A DNA stretch of 64,000 nucleotides from Streptomyces stelliscabiei (GTDB taxonomy: Bacteria > Actinomycetota > Actinomycetes > Streptomycetales > Streptomycetaceae): the NCBI RefSeq assembly GCF_014873495.1, contig NZ_JADBGF010000001.1, positions 8,680,001 to 8,744,000 of the forward strand, read 5' to 3'. This document shows, piece by piece, positions 1 through 64,000 of the stretch. Below the pieces are notes generated by a model, which did not search any database, had not been told where the DNA came from, and saw only the letters and a program-made list of their open reading frames with translations. The stretch's first letter is position 1; each line of letters begins with the position of its first letter. Made by a program: the position numbers and the translations under genes.

Positions 1-41
1 GCACCTCATCGAGCCGGCGCGCCGGCTCAGTGGCGGCTGCG

Positions 42-1505
42 TCAGAACGGATAGCTGGGGATGTCACCGCGGACGGTGACCCACTGCTGTTCCGTGAACG
101 CCTCCAAGTTCGCGGTGGCGCCACCGTGCCGGGATCCGTTGCCGGAGTCGCCACGGCCGCCGAATGGAACCGTCGCCTCGTCGTTGACGGTCTGGTCGTT
201 GATATGCACGAGCCCAGTGGGGATGCGCTCCGCTAGCGCCAGGCCCTTGGCGACGTCCCGAGTGAGGATGCCCAAGGACAGCCCGTACTCCGTATCGGTG
301 GCGAGCTTGGCCGCCTCGTCCAGGTCGTGGAACCGCACCACGGGAGCGACCGGGCCGAATATCTCCTCCGCGTAGGCGCGGGCGTTGAGCGGCACGTCTG
401 CCAGGACGGTGGGCCGGTACATCAGCCCCTCGTAGGTCCCTCCGGTCACGAGCCGCGCGCCCACCGCGACAGAGTCCGTGACGACGGCATGTGCCGCCTC
501 GAGCTGTCGCTGGTCGATCATCGGTCCCACAGCGACGTCGCCGCCGGCCGGGTCGCCCACCATCGCGGCCTGCGCACGCTGTGCAAGGAGCTCGACGTAC
601 TCGTCGGCGACCCCGGCGTGAACCAGATGTCGGCTGGAGGCCATACAGATCTGGCCGGCGTGGTGGAAGGAGCCGAACGCGCCGGCGGACGCGGCCCTTT
701 CCAGGTCGACGTCGTCGAGAACGATCAACGCGGAGTTGCCTCCGAGCTCCAGGTGCGTCCGCTTGAGCCGCTTCGCCGCCGCAGCGGCGATGGCCTTGCC
801 GGCGCGGGTGGACCCCGTGAATGCGATGACCGGCACCTGCGGGTGGTCCACCAGCGCTGCGCCCACATCGGCGCCACCGGGCAGCACGTGCAGGAGTCCG
901 TCAGGCAGGCCCGCTTCCTCGAAGACACGAGCGATCGCCACGCCACCGCAGATCGCCGTGCGCGGGTCCGGCTTCAGCACAACTGCGTTTCCCAGGGCCA
1001 ACGCCGGCGCCACGGCACGCATGGCGAGCACCATGGGAGCGTTGAACGGGGCGATGACGCCGACAACGCCGACCGGGAAGCGGCGCGAGATGGACAATCG
1101 CTCGTCGATGGAACGGAGGACTTCGCCGTACGGCGCCGCAGCCAGGGCAGCTGCCTCGTAGCACTCCTCGGCTCCACCGTTCGAAGACTGGAACTCCGCG
1201 AACGGCCGCAGTGCTCCCGACTCCCGCACGATCCAGTCCGCGATCTCCGCCTGGTTCTCCTCGAAGGCTCGGGCCGCGCGCCGCAGTACCTGCGCCCTCT
1301 CGACGTACGGCAGCGCCGCCCAACTCCGCTGAGCCTGCGTCGCCCGCTCCACTGCTCGCGCGAGGTCGTCCGGTGTCGCCGCGCCCACCCGGCCCAACGT
1401 GTCCCCCGTGGCGGGCTCACAGGAGTCGTACCAATCACCCGAACCCTTGATCCAGCCTCCGGAGAAGATCCTCTCCGTCCATTCCATGGAGTCGAGCAGT
1501 GCCAT
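42..1505 (-). CDS. Aldehyde dehydrogenase (benzaldehyde/vanillin dehydrogenase-like)
   Basis: NAD(P)-dependent aldehyde dehydrogenase of 487 aa that should oxidise an aldehyde to its carboxylic acid in the cytoplasm. Visible motifs are the oxyanion Asn in APFNAP (N155), the cofactor Lys in VLKPD (K178), the FTGST turn (about 229-233), the general-base Glu in LELGGN (E253), the catalytic Cys in GQICMAS (C287) and EEIFGP near the C terminus. Length is normal for the family. I chose the ATG at 1505 because GAGGAA lies about 7 nt upstream; an in-frame extension to 1655 lacks family similarity. It is the last gene of the minus-strand catabolic set. The resemblance to aromatic aldehyde dehydrogenases and the nearby stilbene/carotenoid-type dioxygenase make an aromatic or apocarotenoid aldehyde the likely substrate; this is inference. 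Confidence 0.9.
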   Translation of the reverse strand: MALLDSMEWTERIFSGGWIKGSGDWYDSCEPATGDTLGRVGAATPDDLARAVERATQAQRSWAALPYVERAQVLRRAARAFEENQAEIADWIVRESGALRPFAEFQSSNGGAEECYEAAALAAAPYGEVLRSIDERLSISRRFPVGVVGVIAPFNAPMVLAMRAVAPALALGNAVVLKPDPRTAICGGVAIARVFEEAGLPDGLLHVLPGGADVGAALVDHPQVPVIAFTGSTRAGKAIAAAAAKRLKRTHLELGGNSALIVLDDVDLERAASAGAFGSFHHAGQICMASSRHLVHAGVADEYVELLAQRAQAAMVGDPAGGDVAVGPMIDQRQLEAAHAVVTDSVAVGARLVTGGTYEGLMYRPTVLADVPLNARAYAEEIFGPVAPVVRFHDLDEAAKLATDTEYGLSLGILTRDVAKGLALAERIPTGLVHINDQTVNDEATVPFGGRGDSGNGSRHGGATANLEAFTEQQWVTVRGDIPSYPF

Positions 1506-1786
1506 GATGTCTTCCTCACTTCCCTTGTTCGGTTGGTCGTAACTGGTGCCACGCCCGCAGGTACTCCTATGAAGGGGCGCGTTCCTCATGGGCTTCGAGG
1601 AGATCGGCATAGACGGCTTCAGCCGCGCCCATCCCTCACTCGGTAGCTGTCGCACCTGGCTCGGCCACGCATGCCCGGACGCGTCATGGTCGATTCAGCC
1701 ACTGCCGCCCGCGAAGGCGCCGGCCAGCTGATGCGCCCGTCAGAAGTGGTGGGACATCCACACCACCTCGTGCTGTCGGCGACGGT

Positions 1787-2814
1787 TCACGGACCGGAGG
1801 CTGAGTCCCAGCCCTTACCGGCGCCGAAGTTGAGCGGGATGAACACCGGCGCTTCGATCTCGTGAATCCGACCCGAGTGGATCTTGAATATCTCCAGCCA
1901 CTGCGTGCTGAACGGCGACGGGTCGTCAGCCGGTCAACGCCCGGATAACCCGTGAGCGGGGCGCACCGGACGTCGCCGTTCTGCATGAACGGCGGAAACG
2001 CCGCTACGAGTTCCTTGACCTCGTCGATCACGATCGGCCGCCGCGGCCACACCTTCCACAGATCGGCGAAGAGGCCCGAATCGATCTGTTCGGCAGCACT
2101 GCGCACGCTCATGCCGTTCATGAGGATCTGCATCCGCTCCCGCTCGTCTGCGGGCGTGTTCTGCGGAAGCAGCAGTTGAGGCGGCGTCGAGTTGCCGGTG
2201 GTCCGCAGACCCGTCTCATGTCGCACACAGTCGGCCGCGAACGGAGCGCGGCGGCTGTCCTCGCTCGTCAGTGCGTCGAAATAGGAGTCGGCGATCAATT
2301 GCAATTCGACGCGATCATTGGGCTGCTCGAGCGGCACATCCTGGAGGAGCGCATCAGGGGGTCGCTCAAGATTCGCCCACGCCGCCGGCTGGATCATGTC
2401 AGTGAGGAGATGCTCACCTTCGATGATCCGTCCCTTCAGCACCCTGAGGCGTATGCCGGCGAGATACGGGCGTCCGCGAACCTCCAGCAACCCGCCGACG
2501 ACGATCTGCTCGGAGACCGCGTCAACGACGTCGACGCGGAAGCCTTCCGGCGCTTTGGTCAGCGCCCGCCACAAGACCCCTTCACCCATCGGAATGGCGA
2601 TGGCGTTCTCGGTCATGCGCACCTGCGGATCGAGGGCCAGTTCTGCGGGCGAGTGACGGAGCAGGGCGTCAAAGTATCGGTCGGCGAGCGACTTCAGCCA
2701 GCTCCGCGCTTCATCGCTCTCGTGGCCCGGCGTCCGCGCATACGCCACTTCGGTCCCGCTGTCGGCGACGAAGCGGGGTACTGCCTCCGAGTCGATCGTG
2801 TGGACGTTCTTCAT
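1787..2814 (-). pseudogene. SnoaL/NTF2-like two-domain protein with a late frameshift
   Basis: About 340 aa once the frame is corrected; looks like two tandem NTF2/SnoaL-like cone-fold domains, a fold used by polyketide cyclases, dehydratases, isomerases and non-catalytic binding proteins. Start ATG 2814 follows GAGAGGAC. The main frame is coherent to the residues GYPGVDRL near 1930. Beyond that it turns Arg/Ser-rich and runs to 1684, while the next frame gives a typical family ending (DPSPFSTQWLEIFKIHSGRI, then IHEIEAPVF) and stops at 1787. The shift lies between about 1927 and 1935, because the second frame carries a TGA just upstream. No slippery heptamer is visible, so this is a mutation or a sequencing error. 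A decayed paralogue lies at about 26.65-27.03 kb. Exact reaction unknown. Confidence 0.7.
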
Positions 2815-2962
2815 GACTTGTCCTCTCAACTCGCCTACGCAGCAAAGGCTGTCGAAGGGAGAAGCTCACAAACAGGCGTACGCCAGTTGCCACAGATCGC
2901 GCGGCCCCTCGCCGCTCTGCATGAACGGCGGCTGCAACGGCGGCTGCCTGGCCGGAGCCGGA

Positions 2963-3748
2963 TCATTCGGGTGCCGCCTTGCGCGCCTGCAACGCGATCT
3001 CTTCTGCTGCGACCGCGAGCAGCGCAGCCGACTTTTCGATGGCTGCCGCGTTATCGGGTCCGCTGGCGAGGGCAACAGTCAGGCTGCCGGCGATGCCGTG
3101 CCCGTCCTGCTTCAGCGGAATCGAAACGTGGAGGACGCCCGGGTCGGGATCATCCACACCGACGGCGTAGCCGAGCCCGCGAACCGCCCGCATGCGCCGC
3201 TTGAAGACAAGCCAGTCGGCATCACCTGAGTCGACCCGCTGGTAGATCGACCGAACGATCCGCACCTCAAGGAAGGAGAGGAGGGCCAGCCCGGGAGCTC
3301 CCCGGAACAGCGGGGCCAGACGCCCCCTGGCGAACGCGCCCTCCGGGAACGGCTCGGCGCCGATCCGATGCTCGTGCGTCGTCATGACGGAATCGCGATA
3401 GATGCGACTCAAAAAGATCAGGCCCGGTTCAGCGTACTCCGCTGCCATCCTCACGACGGCAGGCTCCGCGGCGCGGATCAGTGGATCGGAGAGGCGCAGT
3501 TGCCGTTCGTAGTGGATGATGCCCGGCCCGAGCAGGTAGCGACCCGGCCTGATGCTGAAGATCAGTCCAACCGCCGCCAGGCTCCGAAAATACCTGTAGA
3601 CGGTGCTCTCGGACTGGCCCATCGCGACGCACGCTTGCTCTACCGTCCACTCCGGCCGCTCAGGGGTGAACAAGTCCATCACTGACAGCATCCGGTCCGA
3701 ACTTGTCCCGCTTCGATGCGTTTCGTCAGCCACTGCCACTCTCTCCAT
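2963..3748 (-). CDS. IclR-family transcriptional regulator
   Basis: 261 aa DNA-binding regulator. An N-terminal winged helix-turn-helix (about 20-75; VEQACVAMGQSESTVYRYFR contains the recognition helix) is followed by an IclR effector domain (about 90-255). IclR proteins typically control aromatic or short-chain acid catabolic operons by binding a pathway metabolite. The gene starts 7 nt after the stop of the SnoaL-like gene at 3756-4568 and runs in the same direction, so it is probably made from the catabolic transcript and is a candidate local regulator. The start is fixed by this close spacing; the ribosome site is weak (GGCAGG). A fragment resembling the N-terminal HTH of an IclR protein recurs at about 26.04 kb. 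The target operator was not identified. Confidence 0.85.
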   Translation of the reverse strand: MERVAVADETHRSGTSSDRMLSVMDLFTPERPEWTVEQACVAMGQSESTVYRYFRSLAAVGLIFSIRPGRYLLGPGIIHYERQLRLSDPLIRAAEPAVVRMAAEYAEPGLIFLSRIYRDSVMTTHEHRIGAEPFPEGAFARGRLAPLFRGAPGLALLSFLEVRIVRSIYQRVDSGDADWLVFKRRMRAVRGLGYAVGVDDPDPGVLHVSIPLKQDGHGIAGSLTVALASGPDNAAAIEKSAALLAVAAEEIALQARKAAPE

Positions 3749-3755
3749 CCTGCCG

Positions 3756-4568
3756 CTACCAACCCGAGGAGGCCTTCAATGGAAGGATCTCCCGGATCTC
3801 GTCGATGATCCGAATCTCACCATCCACCACCTTGAAGACTCCCAGCATGTACATGGCTCCAGCGTCAGGCCGCGGGTGGTCCGGGATGGGGTGAAAGTCG
3901 ACCACCACAAAGCTCGCCGCCACGCCCAACTCTGTGTCGAGCACCGGAAATCGGCGCTCACGTGCGTGCGGGCGCGCCGCACGGGTGTCGTTGAGCGCGG
4001 ACGCACAAGTGTGAACCTTGGCGTCGGGCGACAGAAGCGTACGCAATGTATTCGTCGTCTTGGCGCCGTTGTCGAACTTGTCGCACCGGTAGTTGAAGCG
4101 CGGAATCGTCCCGTCGCTCTGCTCCAATCCCTCCCAATATGAATTGGCCGCTGCGCGCAGTCCCTCTCGATCGACGCGGCGGTCGGCCGGAACTACTGCT
4201 GAATAAATGATGTCGGGCTTCAGAAGGCGGGCAGCGTCGGCGAAATGCCCTTGGGAATCGGAACTGACGATCGCTTCGGCTTCGAGAATCAGCTGTCCAC
4301 GCACCTGAATACGTTGCGCGAAAGGCTGGGGCTGGCCGCCTTCGAATGTGACCACGCCCATGCAGACCGCCTGGCCGGTGAGCGGATCGGCGAAGCTGAT
4401 GATCCCTCCGAATTGCGGCGCCCGACGCCACAGCCCGTGGCCGATCTCCACGAGTGCACCGTTCTCGGTGCTGCGGAAGTCAGTATGGAATCCGAGCGTC
4501 TCAGGTGCGCCACTGGACAGCGCGGACAGATAGGCGGCGAGAAGGCCGGTCAGATCATTTGAGTCCAT
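3756..4568 (-). CDS. SnoaL/NTF2-like protein
   Basis: 270 aa with two consecutive SnoaL/NTF2-like regions (about 5-125 and 140-255). The ATG at 4568 shares its A with the TGA of the upstream flavin monooxygenase gene (TGATG), so the two are almost certainly translationally coupled. The fold is common in enzymes acting on polycyclic or aromatic intermediates and in small binding proteins; no catalytic dyad can be assigned with confidence. The coupling argues that it acts on, or protects, the substrate or product of the hydroxylase. The C terminus (FHPIPDHPRPDAG, then FKVVDGEIRIIDEIRE) is repeated almost word for word in a truncated paralogue at about 19.98-20.16 kb, next to the second hydroxylase. 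Confidence 0.8.
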   Translation of the reverse strand: MDSNDLTGLLAAYLSALSSGAPETLGFHTDFRSTENGALVEIGHGLWRRAPQFGGIISFADPLTGQAVCMGVVTFEGGQPQPFAQRIQVRGQLILEAEAIVSSDSQGHFADAARLLKPDIIYSAVVPADRRVDREGLRAAANSYWEGLEQSDGTIPRFNYRCDKFDNGAKTTNTLRTLLSPDAKVHTCASALNDTRAARPHARERRFPVLDTELGVAASFVVVDFHPIPDHPRPDAGAMYMLGVFKVVDGEIRIIDEIREILPLKASSGW

Positions 4569-5812
4569 CACGATATACCTACAGGGGAGTGACCGAAATG
4601 AACGCGACCATAGTTGATCGCAGCGCTGTCGGACTGATGCGCGAGATGGCCGCGCAGCACGCCGACATTGCGCCAGTACCGGCCCAGCAACGCATCCTTC
4701 CTCGCGGCCGAAGAGCCCACTGTCCGGAACATGATGTCGACTGCCTCGTGCGCGAGATGGACGCTTTGCAGCATGACCATCGCCAGGCGCCGGCTGTCGT
4801 CTTCCGAACATGGTTCGCCTGTCGTGAACGTTCGTTCCGCGATCTCCATGTAGTCGGCCGCGGTTTGTAGCAGCGCGGCTCGCGCCGTATCGACCAGGGC
4901 GCGGCAACGTCCGAAGTTGAATTGGTACTCGGCCAGATCGGCACGTGAGGCCCCGGCCGGGCCGGTCGCCTTCCGCGCCCGGAAGGTCTCCTCGTAGACA
5001 TCGAGTGCGCCTTCTGCGGCACCGACGATCACTGCGACGGACTCGGTGATGATGAAGGGCCGAGCGGGGCCGTAGAAGAGCGAACTGTCGCGGTAGGCCT
5101 CGGCAGGGGGCATTGCCGCTGTCTGCGGGTACGGCTTGGTCCGGTGCGCCGGCACGAAGACCTCGTTCATCACGGCGCGGTGGGACCCCGTGCCCTGCAT
5201 ACCGATCACGTCCCAGTTCCGCACGATCTCGTAGTCGGCGCGTTCGAACAGCCCCATCCGCAAGGGCGAGTCACCCGGCCGAGGGTCGTCGACCTGGAAT
5301 GTCAGCAGGATGTGCGTGGCGTGAGCGCACCCAGATGCGTAGTCCCACGCACCGCTCACCCGAAAGCCTCCCGGCACCGCCACACCGGTCCCCTGCGGGG
5401 CGGCCACCTCCGGCGCTCGGAAATCGCCGAGGGCGCCGTACGCCTCCCGCTGGGCATCGAGGGGGAAAGTAGCGAGCTGGTGCACGTGTCCCGACACGAT
5501 GGAGAGCACCCAGGCGGTTTCCGGACAGCCGCGCGCCACCGCCGTGACAAGGCGGACGAAGGTCGGCAGGTCGAAGCCGTAGCCACCGAACAGACGCGGC
5601 TGGATCACACGGTAGAAGCCCGCCTCCACCATGTCCCGGTTGGTCTCCGCCAGGATGTTTCCCGCCGCCTCCGTCTCCGCCTGGCGGTCGCGAAGATGAC
5701 CGAGCATCTCCTCGGCACGCAGGATCAGTGCCCCTGGGGACAGATCGGGCTCCGGAGGCGCGATCGAAATGAATGGTGCCGTGCGCTGCTGCGCGCGCAT
5801 CGGAGCGGTCAT
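4568..5812 (-). CDS. HpaB/HsaA-type flavin-dependent monooxygenase, oxygenase component
   Basis: 414 aa protein of the acyl-CoA dehydrogenase fold: N-terminal helical domain (about 20-125), central beta domain (about 130-225) and C-terminal four-helix bundle (about 240-390). Segments FGGYGFD, CPETAWVLS, GAWDYASG and IGMQGTGS are those of group D two-component hydroxylases such as HsaA and C2 of 4-hydroxyphenylacetate hydroxylase, rather than true acyl-CoA dehydrogenases. These enzymes use reduced flavin from a separate reductase to hydroxylate phenols; the reductase encoded at 9020-9517 is the obvious partner. Start ATG 5812 follows AAGGAGAGG. It overlaps the SnoaL-like gene downstream by one base. 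A full-length paralogue is at 20167-21420. The substrate is unknown. Confidence 0.88.
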   Translation of the reverse strand: MTAPMRAQQRTAPFISIAPPEPDLSPGALILRAEEMLGHLRDRQAETEAAGNILAETNRDMVEAGFYRVIQPRLFGGYGFDLPTFVRLVTAVARGCPETAWVLSIVSGHVHQLATFPLDAQREAYGALGDFRAPEVAAPQGTGVAVPGGFRVSGAWDYASGCAHATHILLTFQVDDPRPGDSPLRMGLFERADYEIVRNWDVIGMQGTGSHRAVMNEVFVPAHRTKPYPQTAAMPPAEAYRDSSLFYGPARPFIITESVAVIVGAAEGALDVYEETFRARKATGPAGASRADLAEYQFNFGRCRALVDTARAALLQTAADYMEIAERTFTTGEPCSEDDSRRLAMVMLQSVHLAHEAVDIMFRTVGSSAARKDALLGRYWRNVGVLRGHLAHQSDSAAINYGRVHFGHSPVGIS

Positions 5813-5999
5813 GATGTGCCTCTCCTTGTTGAATGGCTGCGGCGAGTGGCCGCGGATCAGCAGCGAGTGCTGCGGTGTGGGCACACGGGGCCCGACAACG
5901 ACTGGTTGTGGGCGATGGTCGGCTGTCGCGAGCGCTACCTGGCGACACGACGAGCCACGGTGTGACCGCGTCCCAGGCGGCCGACCATCACGCGAGCGA

Positions 6000-7109
6000 T
6001 CAGGAGGTTTGAAGCTCGCGAGACAGGCCGTCGAGAGTGCCCTCGCAGGGCCAGCTCTTGACCTCCGGCAGGCACTTGTCGGCGAACAGACGCATGTTCC
6101 GCTTGGCTTCCTCGCGCGGCATGCCGCCGAAGTGGAAGTGCGGGAAGAATCCCTGCAGGTTCAGGTCCGCATTGATCCGCTCGAGCGCTTCGATCACCTC
6201 GGTCGGGTTCCCGGCCGGCATCACCTTTGCCGTGTTCTCGGCCATCTCCTCGATCTTCTCGGGCGAGATCCGCATCTTCGCGTAGAACTCGTTGCCCTTG
6301 GTCGTCCCGAAGCTCTCCTCGGCCATGCCGTAGTTCTTCACCGCGGCGCGGAAGTTCACCCGGTGGTACTTGATGGACATCTCCTTGGCGCGGTCGCTGC
6401 TCTCGTCGACGAAGATGGTGCCCGACAGCATCGGCGCGGGGGCCGAACGTCGCGCACTGTGCGTCTCCCCCCACACCTGGTGGTAGGTGTCGACGTCGAC
6501 GCCGAGGTTGGCGCGTGGCTCCGGATTGATGATCAGGACGCCGATACCCAGCTCGGCAACGGTCCGAACCGATTCCGGCGAGCCTGCCGATCCGAATATG
6601 CGTCCCTCGAAACTTCTGAACGGCCGCGGACGCAGCTCGCGGCGAGGTTGCTTCGTGCGCTCGCCGCCTTCGATGACACCCGTTTCGAGCGCGGTGATGA
6701 TCAGCTCGGCGTGCTCTCGATAGAGTTGACGGGTCTGGTTGATGTCGACCCGCAGGCCGTCGTACTCCATCTTCCCGAGACCACGGCCGAAGCCGAGCAA
6801 CAGCCGACCCTCCGTGACGTTGTCGAGCCACAGCGCCTGCTCGGCGACGCGCACCGGGTCGTTCCACGGCAGCACCACGACCTGCGTTCCGAGCTTCACT
6901 TGCTTGGTCCTGCCCGCGAGATACGCGAGCGACTGCAACGGTGAGGGAGAGATGGAGTAGTTGGAGAAGTGATGCTCCGTCACCCAGATGGACTCGAAGC
7001 CAAGGCCCTCTGCCTCGACCGCCATGTCGAGGTCTTCCTTGAGGAACTGCCTGTCATCGACCTCGTTCCCGCTCTGGTGCTGAAAACCAGTCGCGATACC
7101 TACATGCAT
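6000..7109 (-). CDS. LLM-class (luciferase-like) flavin-dependent oxidoreductase
   Basis: 369 aa TIM-barrel flavoprotein of the bacterial luciferase-like family. The N terminus (MHVGIATGF), the WVTEHHFSNY segment near residue 50, GTQVVVLPWNDPVRVAEQ, and a GRLLLGFGRG turn are typical; residues after about 300 form the usual C-terminal helices. Such enzymes use FMNH2 or F420H2 for Baeyer-Villiger, dealkylation or dehydrogenation chemistry; which cofactor is used cannot be read here. Start ATG 7109 is preceded by AAGGAG. The gene lies between the tandem SDR gene (97-nt gap) and the HpaB-type oxygenase (187-nt gap), all on the minus strand, so it is probably part of the same pathway and may share the flavin reductase. 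Confidence 0.85.
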   Translation of the reverse strand: MHVGIATGFQHQSGNEVDDRQFLKEDLDMAVEAEGLGFESIWVTEHHFSNYSISPSPLQSLAYLAGRTKQVKLGTQVVVLPWNDPVRVAEQALWLDNVTEGRLLLGFGRGLGKMEYDGLRVDINQTRQLYREHAELIITALETGVIEGGERTKQPRRELRPRPFRSFEGRIFGSAGSPESVRTVAELGIGVLIINPEPRANLGVDVDTYHQVWGETHSARRSAPAPMLSGTIFVDESSDRAKEMSIKYHRVNFRAAVKNYGMAEESFGTTKGNEFYAKMRISPEKIEEMAENTAKVMPAGNPTEVIEALERINADLNLQGFFPHFHFGGMPREEAKRNMRLFADKCLPEVKSWPCEGTLDGLSRELQTS

Positions 7110-7205
7110 CCTTCGCTCCTTCTGATCGGCCTGCGCGAGCACACTCCCAGACCGACCGTGCCGATTTGATCGTAACTTGTCACCATGTGAGAATGGAAGA
7201 TGTTG

Positions 7206-8771
7206 TTACCCTGTGTTCTGAGGCGCCGAGCTTGAGGACTGGTCCGGCGCCTTCGTGCCTTCCGCCTCCAGGCGGTAGACCTCCCCCATCGGGCCGAGCG
7301 GGGGCAGCGCGAGATCCGACGGGGTCCGGGCGAGAGCCTCCAGCCACGGATCGAACACGCTCGTTATGCGCTCATCGGTCGCCGACGAGGGGAGGGCGTA
7401 GAGCGGCCCGTCACGCAGTGCCTCATGGATTCGTTTCGCAAGAACCGCTTCTTCCTCGTCCTCGTGAGTGAGGACGAGTGTCACCGCCAAACCCGTCGCG
7501 AGGAGTTCCGCCCGGAGCCCCTCGGTGAGGCCGACCAGGCTGCGGCCAAGCACCGAGTCCGCGCATCTGGCACTGTCGGCAAAAAGTGCGGTCGTCGGCA
7601 GAACGACCGCGACGCCTGCGCCGCCGGGGGACGCGACACGACCGGGAGCGAGCCCTCGGATGATGGTGAAACAACGCCGCAGGGCCTGATGCACTTGCGC
7701 CGTCCAGTCGACCGAACGTGAGCCCCCGGGGCTCTGTGGAGCGATGGCAAGCACCAGCGGCGCGGCATCCGAAGGGTCGCCCAGCTGCTCCGGCTCCTCC
7801 ATCACTGTGTCGACCATCTTCATGTCGAGCACGTCCACCTGGCAGCCGAGAGCCGTCAGAGCGCGCCCCGCACGCGTCGCCCCCACGGGTTCAGCCAGAA
7901 CGACCCTCTCGAGTCGGCTGGTCTTCCGTGCAGGAGTGGCGAGCCGGACGGCCCGCATGAGTGCATCGCGTCGCATCGTGACGACCGGTGCGATGCCGCC
8001 GTCGGTGAACACCATCGGCGCGTCTTCGTCGATCGCATCGAGCACTCGCTTGCCGACGTCGCGAGGGTCGGCGCCTTTCGACAGCAGCTCGCGAGCCGCA
8101 TGCTGCACCCTCGCGCGCTCGATGTCGTCGCCCCGCAGGCCGCTGTCGCGATACGCCGCGGGACGCATCGTTTCATGGTCGTGAATGTTCGTATTCACCG
8201 CGGACGGGTACAGCGTCGTCACCCCGATGCCCTCCGCCGACAACTCCGTGCGCAGGCAGTCCATCACCGCGATCACGCCGAACTTCGCCGAGGAGTAGAC
8301 ACCGCCGTCGCTCGCCACCATGAGCCCGCCGGCGGAGGAGGTCGCCACGACATGACCGCCCGCGCCTCGTGCGCGCATGACGGGCAGCACGGTCTCCAAT
8401 CCATTGGTGACCCCTTCCAGGTTGACTCCCATCAGCCACTCCCAGTCGGCCGGCCTGCTGCGCAGGATCGTCCCCAGAACACCGATGCCGGCGTTCAGGC
8501 AGAGGACGTCGACAGCGCCGAAACGGTCGCCAGTCGCCTCGACGGCATCGAGCCAGGCCTGCCTGTCGGTGACATCCAGCTGACGCGGCATCAGCCGGCT
8601 TCCGTGGCGGCGCAGGTGGTCCTGGGCATGAGCGAGGTGGTCGTCCCGCACATCGGCCACGACCACATTCATCCCCCGGTCGAGGAGTGCTTCGGCAATG
8701 CCGAGGCCGATGCCGCTGGCACCTCCGGTGATGAGCGCCGTATTGCCCGGCACCGCGGAGTGGGTGCGCAT
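7206..8771 (-). CDS. Tandem SDR protein: active N-terminal SDR fused to a degenerate second SDR-like domain
   Basis: 521 aa, about twice the usual 250 aa of a short-chain dehydrogenase. Residues 10-270 form a complete classical SDR with TGGASGIG (15-22), NAG (93-95), a catalytic Ser (145/146) and YSSAK (Tyr159, Lys163). Residues from about 285 onward restart with a beta strand (RVVLAEPVGATRAGRALTAL) and later carry an SDR-like helix (GRSLVGLTEGLRAELLATGL), but lack the glycine-rich nucleotide loop and the YxxxK pair. The second half looks like a pseudo-SDR or dimerisation/regulatory domain. Start ATG 8771 has GAGGAG 8 nt upstream. It is the first gene of the minus-strand catabolic set and divergent from the flavin reductase. 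It probably oxidises an alcohol or reduces a ketone intermediate. Confidence 0.82.
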   Translation of the reverse strand: MRTHSAVPGNTALITGGASGIGLGIAEALLDRGMNVVVADVRDDHLAHAQDHLRRHGSRLMPRQLDVTDRQAWLDAVEATGDRFGAVDVLCLNAGIGVLGTILRSRPADWEWLMGVNLEGVTNGLETVLPVMRARGAGGHVVATSSAGGLMVASDGGVYSSAKFGVIAVMDCLRTELSAEGIGVTTLYPSAVNTNIHDHETMRPAAYRDSGLRGDDIERARVQHAARELLSKGADPRDVGKRVLDAIDEDAPMVFTDGGIAPVVTMRRDALMRAVRLATPARKTSRLERVVLAEPVGATRAGRALTALGCQVDVLDMKMVDTVMEEPEQLGDPSDAAPLVLAIAPQSPGGSRSVDWTAQVHQALRRCFTIIRGLAPGRVASPGGAGVAVVLPTTALFADSARCADSVLGRSLVGLTEGLRAELLATGLAVTLVLTHEDEEEAVLAKRIHEALRDGPLYALPSSATDERITSVFDPWLEALARTPSDLALPPLGPMGEVYRLEAEGTKAPDQSSSSAPQNTG

Positions 8772-9019
8772 GTCCGCACTCCTCGGTCGCTTGTCCCTCG
8801 CGCCTTCCCCTGCGCCGACCCCGCGTCGTACCTCATCGCCCATGTCTTGGACGCTACCACGAAGCGACATGCATTGCCTCATCGTGAAAATCTATGTATG
8901 TTTTGGCAAGCCGGAGTGAGGTGTATCACGGTCAGGCGACCCCAAAAGGAACATCGGCGGGAAACGACGAGCCCGCGCTTCGGCTCGCGCAAGCCGACTC
9001 CGACAGAGAGGACGAAGCG
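8772..9019. promoter_or_regulatory. Divergent promoter region between the catabolic operon and the reductase-esterase pair
   Basis: This 248-bp gap separates the minus-strand SDR gene from the plus-strand flavin reductase gene, so it must hold the promoters for both directions. A locally AT-rich stretch around 8880-8915 (GTGAAAATCTATGTATG) stands out from the GC-rich surroundings and is the best place for a promoter or an IclR operator. No unambiguous -35/-10 pair or long palindrome was found. Confidence 0.45.
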
Positions 9020-9517
9020 ATGACGATGAACCCGGCAGACTTCCGAGCCGCCATGAGTCACCACCCGACGGCCGTCTGCGTGATCACGACAACCACCAGC
9101 GAAGGCAAGGCAGTCGGGATGACCGTCGGCACCTTCACCTCGGTGTCCCTGGATCCACCGCTGGTCGGCTTCTTTCCGGACAAGAAGTCCACGAGTTGGC
9201 CGCGCATCGCCCAGACCGGTCGGTTCTGCGTCAACCTCCTGGCCGACAACCAGGAGGATGTGTGCCGCACATTCGCCGGGCGAGGACCCGACAAGTTCGC
9301 GGATGTCGTGCACCGCTTCTCCGAGCACGGCCTGCCCCTGGTGGACGGCGCGGTGGCCTACATCGAGTGTTCGATCCAAAGCGTCGCCGAGGCCGGCGAC
9401 CACTACTTGGTACTCGGCGAAGTGGACGCCATGACAGTCGGCCGCTCCGCTTCGCCGCTCATATTCCACAAGGGCACCTACGCGCAAGTCGCCCCCACCG
9501 CGCGCCAAGTCGCTTGA
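9020..9517 (+). CDS. Flavin reductase (HpaC/HsaB-like) for the two-component monooxygenase
   Basis: 165 aa flavin reductase domain protein. Motifs GMTVGTFTSVSLDPPLVGFF (about residues 34-53), CVNLLADNQ and a C-terminal FHKGTY are typical of the HpaC/HsaB family, which reduces FMN or FAD with NAD(P)H and hands the free reduced flavin to a separate oxygenase. Start ATG 9020 follows GAGAGGACGAAG; an in-frame extension upstream to 8894 is not conserved-looking. It is transcribed divergently from the operon that holds the HpaB-type oxygenase and the LLM enzyme, and 90 nt upstream of the esterase gene. It may serve both oxygenases here and the second oxygenase at 20.2 kb, since no other reductase gene is visible in the window. 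Confidence 0.9.
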   Translation: MTMNPADFRAAMSHHPTAVCVITTTTSEGKAVGMTVGTFTSVSLDPPLVGFFPDKKSTSWPRIAQTGRFCVNLLADNQEDVCRTFAGRGPDKFADVVHRFSEHGLPLVDGAVAYIECSIQSVAEAGDHYLVLGEVDAMTVGRSASPLIFHKGTYAQVAPTARQVA

Positions 9518-9607
9518 GCCATCCTCCCCGACGCGCGGCGATCCCCTGACAACGAGGTGCTACGACGCCCGCCCGCGTCGACCGTGTGAAGCCGGGAGCA
9601 AGACACC

Positions 9608-10552
9608 ATGGAAAGAGGACACGTGCCGCAGTTTCGAGCAGACGCCTTCGGCCCTGGCGCCGTTCCCGGGGATGTGGCCGCCCACAACGCGGCCATGGCC
9701 CGGCAATTCGGCGATCCTCCAGACATCTGGGACGTCGGCATCGACCGAGCACGCAGCGGCGGCTTCATGCCGCTGCCACCGGTCTCACCTCGTGCGTTCG
9801 ACATCCAGATCGCCGACCGCCTGTCTCTGCACGTGGTCCCGAGCGCTCGTCCCCGGGCCGTGCTGCTGCACATCCACGGCGGCGGCTTCATACTCGGCGG
9901 TGCGGCGCACCAGGATGCCCTCCTGGAGAGGATGGCGGATGCGGTCGGAGCGACATGCGTCAGTGTCGAATACCGGCTGGCACCCGAGAATCCGTACCCG
10001 GCCGCATGGGACGACTGTGAAGAAGCCGCTCAATGGCTGCTGAAGCACGCAGGGGAGCGATTCGGAGCCGAGACCCTCCTCATCGCAGGCGAGTCCGCGG
10101 GCGCGTTGCTGGCCGTGGCGACCCTTCAGCGCCTGCGCAACCGCGGCCTAGCGGAACGTTTCCGCGGGGCAGCACTCAGTTTCGGGGTCTACGACTCGAC
10201 GATGACACCGAGCCAGACGCGCGCACGCACAGGAACGCTCAAGGCCGCGAGTATCGCGAGAATCGTCGATGCCTATGCTCCCGACATCTCCCGACGTCGC
10301 GACGCGGACCTGTCACCGCTGTACGGCGACCTCAGCGAGATGCCGCCGGCGCTGTTCACCGTGGGCACACTCGATGCCATGCTCGACGATTCGATGTTCA
10401 TGTACTGCCGCTGGCTCGCTGCCGGCGGCCGTGCCGAACTCGCGCTCTACCCAGGAGCGGACCACGCTTTCACCGAGACCGCGCATCCCTCGGCGAGTGA
10501 GGCCAACGCGCGTATCGATCAATTCCTGACGTCGTGCATCGAGTCGCACTGA
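9608..10552 (+). CDS. Alpha/beta hydrolase, hormone-sensitive-lipase type esterase
   Basis: 314 aa cytoplasmic esterase/lactonase. The oxyanion-hole HGGG motif (residues about 88-91), nucleophile elbow GESAG (about 160-164), acid Asp in GTLDAM, and His in GADHAF (about 286) give a full Ser-Asp-His triad of the HSL (GDXG) family. Length is typical. ATG 9608 is taken because AGAC and a GGAGCAAG-like site precede it; the region between it and the reductase stop (90 nt) shows no other gene. Probably in the same transcript as the reductase. It likely hydrolyses an ester or lactone formed by the oxygenases (inference). The last about 45 codons of a paralogue survive at 24113-24250, fused to a dioxygenase fragment. 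Confidence 0.88.
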   Translation: MERGHVPQFRADAFGPGAVPGDVAAHNAAMARQFGDPPDIWDVGIDRARSGGFMPLPPVSPRAFDIQIADRLSLHVVPSARPRAVLLHIHGGGFILGGAAHQDALLERMADAVGATCVSVEYRLAPENPYPAAWDDCEEAAQWLLKHAGERFGAETLLIAGESAGALLAVATLQRLRNRGLAERFRGAALSFGVYDSTMTPSQTRARTGTLKAASIARIVDAYAPDISRRRDADLSPLYGDLSEMPPALFTVGTLDAMLDDSMFMYCRWLAAGGRAELALYPGADHAFTETAHPSASEANARIDQFLTSCIESH

Positions 10553-10667
10553 CCGCCGGCATCCTGCCTCGCCTTCTTGCTCATCTGCCCTCTCACCTTC
10601 CGCACCGACTCAGGGACATCGCCAAGAGGATCGTTCCGTTCCAGGACAGGGCCGCGCAGCATCGCAC

Positions 10668-11324
10668 ATGCGTCGAGAGCGGCGGGAGAGACGGACCTGC
10701 CGGCCGACCAGTCCTCCGGACAACGGGTGGGGGTGGCGGCGCGCACACGTCGGCCTCGTCGCAGGCGTGGGCGCAATGGGACTGCTCCTGGCTGCTTGTG
10801 GTTCATCGACCGGCTCCAGCAGCGAGTCGCCCAAGACAGTCGTCTTCTCGCCGCCGTCGCTTTCGATCGCTCAGATGAAGTCGATGGCTTCCGCACTCAA
10901 AACGGAGGCCCGTCCCGACGGCTGGAAGGCCGTGAACCAGGACCCGAACGCGGACGCTCAGGAGCAGGCAAGGCAGCTGAGCGCGGTCGTCTCCTCCGGC
11001 TCGGCGGGCGCACTGTTCATCGTCGCGATCTCGACGTCTTCGTTCAGACAGGTCGTGCGCGACGCGCAGGCCAAGGGCATCCCGGTGGTGACCACCGCTA
11101 CGCCGGCGGACCACGGATTTGACGGCCCCTAGCCCGGCATCACCTTCGACGCCATCGACTACAAGGCGTACGGGGAGGCTGTCGGCCGAGAACTCGGCAT
11201 GTGCATCAACGAGAGGCTCGGGGGCAAGGTCGAGGTGGTGCGGGGCCTCCCGGTGGTCGGCTCGGGTGGCAAGGAGGAGATGGTGCAGGCGGCAGCCCCG
11301 GGGGGCCGCCTGCGGGCCGGATGA
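10668..11324 (+). pseudogene. Sugar ABC transporter substrate-binding lipoprotein, interrupted and truncated
   Basis: An Arg-rich N terminus, a hydrophobic stretch and the lipobox LLAAC (Cys about residue 44) mark a lipoprotein signal. The following sequence (ARPDGWKAVNQDPNADAQEQ, RQVVRDAQAKGIPVVTTATP) is typical of periplasmic sugar-binding (Peripla_BP_4 type) proteins. The frame meets a TAG at 11130-11132 but continues coherently beyond it (ITFDAIDYKAYGEAVGREL, INERLGGKVEVVRGLPVVGS) until about 11300, where similarity ends at the broken IS110 copy. So it carries both a nonsense codon and a 3' truncation, and cannot make a full binding protein of about 370 aa. No permease or ATPase genes are nearby. 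Confidence 0.72.
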
Positions 11325-11340
11325 CGGTGAGACAGGACGG

Positions 11341-12689
11341 TCAGGCTGATGCTGGTGTGAGGGCGACTTGGTGGCCGAGGTTGCGGGTTTTGCGGCCGGG
11401 GTCAAGGTGGCGGCGGTGCCAGTCGGCGCCGAGCGCCTGGTAGGAGGCGTCCGGGTCGTTGATCAGGTGCCGGGCGATGACGAGTGTCGAGCGGCGACGG
11501 CGACCAGAGCTTTGGCATGGCCGCGGCGTCTTGTCGATGCGCCGGTCGCGGGCGCCGAGGAAGGTGTCGGTGCGGGCGGCGGCGTTGGCGGCCTCACCGA
11601 GAGCGCCCTTTGGCCAGGGGGTACCCGGCCCGGCCGGCCCCGAGGTGTTCTTCGCGTTGGACGGACCGGATCGTGCGAGGGCACAACTTGGCCCAGGACA
11701 CCAGACGTTCAAGGGTGGGGAAGCGGCTCGTGTCGGCGCCGATCTCGGCGAGGAGGATCCGCGCGGTGGCCAGCCCGATGCCGGGAACGGCGTCCAGCTT
11801 CTCGGGCAGAGTCCGCGCACTGAGCGCGGCGGCCTCGTCCCCGGTGCTTGTGCTGCCTGGCGGGGTGGTGATCTCCTCCAACGTCCGGGCGATCAGCCGG
11901 TCGAGTTCGTCGATCTGCGCGGTGAGGTGATCGACGGTGGACTGCGGCACCCTCAGCAGCCGGGCCGTGGTCTTCGAACTGTCCGGTCAGGGCTTCGATG
12001 AGGGCCGGCTTCTTCTTGTCCAGCTTGCTCTCGGCGAGGTCGGCCAGGGTGCGCGGGTTGCGTTCCCCGGCGACCATCGCGTCGAGCATGGCCCGCCCGG
12101 ACATGACGAACAGGTCCGAGACAACGCCGGACAGTTTGATCTGCACGTCCTGCAGGGCCTTGCCGACGCGGGTGCTTGTGCCGGGTACGTTCCCGGACGA
12201 ACACGGTGCGGGTGCGGGTGAAGTCCCGCAGCTGTCGCACCGGCTTCGGTGGGACGACGAGGCGCGGACCATGCCGCGTTCGGCGAGTTTGGCCAGCCGG
12301 ACCGCGTCCAGCCTGTCGGTCTTCGGGCGTCCGGGGACGTTCTTCACGTCACGGGCGTTGACGAGCCAGCAGTCCAGGCCGCTGGCTCGAGCAGATAGAA
12401 GAACGGGCGCCAGTACGAGCCTGTCGCTTCCATGACCACCCGCTCGACGCGCTGGCACACAAGCCGGTCGCCGAGTTCGAGGATTCGACGGGGACCGGCG
12501 CCTCCGGCACCACCCCGGACGCCCGCATACAGGCAAGCAGCGGCACGACGGCACGCGGAGTCGTCCTCTTACGGCAGTTGTGCCGACGCTCGGCGAGGAA
12601 CTCCTCGATCACCTGGTCTGTCAGGGCTGCCGGTTGCAGAGAGCCAGCGGCCCGGTCACCACCACTCGCGACGGATCACGCTCATACAT
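11341..12689 (-). mobile_element. Broken IS110-family insertion sequence (transposase pseudogene)
   Basis: Pieces of one IS110-type transposase lie in successive minus-strand frames. They include an N-terminal part near 12689, a central DEDD part (VPGRPKTDRLDAVRLAKLAE at about 12300; KLSGVVSDLFVMSGRAMLDA at about 12120), the C-terminal transposase_20 helix-hairpin-helix (LDAVPGIGLATARILLAEIG at about 11790) and the tail RHLINDPDASYQALGADWH ending at 11341. At least three frame changes separate them, so it is inactive. It truncates the sugar-binding lipoprotein gene on its left. Confidence 0.75.
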
Positions 12690-12929
12690 GACTGCCCTCC
12701 CAACCGGGCTTCCACCAGTCAGGCAGGCCGAGCCGCCGCAGGCGACCCCTGCGTCATTCCGATCGATCTACTGCTTGCCACCTCTACCTGCACGGTCTGT
12801 GCCAGACCGGGATAACGCGAAGCTCGGAACAGTACGAGCATCTGCCCCGCAGTTCGGAGTCGCGGGTGTACTGGGCGATGATCGCGGTGATACTGCGCCG
12901 GCTGACCGCTGGCCGCCCAGCTCGACGAA

Positions 12930-13306
12930 CTAAGCCACCTCGAAAGCCTCCCAACCGCAAGGCCAGCGCACCCACCGAACTTGGGGCGTGGCCATCGAAG
13001 GGTGTGATCGCGATCTTGGTGGTGTCGTCCGTGTGGTAGCCCCAGTTGCGCGCGAGGGACTGATTCTCAATCTGCACGGTCCTGTTGCCGGGCGAAGCCG
13101 CCGCTGACCCCGAACATGGCCCGGCAGCGAGCGAAATCGTCCTCGCACGTGTCGACGAGCGCCTGAGCCCACCGCGGTCCGTCCCCGAACTGCTTGTCGT
13201 ACGTGTAGATGAGTTCGTGCTCTGGGCCAGAATCTCGATCGCCGCGCCGCGCCTCCCTCGTCCCGGGGCAGCCCCCCGTGACAGCCCAGCCCAGTGAGTC
13301 TCCCAC
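12930..13306 (-). pseudogene. Unidentified coding remnant
   Basis: Two minus-strand frames contain protein-like sequence that joins after a shift near 13085: ELIYTYDKQFGDGPRWAQAL and TCEDDFARCRAMFGVSGGF, then VQIENQSLARNWGYHTDDTT and KIAITPFDGHAP. Composition is non-repetitive and unlike the Arg/Ser-rich shadow frames around it, so it was probably a gene. I do not recognise the family. It lies between the broken IS110 and the IS3 fragment and has no neighbours that suggest a role. Confidence 0.4.
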
Positions 13307-13417
13307 CGCTTCGTGCCCTCCGGCAGGGGCGCACAGGGGAGGTCCTCGAGTGCGCTCTGGCTGGACAGACCCTTGAGTGAGGCTCCCCCCGTCATGCGGG
13401 AGGTGCTGATCAGCTGG

Positions 13418-13636
13418 TCAGCAGGGGTTGATGGGGGGGGTGTTCAGATTCGTTGGTTCGGCCGTCGCCTGCTCGGCGCAGTGTTTCTCCTCGAACTCGA
13501 TCGGGCTGAGGAATCCGAGCCGTTCCTGGATGCGGCGGGAGTCACAGAAGCCGTCGGTGTATTCGAAGAGCGCGATGTTGGCCTCAGCCCTCGCGGTGAA
13601 GGTGCGGCCGCGGATGCATTCAGTTTTGATGAGCAT
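13418..13636 (-). mobile_element. IS3-family transposase, C-terminal fragment
   Basis: The 72-codon frame ends a typical IS3 orfB integrase: IALFEYTDGFCDSRRIQERL then GFLSPIEFEEKHCAEQATAE, the region just after the catalytic Glu. Only the 3' end remains. It abuts the truncated PucR-type reading frame at 13637, so this IS (or its loss) is what cut that regulator. Confidence 0.8.
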
Positions 13637-13720
13637 TCAGAGTCGCAGCTCCGCCTCCGTGGCCACCTGTGCGGCCCACCCGACCGGGCCCGGTCCGAGC
13701 ACCGCCCGGGCGGCGGTCAC
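13637..13720 (-). pseudogene. PucR-type regulator, N-terminal stub (copy 1)
   Basis: A GTG at 13720 preceded by GAGGAGGAG opens a 27-codon frame (VTAARAVLGPGPVGWAAQVA, then TEAELRL) that matches the region near the start of the intact PucR-type regulator at 24696-25988, before running into the IS3 fragment. The intact copy has about 24 extra codons at its N terminus. Only the promoter and the first codons of copy 1 remain, so the dioxygenase gene at 13923 has lost its adjacent divergent regulator and may be controlled in trans by the copy at 24.7 kb. Confidence 0.7.
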
Positions 13721-13744
13721 CGGCTCCTCCTCGAGCGGTTCGCG

Positions 13745-13762
13745 TTGTGGTTGCCACCACAA
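13745..13762. promoter_or_regulatory. Conserved palindrome in the regulator/dioxygenase intergenic region (copy 1)
   Basis: Perfect inverted repeat TTGTGGT-TGCC-ACCACAA (7-bp arms, 4-bp spacer), 24 bp upstream of the GTG of the truncated regulator and about 160 bp upstream of the dioxygenase. The same palindrome, with 8-bp arms, is at 24653-24672 in the duplicate. It is the best candidate operator for the PucR-type regulator. Confidence 0.55.
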
Positions 13763-13922
13763 ACACCGGGCGGTTCATTGTCGTCCGGGACCGAGTGCGT
13801 GCAGGGGCCCAGCCGCTTGACTCTATCCAACGAGACCGGGCCGGGCCGCGACCGGACGACCGGACGCACGCCCCGCTTCGCCGCCCCTCGGGGGGTCCCC
13901 GACGCAGTGGAAGGAATGCTGG

Positions 13923-15395
13923 ATGCAGCAGATCAGGTTTCCGCAGAACGAGTTCCAGAGCTTCGAGGCGCCCATGCGCGCGGAGGTCGACATCCGAGGA
14001 CTGGAAGTAGTTCAGGGCGAGGTTCCGGAGCATCTCGACGGCGGCTTCTACCGACTGCTCGGCGATCGCCAGTGGCCTTCCTTCATCGAAAACGACATCT
14101 TCCTGCTGAACGAAGATGGCATGGCCTCATGCCTGCGCATCTCGAACGGCCGCGTGGACTTCCGGACACGGTATGTCAAAACTCCGCGATTCGTTGCCGA
14201 GGAGCAGGCCGGCCGGGCACTTTTCGGCGCGTACCGCAACCCGCTCACCGACGACCCGTCAGTGCAAGGCGTCCGCCGCGGAACAGCCAACGTGACCATG
14301 CTCTCGCACGCCGGCAAGTTCTTCGCCCTCAAGGAGGACAGCCCGCCGGTCGAGATGGATCCCTTCACCCTGGAGACGATCGGGGAGTACACCTTCGGCG
14401 GAGACTTCACGTCCGAAGCCTTCACCGCCCATCCGAAGATCGACCCGCGCACCGGCGAACTGGTGTTCTACGGCTACTGCGCGAAGGGCCCGGCCACGAA
14501 AGATATCGCATACTACGAGGCGGACCGGACCGGGAAGATCATCCACGAGACCTGGTTCGAAGCACCATACACCTGCATGGTGCACGACATCATGGTGACC
14601 GAAAACTACGTGGTGTTCCCTATTACGCCGCTGCGTCACGAATACGAATGGCTGGAGAAGCGCGAGCCGGCGTTCAAGTACGACACCGGCGAGCAGGTGC
14701 ACCTTGGTGTACTGCCGCGCAAGGGCACCGCAGATCAGATTCGCTGGTTCGTCGGCCCCAACCAGTGTCACGGGCACACCGTGGGCGCCTATGACGACGG
14801 TCGCTACATCTACGCCGACAACACGCTGAGTGTCCGCAGCTTCTTCCCGTTCTTCCCCAACGCCGACGGTTCGCCGTTCGACCCGGAAGACACGAAACCC
14901 TACATGAAGCGCTGGGTCATCGACATGGGTAGCGAGGGCGACACTTTCACGGAGCGTCAGCTGCTGCAGTATCCCTGCGAACTCCCGCGCATCGATACCC
15001 GTTTCGAGACCCAGCCCTACAGCTTCTGTGCGCTGAACCTTCTCGATGTGCCCGGTCAGGATCGGGTCGGCGGCGGGTGGCAGTGGATCGCGACCATGGA
15101 TGTCACCGGAAAGAAGCCGACCCGGATTCGCTATGCTGGCGACAACTGCTCGATCAGCGAGCCCCAGTTCGTTCCGGCGCACGACGGGGCTGCCGAAGGC
15201 GAAGGCTATGTCCTCGTTGTCGTCGGACGACACGAGGAAATGCGCAGCGAGTTCCTGATCCTCGACGCGCAGAATATCGACGGCCCGCCGATCGCGACCG
15301 TCGCGTTGCCGATGCGCGTGCGCAGCACGGGCCACGGATTTTGGTATGGGAAGCGTCAACTGATGGGCGAGACGCATCTTCTCGGGGCGAACTGA
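13923..15395 (+). CDS. Carotenoid-cleavage/lignostilbene-type dioxygenase
   Basis: 490 aa non-haem iron dioxygenase of the carotenoid cleavage oxygenase (RPE65) family, which splits a C=C double bond into two carbonyls. The four iron-ligand histidines are visible in FTAHPKID (H170), MVHDIMVTEN (H221), CHGHTVG (H283 or H285) and RSTGHGFW (H471). Length and spacing fit bacterial lignostilbene or apocarotenoid oxygenases. ATG 13923 follows GGAAGGAATG. The SDR gene begins 1 nt after its stop. With the aldehyde dehydrogenase at the island start this suggests cleavage of a stilbene-like or apocarotenoid substrate to aldehydes that are then oxidised (inference). The first 84 codons and the promoter are duplicated, inverted, at 24249-24500. 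Confidence 0.9.
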   Translation: MQQIRFPQNEFQSFEAPMRAEVDIRGLEVVQGEVPEHLDGGFYRLLGDRQWPSFIENDIFLLNEDGMASCLRISNGRVDFRTRYVKTPRFVAEEQAGRALFGAYRNPLTDDPSVQGVRRGTANVTMLSHAGKFFALKEDSPPVEMDPFTLETIGEYTFGGDFTSEAFTAHPKIDPRTGELVFYGYCAKGPATKDIAYYEADRTGKIIHETWFEAPYTCMVHDIMVTENYVVFPITPLRHEYEWLEKREPAFKYDTGEQVHLGVLPRKGTADQIRWFVGPNQCHGHTVGAYDDGRYIYADNTLSVRSFFPFFPNADGSPFDPEDTKPYMKRWVIDMGSEGDTFTERQLLQYPCELPRIDTRFETQPYSFCALNLLDVPGQDRVGGGWQWIATMDVTGKKPTRIRYAGDNCSISEPQFVPAHDGAAEGEGYVLVVVGRHEEMRSEFLILDAQNIDGPPIATVALPMRVRSTGHGFWYGKRQLMGETHLLGAN

Positions 15396-15396
15396 C

Positions 15397-16170
15397 ATGC
15401 CGCGCCTCGCCGGAAAAGTTGCGCTCGTCACCGGTGCCAGCCGGGGTATCGGCCGCGCCATCGCCTGTCGCCTCGCCGCCGATGGCGCCTTCGTCGTCAT
15501 CCACTACGGGAAAAGTGAAGAAGGCGCCCGAGAAACACTCGCCATGATAGAAGCGGAAGGCGGGAGTGGCTGCATCGTACAGGCCGATCTCGGCAAGCCG
15601 GCTCAGTCCGTCATTCCCATGTTCGAGGCTATCGACGGTGAGTTGATGGGGCGGCAGTCCGGCAAGGACCTGGATATCTTGGTCAACAACGCCGGGCAGA
15701 TGGTTATCGGAACCATCGAAACCATTACCGAAGCGCAGTTCGACGATGCCTTCACTGTGGATGTGAAGGCGCCATTCTTCATCACCCAGGCTGCGCTGGC
15801 GCGGTTGCGCGACGGCGGGCGCATCATCAACATCTCGTCCGGCACCGCGCGTGTCGTCAATCCCGGGGTGATCGCCTATGCCATGGCAAAAGGTGTGCTC
15901 GAGGTCTTCAGTAAGACCCTGGCGCTGCATCTCGGTCAGCGCCAGATCACCGTTAACACGGTGGCCCCCGGACCAACGGGCACCGAGGAGTTTCTGAGAA
16001 TGTCGGCGGGCGACCCCGGTTTCGTGAAGCAGGCAGCAGCGCAATCCGCGCTGGGACGTATCGGCACGCCCGAGGAGATCGCAGACATCGTGGCCTTCGT
16101 CGCGAGTGGTGAATCCAGTTGGATCACCGGACAGGTCATCGACGCGACTGGTGGAACCTTCCTCGGGTAG
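15397..16170 (+). CDS. Short-chain dehydrogenase/reductase (FabG-like)
   Basis: 257 aa classical SDR: nucleotide loop TGASRGIG (13-20), NNAG (about 96-99), active-site Ser in NISSG, YAMAK (about 167-171), and the C-terminal substrate loop APGPTGTEEF. It acts in the cytoplasm with NAD(P)(H) on a hydroxyl or carbonyl group. Its ATG follows the dioxygenase stop by one base, so the two proteins are made from the same message and probably act in consecutive steps, for example on the carbonyl product of alkene cleavage. Substrate unknown. Confidence 0.9.
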   Translation: MPRLAGKVALVTGASRGIGRAIACRLAADGAFVVIHYGKSEEGARETLAMIEAEGGSGCIVQADLGKPAQSVIPMFEAIDGELMGRQSGKDLDILVNNAGQMVIGTIETITEAQFDDAFTVDVKAPFFITQAALARLRDGGRIINISSGTARVVNPGVIAYAMAKGVLEVFSKTLALHLGQRQITVNTVAPGPTGTEEFLRMSAGDPGFVKQAAAQSALGRIGTPEEIADIVAFVASGESSWITGQVIDATGGTFLG

Positions 16171-16196
16171 GCGACGATTAGGTGGAGCGTGGTGCA

Positions 16197-16292
16197 ATGA
16201 CCGAACCGACGAACGGAGCCGAATCGTCCGGAGAAAGCGAAGTCGTCAGCAAATCCGGTGTGGCGGTCGGCCGACGTAGGGAACGTCCATAG
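16197..16292 (+). pseudogene. N-terminal stub of a gene cut by the IS nest
   Basis: ATG 16197, 26 nt after the SDR stop, opens a 31-codon frame (MTEPTNGAESSGESEVVSKS, then GVAVGRRRERP) ending in TAG at 16290-16292. The acidic tail followed by GRRRERP resembles the start of a TetR-type regulator, but it is too short to assign. The IS4/IS605/ISL3 nest begins directly after it. Regulator-like C-terminal fragments on the same strand appear at 19652-19990, on the far side of the nest, and could be the rest of this gene; this is speculative. Confidence 0.35.
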
Positions 16293-16509
16293 ATGGCCGG
16301 AGCGCCATGAACTAGAAGTCACCCGCACCTGCATCGTGGCTGGGGGCCGGTATGCCCCTGGCCACCTCGGTGAGTTCACCCAGCACCTGCCGTTCGAGAT
16401 GGTCGACGAGGCGCTGGCCGCGACGAAGACCACCCAGTCCCGGCTGCGCGCTTTGCCTTCTCATGTGGTGGTCTACCTGCTGCTGGCCGCCTGTCTGTTT
16501 CGTCAACGA

Positions 16510-16529
16510 CCCGGGATTAAAGTCCCGGG
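16510..16529. repeat. Subterminal hairpin, tnpB 3' side (right end)
   Basis: CCCGGGA-TTAAAG-TCCCGGG, 7-bp perfect arms with a 6-nt loop, lying 7 bases from the inferred element edge and just beyond the tnpB stop. Expected to be the right-end structure of the element and possibly the end of its guide RNA. Confidence 0.6.
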
Positions 16530-17785
16530 CTTGCACAAAGGGCACCAGTGGCTGTGGCGCTGCGTTTGCGTCCTGTCCCACGCCTCGGTTGCGGGGGTGG
16601 GCCTGGGGCGGTTGACTGCGCCCCGCGTCGCCACAACTCCCACGCTCTGGCACGGATGTTGCGGGAGGCGTTCCGGTCCGCGTGATCAACGAATCCGCAG
16701 GACCGGCACGCGAACCAGGCCTGGGAGACCCGGTTCGCCTTGTCCACATGCCCGCACTCGGCGCAGGTGCGGGAGGTGTACGCCGGATCAACGTACACCA
16801 CCGGCACCCCCGCTTTTCGGGCCTTGTACGCGATGAACTTCCCCAGCTGGGCGAAGGCCCAACTGGTATGTGTGGCCCGTTGGGGCTTGCGAAGCCGTAC
16901 CCGTTCGCGGATGCCTGTCAGGTTCTCCAGGGCGATTCCGCGACCGGTGCGTTCTGCCTCGGCCACCACATGTTTCGCGATCTTGTGGTTGATGTCCTTG
17001 GCCCGCCGTGCTTCCTTGCGCCGCCGTTTCTTCAGGCGGCGCTTGGCGGACGGGGTGTTCTTCTTCTGGAGCTTGCCACGCAGAGTCCGTTCCCGGGCAC
17101 GGATGCGGTTGAGCTCGCGTCCGGCCATGATCTCGCCGTCGGATGTGGTGGCGATGTTGACGATGCCCAGGTCGATGCCAAGGAGGTCATGCGGTTCGGT
17201 GTTCGGCGGGGCTTCGGGCACCTCGCAGGTGGCGTTCAGGAACCACATGCCGTCCCGGTACAGCAGGTCCGATTCGCCCTTTCGGTACAGGGTCAAGGTG
17301 GCCAACTGCTCCGGTGCAGCGGTGAACGCGACGTCCTTGACCCGTCCGCGCACGGTCCAGATCGAGATCCGCCGCTCGGGAACCTGCCAGGACAGCATCC
17401 GGTCGTCGTACGGCTGCGCCCCTTGCGGACGGAAGGCGATCGGTTTCTCAGTGGCCCGGCGGTAGCGCTTCGAGCCGCGCGTGCCGAGGTTCCCGGCCTT
17501 GAGGTTGGCCTTGAGCGTGGCGTACGCATCGCACGTCTATTTCACGACGTGCTGGGCGGCCTGCGCGCCCAGTCCCCAGCGAGCCTTGATCTCGCCATAG
17601 GTGTGCTCGCGCAGCGCGAAGTTCCGCTTCACATCCTTCTCGAACGCGATGTTGCCGACCCAGGTGGCCGCCTCGTTGCAGGCGCGCAGGGTCGCCTCAA
17701 GTGCCGTCGCCTGCTCCGGCGTCGGCAACAGCCTGACCTGCACCACCAGCTTCACGATCACCCAACGTACACACCCGTACGACAC
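16517..17785 (-). pseudogene. tnpB: TnpB (IS605 OrfB) RNA-guided nuclease with a premature stop
   Basis: Frame of about 422 codons. RuvC motifs are intact: GIDLGIVN (first Asp), IALENLTG (Glu) and DHADRNASRN (last Asp), with the four-Cys zinc ribbon CAECGH...CRSCGF between them. An in-frame TAG at 17537-17539 after AAQHVVK breaks the protein at residue 83; the frame continues without change (CDAYATLKANLKAGNLGTRG). A fragment starting downstream would lack the N-terminal guide-RNA-binding part. TnpB proteins are RNA-guided DNA endonucleases that cleave the donor site; this copy is probably inactive unless the stop is suppressed. Confidence 0.8.
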
Positions 17786-17943
17786 CCCACCGCACGTTCA
17801 CCCCTCATCACCCGACCGGCTGAACCCCGACACCGTGTGCGCAGCACCGGCTCCGCCGGACACGACTCTCGGCCGCTCCGCGGTCGAGCATGCACAGGCG
17901 GTACCGCGGCGCTCCGCGCCGCGACCACGAGGATGCGATTCCT

Positions 17944-17963
17944 CCCAGGGCTGAAGTCCTGGG
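17944..17963. repeat. Subterminal hairpin, tnpB 5' side (left end)
   Basis: CCCAGG-GCTGAAGT-CCTGGG, 6-bp perfect arms with an 8-nt loop, about 19 bases inside the inferred left edge of the IS605-type element. Its partner is at 16510-16529. Confidence 0.55.
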
Positions 17964-18146
17964 GTCCTCGCAAGAATCCGCTGAAGTCGGGTACTGCGGT
18001 GCGTGGCGCAAGCTGACCGCCGCGCTGGAGGGCCTACCGATCGCCACACCCACGGCTGGCGGGTTGTCCCAAGCCCGCCGGGCGCTCCGATGATAGCGAT
18101 GGTCGGTTCTTGCCTTGGTCCAGCGCCGCCTCCGGCGGCGTGAAGA

Positions 18147-19581
18147 TCATGGCTGTGAGCGCAGGGGCGGCAGGTCGCTGCCCTCGGCGGCCTTGATCCA
18201 GCGGGGTAGGAGGTGGCCGTCGAGGTTCTTCATCATCGTGGCGAACGACGCGATATGCCGTCAGGTCGGCGAGTTCGGGGCAGCGGGCCATGATGTGCTT
18301 GAGGCGGAGATGCTGACCGGAGCTGAGGTTGTCGGGGTGGCGGGTGAGCCAGCCGGTGACCTGCCGGACGGTGGGCGCCTCGGATCGCTTCGGCGTCGGC
18401 GCTTCGGCCGACCGCAGAGGTTCGAGCCAGCGCCGGACACTGCGGCTGGTCCCGCGATAGCCGCGCTGCTGGATCTCGCGGAACAGCCGTCCGCTGTCGG
18501 TGCAGCCTTCCTGCCAGCGCATGTTGAGGCACTTGGCCCAGGGTTGCAGCATCTTGCGGCTCTGCCGGGGCGGCGCAAGCAGTCCCTCCACCGTGGTCGC
18601 GTGGGCGTACTTGCGGATGGTCTTGCGGTCCATCCGCAGGGTCTTGGAGATCACGTCGATGGCGACGCCCTTGTCGTACATCTCGCGCACCGCGGCGAAG
18701 TGACGCCGGGTGTTCGCCGCTCGCTTTCCCTCGATCGCCGGCGGTCCGGCGAAGGGTTCCACGACCGCGTCCTGGACCTCGTCTTCCGGTGGCGTGAGGC
18801 AGCGCCGGTGGGCGAGGACGCACTTCTCGACCGTCTTGCACAGGTTGAGCCAGAGATGGAACCTGTCCGCGATTTGGACCGCGTCGGGCGCGGCCGTGCG
18901 CACCGCCTCCGCATACGCGCTGGCCCTGTCTCTGCACACGATCTCCGCTCCGGGGTGCTGCCGTAGCCAGGCGGGGAAGGTCTCGGCGGTGCGGTCCGGC
19001 AGCACGTCCACCGGACGGCCCTTCTCGATGTCGATCAGCACGGTCCCGTAGACGTGGCCACGTTTGAGGGCGAAGTCGTCGACACCCAGCACCCTCGGAC
19101 TCCGATCCGGTGGCTCCGCCGGCAGTGCCCGGAGGCGGCCGAGCAGGGTATTCGCGCTGACGCGGCAGTGCAGCATCGCCGCGAGGCGGGCCCCGGCCCG
19201 CCCGGCCAGGAACCTGCCGATCACCGCCAGCATCGCCTGCTGTGACTGGCTGCGGCGCCTGTATCGGAAGGTCAGACCCTCGACCTGCTCGGCGAAGGTC
19301 CGGCGCGGACACGACGACGCCTCGCACCGAAACCGGCGGACCGTCAGATAGATCGTCACCGGACGTCCCCCGACGGCGACATCGGCAAGCCTGCGCCGGT
19401 AACGGTCGTGCACACGACGGGAGTTGGCCGTACAAGTCGGGCACGACGCGGTCTCCGCGACCGTCGTAGCGGTGATCGTCAGTGTCGTGCCGACGAGTTG
19501 GAGGTCAGTCGCGGCCACGGATGCCAAGTGCGGCAGCTGCAGGTCAAGTATCTGATCACGTAACACGCACCCCATGATCAA
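18147..19581 (-). mobile_element. ISL3-family transposase, frameshifted and missing its C terminus
   Basis: Starts near 19581 (QILDLQLPHLASVAATDLQL) and shows the Cys-rich zinc finger (CPTCTANSRRVH...CEASSCPRRTF), the first catalytic Asp region RVLGVDDFALKRGHVYGTVL and the second DAVQIADRFHLWLNLCKTVE, so it is ISL3. Near 18240 the frame changes; the alternative frame continues the protein (SFATMMKNLDGHLLPRWIKA) to DLPPLRSQP and stops at 18147. The usual C-terminal segment carrying the GPVEG catalytic Glu is absent, so it is dead. A 7-bp stem (18124-18140) lies at its edge. Confidence 0.8.
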
Positions 19582-19651
19582 TCTGATGCATGGTCGCTCT
19601 GGGCGATCCCGAAATATTGATCAGAGCCGTTCAAAGTGACCATTGACACGA

Positions 19652-19990
19652 GTGGCCGACGAGCGGCTTCCGCGGCTGGCCGAATCGGTCCGCGACGCTG
19701 CCGACGAGATCACCACCGCGCTCGCCCGCGGAAATTCAGCACGCTCTCGACGCATCCACGTGCCGCCGACTCGACGGCGGAACCAAATCTGGCGACGACG
19801 CTGCCACGGGTGATGCTGCTCCACGAGTGGACCCATCCCACCTCGCACGCCGGTTCACCCGGTTCGTCCGGCTCGAGGTCATGCTCACGGACGTTGTCAC
19901 GACCCGGATCGGGAACGACCCGGCGCGTGCCGAGCTGATCGCCGGAGCCGCGAAAGCCGGTCACATGGCCGCCGGCTACCAGCCCGACGT
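19652..19990 (+). pseudogene. C-terminal remnants of transcriptional regulators
   Basis: Two plus-strand frames hold protein-like sequence. From 19652, VADERLPRLAESVRDAADEI then TTALARGN resembles the end of an IclR effector domain. From about 19827, SHLARRFTRFVRLEVMLTDV then TRIGNDPARAELIAGAAKA resembles a TetR C-terminal region and continues to about 19985. There it meets the end of the opposite-strand SnoaL remnant. Both are fragments without DNA-binding parts. They may be the far halves of genes broken by the IS nest at 16.3-19.6 kb. Confidence 0.35.
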
Positions 19991-20165
19991 CGATCCCAAC
20001 GGCATCATCTCGCGTATCTCATCGATGATCCGCAGCTCACCATCGACGGCCTTGAACAAGCCGAGCAGGTACATCGACCCGGCGTCAGGTCGAGGATGGC
20101 CCGGGATGGGTGAAAGTCGACCACGGCGAAGCTTCCGGCCACCCCGGGGCAGCAGTCCTGCGCTC
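19976..20165 (-). pseudogene. C-terminal remnant of a second SnoaL/NTF2-like gene
   Basis: The frame ending at 19976 (HPRPDAGSMYLLGLFKAVDG, then ELRIIDEIREMMPLGSTSGW) is a close copy of the C terminus of the SnoaL-like protein at 3756-4568. Just upstream the copy has lost one C relative to the intact gene (CACCCATCCC against CACCCCATCCC), which changes frame, and everything before about residue 220 is missing. It follows the second HpaB-type gene directly, as in the first cluster, so the hydroxylase-SnoaL pair was duplicated and then the SnoaL half was deleted. Confidence 0.75.
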
Positions 20166-20166
20166 G

Positions 20167-21420
20167 TCAGGCGATGCCTACCGGGGGCAGCCCGAAGTGC
20201 GTGCGCCCGAAGTTGATGGCGGCGCTGTCCACCTGATGCGCAACATGGCCCCGCATCACGCATATGTTGCGCCAGTAGCGACCGAGCATGCTGTCCTTTC
20301 GTGCTGCGGAACTGCCGGCGGTCCGGAAGATGATGTCTGCCGCCTGATGCGCGAGTTCGATACCTTGCAAGAGGACCAGCGTGATGCGTCGCTCGACCTC
20401 ATCCGAGCAGGGTTCATTCGTCGCCTGGATTTCGTCCGCAACCTTCATGAAATCGGCAGACGCCTGAAGCAGCGCGGCCCGCGCGGTGTCCACCAAGGCC
20501 CGGCACTTCCCGAAATTCAGCTGGTACTCCGAAAGCTCGTAACGGGAGACCTTGATCGGTCCAGCTGGCCTGCGGACGCGGAACCCCTCCTCATAGAGGT
20601 CCAGCGCGCCCTCGGCCGCGCCGATGACCACCGATGCCGACTCCGCGATGGTGAACGGCCGGAAGGGTCCGTGAAAGAGCGGGCTGTCCTCGTAGAACGC
20701 CGGCGGCAGAAGAGTGTGCCGCATCTCCATAGCGCCGGGGTAGGGCTTCGTCCGGTGCTCCGGAACGAAGATGTCGTCAAGCGTGACGCGATCCGACCCC
20801 GTTCCCTGCATCCCGATCGTGTTCCAATTACGGACGATCTCGTAGTCCCGGCGATCGAACAAGCCCATGCGTACCGAGTCGACGTTCGGCTGCGGCTCGT
20901 CCACCACGAATACCAGCAGGATATGGGTACCGTGCTCGCTGCCCGACGCGTAGTCCCATGCGCCGCTCACCCGGTATCCGCCCGGCACCGCGACACCCAC
21001 GCCTTGCCGCGCTGCGACCTCAGGTGCCCGGAAATCGCCGACGTGGCCATAGGCGTCGAGTTGAGCAGCCAGGGGATAGGTCGACAACTGGTAGACATGG
21101 CCAAGGGTCAGCGAGAGCACCCAGGCAGTCTCGGGGCAGCCGCGCGAGATCGCCGCGATCATCCGCACGTAGGTCGGCAGATCGAAGCCGTAGCCACCGA
21201 AGGCCTTCGGCTGGACGACCCGGTAGAAACCGGCGTCCACCAACGCCTGGTTCGTTTCGACGGAGATGTTCCCCTCCGCCTCTGTCGCGTCCTGCCGCGA
21301 GCGCAACATGTCGCACATCGACTCGGCTCGACGGATCAACTCTTCGGGATCGAGATCGGGCTCGGGCGGCGCGATCCTGGGGATGGACTGAAGTTCCTGG
21401 GCCGGCATCGCGGAGGTCAT
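20167..21420 (-). CDS. Second HpaB/HsaA-type flavin-dependent monooxygenase
   Basis: 417 aa, full length and intact, clearly paralogous to the protein at 4568-5812: shared FGGYGFDLPT, RGCPETAWVLS, GDFRAPEVAA, GAWDYASG, IGMQGTGS and SSAARKD...LGRYWRN. Same acyl-CoA-dehydrogenase fold and the same expected role as oxygenase of a two-component, reduced-flavin hydroxylase. Start ATG 21420 follows GAGGAAA. It needs a reductase; none is adjacent, so the one at 9020-9517 may serve. It lies 139 nt after the double-GntR regulator on the same strand. Sequence differences across the substrate-facing C-terminal bundle suggest a related but distinct substrate (inference). Confidence 0.87.
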   Translation of the reverse strand: MTSAMPAQELQSIPRIAPPEPDLDPEELIRRAESMCDMLRSRQDATEAEGNISVETNQALVDAGFYRVVQPKAFGGYGFDLPTYVRMIAAISRGCPETAWVLSLTLGHVYQLSTYPLAAQLDAYGHVGDFRAPEVAARQGVGVAVPGGYRVSGAWDYASGSEHGTHILLVFVVDEPQPNVDSVRMGLFDRRDYEIVRNWNTIGMQGTGSDRVTLDDIFVPEHRTKPYPGAMEMRHTLLPPAFYEDSPLFHGPFRPFTIAESASVVIGAAEGALDLYEEGFRVRRPAGPIKVSRYELSEYQLNFGKCRALVDTARAALLQASADFMKVADEIQATNEPCSDEVERRITLVLLQGIELAHQAADIIFRTAGSSAARKDSMLGRYWRNICVMRGHVAHQVDSAAINFGRTHFGLPPVGIA

Positions 21421-21559
21421 CGTTTCCTCACTTTCATGGGCTGCGTGTGGTCAGGGCCTCTGCCGCGCGCATCGCCTCGGCGGTGTGCCGACGGTGCACA
21501 TGCTCGCAGTCTTAGCGGGACAGCTGGCAGGCATTTCCATGTCTTTCGCAACTTTCCGC

Positions 21560-22846
21560 TCAGAGAAGTGAGCGAATCACGTTCGAGAATGTCTCAACCC
21601 GCGCCCGCTGGGCGCTTCGTGCCGCTTGCGGGTCATTTTTCCGGAACGCTGCCAGGACGGGCCGGGTCAGCGGAAGGTACAACTGGTTCATGATACTGAG
21701 AACGGAAATTCTCTCGGGGATTCTGGCCGGAGGATAGCCTCGCAAGCTTTGGGTAAGGATATCCAACAACGGATTGTCGACCGCTTCCAGCGCCGCTTCC
21801 TCGACGGCGAAAATTGAGGCGAGTCCCGTATTCGCCCCCTGATCCAGCGCCCGGCGTAAACTGCTGAGCGCGGTGGCGATCTGCTGACAGGTCGTCGGGG
21901 TTGCCCGCTCAGCGGCCAGCGCAACCATTTCGACGCTCAGCAGCCGGAAGATACGCATGACGATGTCGGGATGGATCCCGCTACTGGCGAGGAGACAGGC
22001 GACCAGCCGCGCGACGGCACCGGCACGAGGTGTCCTGCTCACGAGACCACGCCCACGGCCACAGTAGGTTTCCGCGGCACCTGCGCTCTCCAGGATGCGG
22101 ACCGCCTGGCGGAACGCGCCCCGATCGACGCCATAGCGGAAGCAGAGATCCTCTTCCGAGCCGAGGCGATGGCCCTGCACCCACTGTTCCGCGGTGCATT
22201 CCCGCAGAATGCGTTCGGTGATCTGACCCGCTCGTGAGCGGTTCAGGACCTCCGGCGCGAACAGTACGGTTGGATTGCCCGGGATCGCTCCGTTTCCGGA
22301 CATCATCTGGCGGATCGCACCGAGCACGTCATCGAATAGGTCGAGTGCGACGGAAACTTGCCCGACGATGAGATCAGCGTCGTTGCGGACGTCGTCGGAC
22401 AGTCCGTTGCGGACGCGTTGGATTGCTTCTTCGGCCTCGACCAGCTGCGGTTCCGTCGTTCCGAAGAAGAGCACGAAACCCATCAGGAATTTGGCCGTAC
22501 GAGTGTGGTCGACTTCGCGGACCCGAAGCCCGCTGTTCGGCCCGCTGGGGCCGCGCACCATGCGGGCCGTGCCGCGCACCTCGAGAATGCGCACCGCCTC
22601 GCGGACCACGGCGCGACCGACACCGTATCTCTCCGCGAGTTCGACCTCGGATCCCAACGACGCGTCCTGCGGCCAACCGCGCGCGATGAGATCCTCCTCG
22701 ACAAGGCGGGCGATCCGGCAGGCTCCCTTTTCGTCAGCCCCGCCCCACTCGTCGATCACGTCGGCCAGCAGACTTGCATCGTGGACGGCGGAAGACATCG
22801 CAGCAGCCGGAAGGCCAGAATGATGCCTGCGTAGCACCTCGGGCAT
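21560..22846 (-). CDS. Regulator with two GntR-type helix-turn-helix segments
   Basis: 428 aa, longer than the usual 230-250 aa of FadR-type GntR proteins. A first winged HTH is at about 40-105 (GSEVELAERYGVGRAVVREA, VRILEVRGTARMV) and a second at about 205-270 (GSEEDLCFRYGVDRGAFRQA, VRILESAGAAETY). The second is followed by a helical region (about 285-425) resembling an FCD ligand domain. Two GntR wings in one chain suggest binding to a direct-repeat or extended operator as a pseudo-dimer. ATG 22846 is 1 nt after the MFS stop, so it is co-translated with the transporter. It probably senses a pathway compound and controls this operon. Confidence 0.8.
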   Translation of the reverse strand: MPEVLRRHHSGLPAAAMSSAVHDASLLADVIDEWGGADEKGACRIARLVEEDLIARGWPQDASLGSEVELAERYGVGRAVVREAVRILEVRGTARMVRGPSGPNSGLRVREVDHTRTAKFLMGFVLFFGTTEPQLVEAEEAIQRVRNGLSDDVRNDADLIVGQVSVALDLFDDVLGAIRQMMSGNGAIPGNPTVLFAPEVLNRSRAGQITERILRECTAEQWVQGHRLGSEEDLCFRYGVDRGAFRQAVRILESAGAAETYCGRGRGLVSRTPRAGAVARLVACLLASSGIHPDIVMRIFRLLSVEMVALAAERATPTTCQQIATALSSLRRALDQGANTGLASIFAVEEAALEAVDNPLLDILTQSLRGYPPARIPERISVLSIMNQLYLPLTRPVLAAFRKNDPQAARSAQRARVETFSNVIRSLL

Positions 22847-22847
22847 G

Positions 22848-24116
22848 TCAGCTACTCCCCTCGAGAACAGGGGAATCGTTCTGCTGGCGGGGGCTGTCGA
22901 CGTAGCGGTAGGTGGGAAGGAATAGGGAGCCGATGAACCCGACGGTAATCACGCCTGCGACGATCGCCATGGGCACCGCGTAGCCACCGGCGAGATCGTG
23001 GCCGAGTCCAAGAAGGACCGGCCCGATTCCCATGCTGATCGTGAGGGCCGCGAGAGCGCCGCCAAGTATTTCGGAGCTCGCCTTCATGCCGCAATAGCGG
23101 GTCACCAGGAGGGGTACGAGGCCGGTGATGCTGCTGTACGTGAGCCCGAGCAGCGCCATGCCCGTCAGCAGGCCGGGGGTGCCTCCCAGGAAGAGCAGCG
23201 CCATGCCGATCGGCGACAGGAGCAGGAACGCGGCGACGATCTTCGGACTTGGCACCCGATCCATGACGAACCCGCCGACCAACGGTCCTACGGGGCCGAC
23301 GAGCGAGTACAGAGACAGGGCGAAAGTGGCGGTGTCCGGACTGACGCCCTGTCCGGTCGTCCACGCGACGATGTGGTTCGTGACGGCCACCAGCCCTGCG
23401 ATCACCAGGCAGTTCGAGCCGATGACCATGAGGAACGCCCGGGATCGCAGTGCCTGGGAGCCGGTCAGTCCCTCATCTCTCGACAGCGCGGGACCGGCCC
23501 CATGCCGGGCAGGCGCCTCGCGAATCAGCAGGATGGAAACCGGGATCGTCACCGCGGCGGCGACGACGGCGAGCATGCGGTACGCGGCGCGCCAGCCGTC
23601 GGCCTCGATCAGGCCCGCAGAGACCGGCACGGCCACGGCGGTCGCGATGGCGGGCACCCCGCTCAGCACCAGCCCGAGAGCGAGGCCCCGGTTCTTGTCG
23701 AACCAGCCACTGATGACCTTGGCATAGGAAATGGGCCCCGCGATCGTGGCGCCGAGCGCCATCAGGAGCGCAACCAGATACATCGCCGCGGGTTGGCCAC
23801 CGATGAGTGACAGCGAGAAGAAGCCCGCACACCAGAGCACGAGCCCGAAGGGCAAGGTGCGGCGCACGCCGTAACGATCGATGAGCCGACCGACGAACGG
23901 GCCGACGACGGCGCCTGCCAAGCCGACCAGCAGGGACGCCTGAGGATAGAGCGACAAACTCCAGCCGAATTCGTCGGACACCGGCTTCAGGAAGACCGGA
24001 AAGGTTCCTATGAACAGCGGGATGATGCCGAATCCGATGCAGATTCCGCAACCGATGGCCGCCACCGCGGCAGTACGTGCGTTTCGTCCTTCCTTCGGCG
24101 AGGCCGGGGTGCTCAC
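22848..24116 (-). CDS. MFS transporter (monocarboxylate/oxalate-formate antiporter-like)
   Basis: 422 aa integral membrane protein with 12 predicted helices. GPFVGRLIDRYGVRRTLPFG in the loop after helix 2 is the MFS signature, and FPVFLKPVSDEFGWSLS near the N terminus is common in the monocarboxylate/oxalate-formate-type branch. Start GTG 24116 overlaps the stop of the esterase remnant by 4 bp (GTGA), so in the ancestral operon the transporter was coupled to a full esterase. It probably imports the aromatic or acidic substrate of the pathway. A longer open frame upstream to 25745 is a read-through of unrelated fragments, not part of the protein. A related MFS is at 29884-31167. Confidence 0.85.
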   Translation of the reverse strand: MSTPASPKEGRNARTAAVAAIGCGICIGFGIIPLFIGTFPVFLKPVSDEFGWSLSLYPQASLLVGLAGAVVGPFVGRLIDRYGVRRTLPFGLVLWCAGFFSLSLIGGQPAAMYLVALLMALGATIAGPISYAKVISGWFDKNRGLALGLVLSGVPAIATAVAVPVSAGLIEADGWRAAYRMLAVVAAAVTIPVSILLIREAPARHGAGPALSRDEGLTGSQALRSRAFLMVIGSNCLVIAGLVAVTNHIVAWTTGQGVSPDTATFALSLYSLVGPVGPLVGGFVMDRVPSPKIVAAFLLLSPIGMALLFLGGTPGLLTGMALLGLTYSSITGLVPLLVTRYCGMKASSEILGGALAALTISMGIGPVLLGLGHDLAGGYAVPMAIVAGVITVGFIGSLFLPTYRYVDSPRQQNDSPVLEGSS

Positions 24117-24250
24117 CGGGACTCCAGGCACTGGACGAGCAATCGATCGATCCGCGCATTCGCTGCGCCCGCCGAGGGGTGGGGTGTCTCGATGAATGCG
24201 TGATCCGCCCCCGGATAAATCGCTGGTTCGGCGCGCACGCCGGCGGCAAT
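24113..24250 (-). pseudogene. C-terminal remnant of a second HSL-type esterase
   Basis: The last about 45 codons of an esterase close to the one at 9608-10552: IAAGVRAEPAIYPGADHAFI, then ETPHPSAGAANARIDRLL, against LAAGGRAELALYPGADHAFT in the intact protein. The catalytic His (GADHAF) is kept but HGGG and GESAG are gone. Directly upstream, without an IS between them, lies the N-terminal fragment of a dioxygenase gene; the join is at about 24248-24252. Confidence 0.85.
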
Positions 24251-24500
24251 ACCGTGTCCGGAAGTCCACGCGGCCGTCCGGGATGCGCAGGCATGAGGCC
24301 ATGCCATCTTCGTTCAGCAGGAAGATGTCGTTTTCGATGAAGGATGGCCACTGGCGATCGCCGAGCAGTCGGTAGAAGCCGCCGTCGAGATGCTCCGGAA
24401 CCTCGCCCTGAACTACTTCCAGTCCTCGGATGTCGATCTCCGCGCGCAGGGGCGCCTCGAAGCTCTGGAACTCGTTCTGCGGAAATCTGATCTGCTGCAT
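24249..24500 (-). pseudogene. N-terminal fragment (84 codons) of a second carotenoid/lignostilbene-type dioxygenase
   Basis: ATG 24500 opens a frame whose first 84 codons copy the intact dioxygenase at 13923, with a few substitutions (M18L, V22I, S74P, N75D). It then breaks after DFRTRY and runs into the esterase remnant. All four iron-ligand histidines are lost, so there is no activity. The promoter region upstream is also a near copy, in inverted orientation relative to copy 1. Confidence 0.9.
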
Positions 24501-24652
24501 CCTGCATTCCTTCCACCGCGTCGGGGACCCCGTCGAGGGGCGGCGAAGCGGGGCGGGCGTCCGGTCGCGGCTCGGCCCGGTTTCGTTGGATAGAGTCAAG
24601 GGGCTGGGCCCCTGCACGCACTCGGTCCCGGACGACAATGAACCGCCCGGTG

Positions 24653-24672
24653 TTTGTGGTGGCAACCACAAA
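24653..24672. promoter_or_regulatory. Conserved palindrome in the regulator/dioxygenase intergenic region (copy 2)
   Basis: TTTGTGGT-GGCA-ACCACAAA, 8-bp perfect arms and a 4-bp spacer, 24 bp before the GTG of the PucR-type regulator. It is the counterpart of 13745-13762. Position favours autoregulation and control of the divergent dioxygenase promoter. Confidence 0.55.
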
Positions 24673-24695
24673 GGGAACCGCTCGAGGAGGAGCCG

Positions 24696-25988
24696 GTGGC
24701 CGCACGATGGGTGCTCGATCTTCGGCCCGGGCCCACGCAACCGCCGGTGACGCCCTGCTGCCCGGCGCCGACGGTGACCGCCGCCCGGGAGGTGCTCGGA
24801 CCGGGCCCGGTCGGGTGGGCCGCACAGGTGGCCAGGGAGGCGGAGCTGCGAGTCGTCGAGCTCGTGCCGGAGATGGCCGGTTCCACCTCCATCGACACCG
24901 TCCGACGGCCCGCGGAGGCGTGTATCCTCGCCATCCTCATCGCCCTGCACGCCGACACCCCCGGCGAGGCGGTCGCGACTCCGCAGCTGGCGCTCGACGG
25001 CAACCGCGACAGCGTGCACCGCGGCGTCGCCCTGGACCGGGTGCTCCACGCGATGTGGATCTCGCACGTGCACCACTACGAGCGACTGCTCGAGTTCCTC
25101 GACCAGACCCTGCCTCCGCACGAGCTCGCTGGCACGGTGCGCCGGGTGACCGAGCTTTCCTTCGCCTACGTGGAGGCATTCACGGCGCGGTTCAGCGCCG
25201 AGTACACCGCGGAGCGGGAGGCGTGGCTGGGCAGCCTCGCCGCAACGAGGCGTCAGGTCATCGAGGACATCATTGCGGGTGTCCCCATATCGGTGCGCGA
25301 TCCGGAGCTGGTGCTCGGCCTCGACCTGTCGCGTCACCACCGGGCCGCCGTGCTCTGGACCGAGGACGATGCGGGGACCGACTCCGCCCACACCCTCCAC
25401 CGGCTCGCGGGCCGCCTCGCCGACGCCGCGGATGCCGGCCGACCGCTGGTGGTGCGCCCCGGCGGGACCTCGCTGTGGCTGTGGATGAGCTGGGCCGCGC
25501 CGCCGGAGCAGCGGCTCGCCGAGCGGCTGCGCGGCGCCGTCGACGCCCCGCACGGTATCCGAGCCGCCCTCGGCCCGCTCGACGCCGGCATTGACGGGTT
25601 CCGCCGCAGCCACCTCGGCGCCCTTGAGGTCCGCCGCGTCGCTGCAGCCTCCACCCGACGGTCGTCGTGGCTCGCCGACCATGACGAACTCGAGGTGATC
25701 GCCCTGCTCACGGCGAACCCCGAACACGCCCGCTGGTTTGTCCACCGCCAGCTCGGTGCGCTGGCCACGGACGACGACCGCTCGGCGGAGCTACGCGAGA
25801 CGTTGCGGCTCTACCTGGCATTCGAGCGCAGCCGCACGGCCGCCGCCCAAGTGCTGCACGTCGCCCCGAACACCGTCGGCTACCGTGTCCGGCAGGCCGA
25901 GGCCATCCTCGGTACCGACCTGGCCAAGGACCCGCTCCGGATCGGGCTCGCGCTAGAGATCTACGACTATCTGAATCCTGAAAAATAG
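24696..25988 (+). CDS. PucR/CdaR-type transcriptional regulator
   Basis: 430 aa. The C-terminal HTH_30 (about 375-425: LRLYLAFERSRTAAAQVLHV, APNTVGYRVRQAEAILG) is the PucR-type DNA-binding helix-turn-helix; the middle (about 200-330) fits the GGDEF-like sensor fold of CdaR/PucR proteins, and the N-terminal part (about 50-180) the RsbT-like/DUF domain often seen before it. GTG 24696 follows GAGGAGGAG at ideal spacing; further upstream codons are outside family similarity. It is divergent from a dioxygenase promoter whose gene is now only a fragment, and a near-identical promoter drives the intact dioxygenase at 13923. So it is likely an activator of the dioxygenase in trans. Confidence 0.85.
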   Translation: MAARWVLDLRPGPTQPPVTPCCPAPTVTAAREVLGPGPVGWAAQVAREAELRVVELVPEMAGSTSIDTVRRPAEACILAILIALHADTPGEAVATPQLALDGNRDSVHRGVALDRVLHAMWISHVHHYERLLEFLDQTLPPHELAGTVRRVTELSFAYVEAFTARFSAEYTAEREAWLGSLAATRRQVIEDIIAGVPISVRDPELVLGLDLSRHHRAAVLWTEDDAGTDSAHTLHRLAGRLADAADAGRPLVVRPGGTSLWLWMSWAAPPEQRLAERLRGAVDAPHGIRAALGPLDAGIDGFRRSHLGALEVRRVAAASTRRSSWLADHDELEVIALLTANPEHARWFVHRQLGALATDDDRSAELRETLRLYLAFERSRTAAAQVLHVAPNTVGYRVRQAEAILGTDLAKDPLRIGLALEIYDYLNPEK

Positions 25989-26035
25989 ATAGAACATCCT
26001 GCATCGCGGGCGTAGTTCGATCATCGGGCTACCGG

Positions 26036-26640
26036 GGGGGGAAACTCGACCGCGGACCGGCCCTGGACATCCTCGGCATGCTCACCGACGACCGGCCGGT
26101 GGTCTCCGAGGCCGAAGTGGCCGGGCGACCGGGCACGTCGCGGTCCACGGCCTACCGCTACCTGCGGAGCCTGGTCGCTGACGACCCGGCGCCCGAGTTC
26201 TGCCCCGCTCAGCCGTCAGCTGTCCGTGCACCTCGCGTCGAACTCCCAGCCATGCAAGGGCGCCGACCGCGCTGGCCGTGGACTGTGGATCGAGATGGCC
26301 GAGATCGCCGCACGGAAGGTCGGCGCCGGCGACGCCGAGCTGATCGACGCTCCGCAGCACCTCGGCACGACAGAGCCGATCTCGAACGTCGCACCGATCG
26401 AGCGGGTACTGCAGCGCCTCGCGCAGAACGCATTGCTGTCCATCCTCGTGGACGGTGTCAAGGCGTACGACCACACGCGAGGAGCTCTCCGCACGATCCA
26501 CCCTTGATGTCGTTCTGGCGATCCGGGACGGCGACGCCCAGGAAGCCGCACGCCTGCAGTCCGTGAAACGGGATGTGTTCGACAGGTGCCGCCAAGCCGT
26601 CGTCGTGAGCAGGGTGTCCGGCGACCTGCCGGTCTGACGT
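26036..26640 (+). pseudogene. Chimeric regulator remnants (IclR N-terminus, FadR/GntR C-terminus)
   Basis: From about 26042 an IclR HTH-like segment appears (PALDILGMLTDDRPVVSEAE, then SRSTAYRYLRSLV). It soon gives way, in another frame from about 26215, to an FCD-type helical domain (WIEMAEIAARKVGAGDAELI, NALLSILVDGVKAYDHTRGA), which needs one more shift near 26505 to reach the C terminus (VVLAIRDGDAQEAARLQSVK) at 26637. So two unrelated regulators have been fused by deletion and then frameshifted; no functional protein is expected. Confidence 0.5.
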
Positions 26641-27030
26641 CAGGGGCCTGAGCCCGCATCCCAGCCGTTGCCAGCGCCGAAGCTGAGCGGGACTATGAGC
26701 GGCGAGGGGCGTGTCGCCGTTCTGAATGAACAGCGGGAACGCTGTCACGAGACCCTTTTCCTCGTCGAACACGATCGGCCGGTGTGGCCACACCTTCCAC
26801 AGATCGGCGAAGAGACCCGAATCGATCTGCTCGGCGGTGCCGCGTACGCTCTTTCCCTCCATGAGGATTCGCATCCGCTCACGCTCGTCCGCGGGTGTGT
26901 TCTGCGGCAGCAGGGGCTCGGGTGGCGCCGCGTTGCCGGTGGTGCGCAGGCCGGTCTCATGCCGCACACAGTCGGTCGCAATCGGGGCGCGGCGGCTGTC
27001 CACACTCGTCAGCGCGTCGAAATAGGAGTT
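26640..27030 (-). pseudogene. Internally deleted remnant of the SnoaL/NTF2-like gene (paralogue of 1787-2814)
   Basis: The stretch ETGLRTTGNAAPPEPLLPQN, then EQIDSGLFADLWKVWPHRPI and FPLFIQNGD, is a close copy of residues about 200-290 of the protein at 1787-2814. It then jumps directly to the family C terminus (PLSFGAGNGWDAGSG), so about 45 codons are missing, and the N-terminal half is cut near 27030. This deletion removes exactly the region where the first copy has its frameshift, so it cannot be used to correct it. Confidence 0.75.
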
Positions 27031-27183
27031 GGCCTCGCGCTTTCGCGAGTGAGCTTGTCCGGGTCTTGATCAAATATGCGGAGAGTGCTCCTGACCTGAC
27101 CCTATGAGGGCTGGGGCTTCCCCTTGTGGTGCGTTCGGAGCACCCTGCTGTGGGGGAGCCGAGTCCGGGTCAGGAGGCCCGCG

Positions 27184-28205
27184 ATGCAGGCTTACGTCGG
27201 GATCGATGTGCATCGCCGCCGGCCGCAGATCGCCGTGATGGACGAGAGCGGCCGGACGGCGGTGAACCGGAACGTCCCCAACGGGCGCGAGACGGTGCTG
27301 GGAGTGATCGGTGACCTGCCGGTGGGCACGCTGGTGGTGTTCGAGGCCGCGTATGGCTGGGGCTGGCTGATCGAGTTGCTCCAGGACTACGGCTTCGAGC
27401 CGCATCTGGCCCACCCGTTGCAGTGCAAAGCGATCGCTGCGGCCCGGTTGAAGAACGACAAGGTTGACGCGGCCACCCTGGCCCACCTGCTGCGCACGGA
27501 TCTGCTGCCCGAGGCTTGGATCGCGCCGCCGGACATCCGCGAGCAGCGGGCCGTGCTGCGCCACCGAGCACAGCTCGTGCGGCTGCGCACCTTGTTGCGT
27601 AACCGCATCCACGCGGTTTTGGCCGATCACGGCTGCGACCGCGGGGCCAACTGCTTCAGTGGCGTGGGCCGGGAGTGGCTTCAGACGCTGCCGCTGCCGG
27701 AGGGGGCCCGGCGGACGGTGGCCGACCGGCTGGAGGTCATCGACGCACTGCAGGCCGTCATCGACCGGCTAGACGCCTCGCTCGCCGCGGTGGCAAAGGC
27801 CGACCCGCGGGTCAAGGCCCTGACCGCGCTGCCCGGCATCGGCCCGCCCCGCTCACCGCTTTGATCATCGCGGCGGAGGTCGGCGACATCCGCCGGTTCT
27901 CCTCGGCCCGCAAGCTTGCCTCCTGGGCCGGGCTCACCCCCACGGTCCGCGGCTCGGACCGCACCGTGCGCTACGGGCACATCTCCAAGCATGGAGATCC
28001 CTGGCTGCGCTGGATCATGAACCAGGCCGCGCAGACCGCCAAGCGCACCCCGCCGTATGCCGCCTGCTTCGAACAGATTGCCTACCGCCGCGGCAGGAAG
28101 ATCGCCACCATCGCGGTCGCCCGCAAACTTCTCACCCACGCCTATCACGTGCTGCGCGAGGTCGACGCGGCCCAGCAGCAGAAGGAGCCGTGCACAACGG
28201 CATGA
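27184..28205 (+). mobile_element. IS110-family transposase with one frameshift
   Basis: ATG 27184 begins MQAYVGIDVHRRRPQIAVMD with the first DEDD Asp; VVFEAAYGW carries the Glu and KNDKVDAATLAHLL the last two Asp. The frame stops at 27864 after ALPGIGPPRSPL; one shift near 27848 restores the C-terminal domain (TALIIAAEVGDIRRFSSARK, then RYGHISKHGDPWLRWIMNQA) to the stop at 28205. Otherwise complete (about 340 aa). A run of C (GGCCCGCCCCGC) sits at the shift, so a sequencing or replication slip is possible. Confidence 0.82.
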
Positions 28206-28549
28206 CGACCACACCCCAGGGACGGGGTGCCAAGCCCCGGGCGAGCCCGCATTGTTGCACGAGCCGGCCCCGCCGAGCTCGTTGACCTGAATGAGCAGCC
28301 CGGCCCCCGAAGGAAGGTCATGATCCGGCTCGGTCGGCCGGGATCGAATGGGTGCGTGCGAGTTGCCTCCGCACGACCATGACTCGGGGGACCACGGCCC
28401 TAACACCCCTGTCCACAAAGGCGATCAACCCGGCGCGAGCCCATCGGCACACACCGGGCCGGGGCATCGTGCACCTTGACAGCCCCAGCCCTCATGGGTG
28501 CAACGATGGGACTGTTGAGGGTCCTGTCAGCTGCAAGGAGTCCTGGCAG

Positions 28550-28804
28550 ATGAATGCCGCCTGGGTGCCGGCCGCCATGATCGCCGCCGACCTCGACGCA
28601 TGGACCCGGCTCCTCCTCCTGCACGACGAACCCGAACTCGCCGCCGCGGAGCCGGAGACGATCCGTATGAAGCTCTACCACCTGCCCGCCCGGCTCACCG
28701 CCCACGCCCGACGCCGCACCCTGCACCTCGACCGGAGCTGGCCCTGGGCAGCAGCGTTCACCATCGACTGGCAGCGGGCCACTCAGCTTCCAGCTCTCAC
28801 CTGA
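28550..28804 (+). mobile_element. IS1380-family transposase, C-terminal fragment
   Basis: About 85 codons (IAADLDAWTRLLLLHDEPEL, then KLYHLPARLTAHARRRTLHL, DRSWPWAAAFTIDWQRA) match the C-terminal domain of IS1380-type transposases; the catalytic part is absent. A different IS1380 copy lies at 33340-34607. The 345 bp between the IS110 stop and this fragment (28206-28549) show no gene and are probably IS110 and IS1380 flank. Confidence 0.65.
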
Positions 28805-28930
28805 CGGCCGGTCACCACCGCGACGAAGACCAGGAAGGAGAGGAAACCCCCGTCTCGGGCCCGTGGAACCCGACGCCTCCGCAGCGTCATGCGATGGCCC
28901 CTACAGCGACCGGTCGGACAAACCGGGGCA

Positions 28931-28978
28931 AGACACCGGATCAGCTGGACCAATCAGGCCGCTGACGAATCGAGGTTG
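28931..28978 (+). repeat. 48-bp direct repeat, copy 1
   Basis: AGACACCGGATCAGC...GAATCGAGGTTG, 48 bp with two mismatches to 31635-31682. The two copies flank a 2.66-kb segment holding the IS4 remnant and the MFS gene. Possibly the remains of one IS end or a recombination scar. Confidence 0.7.
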
Positions 28979-29474
28979 ACAGCCCTCGGGATCACGTGAT
29001 CAACCGATGCAGGCACTGCCACGACCCTGGCCTGAGGGAACGGCCCCGGCATGGCGGTGCCACCAGGCCGACCGGAGTAGGCGTCGTCGGCGGGGGTGTC
29101 GTGCAAGTCGACCACGGTGCTGTCCACGGCCACCAGCCGCCACGTCCCGACCCAGCCCCCGGGGTGAGGATCTCCGTGATTGGCTCCGCCAGCCGCTCGT
29201 ACAGATCCGCCAGCACCCCGGACCCCAGCCTCGGGCGGGACCACCGGTCCGTGAGCCGGGCCATCACCTGCTCGCAGTCATCACCGGACCACAACCCCAG
29301 AGCGAGCGCGAAGTACACCATCACATGCGCAGACAGTCTGGAATCCCGCCGCCTGGGCTGCCTGCCGTGCGCGACGACGACCTCGTCAACAGCCTCCCTG
29401 GACTGCTCCGAGGCCAGCACCCCGAACGGCATGAACTCCTGCAACGAACCCGATGGCATCCCGTCAACGTTCAT
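28954..29474 (-). mobile_element. IS4-family transposase, N-terminal fragment
   Basis: ATG 29474 begins MNVDGMPSGSLQEFMPFGVL; LSAHVMVYFALALGLWSGDD then CEQVMARLTDRWSRPRLGSG is the IS4 N-terminal domain, followed after a shift near 29150 by the first DDE Asp (WRLVAVDSTVVDLHDTPADD). The rest of the transposase is missing at about 28960. Inactive remnant. Confidence 0.75.
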
Positions 29475-29654
29475 GGTCACGGCGGAACCCTCCGCACACA
29501 CAGACAGCGAGTTCTCACAGAAAATAGACAGACGATCTTAAGGTCGGGTTGCCCGTACACCTCCTGAGAACCGAGATCCGCCGTCTGGTTTTGCCGGCGA
29601 TCCGAGGCATACCCTCCAGGCACCCAAGCGGGTAACTTGCCCGTAATCCTCTGG

Positions 29655-29699
29655 ATACCCCGAAATATGGGTATATGGCATGTCTTGACCGGCATGCCA
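29655..29699. promoter_or_regulatory. Two consecutive palindromes upstream of the MFS gene
   Basis: ATACCC-N8-GGGTAT (29655-29674) and TGGCATG-N10-CATGCCA (29676-29699) lie side by side in a locally AT-richer stretch about 185-230 bp before the MFS start. They look like operator sites for a dimeric repressor or activator; no regulator gene is adjacent. Confidence 0.45.
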
Positions 29700-29883
29700 A
29701 GAATGATTCGGAAGTGAACGCCATCATCGCGTGAACGAAACCGACAAGGCGCGACTGCTTCGTGGAGGAATGAGTCAGGCACCGCACCGGAGCTGCCGGT
29801 GTGCGCGGCCCGCTGGGTACCGGGACGGCGCGCCAAAGGGAACCGAACTACCGGAACGTAGGGACGCAAAGACAGGAGGCGGC

Positions 29884-31167
29884 ATGTCACGAAACGCTCG
29901 TATAGCCGCGACGGTTGGTATATTCATCTGCATGGCCTTCAGTATGGGAGGGATATTCGCGGGGTCCTTCTCGGTCTTCCTCAAGCCCGTATCCGAATCC
30001 CTGGGATGGGCCACAGCGGGCTTTACGCTCATTTTTACGCTTTCGCAGATTGTGATGGCGGTCATGAGCCCCGTAGCCGGGCGCATCATCGACCGGATCG
30101 GCGCGAAGACTCCTCTGTGTGTCGGGATCGCGTTCTTCGCACTGGGCCTCTTCGGGCTGTCGACGATGAAATCTACCGGAGCCGTCTATTGGCTGTCCGC
30201 GGTGGCCATAGGTATAAGCGCGGCCCTCGCCGGCCCGGTGGTGGCTATGCGGGTCGTGGCGTCCTGGTACAGCACAAGCCGCGCGCTTTTCCTCGGCATG
30301 GTGATCGCTGCCGCGCCGCAGTTGGCGCAGTCCATCGTCGCGCAAATATCTCGTTTGCTCATCAATGACTACGGCTGGCGCACCGCCTACGAAGTGTTCG
30401 CGCTGGCCGCTCTTGTGTGCGGCGGCAGTGCCGCGTTCTTCCTCGTGCGGACCAAGCCTGTCGACGCGGCGGACGTGGCACGGGTTGAGGTGGAGAAGGC
30501 GGCCAACGCGGCCGAGCCGGGAGTCCCCGCCAAGCAGGCCTTCCGCTCCCGGACCTTCTGGACCATCTCAGTGGCCGACGCTCTGGCGACCGGGGCCCTG
30601 GTCGGCGCGCAGACGGTGCTGGTGAACTGGATGACGGGACGCGGCACCTCTGAGGGGACCGCGACGACCCTGGCGTCGATTCTGGCCCTGTCCGTCGTGG
30701 TCGGTGTGCTCCTGAGCGGGTACGTCGCCGACCGTGCTCACTCTCCCCGAACCGCGACCGCGTTTTACCTCCTACCCATCCTCGGGCTGACTCTGCTCCT
30801 GGTCTCCGGTACCACGTTCGTCCTTCAGCTCCTCGGCGTCATCCTGACGGGTACCGGGATGGCGACCGTCGCCATGCTCCTGCCGTATCTGATCACCCGT
30901 TACTTCGGTCTGCGGACCTCCGCCGAGATCTACGGCGTCAGTGCGGGATTGAACGTAGTGGCAGCGGGCCTCGGCTCCGTGCTGATCGGTATCGGATTCG
31001 ACGCGACAGGAAGCTACACACTCCCGATCTCGATCGCCGCGGGCGCCACAGTCATCGCCCTGTTGCTGATGACAACCTTGAAGCCCTACACCTACGGCGT
31101 CTCCACCCCCGAGGTGCCTGCGGTCAGCGATCCGCCGGCTACCACGTCAAACCCAGCCGTGTACTGA
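29884..31167 (+). CDS. MFS transporter (monocarboxylate/oxalate-formate antiporter-like)
   Basis: 427 aa, about 12 membrane helices. FSVFLKPVSESLGWATAGFT near the N terminus, SPVAGRIIDRIGAKTPLCVG in the helix 2-3 loop, and LLPYLITRYFGLRTSAEIYG in the C-terminal half match the other MFS of this window (22848-24116; compare VSDEFGW, GRLIDRYG and LVTRYCGMKASSEILG). The two are clear paralogues and probably take up related organic acids. Start ATG 29884 follows AGGAGG at 5 nt; an upstream in-frame ATG at 29731 would add a non-hydrophobic, poorly coding leader. No partner gene is adjacent; the nearest intact gene is the P450 at 31927. Confidence 0.87.
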   Translation: MSRNARIAATVGIFICMAFSMGGIFAGSFSVFLKPVSESLGWATAGFTLIFTLSQIVMAVMSPVAGRIIDRIGAKTPLCVGIAFFALGLFGLSTMKSTGAVYWLSAVAIGISAALAGPVVAMRVVASWYSTSRALFLGMVIAAAPQLAQSIVAQISRLLINDYGWRTAYEVFALAALVCGGSAAFFLVRTKPVDAADVARVEVEKAANAAEPGVPAKQAFRSRTFWTISVADALATGALVGAQTVLVNWMTGRGTSEGTATTLASILALSVVVGVLLSGYVADRAHSPRTATAFYLLPILGLTLLLVSGTTFVLQLLGVILTGTGMATVAMLLPYLITRYFGLRTSAEIYGVSAGLNVVAAGLGSVLIGIGFDATGSYTLPISIAAGATVIALLLMTTLKPYTYGVSTPEVPAVSDPPATTSNPAVY

Positions 31168-31250
31168 TCTTTGACCACAGGCTTGATACGGGTGTGGCGA
31201 GTTCGCGGCCGGTCCCGGCCAGGAATCCGGTGAGGAGTTCGGGATGGCGC

Positions 31251-31300
31251 TCAATGAGGTCTTCTCAGCAACGTGATGGTTGCGGTGCGTGATCGCCTGT
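31251..31300 (+). repeat. IS1380 end remnant
   Basis: TCAATGAGGTCTTCTCAGCA at 31251 and the following GGTTGCGGTGCGTGAT repeat, in inverted orientation, the sequence at about 34595-34642 that borders the broken IS1380 transposase gene. It marks an old IS1380 end here, detached from its transposase. Confidence 0.55.
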
Positions 31301-31396
31301 GCGTGCGCGGGATGGTGCCCCGGCGTCAGACACGTGTGAAGCCCCTGGTAGGAACGGGTCTGCCAAGATCACGTTCCGTACAGCCAGAGGCTTCAC

Positions 31397-31640
31397 GTGC
31401 CGTCCAGTATCACCTGCACCGCTGTCCTCGATGTCCGCAGAGAGACTGCCGGGCATCTCGCGATGCTGCTGCGCGGCCACCGCGCCCGGCTGGGAACCCG
31501 CAGGGGCACACGGGTGCCGGGTGTCTTCAAGCAGGCCGTGCTGGTGCTGCGCTGGTCCGTCGACGGCGCGCGTCTGGTCCAGCTGGCCCGCGACAACGGC
31601 ATCTCGCTGCCCACGACCTACCGCTGCCGGCACGAGACAC
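31397..31640 (+). mobile_element. IS5-type (HTH/DDE) transposase, N-terminal fragment
   Basis: GTG 31397 begins a frame SSITCTAVLDVRRETAGHLA then VFKQAVLVLRWSVDGARLVQ, LARDNGISLPTTYR typical of the helix-turn-helix start of IS5-group transposases. Similarity ends near 31628, where the 48-bp repeat copy 2 begins. Between 31641 and 31926 no gene is visible. Confidence 0.55.
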
Positions 31641-31682
31641 CGGATCAGCGGGACCAATCAGGCCGCTGCCGAATCGAGGTTG
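31635..31682 (+). repeat. 48-bp direct repeat, copy 2
   Basis: Second copy of the repeat at 28931-28978, two mismatches in 48 bp, same orientation. It begins exactly where the IS5-type reading frame is cut. Confidence 0.7.
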
Positions 31683-31926
31683 GTCCAGCGGTCGGTTGCG
31701 GAAGGCTGCGACTTGTTCGTCGAGGTGGCGGGCCAGCGCCGAGACCTGCGACTTCTACACCATCTCCATGGACGCAACCGGGGGAGGCCTCTATAGCCGG
31801 GCAGATCACCCTGAACCAGGGGAATGAACTCCGGAGTTCATTCCACTCGTTGCGTCCGTACCACAGTGGTACTCCTTGAGCGCGGCCGTGGACTCTTGCC
31901 GCCGGCAGCGCGTACAGGAAGGGTGG

Positions 31927-33186
31927 ATGGACGTGACGAAGTCGATAGACGAACACGTTAAGCATTTTGATATTCGCGACACCGCCTTTGACGACCCCGA
32001 ACTGGTGTACAAGGTCTACGAGGCAATGCGGACGATCGGCGCTATTGTTCCCACTGACCAGCTCGACTTCAGCGGGCGCTTCAAAGAAACACTTCAGGTG
32101 ATTGGCTATGCGGAGTGCCACCAGCTTCTGAAGGATTGGCGGCGCGTATCGAACGATCCGCGAAAGGCGTTCGACAATCTTTCCGAGATCGAGCGCCGGT
32201 CGGACCTCCCGGTCGACGACAGTGCGACCCCCATCAGTACTGATCCGCCGGTTCAGAAGGAGCTTCGAAAGGTATTGAGTCCGTCCTTCACTCCTGAGCG
32301 GATGGTCGCGCTCGAGCCAAAAGTTCGAGCGGTGGCGAACAGGCTCATCGACGAGTTCATCGAGGAAGGCAAGGGCGACCTCGCGGATTTTTCGTGGAAA
32401 CTGCCGAGCGAGATCTTGTTCGCTGAGTTCCTTGGCTTCCCGGCCGAGCTGCTCGGCGAGGCGCTGGCGGCCCAGGGCGCAAGTTTGCTCGCGTCGGACG
32501 CGGCCGAGCGAGACCAAAGTGCCGCTAGAGTCTTCGAGCTCATCGCCGATGTGCTGAAGGAGCGCGTGGGCCAACCTCCGCGTGATGACATCATCGACGG
32601 CCTGCTCAATTCCGAGATCGGCGGGCGCCCGCTGACAGTGGGCGAGAGAATGGCCAACGCGACACTACTGGTCGCAGCCAGCCTGGAAACGACATCGAAC
32701 GCGCTTTCCGCCGCCTACTACTGGCTGGCGCATCATCCCGCCGAGCGGAGTCGCCTGGTCGCGGATCCTTCACTCCTGCCCGCCGCGGTAGAAGAGTTCG
32801 TTCGATATTCGGGTTCAGTACACGGCTTGCCGAGGTACATCACGGCGGACGTCGAAATCTGCGGGTACGGCTTCAAGCGAGGTGACGCTGTCATCGTGAA
32901 CTATGCGGCAGCAAATCGCGATGAAAATGAGTTCGCGGATGCCGGGAAATGCATCATCGATCGTGAGCCAAATCGGCACCTCGGGTTCGGCTTCGGCACG
33001 CATCGCTGTCTCGGTGCGCCCCTCGCGCGGCTCGAGCTTCGCGTAGGTTTTTCGGAGGTACTTCGGCGCCTTCCGGATTACCGGATCGCAAATGAAGACA
33101 CGTGTGAGTTCAGTGGCTCATCCTTCACGCGCGGCTACCAAGCCCTGCCGGTTGCCTTCACTCCCGGCCGACGTGAGCATTCGTGA
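31927..33186 (+). CDS. Cytochrome P450
   Basis: 419 aa bacterial class I-type P450. Haem-binding loop FGFGTHRCLG (Cys361), K-helix ExxR in VEEFVR (E290, R293) and I-helix AASLETTSN (about 250-258) are present. Two features are unusual: the I helix has Ser where AGxET normally has Gly, and the C-helix motif DPPVQKELRK lacks the His of the common DPPxHxxxR. Start ATG 31927 follows AGGAAGGG. No ferredoxin or ferredoxin reductase gene is next to it, so redox partners must come from elsewhere. Its codon choice is visibly less GC-biased than the surrounding chromosomal genes. Neighbours are IS remnants and the MFS transporter; a role in hydroxylating or demethylating an aromatic compound is inferred from the island only. 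Confidence 0.9.
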   Translation: MDVTKSIDEHVKHFDIRDTAFDDPELVYKVYEAMRTIGAIVPTDQLDFSGRFKETLQVIGYAECHQLLKDWRRVSNDPRKAFDNLSEIERRSDLPVDDSATPISTDPPVQKELRKVLSPSFTPERMVALEPKVRAVANRLIDEFIEEGKGDLADFSWKLPSEILFAEFLGFPAELLGEALAAQGASLLASDAAERDQSAARVFELIADVLKERVGQPPRDDIIDGLLNSEIGGRPLTVGERMANATLLVAASLETTSNALSAAYYWLAHHPAERSRLVADPSLLPAAVEEFVRYSGSVHGLPRYITADVEICGYGFKRGDAVIVNYAAANRDENEFADAGKCIIDREPNRHLGFGFGTHRCLGAPLARLELRVGFSEVLRRLPDYRIANEDTCEFSGSSFTRGYQALPVAFTPGRREHS

Positions 33187-33339
33187 CGCACAAGGCGGAG
33201 GCCATTTGCGACGTAAGCCTTGACGAAAGGTGAATGCAAGGTGGGTACGTACGAGACGGATCACGATGCGGACCGTACGGGTAGGTGTCTCGAGTCGTAC
33301 GCCGATCGCCATTCTCGTAGGGACAGGTGAGTCCGACGG

Positions 33340-34607
33340 TCAGCCGGGGTTCGGCAGGAGTGCAAGCCGTTCGAGGGCGTCTGTGATCTCGCGGGTCCAG
33401 GGCCAGTGGTGGACGAGGCGGAGGATGCGGCGTCTGCCGGTGGTGACGAGCTGACCGGTCGCGGAGAACAGGCGGAGCCGCAGGCGGCGCGGTTCCCAGA
33501 GGCGGGCTTGCCCGGTCAGGGCGAGCACGGGCACTGTCTCCAGCCAGACCCTGTTCTGCGCGGTGTCGTGCAAGGGGAGGTTCCGCAGGCCGGTCGAACG
33601 TGCGGCCCGGATGCGGTCCTCCGCGCGGGCCCGCAGCCGGTGACGCAGTTCGAGTTCGGCGATCGGCCGGTCGGGGGTGTTGGTGGCGAAGCACGTGATC
33701 CGCATGCCGTCGGCGTCCGTGATTCTCAACTGGGCTGTGCGGCCGTTCCTTGAGGACGATCAACCCCATGCCTTTCGCCCAACCGTCGAGCAGGTCACCG
33801 GTGAGTTCGGCGACCCAGGCCCGTCACGGACTTCGCCGCTTGTCTCGACGGCCGGGGTCCAGGCCGATGCGGGGATCTCCAGGACGTGCTGGTGGACGGC
33901 CTCGGTAATCACCATGCCGACTGAGTAGGACAGCCAGCGTCCGCGCTGGGCGAGCCAGGCCACGAACTCATGGGTGCCGCCACCGGAGTCGCAGCGGACC
34001 AGCGTCCGCTGCCCTCGCCGGTACTTCCCTGGTAGTTGAGCGAGGGCGAGGCGGGTGGCGGTGATGTGGTCGGCGGCCGTGTTCGAGCCCGCGTTGCCTG
34101 GGCGCAGGAGAGCCGCGACGGGTTCTCCGGTCCTTCCGGGCCGTGGTCGACGAACCCCATGAGCGGGTGGTGGCCGTAGGTCTTCTTCCAAGTCGGGGCG
34201 GCGTCCTGCTTGTCCGAGTGCGCGACGGCCAGGACCCCGTCCAGGTCCACGATCACCTGCCCGCCGGCATCCGGAGCCTGTTCGCCAGCCAACTCCCAGA
34301 CTCTTTTGCGGACTTCGGAACGTGCGGCGCGGATCGCGGTCAGCGCCTTCTCGCCCGAAGCGGCGAGGGTGTCGATCAACCGGGAGACCGTCGGATCGGA
34401 AGCCACTGGGCCGAACACGCCCGGCTCGGCCCGTGGCATGCCGACGTCGGCCAGGCAGGCGCTGCCGAGTGCGATGGCCAGGGTCGCATCCAGCAGGACC
34501 TTGCCCGGATCGTGCACGGCCCGCGGTTTGCGAGTGGTGGGTGTAGGTGGTGCTGGACGACACGTGAAGCCTCTCACCGACCTGCCAGCCGGTACGGCAT
34601 CACGCAC
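33340..34607 (-). mobile_element. IS1380-family transposase, several frameshifts
   Basis: From GTG about 34563 the pieces LLDATLAIALGSACLADVGM, VIVDLDGVLAVAHSDKQDAA, HITATRLALAQLPGKYRRGQ then VRCDSGGGTHEFVAWLAQRG, DADGMRITCFATNTPDRPIA, and ALERLALLPNPG at 33340 follow the order of a complete IS1380 transposase (DDE_Tnp_1 type) but need at least three frame changes. Inactive. Its outer end near 34621-34642 reappears as a remnant at 31251. The 150 bp between the P450 stop and this element show no gene. Confidence 0.8.
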
Positions 34608-34637
34608 CGCAACCGTTGTGTTGCTGAGAAGACCTCA

Positions 34638-35261
34638 ATGACGACGCAACCTGAGACCATGCGGAACCACTGGTGGTGGCGGCCCGGCTGGAGGGTGGGC
34701 CGCCGCTTCTACACCCGGCATCTGTCGTTCGAGGGCCAGGACGACGTGCACCGGCTTGCCACCGAGTACCGGTCCGCGCTCGCGCCTCTCGGAGACATCC
34801 TCACCCCGATCCCCGACCAGTGGCTGCACCTCACCATGCAGGGCATCGGTTTCGTAGGCGAGACCAAAGAGCAGCACGTTAACTCCATCGTGGAGGAAAC
34901 ACACACCCGCCTGGCCGTCGTACCGGCCTTCGATCTACGGATCGGCCCGGAGGTGCTGGACCCCGAAGCGGTGCTGCTGCATGTCCACCCCGACAGCCCA
35001 GTCCGGGCCGTCCGAAGTGCCATCCGGGAGGCCATCGGTGATGTCCTTGGAGATGTTCCGGAGAAGGCCGAAGGCTTCACCCCTCACGTCTCTGTGGCCT
35101 ACAGCGCCGGAGACGCCCCCGCACAGCCGATCGCGCAGATCCTCGACGACCTCAACCTCACGCCGGCACAGGCACGTATCTCCAGCGCGGGACTGATCGT
35201 GATCCACCGAGACAACCAGATGTACGAGTGGGAGCCCTTCGCGAAGGTGTCTCTCGGTTAA
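34638..35261 (+). CDS. 2'-5' RNA ligase family / 2H phosphoesterase-like protein
   Basis: 207 aa soluble protein with the two HxT/S motifs of the 2H phosphoesterase fold: HLTMQG (about residue 60) and HVSVAY (about 155). These histidines make a symmetric active site that hydrolyses or forms 2'-phosphoester bonds in RNA or cyclic nucleotides. The N terminus NHWWWRPGWRVGRRFYTRHL is typical of an actinobacterial subgroup. ATG 34638 follows GAGAAG; ATG 34659 is an alternative that starts at the conserved part. It begins within about 20 bp of the IS1380 end, so its native promoter may have been replaced. True substrate unknown. Confidence 0.8.
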   Translation: MTTQPETMRNHWWWRPGWRVGRRFYTRHLSFEGQDDVHRLATEYRSALAPLGDILTPIPDQWLHLTMQGIGFVGETKEQHVNSIVEETHTRLAVVPAFDLRIGPEVLDPEAVLLHVHPDSPVRAVRSAIREAIGDVLGDVPEKAEGFTPHVSVAYSAGDAPAQPIAQILDDLNLTPAQARISSAGLIVIHRDNQMYEWEPFAKVSLG

Positions 35262-35396
35262 GCAGCCTGGTCCGGGATCGGTACAACGACACGAAGGCAC
35301 CGTGGGTGGGAGATCGGCCACTCAGCGGCCTCATCCACGGTGCGCGCGGTGCGGTTGGCGCCACATCAGTGATCTGCCGCGCAGACATGGCATGTC

Positions 35397-35885
35397 CTAA
35401 AGGCCTGCCTCGTCGGTGAGCAGCGTCATCCCCAGCGTGGTCGCGCCGACGGTCACTGCAACTGCCCCATGGCACTGGGAGTTCGGATCGTCAGCAGTAG
35501 GGTCGCCGTGGCACCCATTCGCCACGTACTCCGACCCCGCGTCCGTCATCTTCGTGATCTGCTCGGTGGTTGCCTCGTACGGTCGGCCGGAGTCGTTGAT
35601 TGCGGCCTGCAGTTCACGGACAACGTCCATGATGTCGGCGACGTAGCGGGCGCAGGCATTGCTCGAGGGTAGCTGGCAGGCGCTCGTCGACTCTGCGTCC
35701 TTGCCTGCGGCGGTTTCTAGCTTGGGGCTGTAGATCGGCTCCAGCTTCTCGGGCTGCTTCGCTGCGGTGGAAGCGGCAGTCTTGGTCGGCGCGCTCTTGG
35801 AATCGACACCGTCGTCCATTGAGCAGCTGGCGACGGCCGTGGTGAGCAGAAGGACGGTGGCGAGTGCGGTCGCGGTGCGGCGCAT
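35397..35885 (-). CDS. Small secreted lipoprotein of unknown function
   Basis: 162 aa. A signal peptide with n-region MRRTATALAT, hydrophobic VLLLTTAVA and lipobox VASC (Cys21) predicts a lipid-anchored extracellular protein. The mature part has a Lys/Ala/Ser-rich linker (22-60), then a compact domain with four Cys (SACQLPSSNACARY, NGCHGDP, NSQCHGA) that could form two disulfides. No family recognised. Its orientation differs from both neighbours, and nothing suggests a partner. Confidence 0.65.
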   Translation of the reverse strand: MRRTATALATVLLLTTAVASCSMDDGVDSKSAPTKTAASTAAKQPEKLEPIYSPKLETAAGKDAESTSACQLPSSNACARYVADIMDVVRELQAAINDSGRPYEATTEQITKMTDAGSEYVANGCHGDPTADDPNSQCHGAVAVTVGATTLGMTLLTDEAGL

Positions 35886-35988
35886 GGTTCCCCCCAGTGG
35901 TTCGGCGCACGGTGCGGCATCCTGCGAGATCGTGTGTCGAGTGAAGGCTGCGTGTCTGGGTTGTGGCTGCGGATGCCGGCGCCCGGCC

Positions 35989-36454
35989 GCGCGCGGACGC
36001 GAGCCGGGGACAGGAGGCGGTGTGCCGTCAGCAGCTCTCGTCGTCCTTCACCGCGTACGTGCAACCGCTCCAGGACCAGCTCCAGCAGACGCCGCGGCGC
36101 CCGGTCGGCCACCAGACGGTCGCGGAACTCGCTCAGCACGGAATGGTCGAACTCGGGATCGGTTAACTCCAGCCCCAGAAGAAACTTCCAGTCGATGCGC
36201 CGCGCACGGTAGCGGCCCCCTGGCGATCCGACAGGCCCTCCACGAACTGCAGCACCGACACGAGCGCCAACTGATGTGGCGGCCAGGCGGGTTGACCACG
36301 TTGTGGGAACAGCTCCCACGAAGTCCTCGTCGGCGAACAGCGGCCCGAGCGCCTCCCGGATCCGCATGCACAGACAGCCCTTGGGAAAGGCCAGCCGGGC
36401 CACCTCGGCGGTCTGGGCCGGAACCTCGCCCGGCAGACGTGGACGCAGCGACAT
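35989..36454 (-). mobile_element. IS1182-like transposase, N-terminal fragment
   Basis: ATG 36454 begins SLRPRLPGEVPAQTAEVARL then AFPKGCLCMRIREALGPLFA, typical of IS1182/IS5-group transposase N termini. After a frame change near 36300 it resumes as RIDWKFLLGLELTDPEFDHS, VLSEFRDRL and LLELVLERLH before fading near 35989. The catalytic domain is missing. Confidence 0.7.
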
Positions 36455-36863
36455 CTCGATCACCTCACGCTCGCGCCCCCACGCCGATCCGGCCATCATC
36501 CCGCCACCGCAAGGTCATTTGGCGACCACCGCCGAATTCGCCAACGGTGTCCTGAGAGGGACGTGACCGAAGCCCGCCCCGAACTGCCCGCGGCATCAAC
36601 CCCCTGGGCACCCGAGACCGATACCGGCCGTCGCTGGGTCGGCCCACCGCACTGCAGGCGGTCAGCGCCGCCGCCCTACGGACCATCCACCAAAACCGAC
36701 CAGAGCTGTCCCGGACCGTGAGGACGCCGCGTCAACGCGCGCAGTTCATCTACTGGTCACCTTGAGTACTCCTGGAATTACCTCGCAATTCTCAGCTGCT
36801 TCTCACATCCCACCGGTTTTGTGTCCTGCGTCGCCCGATTGGGCCGTACGACGAAGGAGGCGC
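36455..36863. other. Intergenic region with a possible coding remnant and the promoter of the VTC operon
   Basis: A plus-strand frame ending at 36765 (TALQAVSAAALRTIHQNRPE, then LSRTVRTPRQRAQFIYW) looks like the tail of an unrecognised gene. The last 100 bp before 36864 are locally AT-richer (GAGTACTCCTGGAATTACC) and are the likely promoter of the VTC-DUF4956-CotH operon. Confidence 0.35.
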
Positions 36864-37790
36864 ATGGTGGCACTACCGGTGACCACGTGGCGGAAATCCG
36901 AGAGCCGGGGGGAGGAGCAGCCCCCGGCAGAGGAACAGCCGTTGCACGTGGCCAGCAGGCTGCACTCGTTCAACCGGTTCGAGCTCAAGTACCTCGTTCC
37001 GGTCGAGGAGGCGGCCGAGATCCGGGACGAGCTGGCCGAGCGGATGGACCGCGATCTGAACAGCCCGGTCGGCGGGTACGGGGTGTGGAGCCTGTACTAC
37101 GACACCCCGCAGCTGCGGTTCTACTGGGAGAAGATCGAGGGCCTGAAGTTCCGGCGCAAGCTGCGCGTCCGCCACTACGGGAACCTGGACGGGGTGACCG
37201 ACGAGTCCCCGGTGTGTGTGGAGATCAAGCAGCGGGTCAACCGGGTCACACAGAAGCGCCGTATCACCCTCCCGTACGGCGTCGCCCGGCAGTTGTGCGA
37301 CGGCCGGGAGATGGTGGAGCACTCCGCCAGGGAAAGCGCCTTCATCCAGGAGGTGCTCGAACTCGTCGTACGACTGAATCTGCAGCCGACAGCGATCACC
37401 GGCTATCAGCGCGAGGCGCTGGTCGGCCGGGCCGCGGACACCGGGCTGCGGGTGACCTTCGACCGGCGCATCCGCGGCCGGGACCGGGACTTCCACTTCG
37501 GCACGCAGAACCCGGAGAACCGCTTCACCATCCCGCCGCACCTGTCGGTGATGGAGATCAAGGTCAACGAGCGCACCCCGTACTGGATCACGGACCTGGC
37601 GGCCCGCCGCAACCTCAGCCTCATCCGGGTCTCCAAGTATGTGCAGTCCATCGAGGCGTTCGGGCTCGCGCCCCGGTCCATCTTCCACGTCCACGAGGCC
37701 GACCATCCATCGCCTCACACCCCCACCACGAACGGGCTGTCCGAGCAGCCGTCGGCGCGTCAGGCGCCCTTGAAAGCAGGAGCACAGTGA
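36864..37790 (+). CDS. VTC-domain polyphosphate polymerase-like protein
   Basis: 308 aa. The VTC catalytic fold spans about 33-280: FNRFELKYLVP (strand with the Lys/Glu tunnel residues), SLYYDTPQLRFYWEKIEG, KFRRKLRVRHYGN, CVEIKQRVNRVTQKRR, REALVGRAADTGLRVTFDRR, VMEIKVNERTPYW. Alternating basic residues and EIK lining a beta tunnel are how VTC proteins bind ATP and grow polyphosphate; here the substrate is not proven. Start ATG 36864 follows GAAGGAGG. Its stop overlaps the DUF4956 GTG by 4 bp. VTC, DUF4956 and CotH genes often occur together in actinobacteria, suggesting an envelope-linked function. Confidence 0.85.
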   Translation: MVALPVTTWRKSESRGEEQPPAEEQPLHVASRLHSFNRFELKYLVPVEEAAEIRDELAERMDRDLNSPVGGYGVWSLYYDTPQLRFYWEKIEGLKFRRKLRVRHYGNLDGVTDESPVCVEIKQRVNRVTQKRRITLPYGVARQLCDGREMVEHSARESAFIQEVLELVVRLNLQPTAITGYQREALVGRAADTGLRVTFDRRIRGRDRDFHFGTQNPENRFTIPPHLSVMEIKVNERTPYWITDLAARRNLSLIRVSKYVQSIEAFGLAPRSIFHVHEADHPSPHTPTTNGLSEQPSARQAPLKAGAQ

Positions 37791-38464
37791 ACTTCGATCT
37801 GCAGGAACTCAGCGGCACGTTCAGCGTTGCCGATGTCGTCGTGGCCATGGCGCTGTCGTTCGTCCTGAGCACGTTGATCGGTTACGTGTACCGGTACACG
37901 CACCGCAACGTCTCCTACAGCCAGTCCTACGTCCAGACGCTCGTCATCGTGGGCATGGTCGTCGCGCTGATCATGCTCGTCGTCGGGTCCAACCTGGCGC
38001 GGGCGTTCTCCCTGGTCGGTGCGTTGTCCGTGGTCCGGTTCCGGAACGCGGTCAAGGAGACACGAGACGTCGGCTTCATCTTCCTGGCCATGGCGATCGG
38101 CATGGCCTGCGGCGCCCGCTTCTACACGCTGGCTGCGGTCGGCGCCGTGGTGATCTGCGCCGTCATGCTCGTCATGTTCAAGTTCAACTGGTTCGCCCTC
38201 AACGTGCAGCGGCAGGTCGTCAAGGTCCAGGTGCCGGCCGGTGAAGACTACGGCCCCGCCATCGGTGACGTACTGATCAAGTACACCAGCGAGTTCGAGC
38301 TTGTGAGCACCGAGACGATCCGCGGCGGCGCGCTGACCGAGGTGTTCTACACGGTGCGCATGAAGAAGGGCACCGAGCCCGGCGACCTGGTGGCCGCGCT
38401 GCAGGAGCGGACATCGGGCCAGCGGGTGACGGTGCTGACCGGTTACGACTCGACCGACCTGTGA
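37787..38464 (+). CDS. DUF4956 membrane protein
   Basis: 225 aa with four predicted membrane helices in the first 135 residues ([72 protein letters not shown]) and a soluble C-terminal domain (about 150-225). The loop [20 protein letters not shown] is the DUF4956 hallmark. GTG 37787 overlaps the VTC stop (GTGA) and its own TGA overlaps the next ATG, so all three proteins are made in fixed proportion. Likely the membrane partner of the VTC protein; function not established. Confidence 0.85.
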
Positions 38465-40245
38465 TGGCCGGCGGCAGCGAGGCGGCCCCCACGGCCGCTG
38501 TGCGCAGGCCGCGGCGGATGCGGGACCGGGTACCCGTACGGCTGCGGCACCACTGGAAGTCCGCCGGCGCCCTCTGCGCGGGACTGGCGGTGATGGTCTA
38601 CTTCTTCGGCGACGCCCGAATCTCGCCGTACGTCACCTCCTCCTCCCGCGTGGAGGCTGACGCCATCACACAGAACGTCGAGGGCACGGTCGACCTGTAC
38701 GACACCTCGGTCTCCCACTCCATCCAACTGGAGTACGACCAGACCGACTTCACGAAGATGATGAAGGAGTTCCGCGAGGACGGGACCAAGGACTACATCG
38801 AGGCCGACCTCACCATCGACGGGGTCTACCTCGAGGACGTTGGAATCCGCCTCAAGGGCAACTCCACACTGTCGTCCCTGCGCGGAAGCGGCCGGGGCAG
38901 GCCCGGTGGCGGCCGGACCATGCCCGAAGGCGCCGAGCAGGGCGCCCCGGAGGCGCAGCAGGACGGCGCCACCGGGGGCCGGGACCGCGGCCAGGCCAAT
39001 GGCCGCGGTCCCGGCGGGGCCGGCGGCATGGGGGGCCTGATGACCAACTACAACCTGTCCGAGAAGAAGCCCGAGGAACTGCCCTGGCTCATCAAGATCG
39101 ACGAGTTCGTCGAGGGCCGCGCCTATCAGGGCGAGCGGGAGATCTCGCTGCGCCCCGGAAGCAACGGCCAGGTGCCGGTGAACGAGGCCCTCGCGCTGAG
39201 CCTGACGGACACCACCGGTCAGAAGAACGAGCGGTACGCCTTCACGTCGGTGAAGGTCAACAACCGTCCGGTCGCCGCCCGGTTGATGGTCGAGAGCCCG
39301 GACACGGAGTACGCGGAGTCCGTCGCTGACGGGAACGGCGTGCTCTACAAGGCGCGGGCCGGCGGCAGCTTCGAGTACAAGGGCGACGACCCGACCGACT
39401 ACGAGGAGTCGTTCGAGCAGCTCAACAAGGTGGGCAGTCAGGACCTGGAGCCGGTCATGAAGCTCATCAAGTGGGCGAACGAGGCGTCGGACGAGGAGTT
39501 CGAGAAGGAACTCGACCAGCACGTGGACGTCGAGTCCTTGGCGACGTATCTCGCCGCGCAGAACCTGCTCATGAACTTCGACGACATGGCCGGACCCGGC
39601 AAGAACTATCTGCTGTGGTACGACCTGGACACCAAGAAGTTCTCGGTCCTGGGATGGGACTACAACTTCACCTTCACCGGCGATGCGACCTCGGGCCCGG
39701 ACGACGACACGGGCATGGGCGGTGCCTTCGGTGGTGGCGCTGGAGGTGCCACTGGGCAGAGCAGCCGGGGCGGCCAGGGCACAGGTGGCCAAGCCGCGCA
39801 GAACATGCCCTCCGGGATGCCGTCAGGAATGCCCGAAGGAATGCCTGAAGGAATGCCTGAAGGGATGCCTTCGGGGATGCCCGAGAATCTGCCGGAAGGC
39901 ATGCCGTCCGAAATGCCTTCCGGTCTGCCGGGCGGTCAGAACGGCCAAGGCGGTCAGGGCGGTGAGGGCGAAGGCGGTGGGTTCGCCGGCATGATCGGCC
40001 ACCCGCTGAAGGAGCGCTTCCTGGACTCGGACACCTTCGACCCCGTCTACAAGAAGGCGTACAAGGAGCTGTACCAGAAGTTCTACGGCTCCGGGACCGC
40101 ACTGAAGGCGCTGAACGCCATCGCCGAACAGGCGGGGAAGGCCGGTGCCGACGGCAAGGAGCTGGACTCCGCCGTCGAGAAGCTGCGCAAGACGGTCACC
40201 GACCGTACCGCGGCGCTGGCCAAGAACAAGGAGGTGACCGGCTGA
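38464..40245 (+). CDS. CotH-kinase-like membrane-anchored protein with an MP(S/E)G repeat
   Basis: 593 aa. One N-terminal signal-anchor helix (about 32-50, [14 protein letters not shown]) places the rest outside the cell. The CotH fold begins at about 65; [12 protein letters not shown] is its signature, [24 protein letters not shown]-type strands and [20 protein letters not shown] then [12 protein letters not shown] supply the kinase-like Asp residues. Two low-complexity inserts are present: Gly/Gln/Arg-rich at about 140-195 and 11 tandem MPSG/MPEG units at about 448-491. ATG 38464 overlaps the previous TGA (TGATG). CotH proteins phosphorylate Ser in coat proteins of spores; here the target is unknown. 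Confidence 0.82.
39804..39935 (+). repeat. In-frame 12-bp tandem repeat coding MP(S/E)G
   Basis: Eleven 12-bp units encode MPSG, MPSG, three [24 protein letters not shown] and LPGG inside the CotH-like protein. Third-position variation shows that the peptide rather than the DNA is maintained. A related but shorter series is in the glycosyltransferase at 46552-46700. Confidence 0.85.
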
Positions 40246-40251
40246 TCCCCG

Positions 40252-40291
40252 GCGCCCGGACGGCAGTCCCCGTGGGGCGCCGTCCGGGCGC
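40252..40291 (+). terminator. Strong hairpin terminator after the CotH gene
   Basis: Perfect 13-bp stem GCGCCCGGACGGC / GCCGTCCGGGCGC with a 14-nt loop, starting 7 bp after the CotH stop. There is no T-run, as usual for streptomycete terminators. It separates the VTC operon from the two-component genes. Confidence 0.75.
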
Positions 40292-40330
40292 TCGGCGCAC
40301 CGCGAACGCCTCACCAGCAAAGGAAGGTCT

Positions 40331-41077
40331 ATGCCCGTCGCGCCGTCGGCGCCCGCGCCACCTCCACACAATGTGCTCGTCGTCGAGGACGACCCCAGCA
40401 TCCGCACCTTGCTCACCTCCGCTCTGCACGCCGCCGGTTACTCCGTGAGCACCGCCGACACAGGTCAGACCGCCATGTTCGAGGCCGGTCGCGGCCAACC
40501 CGACCTGATCGTGCTGGACGTCGGCCTTCCGGACATCGACGGCTTCGCGGTGACCCGTCATCTGCGGGCTGAGGGCGTCTATACGCCGGTGCTGTTCCTG
40601 ACGGCGCGTACGGACGTCGAGGACCGCATCATCGGCCTCAGCTCCGGCGGCGACGACTACGTCACCAAGCCGTTCCACGTGCAGGAGGTGCTGCTGCGCA
40701 TCCGTGCCATCCTGCGGCGCAGCGACATGCCACCAAGCGGCGGGACCAGGAGGCCGCCGCTGCGGTACGAGGATCTGGAGCTGGACCAGCAGACCCACGA
40801 GGTGCGCCGGGCCGGGCTGCCCATCCAGCTGTCGCCCACCGAGTTCCGGCTCCTGGTCTGCCTGCTTGCGCAGCCGGAACGCGTGGTGGGCAAGAAGGAG
40901 ATCCTGTCCGAGGTCTGGCACTACGACTTCGCCGGTGACGCCCGCATCGTCGACACCTACGTACGCAACCTGCGGCGCAAGATAGACCGGTTCGAACCCC
41001 AGCTCATCCAGACGGTCCGCGGTGTCGGCTACTGCCTGCGGGCCGCACGCCCCGGACCGGGGGCGGCGGCGCTGTGA
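40331..41077 (+). CDS. OmpR-family response regulator (pair 1)
   Basis: 248 aa. The receiver domain (about 14-125) has the acidic pair in VVEDDPSIR, phospho-acceptor Asp in LIVLDVGLPD and the Lys of YVTKPF; the winged-helix effector domain (about 148-240) has LSPTEFRLLVCLLAQPERVV and the wing TYVRNLRRKIDRFEPQLIQT, VRGVGYCLR. ATG 40331 follows AGGAAGG. GTGA overlap couples it to the kinase gene. Closely similar to the regulator at 47264-48007; both lie around the VTC/CotH and glycosyltransferase genes, which are the obvious candidate targets. Confidence 0.93.
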   Translation: MPVAPSAPAPPPHNVLVVEDDPSIRTLLTSALHAAGYSVSTADTGQTAMFEAGRGQPDLIVLDVGLPDIDGFAVTRHLRAEGVYTPVLFLTARTDVEDRIIGLSSGGDDYVTKPFHVQEVLLRIRAILRRSDMPPSGGTRRPPLRYEDLELDQQTHEVRRAGLPIQLSPTEFRLLVCLLAQPERVVGKKEILSEVWHYDFAGDARIVDTYVRNLRRKIDRFEPQLIQTVRGVGYCLRAARPGPGAAAL

Positions 41078-42645
41078 GGCGGTGGCTGCGCCGGCTGAAA
41101 CCGCGCTCGCTGCGCGCCCGCCTGGTGCTCGGCGTCACGCTGCTGGCCACCTCGGCGGTTCTGCTCTGTCAGGCGGCAGGGCTCGCCCTGCTCCACTCCT
41201 GGCTGACGGACCAGGTCGACGGGCGACTGAGCCGTTTCCAGCTGGTGCCCCAGCTTTACAAGGACGTGGCCGACGGCCGGACGGCGTCAGGGGCGTCCGC
41301 CAGGACGGGCGGCCTCCCTTCGGACTACCGGGTGTACTTCTACGACAGAGGCGGCCACCGGATTGCCATGTCGCTGAGCGGCGACGGGGGCAGTGCCGGG
41401 CCGCGACTCCCGAAGTCGGAGGCGGAACTCGGCCTCAAGAACGGCCGACCCGCCACGGTCGCCGCAACCGACGGCGGCAGTACCTGGCGGGTGATCGCCC
41501 GGACCGGCACCGACGGCACCCGGGTCGTGGTGGCGCTGCCTCTGAAGGAGGTGGACGAGGCGACCTCCCGGATGCTGTGGTTCAGCCTCGCTGTCGGGGT
41601 GGCCGTCGCAGCGGGGGTCGTCCTCTTCGGCACCCTCGCTGTGCGGCTGGGGCTGCGGCCGCTGGTCGGAGTCGAACGCACTGCCAGGCGCATCGCCGAA
41701 GGTGAGTTGGAACTGAGCGTTTCGGACCGGCATGCGGTCACCGAGGTCGGCCACCTCAGCCGTGCCCTGAACACGATGCTCGACCGGCTGCGCACCGCGC
41801 TGCGTCGCACCGAGGCGTCGGAGCAACGGCTGCGCCACTTCCTGGCGGACGTCGGCCATGAACTGCGAACTCCCCTCACGTCTCTGCAGGGCTTCGCCGA
41901 ACTCCTGGTGCAGGAGCCGGAGATGAGCCTGGAGCGACGCCAGGAGGCGCAGCAGCTGATCGTGCGGAACGCCGACCGGATGAGCCGTCTCATCGAGAGC
42001 CTGTCCCAACTGGCCAGGCTCGGTGAGGTACCCGCGACGCGGTGGCAACCGGTCGACCTCCTCTCTCTCGTGGCCGACGGTATCGCTGCCGTCGCCGTGC
42101 GACACCCTGGGCGCAGCATCGGCCTTGGCACTCTCGCCGACCCCGAGGACGACGCCCGCGTGAACGAGTTGGACGTCGTCGACGCCGTCGGCGACCCGCA
42201 TCAGCTGGCGCAGATCCTGTCGAATCTGCTCACCAATGCGTGCGTCCACACTCCGACCGGGACACACATCCAGGTGCGTGTCGGCACCCTTCGAGTCCGC
42301 CCACACGGGCCGGGCACGACGGGACCGGGCCGTACCAGCGCCAACGCTCCGCTCATACCCGGTACTCGGGTCTGTGTCGTCGAGGTCGCCGATGACGGGG
42401 CCGGCCTTGCCGAGTCGCACGCGCGGCGGGTGTTCGAGCGGTTCTACCGCGTCGATTCGACCGAGCGGGCCGCGGCAGCGGGGTCCGGCCTGGGGCTCGC
42501 GATCGCCGCCGGCGCCGCCGAGGCCAACGGCGGCCGTCTGGAACTCGAGGCCAGGCCAGGTGAAGGCTGCACATTCCGTCTGCTCCTGCCGTATCAGCCC
42601 GCCGCTGCGGCGACGGCTGCCCCGGCTCTCCACACCTGCGTATAG
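41074..42645 (+). CDS. Sensor histidine kinase (pair 1)
   Basis: 523 aa membrane kinase. Helices at about 18-42 and 165-195 bracket an extracytoplasmic sensor of about 120 aa. HAMP (about 195-250), dimerisation/phosphoacceptor FLADVGHELRTPLTSLQGFA (His about 266), and the ATPase boxes NLLTNACVHTP (N), DDGAGL (G1) and GSGLGLAIA (G2) are complete. An unusual Pro/Arg/Thr-rich insert (about 400-425) sits between the N and G1 boxes, as in the second kinase. GTG 41074 overlaps the regulator stop by 4 bp. Confidence 0.92.
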   Translation: MRRWLRRLKPRSLRARLVLGVTLLATSAVLLCQAAGLALLHSWLTDQVDGRLSRFQLVPQLYKDVADGRTASGASARTGGLPSDYRVYFYDRGGHRIAMSLSGDGGSAGPRLPKSEAELGLKNGRPATVAATDGGSTWRVIARTGTDGTRVVVALPLKEVDEATSRMLWFSLAVGVAVAAGVVLFGTLAVRLGLRPLVGVERTARRIAEGELELSVSDRHAVTEVGHLSRALNTMLDRLRTALRRTEASEQRLRHFLADVGHELRTPLTSLQGFAELLVQEPEMSLERRQEAQQLIVRNADRMSRLIESLSQLARLGEVPATRWQPVDLLSLVADGIAAVAVRHPGRSIGLGTLADPEDDARVNELDVVDAVGDPHQLAQILSNLLTNACVHTPTGTHIQVRVGTLRVRPHGPGTTGPGRTSANAPLIPGTRVCVVEVADDGAGLAESHARRVFERFYRVDSTERAAAAGSGLGLAIAAGAAEANGGRLELEARPGEGCTFRLLLPYQPAAAATAAPALHTCV

Positions 42646-42675
42646 GGCCGCATCGCTACAAAAGGAGTGCCACCG

Positions 42676-43512
42676 GTGAAGCTCAGCACCGTACGACTGG
42701 GACAAGGCCGTACAGCCGCCGCACGTCTGCAGAAGAAACACTGCGTGGTGCTGCCCTACCCGGACGTCGGGGCGCTGGTCGCCTCCGGCGCCGACTGGCG
42801 GGAACCAGCCGCTGAGGAAACCGGTGAACGCCGCAGGCTGGACGACATCTCCTACGCGCCCCTCATCACCCGGCCGAGCAAGATCGTTCGTGTGGGACCC
42901 AACTACGCCGCACGGGTACGGGAGACGGGCACCTCCTTCCCCACCGTTCCGGTGTTCTCCGTGCGGCAAGGCGGCCAGGGCGTTGCAGGTGCCCGCGACG
43001 CCATCTGCCTGTCGGCCGAGGGCCGGGACGTGGACTGGGGCGTGGAGTTGGGCCTGGTGATCGGGTGCCGGACCCGTGAGGTCACGGCCCGGACGGCGCT
43101 GCGCCATGTCGCGGGCTACACCGTCGTCAACGGCGTCGCCGCGCGGAGCGACTCGGGAAGCGCCCCGGCGTCGGGACTGTCCACGGACGTCACCCTGGTG
43201 GGACCCGCCATGGTCACCACCGACGACGTGCCGACGGGCGGCCGGGGTCTGACGATGAGCTGTGTCATCGACGGACGGGTCCGCCAGAAGGCGAACACCT
43301 CGCAGCTGATCTTCGACGTAGCCACCGTCATCGCCCATGTCAGCACCGTAGTCACGCTGCTGCCCGGAGACCTGATCACGACGGGCAGGCCGGCCGGACC
43401 AGGCACTGGACGCGAACCCGAGGTCCTTCTGTACCCCGGTGTGGACATGGTCACCGAGATCAAGGGTGTCGGGGAACTCAGGAACTCCGTGGTGCGGTCG
43501 GGTTCGCAGTGA
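42676..43512 (+). CDS. Fumarylacetoacetate hydrolase-fold protein with an altered metal site
   Basis: 278 aa. The C-terminal FAH domain (about 75-270) is recognisable: SKIVRVGPNYAAR, DWGVELGLVIGCRTREV, YTVVNGVAAR, STDVTLVGPAMVTTDDVP, VSTVVTLLPGDLITTGRPAG. In active members an ExE pair and a later Asp bind Mg or Mn; here the first Glu is Gly (GVE) and the SFD-type Asp segment reads ARSDSGSAPASGL, so metal binding may be lost or rearranged. GTG 42676 with AAAGGAG 9 nt upstream is the start; it follows kinase 1 by 30 nt and may be co-transcribed. Hydrolase or decarboxylase activity is doubtful. Confidence 0.7.
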   Translation: MKLSTVRLGQGRTAAARLQKKHCVVLPYPDVGALVASGADWREPAAEETGERRRLDDISYAPLITRPSKIVRVGPNYAARVRETGTSFPTVPVFSVRQGGQGVAGARDAICLSAEGRDVDWGVELGLVIGCRTREVTARTALRHVAGYTVVNGVAARSDSGSAPASGLSTDVTLVGPAMVTTDDVPTGGRGLTMSCVIDGRVRQKANTSQLIFDVATVIAHVSTVVTLLPGDLITTGRPAGPGTGREPEVLLYPGVDMVTEIKGVGELRNSVVRSGSQ

Positions 43513-43569
43513 ACCGTGGGAGTGCTTTCGGCCATAGATCTGACTCTCTGTCAGTTCTCAGCGTTCTTT

Positions 43570-43589
43570 CCCCGCCTCCACAGGCGGGG
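43570..43589. terminator. Hairpin between the FAH-fold and GT2 genes
   Basis: CCCCGCCT-CCAC-AGGCGGGG, perfect 8-bp stem with a 4-nt loop, 58 bp after the FAH-fold stop. A T-run lies on its 5' side, so it could also stop transcription coming from the right. It ends the first two-component operon. Confidence 0.65.
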
Positions 43590-43664
43590 CGGCAACAGTG
43601 AGGCCGCGGCCCGGACCTGGGCCTCAGAGCCGCAGTCTGCCGTCCCCTCACGCCTGAGGAAGCC

Positions 43665-44954
43665 ATGACTCCCACCCCCCATCTCACCGAGACCACTGCC
43701 CGCCCGGAGCGCTTGGCCCCGTTCCAGCAGGTCGAGCGGTCCCTTCATGCACAGGCCGGTACCGCGACGGTCGACATCGTCGTTCCGGTCTACAACGAGG
43801 AACGCGCCCTGCCCGGCTGCCTGCGCACACTCCACGCCCGACTGGCGGCGGACTTCCCCTTCCCCTGGCGGATCACGGTCGCCGACAACGCCAGCACCGA
43901 CGAGACCCTCGCCACCGCCCGTCGCCTCGCCGACGAACTGCCGGGCGTCGGCGTCGTCCACCTCGACCGCAAGGGCCGCGGGCTCGCCCTGCGCACCGTC
44001 TGGGGCGCCAGCGACGCGGACATCGTCGCGTACATGGACGTGGACCTGTCCACCGGCCTCGACGGGCTGCTGCCGCTGGTCGCCCCCCTGGCCAGCGGTC
44101 ACTCGGACCTCGCCATCGGTTCCCGGCTGGCACCTGGGTCGCGCACGGTGCGCGGCCCGCGCCGCGAGTTCATCTCCCGCTGCTACAACGGCATCATCCG
44201 GCTCACGCACGGCGTCCGGTTCACCGACGCCCAATGCGGATTCAAGGCGGCCCGCACCGAGGTGCTGCGGCCCTTGTTGCAGGTGGCCCGCGATGACGCG
44301 TGGTTCTTCGACACCGAGCTGCTGCTGCTCGCCGAGCACAACGGACTGCGGGTCCACGAGGTCCCCGTCGACTGGGTCGAGGACGTGGACACCCGGGTGG
44401 ACATTGTGGGCACCGCCACGGACGACCTGCGCGGGCTGTGGCGGATGACGCGGCTCAAGGCATCCGGCGGCGCCCGGGTCGACGTACCGTCTCGCCCCGC
44501 ACCGGCCGCCGAGCACCCCGACGCGGTCCTCGCACCCACCACCCGGCGTGGCGCGTTGTCGTGGGAGGTCGGCTGCTTCCTGGCGATCGGTGTCGTCTCC
44601 ACGGTCGGGCAGGCGCTGCTTTACTGGCTGCTGCGCGGTTGGTGGAGCCCGGCCGTCGCCAACCTGGTCTCGCTGTTCGTCCTCACCGTCCTCAACACGG
44701 AGGCGAACCGACGCCTCACCTTCCGGTACTCCACTGCTCCGCCCGCGCGAGCGCACTTGGGCGCCGGGGGCCTGTTCGTCCTGGGGTACCTGGTCACCTC
44801 CGGCGCGGTGCTGTGGTTCAAGTGGCTCGATCCCGGGGCCTCGACAGCCGCTGAGACCGCGGTCCTCGCCACGGCATCCGTGGTGGTCACCTGCGTGCGC
44901 TTCGCCGTGCTGCGGCTGGCCGTCTTCACCAGCGCCCCCCGCCGTACCCGTTGA
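43665..44954 (+). CDS. GT2 glycosyltransferase fused to a GtrA membrane domain
   Basis: 429 aa. Residues 35-265 form a GT-A family 2 transferase of the dolichol-phosphate mannose/undecaprenyl-phosphate glycosyltransferase type: DIVVPVYNEERALPGCLR, NASTDETLA, YMDVDLSTGLDGLLP (DXD) and DAQCGFKAARTEVL. Residues 300-420 are a four-helix GtrA domain that flips the lipid-linked sugar (EVGCFLAIGVVSTVGQALLY, LNTEANRRLTFRYS). Combining the synthase and the flippase-like part in one chain channels undecaprenyl-phosphate sugar across the membrane for the next enzyme. ATG 43665 follows GAGGAAG. The next gene, a PMT-type transferase, is the likely consumer. Confidence 0.9.
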   Translation: MTPTPHLTETTARPERLAPFQQVERSLHAQAGTATVDIVVPVYNEERALPGCLRTLHARLAADFPFPWRITVADNASTDETLATARRLADELPGVGVVHLDRKGRGLALRTVWGASDADIVAYMDVDLSTGLDGLLPLVAPLASGHSDLAIGSRLAPGSRTVRGPRREFISRCYNGIIRLTHGVRFTDAQCGFKAARTEVLRPLLQVARDDAWFFDTELLLLAEHNGLRVHEVPVDWVEDVDTRVDIVGTATDDLRGLWRMTRLKASGGARVDVPSRPAPAAEHPDAVLAPTTRRGALSWEVGCFLAIGVVSTVGQALLYWLLRGWWSPAVANLVSLFVLTVLNTEANRRLTFRYSTAPPARAHLGAGGLFVLGYLVTSGAVLWFKWLDPGASTAAETAVLATASVVVTCVRFAVLRLAVFTSAPRRTR

Positions 44955-44971
44955 CGAGAGCGACTTCCGAC

Positions 44972-47212
44972 ATGAGCAATCCCACGCACCTCAAGCCCGT
45001 AACGGCCGCCTCAACACCCGACGATTCGCCTGCGTTCGTCCGCTCGCTGCCTGCCTGGGCTGCACCGGCCGCACTCGGAGCGATCCTCGTGCTCGCGGCC
45101 GTCCTGTACGGCTGGTCACTGGGCTCTCTGGAATGGGCCAACAGCTATTACTCCGCGGCCGTGAAATCGATGGGGAAGGGCTGGACCAACTTCCTCTTCG
45201 GCTCGTACGACCCGGCCGGGGTGGTCACGGTCGACAAACCGCCGGCCGCGCTGTGGCCGCAGGTGATCAGCAGCAAGATCTTCGGGCTGCACGGCTGGGC
45301 GCTGGTGCTGCCGCAGATGATCGAGGGCGTGGCCGCGGTCCTCGTCCTGCACCGCACCGTGCGGCGCTGGGCGGGGGAGGGGGCGGCGCTGGTCGCCGCT
45401 CTGGTGCTCACTCTCACGCCCATCACCGTGGCCATCAACCGGGACAACAACCCCGACACGCTGCTCGTCCTGCTGCTGGTGTCCGCGGCGTACGCGCTCA
45501 CCCGCGCGTTGCAGGCCGAGGGCAGGACCGAGACCTGGTGGCTGTGTGCGAGCGGCTTCCTGATCGGGTGCGGATTCCTCACCAAAATGCTCGCCGCCTG
45601 GATGGTCATTCCCGCGTTCACTCTCGCCTGGCTCGTGGGAGGAAGCGGCCCCTGGATACCGCGAGTGCGGCGTCTGCTGGGCGCGGGGGCCATCCTGGCG
45701 GCGTCCTCCTTGTGGTGGGTCGCCATGGTCGCCCTGTGGCCGGGCGACCGCCCCTACATCGGCGGCAGCAAGGACGGCTCGGCCTGGGATCTCGTCATCG
45801 GCTACAACGGGCTGGGCCGGGTCTTCGGCTCGAGCGACGGGTCGTCCCAGACCATGGGCGGGTTCGGCGGCGGGTTCGGTGGCGCGTCCGGCCTGGGCCG
45901 GTTGTTCAACGCGCAGGTGGGCGGCCAGATCAGCTGGCTGCTGCCGGTCAGCGCACTGGCCTTGACCGTCGCCCTGGCCGGCGTGGTGATGCGCCGACGC
46001 GGCACGCTGTCCGCCGACGCCCTGCTGCCGGCCTCCGGCTGGCTGCTGTGGGGAACCTGGCTGGTGGTCTGCGCGGCCGTGTACTCGACACAGAAGGGCA
46101 TCTTCCACCCCTACTACACCACCCAACTCGCTCCGGCGATCGCCGCCCTGTGCGGCGGACTGACCGCCACCCTGGTCCGTGTCCACCGTGCCGGCGTGCG
46201 CTGGGCGCCCCTGGTGGGCGTGGCCGCGGTCGTGGTCAGCGCGGTCTGGGCCGTGGCAGTGGTCCGCCGCGACTCCGACTGGAACGGCTGGCTGGTATGG
46301 CCGGTCCTGCTGCTCGGCTGCGCCGCGGTCGTCCTGCTGCTCCTCGCGCGGCGGCGCGGCCGGCTGCTGACGGTCGCCGTGGGTGCCGCCGTCGCGTCGG
46401 TCCTGGTGGCCCCGGGAGCGTGGGCGGTCAGCGTACCGGGCTCGACATCCGCGATGGGCGGCTCCAACCCGACGGCCGGTCCGATGACGTTCGGCGGGGG
46501 CGGCCGGATGCCCCGGCAGAGCGGGAACGACGGCGACCTTCCGTCGTCGGGGATGCCGTCGGGCTTCCCTGGTGGTGACGCCCCTTCGGGACAGTCCGGC
46601 CAGCCCTCCTCCGGCGATGTTCCTTCGGGAATGCCGTCAGGCATGCCGTCCGGTATGCCCACAGGGGGAGCGAACGGCATGCCCGGCATGTCCGGAGGCT
46701 CGACTTCGGGAGACAGCGGCATGCCGTCGTTCCCCGGCGGCGGTTCCGGGAAGGCCCCCAGCGGACGCGGTGGCTTCGGGGGCGGGGAACTCACCAGCGA
46801 GCAGCGCAAGATCCTCGACTACGCCGTGGAGCACGCACCCCAGGCCCGCATCAAGCTCGCCGTCGAAGGCGGTGCCATGGCGGCCAGCTCCTTCATCCTG
46901 GGCTCCGACGAGACCGTCATCGGCATGGGCGGTTTCACCAGCGGCGACAACGCGCCGTCGGTGGACGAGTTGAAGGAGTGGACGAAGAGCGGGGAACTAC
47001 GCTATGTCCTGGGCTCCGACAGGAACAGCGGCGGCAGGCCGGGCATGACCGGGTCGGCTAACTACAGCAAGCAGCGTTCCGACTGGATCGCCGACAACTG
47101 CACCAAGGTTCCGGCATCGGCGTACGGCGGCACGTCGTCGAAGGAGAGCAGCGGTAGCGCGATGGGCTTCGGAGCAGGAGCCGACGTGCTCTACGACTGC
47201 GCCGCCAAATAG
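44972..47212 (+). CDS. PMT/ArnT-type membrane glycosyltransferase with an MPSG-rich segment
   Basis: 746 aa. About 11-12 helices in the first 480 residues. The extracytoplasmic Asp/Glu loop (SLEWANSYYSAAVKSMGKGW, then DPAGVVTVDKPPAALW) and INRDNNPDTLL are typical of GT39/GT83 enzymes that take a sugar from a polyprenyl phosphate and place it on a protein or polymer outside the cell. A low-complexity stretch (about 495-610) rich in Gly, Ser, Pro and Met follows, with [17 protein letters not shown] soluble C-terminal domain (about 615-746, ILDYAVEHAPQARIKLAVEG) ends the protein. ATG 44972 is preferred; a TTG overlapping the GT2 stop is the alternative. Confidence 0.87.
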   Translation: MSNPTHLKPVTAASTPDDSPAFVRSLPAWAAPAALGAILVLAAVLYGWSLGSLEWANSYYSAAVKSMGKGWTNFLFGSYDPAGVVTVDKPPAALWPQVISSKIFGLHGWALVLPQMIEGVAAVLVLHRTVRRWAGEGAALVAALVLTLTPITVAINRDNNPDTLLVLLLVSAAYALTRALQAEGRTETWWLCASGFLIGCGFLTKMLAAWMVIPAFTLAWLVGGSGPWIPRVRRLLGAGAILAASSLWWVAMVALWPGDRPYIGGSKDGSAWDLVIGYNGLGRVFGSSDGSSQTMGGFGGGFGGASGLGRLFNAQVGGQISWLLPVSALALTVALAGVVMRRRGTLSADALLPASGWLLWGTWLVVCAAVYSTQKGIFHPYYTTQLAPAIAALCGGLTATLVRVHRAGVRWAPLVGVAAVVVSAVWAVAVVRRDSDWNGWLVWPVLLLGCAAVVLLLLARRRGRLLTVAVGAAVASVLVAPGAWAVSVPGSTSAMGGSNPTAGPMTFGGGGRMPRQSGNDGDLPSSGMPSGFPGGDAPSGQSGQPSSGDVPSGMPSGMPSGMPTGGANGMPGMSGGSTSGDSGMPSFPGGGSGKAPSGRGGFGGGELTSEQRKILDYAVEHAPQARIKLAVEGGAMAASSFILGSDETVIGMGGFTSGDNAPSVDELKEWTKSGELRYVLGSDRNSGGRPGMTGSANYSKQRSDWIADNCTKVPASAYGGTSSKESSGSAMGFGAGADVLYDCAAK
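46552..46700 (+). repeat. In-frame MPSG-type repeat in the glycosyltransferase
   Basis: Coding low-complexity tract with MPSG units (three consecutive) and looser GMPG and GDAPSG variants. The same motif family fills the CotH-like protein at 39804-39935. Confidence 0.75.
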
Positions 47213-47263
47213 GCGACGCCGGAGCAACGGGGACCACCCGGGAGAACGGACCAGCATCACGTC

Positions 47264-48007
47264 ATGACCGAGCAGTCCGCAACGACTCGTCCTCGACATC
47301 GGCTTCTCGTGGTCGAGGACGAGCCCAGCATCCGCACCCTGCTGGAGGCGACGCTCCGCCTGACCGGGTACGAGGTGAGCAGCACCGACACCGGACAGTC
47401 CGCCCTCGTCGAGGTCGAACGCCTGCGACCGCACCTGGTGCTGCTCGACGTGATGCTGCCGGACCTGGACGGCTTCGAGGTGACCCGCAGGCTGCGGGCG
47501 GCGGGTGACGAGTGTCCGATCCTGTTCCTGACCGCCCGCACCGGCACCGACGACCGCATCCAGGGCCTGAGCGTCGGCGGGGACGACTACGTCTCCAAAC
47601 CGTTCAGCATCGAGGAGGTGCTGCTGCGCATCGAGGCCATCCTGCGCCGCACGGCACCGGTGGACGCGGCACTGCCACCACCGAGCGTCCTGCGCTACGC
47701 CGACCTCGAACTCGACGAGGGCGCTCACGAGGTGCACCGCGCGGGACAGTACATCGCCCTGTCCCCGACCGAGTTCAAGCTCCTGGCCTACCTCCTGTCC
47801 AACGCCGGCCAGGTGGTGAGCAAGGTCCAGATCCTCGACCACGTCTGGAGCTACGACTTCGCCGGTGACGCCAGGATCATCGAGACGTACGTCCGCTACC
47901 TGCGCAGGAAGATCGACTGCTTCGAGCCGCCGCTCATCCAGACCGTGCGCGGCGTCGGCTACTGCCTGCGGCTGCCCCGCGAGCACGAGGGGATGCCGGA
48001 GGAGTGA
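47264..48007 (+). CDS. OmpR-family response regulator (pair 2)
   Basis: 247 aa: receiver about 9-120 (VVEDEPSIR, LVLLDVMLPD, YVSKPF) and winged helix about 145-238 (LSPTEFKLLAYLLSNAGQVV, RYLRRKIDCFEPPLIQT, VRGVGYCLR). Close paralogue of the regulator at 40331-41077; the same GTGA overlap joins it to its kinase. It lies 51 nt after the glycosyltransferase stop and may be on the same transcript, so it probably feeds back on these envelope genes. The ribosome site is weak. Confidence 0.92.
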   Translation: MTEQSATTRPRHRLLVVEDEPSIRTLLEATLRLTGYEVSSTDTGQSALVEVERLRPHLVLLDVMLPDLDGFEVTRRLRAAGDECPILFLTARTGTDDRIQGLSVGGDDYVSKPFSIEEVLLRIEAILRRTAPVDAALPPPSVLRYADLELDEGAHEVHRAGQYIALSPTEFKLLAYLLSNAGQVVSKVQILDHVWSYDFAGDARIIETYVRYLRRKIDCFEPPLIQTVRGVGYCLRLPREHEGMPEE

Positions 48008-49539
48008 TCCCCCGCCTGCCCCGGCCGCCCGGCTCACTGCGACGACGACTGATCCTCGGTGTCACTGTCCTTGCCACGGCGGCGGTCCTGATCTCCCAGG
48101 CCATCGGCTACGTGGTGCTCCGCTCCTGGCTGCTCGATCGCGTCGACCAGCAGCTGGTGGAGTTCCACCCCCCGGCCCCGGCCTTCTACGACGCCCTCCG
48201 TGGCGCTTTCCCCGCGCCGGCCGAGCGCCCGGACGTACTGCCGTCGGATTTCCACGTCTACTTCTACGACTCCTCCGGGCATCGCCTGAACAACTCCCTC
48301 GGCACGGAGGCAAAGCCGGGGCCTCGGCTGGCCGATCAGGCGCAGGACCTCGGCTTGCGGGACGGGCACCCGGAAACCGTGTCCGCCGTCAGCGGTGACG
48401 GCCGCTGGCGGGTGTTGGTCAATCCCGGCCCGGACGGCATGAGCGCGGTGGTCGCCCTGCCGCTCGACACCGTCGACGGCGCCACCTCGAAGCTGTTGTG
48501 GCTGAACGCCGTGCTGCTCGCTGTCACGATCGCCGGCCTGCTCGCCCTGGGCCGGTGGGTGGTCAGGCTGGGGCTGCTGCCACTGACCAGGACGGAACGT
48601 ACTGCCCAGGACATCACCGCGGGCCGGCTCGACCTGCGGCTGCCGGACACCGACCCGCGCACCGAGATCGGACGGCTCGGCCGGGTGCTGAACTCCATGC
48701 TCGACAAACTGCAGACCGCCCTGCTGGCCCGAGAGGCTTCCGAGGCACGGTTGCGCCGGTTCGTCGCGGACGCCGGGCACGAACTGCGCACTCCGCTCAC
48801 CGCCATCCAGGGCTACGCCCAGCTCGCGCTGCGTCCGGAGCGGCGCCCGGAGCGTGAGCTGCGGGAGGCCAACCGGTTCATCGCGCAGAACGCGGAGCGC
48901 ATGAGCCTGCTCGTCGACGACCTCCAACTGCTCGCCACCCTGGACCGCGAACCCTCCTACCGCAAAGAACGGGTCGACCTGCTCTCGCTCGCGGCGGACG
49001 CGGTGAGCGCGGCCGCCGTCCACAGTCAGTCCCATCCCGTCGACCTCGGCCCGTTGCCCACTCCGGCAGATCCGGGCGGCACCGAGGAACTCGACGTGGC
49101 CGAGACCGTAGGCGACCCGCGCCGACTGGGCCAGATCCTGGAGAACCTGCTGTCCAACGCCCGCGTCCACACGCCGCCGGGCACCCGGGTCCACGTACGG
49201 GTGGGCACGACAGAGACCGGACCCGGAACGGGCGGCACCGACCGGCCGGGACGCACCTCCGCCTCGCCGCCGCTCCCGGAGCGCCTCCCGGTCAGCGTGA
49301 TCGAGGTGGCGGACGAAGGACCGGGCCTCGCCCCCGTCGACGCCGAGCACGTCTTCGAGCGCTTCTACCGGGCCGACCCCGCCCGTTCCCGCAGCCACGG
49401 CGGGAGCGGCCTCGGTCTCGCCATCGCCGCGGCCATCGCCCAGGGCCACGGCGGCCGTCTCGAACTCGATACCGTCCCGGGCGAGGGCTGCACTTTTCGC
49501 CTGCTCCTCCCCGCAGCCGACTTCGGGCAGGGCCGTTGA
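48004..49539 (+). CDS. Sensor histidine kinase (pair 2)
   Basis: 511 aa, with the same architecture as kinase 1: helices at about 13-38 and 165-190 around an extracytoplasmic sensor, HAMP, FVADAGHELRTPLTAIQGYA (His about 260), N box NLLSNARVHTP, G1 DEGPGL and G2 GSGLGLAIA. The same kind of Gly/Thr/Arg-rich insert separates N and G1 boxes. The sensor regions (FHVYFYDSSGHRLNN here, YRVYFYDRGGHRIAM in kinase 1) are similar, so both may see related envelope signals. GTG 48004 overlaps the regulator stop. Confidence 0.92.
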   Translation: MIPRLPRPPGSLRRRLILGVTVLATAAVLISQAIGYVVLRSWLLDRVDQQLVEFHPPAPAFYDALRGAFPAPAERPDVLPSDFHVYFYDSSGHRLNNSLGTEAKPGPRLADQAQDLGLRDGHPETVSAVSGDGRWRVLVNPGPDGMSAVVALPLDTVDGATSKLLWLNAVLLAVTIAGLLALGRWVVRLGLLPLTRTERTAQDITAGRLDLRLPDTDPRTEIGRLGRVLNSMLDKLQTALLAREASEARLRRFVADAGHELRTPLTAIQGYAQLALRPERRPERELREANRFIAQNAERMSLLVDDLQLLATLDREPSYRKERVDLLSLAADAVSAAAVHSQSHPVDLGPLPTPADPGGTEELDVAETVGDPRRLGQILENLLSNARVHTPPGTRVHVRVGTTETGPGTGGTDRPGRTSASPPLPERLPVSVIEVADEGPGLAPVDAEHVFERFYRADPARSRSHGGSGLGLAIAAAIAQGHGGRLELDTVPGEGCTFRLLLPAADFGQGR

Positions 49540-50107
49540 TGAGTCGGTGCCTTCGGGTGCCAGAGGTGATGCGCGGTGCTCGCGCCGGTGCGGGCGTCCG
49601 ACGTTCCGACAGACCGTCGGCCACGCCGCGTCATGGCTGCGCCGAGGGTTGTCAGGCGCCGGCGGCGGGCGGCTCCGGGGCGGTCCGCCGTCGGCTGGGC
49701 TCCTGCCGCCGGGGCTGGTGCAGAGCTCTCGTCCTTGGCCGCGGCCTGATCGACGCGCGGGTAGCGCGGCAGCAGGAAGATCAGCAGGAGAGCGCGTTGA
49801 AACGATCCCCAGGGGTCGCGGGCGCGTCGACTGCCGCAGCAAGCACAGTAGCCCCTGCGTTGCAGGGCTCTGGAAACAGCACCAACTCGGCCGAGACAGG
49901 ACCAAACGCTCAGTAAGTGCCGGCGAATGGACGGGAGCGACCAGGGCCCTTCTTCTTGGGCCCATCCAGACCACAGGTATTTCACGGTGATCGCGCCGTC
50001 GTCCCACTGGATGGCGACCGCTACAGGAAGCTCCGGCCAACGGGCCCTGGTCGAACTCAGCGACGCCTCTTCAACGGTGCGCCGGGCGGTCACTCCGCTC
50101 TGCAGCT
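49540..50107. other. Gene-poor stretch between kinase 2 and the DHA2 transporter
   Basis: No confident gene. A minus-strand frame begins at 50111 with an ATGA overlap of the transporter stop and reads KLQSGVTARRTVEEASLSST, PELPVAVAIQWDDGAITVKY in its first 60 codons. It then becomes Arg/Ser/Pro-rich and runs antisense into the kinase gene. It may be a remnant coding segment of the transporter operon but is not supported as a protein. Confidence 0.35.
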
Positions 50108-51760
<1,653 letters not shown>

Positions 51761-52375
51761 TCAGTCGGCCGACAGGGCGTGCAGGAGATCCAAGGCGCGT
51801 TCCACGTACGGAATCGGAGAGTCGTCCGTGGCGCTTCCCGGTACTGCACGCGCCCAGCGCTCCAGACCGCTGCGCACCGCGGTCAGCGCGACGGCGGCGA
51901 TCAGGCTCGGCACCTCGTCGTCCGGCCGCTGCCCCATCCGTTGGGCGACCACGTCGGCGATGGACCGCTGAAAGCCGTCGATACGTGCCAACATCGCGGC
52001 CAGTACGGGGGGATGGCTGTCCGCCAGCGCGAACACGTCGTGCATCAGCGCCCGCTCGGGCGGGTTGTCGGTCATCTCCCGCACGAGCAGTTGGGTCACA
52101 TCCGCGAGCACGGTCCGGGGAGATGCGACGCCGGCCGCGACAAACTCCGCGGCCAGGGCCGGGGGCACCTCCTTCGGCCCCAGCAGCAGGGCCTCCTCCT
52201 TGTTAGGGAAGTAGTTGAAGAAGGTGCGGGGTGAGACCCCGGCCTCCGCGCTGATCATGTCGACCGTGACCTTGCCGAAGCCGTGTTTCCGGGCAAGCCG
52301 CAAGGCGGCTGTGTGGATTTCACGCCGTGTCTCGCGGCGCCGTCGGTCGCGCAGACCTTCACCTGGGGATGCCAT
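51761..52375 (-). CDS. TetR-family repressor of the exporter operon
   Basis: 204 aa. N-terminal HTH at about 12-58 (EIHTAALRLARKHGFGKVTV, AEAGVSPRTFFNYFPNKEEA) and a ligand-binding helical domain (about 75-200). It precedes the DHA2 exporter, and two palindromes directly upstream of its start are ideal operators. It probably represses both genes until a drug or metabolite binds. Start ATG 52375; an in-frame extension to 52432 would cross the operators and is unlikely. Confidence 0.9.
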   Translation of the reverse strand: MASPGEGLRDRRRRETRREIHTAALRLARKHGFGKVTVDMISAEAGVSPRTFFNYFPNKEEALLLGPKEVPPALAAEFVAAGVASPRTVLADVTQLLVREMTDNPPERALMHDVFALADSHPPVLAAMLARIDGFQRSIADVVAQRMGQRPDDEVPSLIAAVALTAVRSGLERWARAVPGSATDDSPIPYVERALDLLHALSAD

Positions 52376-52385
52376 GCCGCAATTC

Positions 52386-52418
52386 TTGCATATTCTGCAA
52401 ACTTTGCGGACTACGCAA
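52386..52418. promoter_or_regulatory. Twin TetR operator palindromes
   Basis: TTGCA-TATTC-TGCAA (52386-52400) and TTGCG-GACTA-CGCAA (52404-52418) share the pattern TTGCR-N5-YGCAA, with centres 18 bp apart, 11-43 bp upstream of the TetR start and about 112 bp upstream of the divergent kinase gene. Two dimers could bind on nearly the same face. The local AT content suggests it overlaps the promoter. Confidence 0.8.
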
Positions 52419-52529
52419 GATGTGAAGCTCATGACTCGCCCGGGCTGCCAGGCATACCGCCACCGCAGTAGAGACGGATGCCGCAGCTGGGTGACGAGCC
52501 GCCGTCGTGGCGCTGCCTACGCTGTTCAT

Positions 52530-53747
52530 ATGCGAACGATCGGCCAACTTGGCCGCGCGGCGGTCCGAAACCGACCAGGAGAGGCGCGCCTCGTCGGCTA
52601 CGTGGCCATGGCATCTTTGGTGACCGCGTGCGGCGATCCCAACCGCTTTCCCCAGTGGCCCAGCCTGCTGGACATTGCATTCGCCTGTCTGGCGAGCATC
52701 GCGTTGCCGGCCCGAGGTCGCAGTGCGCTCGGCGTGCTTGTGACGGTCTCCGGGTTGTCCGTGGCCTACCAGGCCTGTGGGGGCCCGTTCTTTCCCGCGC
52801 TGCCGCCGCTCATGGTCGCCCTGTACACGGTCGCGCTGCACTCCGGTCGGCGTCAGGCATGGACCGCTGCTGCCCTCACGGTGACCGCCATGGCCCTGGC
52901 GGCCGCGTTCTTCCAGCCAGGCCCGTTGCTGGGGCCACAGCGCGTGGGAGCCGTCGCGTGGATGGGGCTGGCCACAGTCGTCGGCGACTCGGTCCGTAAC
53001 CGCCGCGCCTACGTCCGGGCCCTTGAGGAAAGGGCAGAACGAGCCGAACGGACGCGCGAGGAGGAGGCCGCCCGCCGCGTGGCCGGTGAACGAATGCGGA
53101 TCGCCAGGGAACTTCACGACGTCGTCGCGCACGAACTCACGCTGATCAACGCCCAGGCTGGGATCGGCGTCCATGTCGGAAGGAACGATCCGGTTCAGAT
53201 GGCCGAGCTCCTTGAGGCCATCAGGGACGGTTCGAAGGGCGCGCTCGGCGAGCTGCGTTCCATCGTGGGACTCCTGAGCCAACCCGGGGACGCGGTGGCG
53301 CCACGCGAACCGAGCCCAGGACTCGTTCGGCTGGAGGATCTCGTGATCTCTTTCGACCGAGCCGGCCTGCGCGTGGACGTGGACCGTGACGGACCGGAAC
53401 GGGCGACACCGTCTGCGGTGGATGTGGCGGCCTATCGGATCGTGCAGGAAGCGCTGACCAACGTGCGCAAGCACGCGGGCGTGGACGCTGCCGGGGTACG
53501 GCTGCGCTACAGCCACGACGTGCTGCACGTCACCGTGGAGAACGACGGTGACCCTCTACGGCCCCAGAGCGAAGGCGACAGCACGGGTCGCGGCCTGATC
53601 AGCATGCGCGAGCGAGCCGCCGCAGTGGGGGGAAGCACGGTGATCGGCCCACGCCCCGGCGGCGGATTCGTCGTGGAGGCATGGTTGCCGTTGAGCAGCG
53701 CGCAGAGCACGGAACGTGAACGAGTGAGGAACGAGGGCGCCCGATGA
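52530..53747 (+). CDS. NarL-type sensor histidine kinase
   Basis: 405 aa. Four to five N-terminal helices (about 20-150) without a large external loop, then HisKA_3 with ARELHDVVAHELTLINAQAG (His about 197) and an HATPase domain (about 290-395; EALTNVRKHA, GRGLISMRERAAAVGG). This is the membrane-embedded type that senses the membrane or a lipophilic compound. ATG 52530 is divergent from the TetR gene across the twin operators. It overlaps its regulator by 4 bp (ATGA). Together with the RND gene after the regulator it resembles an envelope-stress or drug-response unit. Confidence 0.88.
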   Translation: MRTIGQLGRAAVRNRPGEARLVGYVAMASLVTACGDPNRFPQWPSLLDIAFACLASIALPARGRSALGVLVTVSGLSVAYQACGGPFFPALPPLMVALYTVALHSGRRQAWTAAALTVTAMALAAAFFQPGPLLGPQRVGAVAWMGLATVVGDSVRNRRAYVRALEERAERAERTREEEAARRVAGERMRIARELHDVVAHELTLINAQAGIGVHVGRNDPVQMAELLEAIRDGSKGALGELRSIVGLLSQPGDAVAPREPSPGLVRLEDLVISFDRAGLRVDVDRDGPERATPSAVDVAAYRIVQEALTNVRKHAGVDAAGVRLRYSHDVLHVTVENDGDPLRPQSEGDSTGRGLISMRERAAAVGGSTVIGPRPGGGFVVEAWLPLSSAQSTERERVRNEGAR

Positions 53748-54418
53748 CGATCCGGGTCCTGCTGGCGGACGATCAGGCGCTGCTGCGCGGCATGCTCAGA
53801 CGGCTTGTCGACAACACTCCGGGCATGGAGGTGGCCGGCGAGGCAGCGGACGGTGCCGAGGCGGTCGAGCTCGTACGGGCTCAGGGCGCGGACGTGGTCC
53901 TCATGGACATCCGGATGCCCGGAACCGACGGCATCGAAGCCACTCGGACCATCACAGCTGATCCCGCCCTCGGCGAAGTGAAGGTGCTGGTCCTGACCAC
54001 GTTCGAGATCGACGAGTACGTTGCGGAGGCGGTCCGGGCGGGAGCGAGGGGTTTCATCGGCAAGGGCGCCGACCCGGAGGACCTGCTGGCGGCGATCGAG
54101 ACCGTCGCGGCCGGCGAGCCCATGCTGTCAGCAGCGGCAACGGCCGCCCTCATGGGCCGTTTCCAGGCTCACGCCCCGCGCAACTGGGCGAAGGAGACTG
54201 AGCGCTTGGCGGAACTCACGCCACGAGAGCGCGAGATGTTGGTCCTGGTGGCGAGCGGCCTGACCAATGACGACATCTCCGAGCGACTGCAGTTGAGCCG
54301 ACACACCGTCAAGACGCATGTCAACCGGGCCATGACCAAGATCGGTGTCAGTGAGCGGGCGCAGCTTGTGACGATCGCCTACGAGAGCGGATTGGTGCAG
54401 CCGGGCGACATGCTCTGA
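53744..54418 (+). CDS. NarL/LuxR-family response regulator
   Basis: 224 aa. The receiver (about 3-120) has LLADDQALLR, phospho-Asp in DVVLMDIRMPG, and K of FIGKGADPEDL; the C-terminal LuxR HTH (about 155-215) is LTPREREMLVLVASGLTNDD, then ISERLQLSRHTVKTHVNRAM. ATG 53744 overlaps the kinase stop. A hairpin follows its stop directly, then the RND exporter gene, the likely target. Confidence 0.92.
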   Translation: MTIRVLLADDQALLRGMLRRLVDNTPGMEVAGEAADGAEAVELVRAQGADVVLMDIRMPGTDGIEATRTITADPALGEVKVLVLTTFEIDEYVAEAVRAGARGFIGKGADPEDLLAAIETVAAGEPMLSAAATAALMGRFQAHAPRNWAKETERLAELTPREREMLVLVASGLTNDDISERLQLSRHTVKTHVNRAMTKIGVSERAQLVTIAYESGLVQPGDML

Positions 54419-54445
54419 TACCGCGTCCGGCCCCCGAACGCGGTA
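54419..54445 (+). terminator. Hairpin after the response regulator
   Basis: TACCGCGT / ACGCGGTA, perfect 8-bp stem and 11-nt loop, starting on the base after the TGA. It would end the two-component transcript, or attenuate read-through into the RND gene. Confidence 0.6.
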
Positions 54446-54614
54446 GGCGGCTGTATGCATAACGCGCCCGCGGTAGGCGCAAAGCACCGCGGGTGGCTGA
54501 CGACCGGGCGACCGGACGCGAGAGAGGCTGGGGCAGGTCGCCGGAGGCCAGGCGAATTCGGCCATGAGGCGACTCGCACGACTCCGTCCATTCCCAGAAA
54601 TGAGACCTGTCTCG

Positions 54615-57600
54615 ATGTCCTGGCTGTCTCGGATCAGTCTGGCCAACCGCAAGTTGGCCGCATTGATCACGATCATCGTCGTTGCCTTCGGGGCGTACGC
54701 CGCCTCGTCCCTCAAACAGCAGCTGATCCCTAACATCTCCTTCCCCGCGGTCACCGTGACCGCCACCTATGCGGGAGCCTCGCCGCAGGTGGTGGAGGAC
54801 CAGGTCGTCAAGCCGATCGAGGACGCCGTCAAAAGCGTCGACGGGGTCGAAACGGTGACCTCCACGTCGAGGCAGGGCTCGGCCTCCGTCCAGCTGCAGT
54901 TCGACTACGACGCTGATGTCGACACCAAGGCGAACGACGTCCAGCAGGCGCTCTCGAAGAGCTCCGCGAGCCTGCCCGACAACATCGACCCCGAGGTCCA
55001 GAAGGGCAGCAGCGACGACCAACCGACCATGACGCTGGCCGTCACCTCCGACGAGGATCAGCAGGACCTGGCGAAGGTGCTCGAGGACAAGGTTGTCCCG
55101 GAGCTGAAGGCCGTCGACGGGGTCAACCAAGCCACGGTCACCGGTGAACGCGACCGGAATGTCGTCATCACCCCGGACTCCGGCAAACTTCAGGACGCCG
55201 GCCTGACCGTCCAGTCGATCAAGAGCGCGCTGACGTCGAACGGCTCCACCTCGCCCGGCGGATCCGTGAACTCCGACAAGAAGTCGCTCAGCATCCAGAT
55301 CGGCGGTGCCCTGACCTCCGTACAGCAGGTCAAGGACCTGTGGCTGAGCGCGGAGACCGGCGCCGGCAGCGCCTCGGGGGCGAGTGGTCCCGGCGGCGCC
55401 GCGGCAGGCACGTCCTCGACCACGGGTTCCACGGGTTCCGGTTCCTCCAGCCCGGTGCAGCTCAAGGATGTAGCGACGGTCGAGCTCAAGGACTCCGACG
55501 CCACCACGCTCACCAGGACCAACGGCAAGGAGAGCCTCGGCGTAGCAATCACGATGGACCAGGACGGCAGTTCGTCGTCCATCTCCCAGGACGTCCGCGG
55601 GAAGCTGTCCGGCCTGGAGAAGGACCTCGGCCACCATTCGCGGATAACCGTGGTCTCCGACAACGGCCCGCAGGTTCGGCAGGCCGTCGTCGGCCTGTTC
55701 GAGGAGGGCCTGCTCGGTCTGCTGATGGCGGTCGTCGTGATCGTCGTCTTCCTGCGCTCCGTCCGCTCCACCCTGGTCACGGCCGTCTCGATCCCGTTGT
55801 CCCTGCTCATCGCGCTGATCGCGCTGTGGACGAAGGACTACTCGCTCAACGTCCTCACCCTCGGAGGCCTGACCCTGGCGGTCGGGCGGGTCGTCGACGA
55901 CTCGATCGTGGTCCTGGAGAACATCAAACGCCACCTCGGCTACGGCGAGGACAAGCGCACCGCCATCCTGACGGCGGTGCGCGAGGTATCCACCGCGGTC
56001 ACTCTCTCCACTCTCACCACGGTGGCGGTGTTCGTGCCCATAGCCCTGGTCAGCGGCCTGGTCGGGGAGTTGTTCGGACCGTTCTCGATCACCGTCGTGG
56101 CGGCGATGCTGGCATCCCTGCTTGTCTCGCTCACTATCGTGCCCGCGCTCGCCTACTGGTTCCTCAAGCCACCGAAGGAAGCCGAGGCCGCCGACCCCGA
56201 GGAGTTCCGCAGGAAGGTTGAGGAGGAGGAACGAAGCGGCACCCTGCAACGGGCGTACGTCCCCGTCATCGACTGGGCCATTGGCCACCGCAAATCCGTC
56301 CTGGGCATCGCGGCCGCCCTGCTCGTCTTCACGTTCAGCCTGACTGCAGGCCTCAAGACGAGCTTCCTCGGCGACTCCGGCTCGAACTCCGTGAGCGTTA
56401 CCCAGACCCTGCCCGAAGGCAGCAGCTTGCAGGCTACCGACGCCGCAGCCAAGAAGGTTGAGAAGGTCATCTCCGCTGTCGACGGGGTTGACTCCTACCA
56501 GGTCACCATCGGCTCCTCGGGCGGCTTCGCCGTCATGGGCGGCGGCAGCAGCGCCAACAGCGCCTCGTACAGCATCGCCGTCAAGGACGGGGCTGATTCG
56601 TCGGCAGTCGAGGACACACTGCGGGACAGGTTCCACGCCCTCAAGGGCGCCGGCGACCTGACGGTCGGATCCAACAGCGGCTTCGGGTCCAACAACTCCA
56701 TCCAGGTCGATGTGAAGTCCGACGACGACGCGAACCTCAAGACCGCCACCGACAAGATCGAGAACGCGCTCAAGGGCCTCAAAGAGGTCACCGACGTCAG
56801 CAGCGATCTCTCCACGCAGTCACCACAGATCAGCATCCGGGCCAAGGGTGAGGAAGCTGCCTCGTACGGACTGACCGACACGAGCATTGCCTCAGCCGTG
56901 AGCGAGGCTGTGCAAGGCAGCACCGTCACGCAGATCACCGTCGACGGCTCGGCACGCGACGTGCTCGTCAAGACCACCTCCACCGCACCGAACAGTGTCA
57001 GCGGCCTTGAGGCGCTGAAGATCTCGACATCTCACGGGGAGGTCCGGCTCGACAAGGTCGCCACGGTCACGCAGACCCAGGCACCCACCAAGCGCCAGCG
57101 CGTCGATGGTTCCGGTGACGCCGCTGTCACCGCCACCCCGGCCGGAGACAGCACAGGCACTGCCAGTGCGAAGGTGCAGCAGGCGATCGACAAGCTCGAC
57201 CTGCCGTCCGGCGTGACCTACGAGATGGGGGGCGTGACAGCCAGTCAGGGCAGTGCCTTCAGCCAGCTCGGCTTGGCCATCCTGGCCGCGATCGCGATCG
57301 TCTTCCTTCTGTTGGTCGGAGTCTTCCGCAGCATCCGCCAGACCCTGGTGCTGCTGGCCTCCATCCCATTCGCCTTCACGGGTGCGTTCGCCCTGCTGCG
57401 CATCACCAACACTCCGCTGGGCGTGGCGGCGCTGATCGGCATGCTGATGCTCATCGGGATCGTGGTCACCAACGCCATCGTGCTGATGGACCTCGTCAAT
57501 CAGTACCGAGCCCAGGGCATGAGCGTCCAGGAGGCCGTGCGCGAGGGCGGACGACGCCGGCTCCGCCCGATCTTGATGACCGCGTTGGCGACCATCTTTG

Positions 57601-57839
57601 CGCTCCTGCCGATGGCCCTCGGCATCACCGACTCGGGCGGCTTCATCTCCACGCCGCTAGCCGTGGTGGTCATCGGTGGCCTCTTCAGCTCCACCCTGCT
57701 CACCCTGGTGCTCATCCCGACCCTCTACACAATGGTCGAGACCCGCCGCGAGCGCCGCACACAACGCCGTGCCCGCCGGGCCGCGCGAAAGCCCGCGCCA
57801 ACGGCACAGGAGAACTCCACGCTGCAGCCGCAGCCGTAG
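54615..57839 (+). CDS. RND-family exporter (HAE1-like permease)
   Basis: 1074 aa inner-membrane permease with the RND plan: helix 1 (LANRKLAALITIIVVAFGAY), a large periplasmic-type loop (about 35-335), helices 2-6 (about 340-520, with LTLGGLTLAVGRVVDDSIVV carrying the proton-relay Asp pair), a second large loop (about 545-845), helices 8-12 (about 850-1025, GVAALIGMLMLIGIVVTNAI, then RRRLRPILMTALATIFALLP). Loop 1 has a Gly/Ser/Thr-rich insert at about 250-285. No adaptor or outer-membrane gene is adjacent, as is usual in actinobacteria. ATG 54615 sits at the conserved start; ATGs at 54564 and 54600 are possible. It probably exports lipids or drugs under control of the preceding two-component system. 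Confidence 0.9.
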   Translation: MSWLSRISLANRKLAALITIIVVAFGAYAASSLKQQLIPNISFPAVTVTATYAGASPQVVEDQVVKPIEDAVKSVDGVETVTSTSRQGSASVQLQFDYDADVDTKANDVQQALSKSSASLPDNIDPEVQKGSSDDQPTMTLAVTSDEDQQDLAKVLEDKVVPELKAVDGVNQATVTGERDRNVVITPDSGKLQDAGLTVQSIKSALTSNGSTSPGGSVNSDKKSLSIQIGGALTSVQQVKDLWLSAETGAGSASGASGPGGAAAGTSSTTGSTGSGSSSPVQLKDVATVELKDSDATTLTRTNGKESLGVAITMDQDGSSSSISQDVRGKLSGLEKDLGHHSRITVVSDNGPQVRQAVVGLFEEGLLGLLMAVVVIVVFLRSVRSTLVTAVSIPLSLLIALIALWTKDYSLNVLTLGGLTLAVGRVVDDSIVVLENIKRHLGYGEDKRTAILTAVREVSTAVTLSTLTTVAVFVPIALVSGLVGELFGPFSITVVAAMLASLLVSLTIVPALAYWFLKPPKEAEAADPEEFRRKVEEEERSGTLQRAYVPVIDWAIGHRKSVLGIAAALLVFTFSLTAGLKTSFLGDSGSNSVSVTQTLPEGSSLQATDAAAKKVEKVISAVDGVDSYQVTIGSSGGFAVMGGGSSANSASYSIAVKDGADSSAVEDTLRDRFHALKGAGDLTVGSNSGFGSNNSIQVDVKSDDDANLKTATDKIENALKGLKEVTDVSSDLSTQSPQISIRAKGEEAASYGLTDTSIASAVSEAVQGSTVTQITVDGSARDVLVKTTSTAPNSVSGLEALKISTSHGEVRLDKVATVTQTQAPTKRQRVDGSGDAAVTATPAGDSTGTASAKVQQAIDKLDLPSGVTYEMGGVTASQGSAFSQLGLAILAAIAIVFLLLVGVFRSIRQTLVLLASIPFAFTGAFALLRITNTPLGVAALIGMLMLIGIVVTNAIVLMDLVNQYRAQGMSVQEAVREGGRRRLRPILMTALATIFALLPMALGITDSGGFISTPLAVVVIGGLFSSTLLTLVLIPTLYTMVETRRERRTQRRARRAARKPAPTAQENSTLQPQP

Positions 57840-57858
57840 CAGCTCAAGAAGAAGAGGT

Positions 57859-57896
57859 CGTGTGTGCGGGGGCTCTATCGGCCACCCGCACACACG
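57859..57896. terminator. Terminator after the RND gene
   Basis: Perfect 12-bp stem CGTGTGTGCGGG / CCCGCACACACG with a 14-nt loop, 20 bp after the RND stop. It probably also ends the convergent glyoxalase-type gene fragment. Confidence 0.75.
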
Positions 57897-57924
57897 CGTT
57901 GGCCGGCCACCCCGTCGATCCTTG

Positions 57925-58010
57925 TCAGGAAGCAGCGAAGACCTGTGAGTCGTCGGCGAAAGCCTTGAACTCCAGGGCGTTGCCGGCCGGGTCGAGGAGG
58001 AACATCGGGG
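57925..58010 (-). pseudogene. C-terminal fragment of a glyoxalase/VOC-superfamily gene
   Basis: Minus-strand frame PMFLLDPAGNALEFKAFADD, then SQVFAAS and stop at 57925. FLLDPAGNALEFKAF is the last strand of the VOC fold, including the metal-binding Glu. The rest of the gene is replaced by the IS110 end at about 58011. Confidence 0.75.
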
Positions 58011-58134
58011 AGTGTAAATCTGACGGCGGATCCGACGATCATGGAGAGACGTCAAGTGACCGGCATCGCCGTGGAGTTGGAGACCGTGGAGCCTGTCGAG
58101 AGTGCCCCGTGGGGGGGTGCCTCTATGTCTTTCG

Positions 58135-59337
58135 TCAAGCGAGGCGGGGGGTTCGGGGTTCGTAGAAGGTGCCGTCGCGGAGCATCGCGAACAGCACGTT
58201 GATGCGTTGCCGGGCGAGGCGGAGGAGTGCCTGGGTGTGGGTCTTTCCGCGGGCCCGGCATCGGTCGTAGTAGGTGCGGGAGGCGGGATCGTGCAGGGCG
58301 GCGAACGCGGAGAGGAACATCGCGCGTTTGAGCTGCCGGTTGCCGCCTCTGGGTGCGTGTTCGCCATGGATCGAGGTCCCGGACGACTTTGTGGTCGGGG
58401 CGAGGCCGGCGTAGGAGGCGAGGTGGGCGGCGGTGGGGAAGCTGGTGCCGTCGCCGACGGTGACCAGCAGTGCGGCGGCGGTCCTGACGCCGACGCCGGG
58501 CAGCGACGTCAGGACCTTGGAAAGAGGGTGGTCCTCCAGCAGGGCTGTGATCTGGGCTTCTGCCGCCCGTCTTTGTTCGCGAACGGCGCCGAGCGAGCGG
58601 GTCAGCGACGGGATCACGACATCCAGGGTGCCGGTGCCCGGGACCACGACGGTCTGCTCGTCGAGCGCCTCGAAGACGTCGTCGATCAGCCGCTTTGCCA
58701 TGCGCGGGGCTTTGGGCCGGATTACCTCGACCAGCCTGCGGCGTCCGGCCTTTCGCAGCGCGGCCGGGGATCCGTAGCGTTCCAGCAGCCAGGTGACCGC
58801 CTGGTGATCCAGACGTGGGCCCAGGACCCGTTCCAGGGAGGGGTGGAACTGGGTGAGCAGGCCCCGGATGCGGTTGCTGGTGCGGGTGGCCTCGGCCGCC
58901 AGGTCCTGGTCGAAGCCGACGAGGACGGTGAGCTCGGCGGTGATCTCGTCGGTCAGCTGAAGCGAGCGCAGGGTGTGCGGCATGGTGCGGGCGGCGTCCG
59001 CGATGACGGCCGCGTCGCGGGCGTCGGTCTTCGCCTCGCCCGGGTAGAGGTCAGCGATCCGCCGCATCGACAGGCCCGGCAGGTAGGCGACCTGGCAGCC
59101 CGTGTCGCGGGCCACCGTCAGCGGCAGAGCGCCGATGGAGGCCGGCTGGTCCACGACGACCAGGACGGTGCCGAACTTCTCGCGGAGCTTGTCGAAGACC
59201 TGCCTCAGCTTCGGTTCGGTGTTGGGCAGCTGCTTGTCGAAGACCTTCTTGCCAGCCGGGGTGAGTCCGTGGCCGTGGTGAGCGCTCTTCCCGACACCCA
59301 GGCCCAGGAAGACGCCTGTCTCGTCGTACTCGTTCAA
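58135..59337 (-). mobile_element. IS110-family transposase, full length but with the first catalytic Asp changed to Gly
   Basis: 400 aa, uninterrupted. Later DEDD residues (VVVDQPASIG, KTDARDAAVIADAART) and the C-terminal transposase_20 domain (LTSLPGVGVRTAAALLVTVG, HAPRGGNRQLKRAMFLSAFA) are in place. The N terminus reads VFLGLGVGKSAHHG where related transposases have GLDVGK. This Asp binds a metal ion in the RuvC-like active site, so the protein is probably inactive. It interrupts the VOC-family gene on its left. Residues between the two IS110 genes (59338-59704) are IS flank. Confidence 0.85.
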
Positions 59338-59704
59338 GCCGTCCTCCCGAACGGGGCGTGCGGTGCTGGCCTGGGCGTTGGCGTCGTGCGCGCATCCACG
59401 TTATGCAGACCTGTCGCCCGTGTACGGCCGGGCATTGCGCTCGGCCGGGCGGTAGTCGGACCTCTGACTTGTTGAATCGGACCCAGACGCACGGTCTGCA
59501 GCCGTAGCGTCCAGGGTGCCGGTCAGCATGGGCTCGCGTGACCTCATGCCGCCCCAATTCGGGCTGGCTCATGATGAGTTTGCCGCCGCTGGCCGGCACC
59601 CGCGCGGTGTGGCTCGACAGAGGCGTGACCAATGGACGCTGAGACTTCAAGTCAGAGTGCCCACCGCACCCGTCCCATCCCGTTGCGACCTGGTCAGGGT
59701 GCCC

Positions 59705-60739
59705 GTGATCACCATCGGTATCGATCCCCACAAGTCCTCTCACACCGCCGTTGCCGTCGATGCCGCCGGGCATCAACTGGCCCAGCGGCGCTTCGTTGTC
59801 AACGCCGGGACCGTCCGTCAGCTCATGCGCTGGTGCGAGACGTGGCCCGAGCGGCGCTTCGCCGTCGAAGGCGCCCGCGGCCTGGGCCGCAGCCTTGCCC
59901 AGCAGCTGGCCGCTGCCGGGGAGAAGGTGGTGGACGTTCCGTCCACCCTCTCCGCCCGGGCCCGGCTGCTGGCCACCGGCGGGGACCGCAAGACCGACGC
60001 CGCCGACGCCCTTCATGTCGCTCAGGTCGCACTCTTCCGGCAGGACTTGCGCACGGTCGAACCGGAGGACCAGTCGACGATCCTGCGGCTGCTGACCGAG
60101 CGCCACGACGACCTCGTCAACGAACGCACTCGGATCATCAACCGACTCCACGCCGTCCTGCGAGACCTGCTGCCGGGCGGGGCTCCCACCCGCCTGTCCG
60201 CCGAGAAGGCCGCAGCCCTCATGAAGGGCATCCGTCCCGCCACAGCCACCGACTCCTGCCGACGCGATCTCGCCCGGGATCTTCTCGCGGATCTTCGACG
60301 CGTCGACCGCCAGGTCCGTAACAACGAGGCCCAGATGCGTGACGCCCTGGCGGCCGCCCGCCCCGCGCTGACCGCACTGCCCGGACTGGGCACCGTGATC
60401 GCCGCCAAGCTGCTCGGGCACGTGGGCGACGTCGCGCGCTTCCCTACCGAGCACCATTTCGCCAGCTATACCGGTACTGCCCCACTGGACGCCTCCAGCG
60501 GAAAGAACACCCGCCACCGACTCAACACCGGAGGAAACCGAGCCCTCAACTCGGTGCTGCACATGGTGGCTGTCTGCCAGATCCGCGACGGCGGCCGTGG
60601 ACAGGAGTACTACCTGCGCAAGATCGCCGAGGGCAAGACACCGGCGGAGGCACGGAGGGCCCTCAAACGGCGCCTCTCGAACGTGGTCTATCGCACCCTC
60701 AAACGCGACCGCCGCAAGGCCCTCCCTACGGCCGCTTGA
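59705..60739 (+). mobile_element. IS110-family transposase, apparently intact
   Basis: 344 aa from GTG 59705 (VITIGIDPHKSSHTAVAVDA; GTG 59699 is also in frame). DEDD residues are present: GIDPHK, FAVEGARG, KTDAADALHVAQ. The C-terminal domain has LTALPGLGTVIAAKLLGHVG, NTGGNRALNSVLHMVAVCQI and the catalytic-type Ser region. It is divergent from the previous IS110 and of a different subgroup. The only transposase in the window with no visible defect, so it could still be mobile. Confidence 0.85.
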
Positions 60740-60900
60740 CACACAGAGGCACTCATCAGCGTCTCCAACGGCGCCTCTCGGGCCCGGTGGCACCACCCCC
60801 CAGGTCATCTGTTCGACAGGGGGGAACAGCCATGCCGGGCCCGGAGGCCAGCGGCCCTCTTGCAGGACCGCGAAGAAGATAACGGGGGCAGCCTGCGTCC

Positions 60901-61371
60901 GTGTCCGACGAGCAGCTGGTCGCGAGGCTGGTGGAGCGGGGCCGGTCGGAGGGGCTGCAGGTGACCAAACGGGTCCTGGAAGCCGCCCTGGAAGGCGAGA
61001 TCACCGATCACCTCGGTTATGAGAAGCACGATCCGGCAGGGAAGAACAACGGCAACAGCCGCAACGGCACCCGTGCCAAGACCGTGCTGACCGACGTCGG
61101 GCCGGTCGAGGTGAAGGTGCCGCGTGATACCGCCGGCAGTTTCGAGCCGCAGAGCGTCGAGAAGCGGCAGCGGCGTCTGATCGGCGTCGATGAGATGGTG
61201 CTCTCCTTGTCCGCGAAGGGCCTTACCCACGTGGAGATATCAGCTCATCTCGCCGAGGTGTACGGCGCCGAGGTGTCCAAGCAGACCGTCTCCACCATCA
61301 CCGACAAGGTGAGGGAGGGTATGGCCGAGTGGCAGAACCGCCGCTCGACCGCGCTTGACTTCTATCGGTGA
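60901..61371 (+). mobile_element. IS256-family transposase, N-terminal part
   Basis: From GTG 60901 about 155 codons of an IS256 (Mutator) transposase: TKRVLEAALEGEITDHLGYE, KNNGNSRNGTRAKTVLTDVG, VEVKVPRDTAGSFEPQSVEK, MVLSLSAKGLTHVEISAHLA, VSKQTVSTITDKV. Protein ends at ALDFYR where it meets an IS5 fragment on the other strand; the DDE core is missing. Confidence 0.85.
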
Positions 61372-61559
61372 TTGCGAACGCCCCGCAACCGGTCCGGTCC
61401 GGCCCTGTAGAGCAGCGCGTTGACGATCTGCCGCATCTCGTACCGGCCCTGATGGCCGCTGACCGACGGATGCGCGGCCTTCCACGCGGCGATCACAGGC
61501 TCGATCAGCGCCCACTGATCGTCGCTCACGTCGGTCTTGTGGGGCTTGCGCTCGCTCAC
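61362..61559 (-). mobile_element. IS5-family transposase, N-terminal fragment
   Basis: ATG 61559 begins SERKPHKTDVSDDQWALIEP then VIAAWKAAHPSVSGHQGRYE, MRQIVNALLYRAGPDRLRGV, the DUF4096-type start of IS5 transposases. It stops at 61362 inside the end of the IS256 frame, so the two elements truncate one another. Confidence 0.8.
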
Positions 61560-62302
61560 GGTGCCCAGCCCAACATGCCCATGGCCGCCGGCCGGCCGGG
61601 ATGCCGCACCGCCACACGTTCAGGTGATGCCAAGACTCCTATGCACTCTCATTCCTCCCTCTCACAGCGCCGTGCAGCTCAGCTGGCCGACGGGCCACCT
61701 GAGCCGGTGACACCTACGGTGCTTTGCGCGTTGTTGGTGACAAGCAGCGTGCTGACCTGCTGACGACTATCCAGATTCATCGCACCAGGGCCGCACGTCA
61801 GTGGCCGCCGATGGTGGCAACTATCGCGCTTCGGCACACATGGACATGGAACCGGCCACCAAAGCGCCCCGGTCGAACGACGACGCATTGACAGACCGGG
61901 ACATCGTGGGCGCTCGTGACCGGGCATGGCTCCCGCGTCGCTGAGGAGATGAGCAGAACACGTGGACCGGTCGGGGTGGGCAGATTAGGGCGCCGCCGTG
62001 TGAACACGACAGTAAGCGAGTGGGGGAGGGCTGGCGCTGATCTCTGCGGCGCGGTCCCCGGGCTGGTGCGCTGTCTGTCAGCTGGACGACCCGTCGCTCC
62101 GGGCTGTGGTTACCGCCCACCACCGACGACGACAGCGGCCACAACAACCCCTGTGCGTGCAAGAGCACGGCACGGATTTTTCACGAGGACACAGCGCAGA
62201 CGGAGAAGGCACGCATCTCCTGACTATCAGTCAAGTCGTGGCGGTCCTAGCGTCAATAGCCCCGGCCACATCGCTCTCTCCGTGAAAAGAGGCCCCTTGG
62301 CG
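61560..62302. other. Gene-poor region upstream of the lipase
   Basis: About 740 bp with no convincing gene. In-frame extension of the lipase frame up to 61916 is Arg/Thr/Pro-rich and lacks a signal-peptide-like start, so it is treated as non-coding. Around 62220-62300 the sequence is less GC-rich (CTGACTATCAGTCAAGTCG) and should carry the lipase promoter. No clear IS end was recognised on the left. Confidence 0.35.
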
Positions 62303-63583
62303 ATGAAGAGATCACTCCTGCTCAGCGCCCTCACGACGGCCGCGGCACTCGTCGGAACCGTGGTGTCCCCGGCCTACGGCGTCACCGGGCACGCGGCTGC
62401 CGCACCCACCTGCAACGCGGCCGACTCCGACATCTACGCCGCTCCCACGAGTGTGGCCGCCACTCCGGGTACCGTCCTCAGCTGCCGTCCAGTCTCCCTC
62501 ACCCAGGTGCCCGGCAACATCTCCATGACCGCGTGGAAGGTGCGCTACAGCTCAACCGACAACCAGGGTCGGCCCATCGCCGTCTCGGGCACCGTCGCCG
62601 TTCCGGCGGCCCCCTGGACCGGACCAGGCACCCGCCCGATCGTCGCGTTCAACCCGGGCACCCTGGGCCTGGGCCCCCAGTGCGCGTTCTCCAAGCAGCT
62701 CGCCGGGGCCTACCAGGACGAGTACGAAGGCGACAACATCGCCGCCCTGCTCAAGGCGGGCTACGCGGTCGCCGCCACCGACGGCGCCGGATACCTCGAC
62801 GGACAGACACACCCCTACGTCTCCGGGACCGACGCCGGGCACGCCCTGCTCGACATCGCCCGGGCCGCCACCGCGCTACCAGCGAGCGGCCTCTCTCCGC
62901 AGACCAGCGTGGGACTGTGGGGCTACTCCGAAGGCGGCGCGGCAAGCCTGTGGGCCGCCCAGCTCGCCACCGCTTACGCCCCCGATCTGCATGTCGTCGG
63001 CGACGCATCGGGCGGTGTCCCCGGCGACCTCAAGACCGTCGCCGCCTCCCTGGAAGGCGGCGCCTTCTCCGGCTTCCTCGCCGACGCAGCCATCGGGATC
63101 CACGCGGCCTACCAGGCGCTCCCCTTCGACTCCCTGCTCAACGACGACGGCCGTAAGGCCGTCACATCCGCCAAGTCCCTGTGCCTGGCCGGTACCACGG
63201 CCACGCTCGCAGGCAAGAAGCTGGCCGACTACACCAAGGACGGGCTCAGCCTCGACCAGCTCTACCAGCAGCGCGGTACCGACGGCCGTACCTGGGGCCA
63301 GGTCCTGGATGCCCAGAAACTCGGCGTGGACGTGGGCCCCGCGTCCACCACCGCCCGCTACCGCATCCCCTTCCCGGTGCTGCAGTACCGCGGTCTGCTC
63401 GACGAGGTCATCCCCACCTCCACCGAGGACGCGACCCGCGCCGCCTACTGCAGCGCCGGCATCACCACCGCTTGGCGAACCTACCCCGGCGACCATCTGC
63501 TCACCGACAACCAGGCGATCGGCGACGTCGTCAACTGGTTCGGCGACCGCTTCGCCGGACGCACGGCCCAGAACGACTGCTGA
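62303..63583 (+). CDS. Secreted lipase (secretory lipase family)
   Basis: 426 aa. MKRSLLLSALTTAAALVGTV then SPAYGVTGHAAA is a classical Sec signal peptide with cleavage near residue 35. The mature enzyme has the alpha/beta-hydrolase nucleophile elbow GYSEGG (about residue 213), Asp in YRGLLDEVIP (about 368) and His in PGDHLL (about 395), the arrangement of LIP-type secretory lipases. Conserved pairs of Cys (CNAADS, LSCRPV, QCAFSKQL, CLAG, YCSAG) fit an extracellular protein with disulfides. It should hydrolyse triacylglycerols or other esters outside the cell. Chromosomal-type composition, unlike the IS cluster on its left. Confidence 0.88.
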   Translation: MKRSLLLSALTTAAALVGTVVSPAYGVTGHAAAAPTCNAADSDIYAAPTSVAATPGTVLSCRPVSLTQVPGNISMTAWKVRYSSTDNQGRPIAVSGTVAVPAAPWTGPGTRPIVAFNPGTLGLGPQCAFSKQLAGAYQDEYEGDNIAALLKAGYAVAATDGAGYLDGQTHPYVSGTDAGHALLDIARAATALPASGLSPQTSVGLWGYSEGGAASLWAAQLATAYAPDLHVVGDASGGVPGDLKTVAASLEGGAFSGFLADAAIGIHAAYQALPFDSLLNDDGRKAVTSAKSLCLAGTTATLAGKKLADYTKDGLSLDQLYQQRGTDGRTWGQVLDAQKLGVDVGPASTTARYRIPFPVLQYRGLLDEVIPTSTEDATRAAYCSAGITTAWRTYPGDHLLTDNQAIGDVVNWFGDRFAGRTAQNDC

Positions 63584-64000
63584 GGCCACGCGTCGGCCGG
63601 ACATCAGGCAGATCGGAGGGTGAGCGCCAGCGAGTCCCACATCCACCTCGACGGCCCCGGTCCGGCCATAGCGGTCTATGGCACGAGAAGGAGCAATGCT
63701 CAGAACCTGTGGATCGCCCGGGGAGGACGTACCTTCCCGGGTGATTGATCGATAGGTCACCGAGCAAGACCGGCGTTCGCAGTACCGGCCGGGAAGGTAC
63801 GTCCGTGCTCACCGTAGTCAGCGAGAACGGCTCCACTCACGACCTTCGCCGGCGTGCTCGCCCACCAGCTCGCCACCCGGGCCGAAGTCCTCGGCTTCAC
63901 GCCCCACAAGCAGTCCGGTCCCGCAACACGGGAGGTCTCCCGCCGCCGTGCCAGCCGCACGTCCCCGCCGGTGTCCGGCCAGCTCCTCGATCCCGGGCAG
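63584..64000. other. Right edge of the window, no assignable gene
   Basis: After the lipase stop, 63584-63780 shows no gene. From about 63835 a plus-strand frame (TTFAGVLAHQLATRAEVLGF, then TPHKQSGPATREVSRRRASR) runs to the window end and could be the start or middle of a gene continuing outside, but no family is recognisable. A minus-strand frame at 63757-63960 is its likely shadow. Confidence 0.3.

Follow-up and report, generated by a model that had tools for sequence, protein, structure and literature searches.

A dioxygenase start joined to an esterase tail in Streptomyces stelliscabiei, a probable deletion scar in an apparently eroding second operon

Two related operons and a joint between two gene remnants

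The window, i.e. the analysed stretch of 64,000 nucleotides of the 10.5-Mb Streptomyces stelliscabiei genome (positions 8,680,001 to 8,744,000 of NZ_JADBGF010000001.1), contains two operons with related genes. The copy-1 side carries full-length dioxygenase, SDR, esterase, LLM, HpaB1 and SnoaL1 genes. Its dioxygenase (copy 1; 13923..15395, plus strand, 490 aa) is intact and is a member of the Pfam family RPE65 (PF03055; 397.4 bits, with a gathering cut-off of 27); an SDR gene follows directly (15397..16170, plus strand), and the intact esterase Est1 (314 aa) is located at 9608..10552 on the same strand. Copy 1 resembles lignostilbene-alpha,beta-dioxygenase (NCBIfam NF053778) over the full length with E=1e-161, but its score of 538.8 is below the curated cut-off of 800, so that this match does not settle the substrate. 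Between the two operons lies part of a gene for a TnpB-type RNA-guided endonuclease (16517-17398).

The second operon, on the minus strand, starts with two gene remnants, described below, which are followed by a gene for an MFS transporter (22848..24116, 422 aa), a GntR regulator gene with two GntR domain stretches and an FCD domain (21560..22846), a gene under purifying selection for an HpaB2-like flavin monooxygenase (Acyl-CoA_dh_2; 20167..21420), and a SnoaL2 remnant (19979..20110), which looks like a second deletion scar and corresponds to the last 44 of the 269 residues of a Novosphingobium counterpart. The two HpaB copies are alike at 70% of DNA and 65% of protein positions. The name SnoaL comes from the first-pass annotation: of the gene after HpaB2 only the last 44 residues are recognised, and the full copies, i.e. 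the SnoaL-like gene at 3759-4568 and its Novosphingobium counterpart, matched no Pfam family, and the name is retained here without such a match.

The first remnant is the start of a second, RPE65/lignostilbene-dioxygenase-like gene (24249..24500, minus strand), 84 codons from the ATG at 24500. It tracks copy 1 for exactly these 84 codons, ending at base 24249, with 95% protein identity to residues 1-84 in the alignment and E=2.0e-52 in a search of the own genome, and the fragment by itself exceeds the RPE65 gathering cut-off of 27 (PF03055; 37.7 bits, E=1.8e-9). The second remnant (24113..24247, minus strand) consists of the last 44 codons and the stop of an esterase, read in a frame different from that of the dioxygenase, and retains the conserved YPGADHAF stretch. 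From 24247 to 24113 it shares 72% of DNA and 69% of protein positions with the last 44 codons of Est1 (E=2.7e-15 in the own genome). Given these two E-values, both alignments are far from chance. The remnant is 74-75% identical to the esterases of Novosphingobium and Caulobacter as against 69% to the window's own esterase, and its origin as a recent copy of the latter was rejected. The 64-aa ORF holding the remnant matched no Pfam family, Abhydrolase_3 (PF07859) included; the remnant was identified by alignment to full esterases of this kind, among which Est1 scores 168.9 bits with PF07859.

According to the first-pass annotation, the second dioxygenase copy breaks after residue 84 and continues, with no IS element or linker, as the last about 45 codons of an esterase, whose stop overlaps the MFS start by GTGA. 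All of this was confirmed: alignment of both parents across the joint revealed no insert between the dioxygenase piece and the esterase tail, 44 esterase codons were matched, and the GTGA at 24116-24113 combines the esterase stop with the GTG start of the MFS gene. The sequence GGTATTGCC spans the joint and is shared by dioxygenase copy 1 only up to CGGTAT; the parent esterase, against which the length of a microhomology would be measured, is lost.

A dioxygenase-esterase fusion at the protein level, which the same annotation had implied, was rejected: the two pieces stand in different frames, and thus no such protein is encoded. The frame opened by the dioxygenase ATG crosses the esterase tail without an internal stop, enters the MFS gene instead and reaches its stop, forming an open chimeric frame of 550 aa (22848..24500, minus strand) made up of 84 residues of the dioxygenase, the 44 esterase codons read out of frame and the MFS in frame. 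Such a frame needs no special explanation, since 70% of 7,879 out-of-frame 43-codon windows from 17 genes of the window are open in the phase of the joint (36% in the other phase), and the MFS phase matches the dioxygenase frame by chance in one case out of three. Inside the esterase tail, shortly before the MFS GTG, lies a GGAG stretch, a candidate ribosome-binding site.

Occurrence of the joint in Streptomyces

S. scabiei 87.22 (NC_013929.1) has the same sequence over 22848-25000 (100% identity), inside a match of 21.5 kb with 99.96% identity. An assembly artefact is hardly credible and was rejected: the same joint is present in two assemblies, within a match that is near-identical but not letter-for-letter equal, and no point in support of an artefact was found. 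Over a tract of ~155 kb that holds the whole window (about 8635001-8790000), the identity to S. scabiei 87.22 is 99.9-100%; the comparison covered 8635001-8744000 and 8775001-8790000 completely, and the part between them by two 5-kb probes. Five pieces from the chromosome centre are 88-93% identical between the two genomes, and 15 of the 18 flank probes outside the tract match at 87-97%, the other three having no match in the stretch fetched. The difference between the tract (99.9-100%) and its surroundings (87-97%) indicates that the joint in both genomes is one event, recently shared. The tract as such looks like a large segment that was exchanged recently, in chromosomes whose backbone is otherwise mostly collinear. 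Two pieces of ~1.3 kb, opposite window positions 27766 and 60883, are found within it in S. scabiei 87.22 only.

A match at E<=0.001 was found in 259 of 392 Streptomyces genomes. Among the matches listed, the full joint occurs in two genomes, those with the recently shared tract, a third genome has a different joint, and no match outside three genomes (G000, G296 and G222) exceeds 59 bits. A short real gene conserved across species, which the first-pass annotation had named as the case against its own reading, was thus not found and is rejected for these 392 genomes and the matches listed: only this tract is known to carry the joint, and the identical copy in S. scabiei reflects recent sharing.

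S. griseorubiginosus DSM 40469 has another joint in this operon. In its genome the dioxygenase-SDR pair is intact on a 6.5-kb contig (96.7% DNA identity), and the second operon is located on another contig (L053:2900-4134), where GntR residue 39 directly follows dioxygenase codon 23, in frame. The esterase tail and the MFS gene are absent, the best MFS elsewhere in the genome being 38% identical, and the fused GntR gene has a frameshift near residue 337. This deletion may be either a separate event or a later enlargement of the one in S. scabiei. The scar region of the SnoaL-like gene after HpaB2 (window 19979-20166) is common to both species. Lone stops in esterase 1 (residue 3) and SDR7206 (residue 551 of 559) of S. 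griseorubiginosus were considered as signs of decay and rejected, being too close to the gene ends.

The 550-aa dioxygenase-MFS frame could also be a working new protein, a deletion-born fusion maintained by selection. That no stop interrupts the frame between the dioxygenase ATG and the end of the MFS gene, and that the joint in S. griseorubiginosus is likewise in frame with the next surviving gene, is consistent with this explanation; however, open frames of this kind are expected often (70% of the 7,879 windows, with one in three for the MFS phase), the MFS gene retains its own start along with the GGAG stretch, the GntR fusion of S. griseorubiginosus is frameshifted, and the same joint in two genomes stems from recent sharing. 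We consider a functional fusion protein very unlikely.

The pattern of selection was determined by the dN/dS ratio (simple Nei-Gojobori) between genes of both operons and their counterparts in S. griseorubiginosus. In the second operon and beside it, the ratios are 0.135 for HpaB2, 0.281 for the neighbouring regulator PucR and 0.484 for GntR2 (residues 40-337); the MFS gene, with no counterpart in S. griseorubiginosus, was left out. On the copy-1 side, the ratios are 0.204 for the dioxygenase, 0.100 for SDR, 0.209 for HpaB1, 0.094 for LLM, 0.349 for SDR7206, 0.375 for the flavin reductase, 0.231 for the esterase and 0.197 for IclR. By these values HpaB2 and PucR look kept and still constrained, while GntR2 looks the least so, with weak constraint.

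Gene order in distant relatives

A pattern scan of genome contigs, which yielded six dioxygenase loci, identified the best relatives of the dioxygenase outside Streptomyces in Caulobacter and Novosphingobium (73-75%); one of the six loci (L016) has no other gene of the set. Of 150 Streptomyces genomes, four gave a match to the dioxygenase at E<=1e-60, these being the own genome and three with 39-43% identity. As the closest relatives outside the genus (73-75%) are much more similar than the next best ones within it (39-43%), the catabolic region was probably acquired laterally. A plasmid search gave six records, each covering just 1-2% of the query. The MFS is 57% identical to a Novosphingobium MFS located directly after an esterase. 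At strict cut-offs it was detected in one of 296 Actinomycetes genomes, the own one, in one of 347 genomes of the Novosphingobium family, that of Leaf2 itself, and in none of 385 genomes of the Caulobacter class, in a search that had no positive control.

Novosphingobium sp. Leaf2 (L015, L057-L058) carries the order esterase-MFS-GntR-LLM-SDR-HpaB-SnoaL-IclR intact on one strand, with the esterase stop and the MFS start overlapping in ATGA; on the opposite strand are a TonB receptor gene, a second HpaB gene and then a dioxygenase-SDR pair. This neighbourhood resembles that in the window by the esterase-MFS overlap, the order GntR...HpaB-SnoaL and a dioxygenase-SDR pair nearby, but differs in that no break was seen in these genes and the pair is on the other strand, behind the TonB receptor and the second HpaB. 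Caulobacter sp. UNC279MFTsu5.1 has both units on one strand: the esterase comes first, and the dioxygenase-SDR pair follows 8.4 kb further downstream, after a 41% dioxygenase relative. The Caulobacter esterase also ends with ATGA (L055 about 9945), with no MFS gene directly after it; this is possibly another loss at the same joint.

A distant intact operon was found in the own genome, 18 kb to the left of the window (8661474 to 8651372), with the order dioxygenase-MFS-GntR-(SnoaL-like short gene)-HpaB-like-SDR-flavin reductase-aldehyde dehydrogenase. Like the second operon, this operon, which is also present in S. griseorubiginosus, has the dioxygenase first and then MFS, GntR, the short SnoaL-like gene and the HpaB-like gene on one strand. 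It differs in having no esterase and in ending with SDR, flavin reductase and aldehyde dehydrogenase, and the similarity is low: dioxygenase, MFS, GntR and HpaB of the window are 27-39% identical to the S. griseorubiginosus counterpart of the distant operon. Its short gene, as well as window 1684-2829, matched no Pfam family.

The ancestral order proposed in the first-pass annotation, from a dioxygenase through an esterase and MFS to HpaB and SnoaL, is thus half supported by these comparisons, each half appearing to exist somewhere: esterase-MFS-GntR...HpaB-SnoaL is intact in Novosphingobium, but none of the four neighbourhoods read has this dioxygenase ahead of the esterase within a single operon (the own genome with S. 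scabiei, S. griseorubiginosus, Novosphingobium and Caulobacter).

Inverted duplication and origin of the joint

The dioxygenase start at the joint is a part of an inverted duplication. The right arm (24249..24854, minus strand) comprises the start of PucR, the intergenic region and the dioxygenase start; the left arm (13640..14174, plus strand) continues as the intact dioxygenase, and its PucR part is truncated at 13640 with a further ~76 bases lost. The arms align in three ungapped pieces that are 95-97% alike, or at 93.5% in a gapped alignment of the main 480 columns. The divergent PucR-type regulator gene is thus truncated beside copy 1 and intact beside copy 2 (24696..25988, plus strand); the listed ORF begins at 24654, and the GTG start at 24696 was placed with the help of the corresponding ORF of S. 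griseorubiginosus. A stretch left of 13640 that resembles a transposase end by eye had no Pfam match in the one frame tested.

Each arm has a perfect palindrome TTGTGGTNNNNACCACAA (7+7), at 24654..24671 and 13745-13762. A scan of the window allowing two mismatches yielded these two perfect sites only, with 0.06 expected, and the palindrome is unchanged in all four arm copies, two in the own genome and two in S. griseorubiginosus. Its position beside PucR makes it a candidate PucR operator. A scan for sigma-70-type promoters revealed no promoter-like site. The four arm copies differ pairwise by 16-24 of 249 ungapped columns; in the shared promoter stretch, four of the 249 columns are informative and they conflict (two group by species, one by copy and one is crossed), giving no consistent order for the duplication and the species split.

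The similarity of the arms (93.5-97%) is much higher than that of the HpaB and esterase copies (70% and 72% of DNA positions), so that the dioxygenase piece and the rest of the second operon are not simply of one age; the piece may be a later arrival or a product of homogenisation. The joint could also be explained without a deletion that united two genes of one operon, with the dioxygenase start foreign to the second operon: the stretch from PucR through the intergenic region to the dioxygenase start would have been copied in inverted orientation next to an esterase that had been truncated before, either through illegitimate recombination or through an inversion that duplicated its breakpoints, and the joint would be a duplication breakpoint. 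The arms are indeed inverted and end exactly at the joint, the HpaB and esterase copies are just 65-72% alike, and in Novosphingobium the dioxygenase-SDR pair forms a separate unit on the opposite strand. On the other hand, the intact PucR beside copy 2 suggests that copy 2 is the original and copy 1 the moved one, the joint of S. griseorubiginosus is at the same place but has other end points, and both arms are present in both species. We regard the inverted copy as possible but rather unlikely.

The best explanation is probably a deletion scar that unites two genes in an eroding second operon. It is favoured by the clean joint of two parents without an insert, by the common strand and the divergent PucR still beside the dioxygenase start, by the different and larger deletion in the same operon of S. 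griseorubiginosus, and by the SnoaL2 scar common to both species. Further support comes from gene order, i.e. from the intact esterase-MFS-GntR-...-HpaB-SnoaL of Novosphingobium with its ATGA overlap, and from the distant intact operon of the same genome, with the dioxygenase first and then MFS and GntR. Erosion of the operon is also consistent with the constraint on HpaB2 (0.135) and PucR (0.281) and with the palindrome kept in four copies. The explanation is weakened by the dN/dS of GntR2 (0.484) and the result of the promoter scan. It is disfavoured by the same comparisons of gene order, in which this dioxygenase never preceded the esterase in one operon: Novosphingobium has the two units on opposite strands, and the Caulobacter dioxygenase-SDR pair is located 8.4 kb downstream of the esterase. 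The deletion scar proposed by the first-pass annotation gains from the clean joint and from the different deletion in S. griseorubiginosus, whereas the undeleted dioxygenase...esterase order was not found.

Under the deletion explanation, a redundant second operon in the catabolic region would have been eroded by deletions, one of which would have united dioxygenase codon 84 with the last 44 esterase codons upstream of the MFS gene. If the order had been dioxygenase-SDR-esterase-MFS, ~2.8 kb or more would have been removed, comprising the rest of the dioxygenase, SDR and most of the esterase. The surviving MFS-GntR-HpaB2 genes would now be read from the dioxygenase promoter under PucR, and translation of MFS would begin either at its own GTG or at the dioxygenase ATG, in the latter case with a product of 550 aa whose N-terminal extension would have no function. 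A more far-reaching version assumes that different deletions in two Streptomyces lineages each placed a downstream gene, MFS in one and GntR in the other, in frame behind the start codon of the dioxygenase and under its PucR-linked promoter, leaving a transport/regulation unit that PucR would co-regulate in trans with the intact dioxygenase-SDR copy via the duplicated palindromic operators; we consider this version unlikely.

The closest published idea that we found is that of deletion-born fusion genes, in which part of one gene comes to stand behind the start of another through a deletion (Kaul et al. 2026 preprint, PMC12803068). The mlaE-htpX case described in that preprint likewise runs into an out-of-frame fragment. 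Compared with the fusions described there, the present joint differs in that the reading frame continues beyond the out-of-frame piece into MFS, a third gene that is intact and is read in its proper frame, that a related species bears a different joint in the same operon, and that the undeleted state was not found. A literature search for Streptomyces scabies with carotenoid oxygenase found nothing.

A deletion scar in an eroding operon is ordinary genome decay. The lesson of the joint is that a junction of two genes at the DNA level need not mean a fusion of those two at the protein level. The locus shows a duplicated catabolic operon in decay, with its promoter region and part of the downstream genes still in position, and with different end points in the two species.
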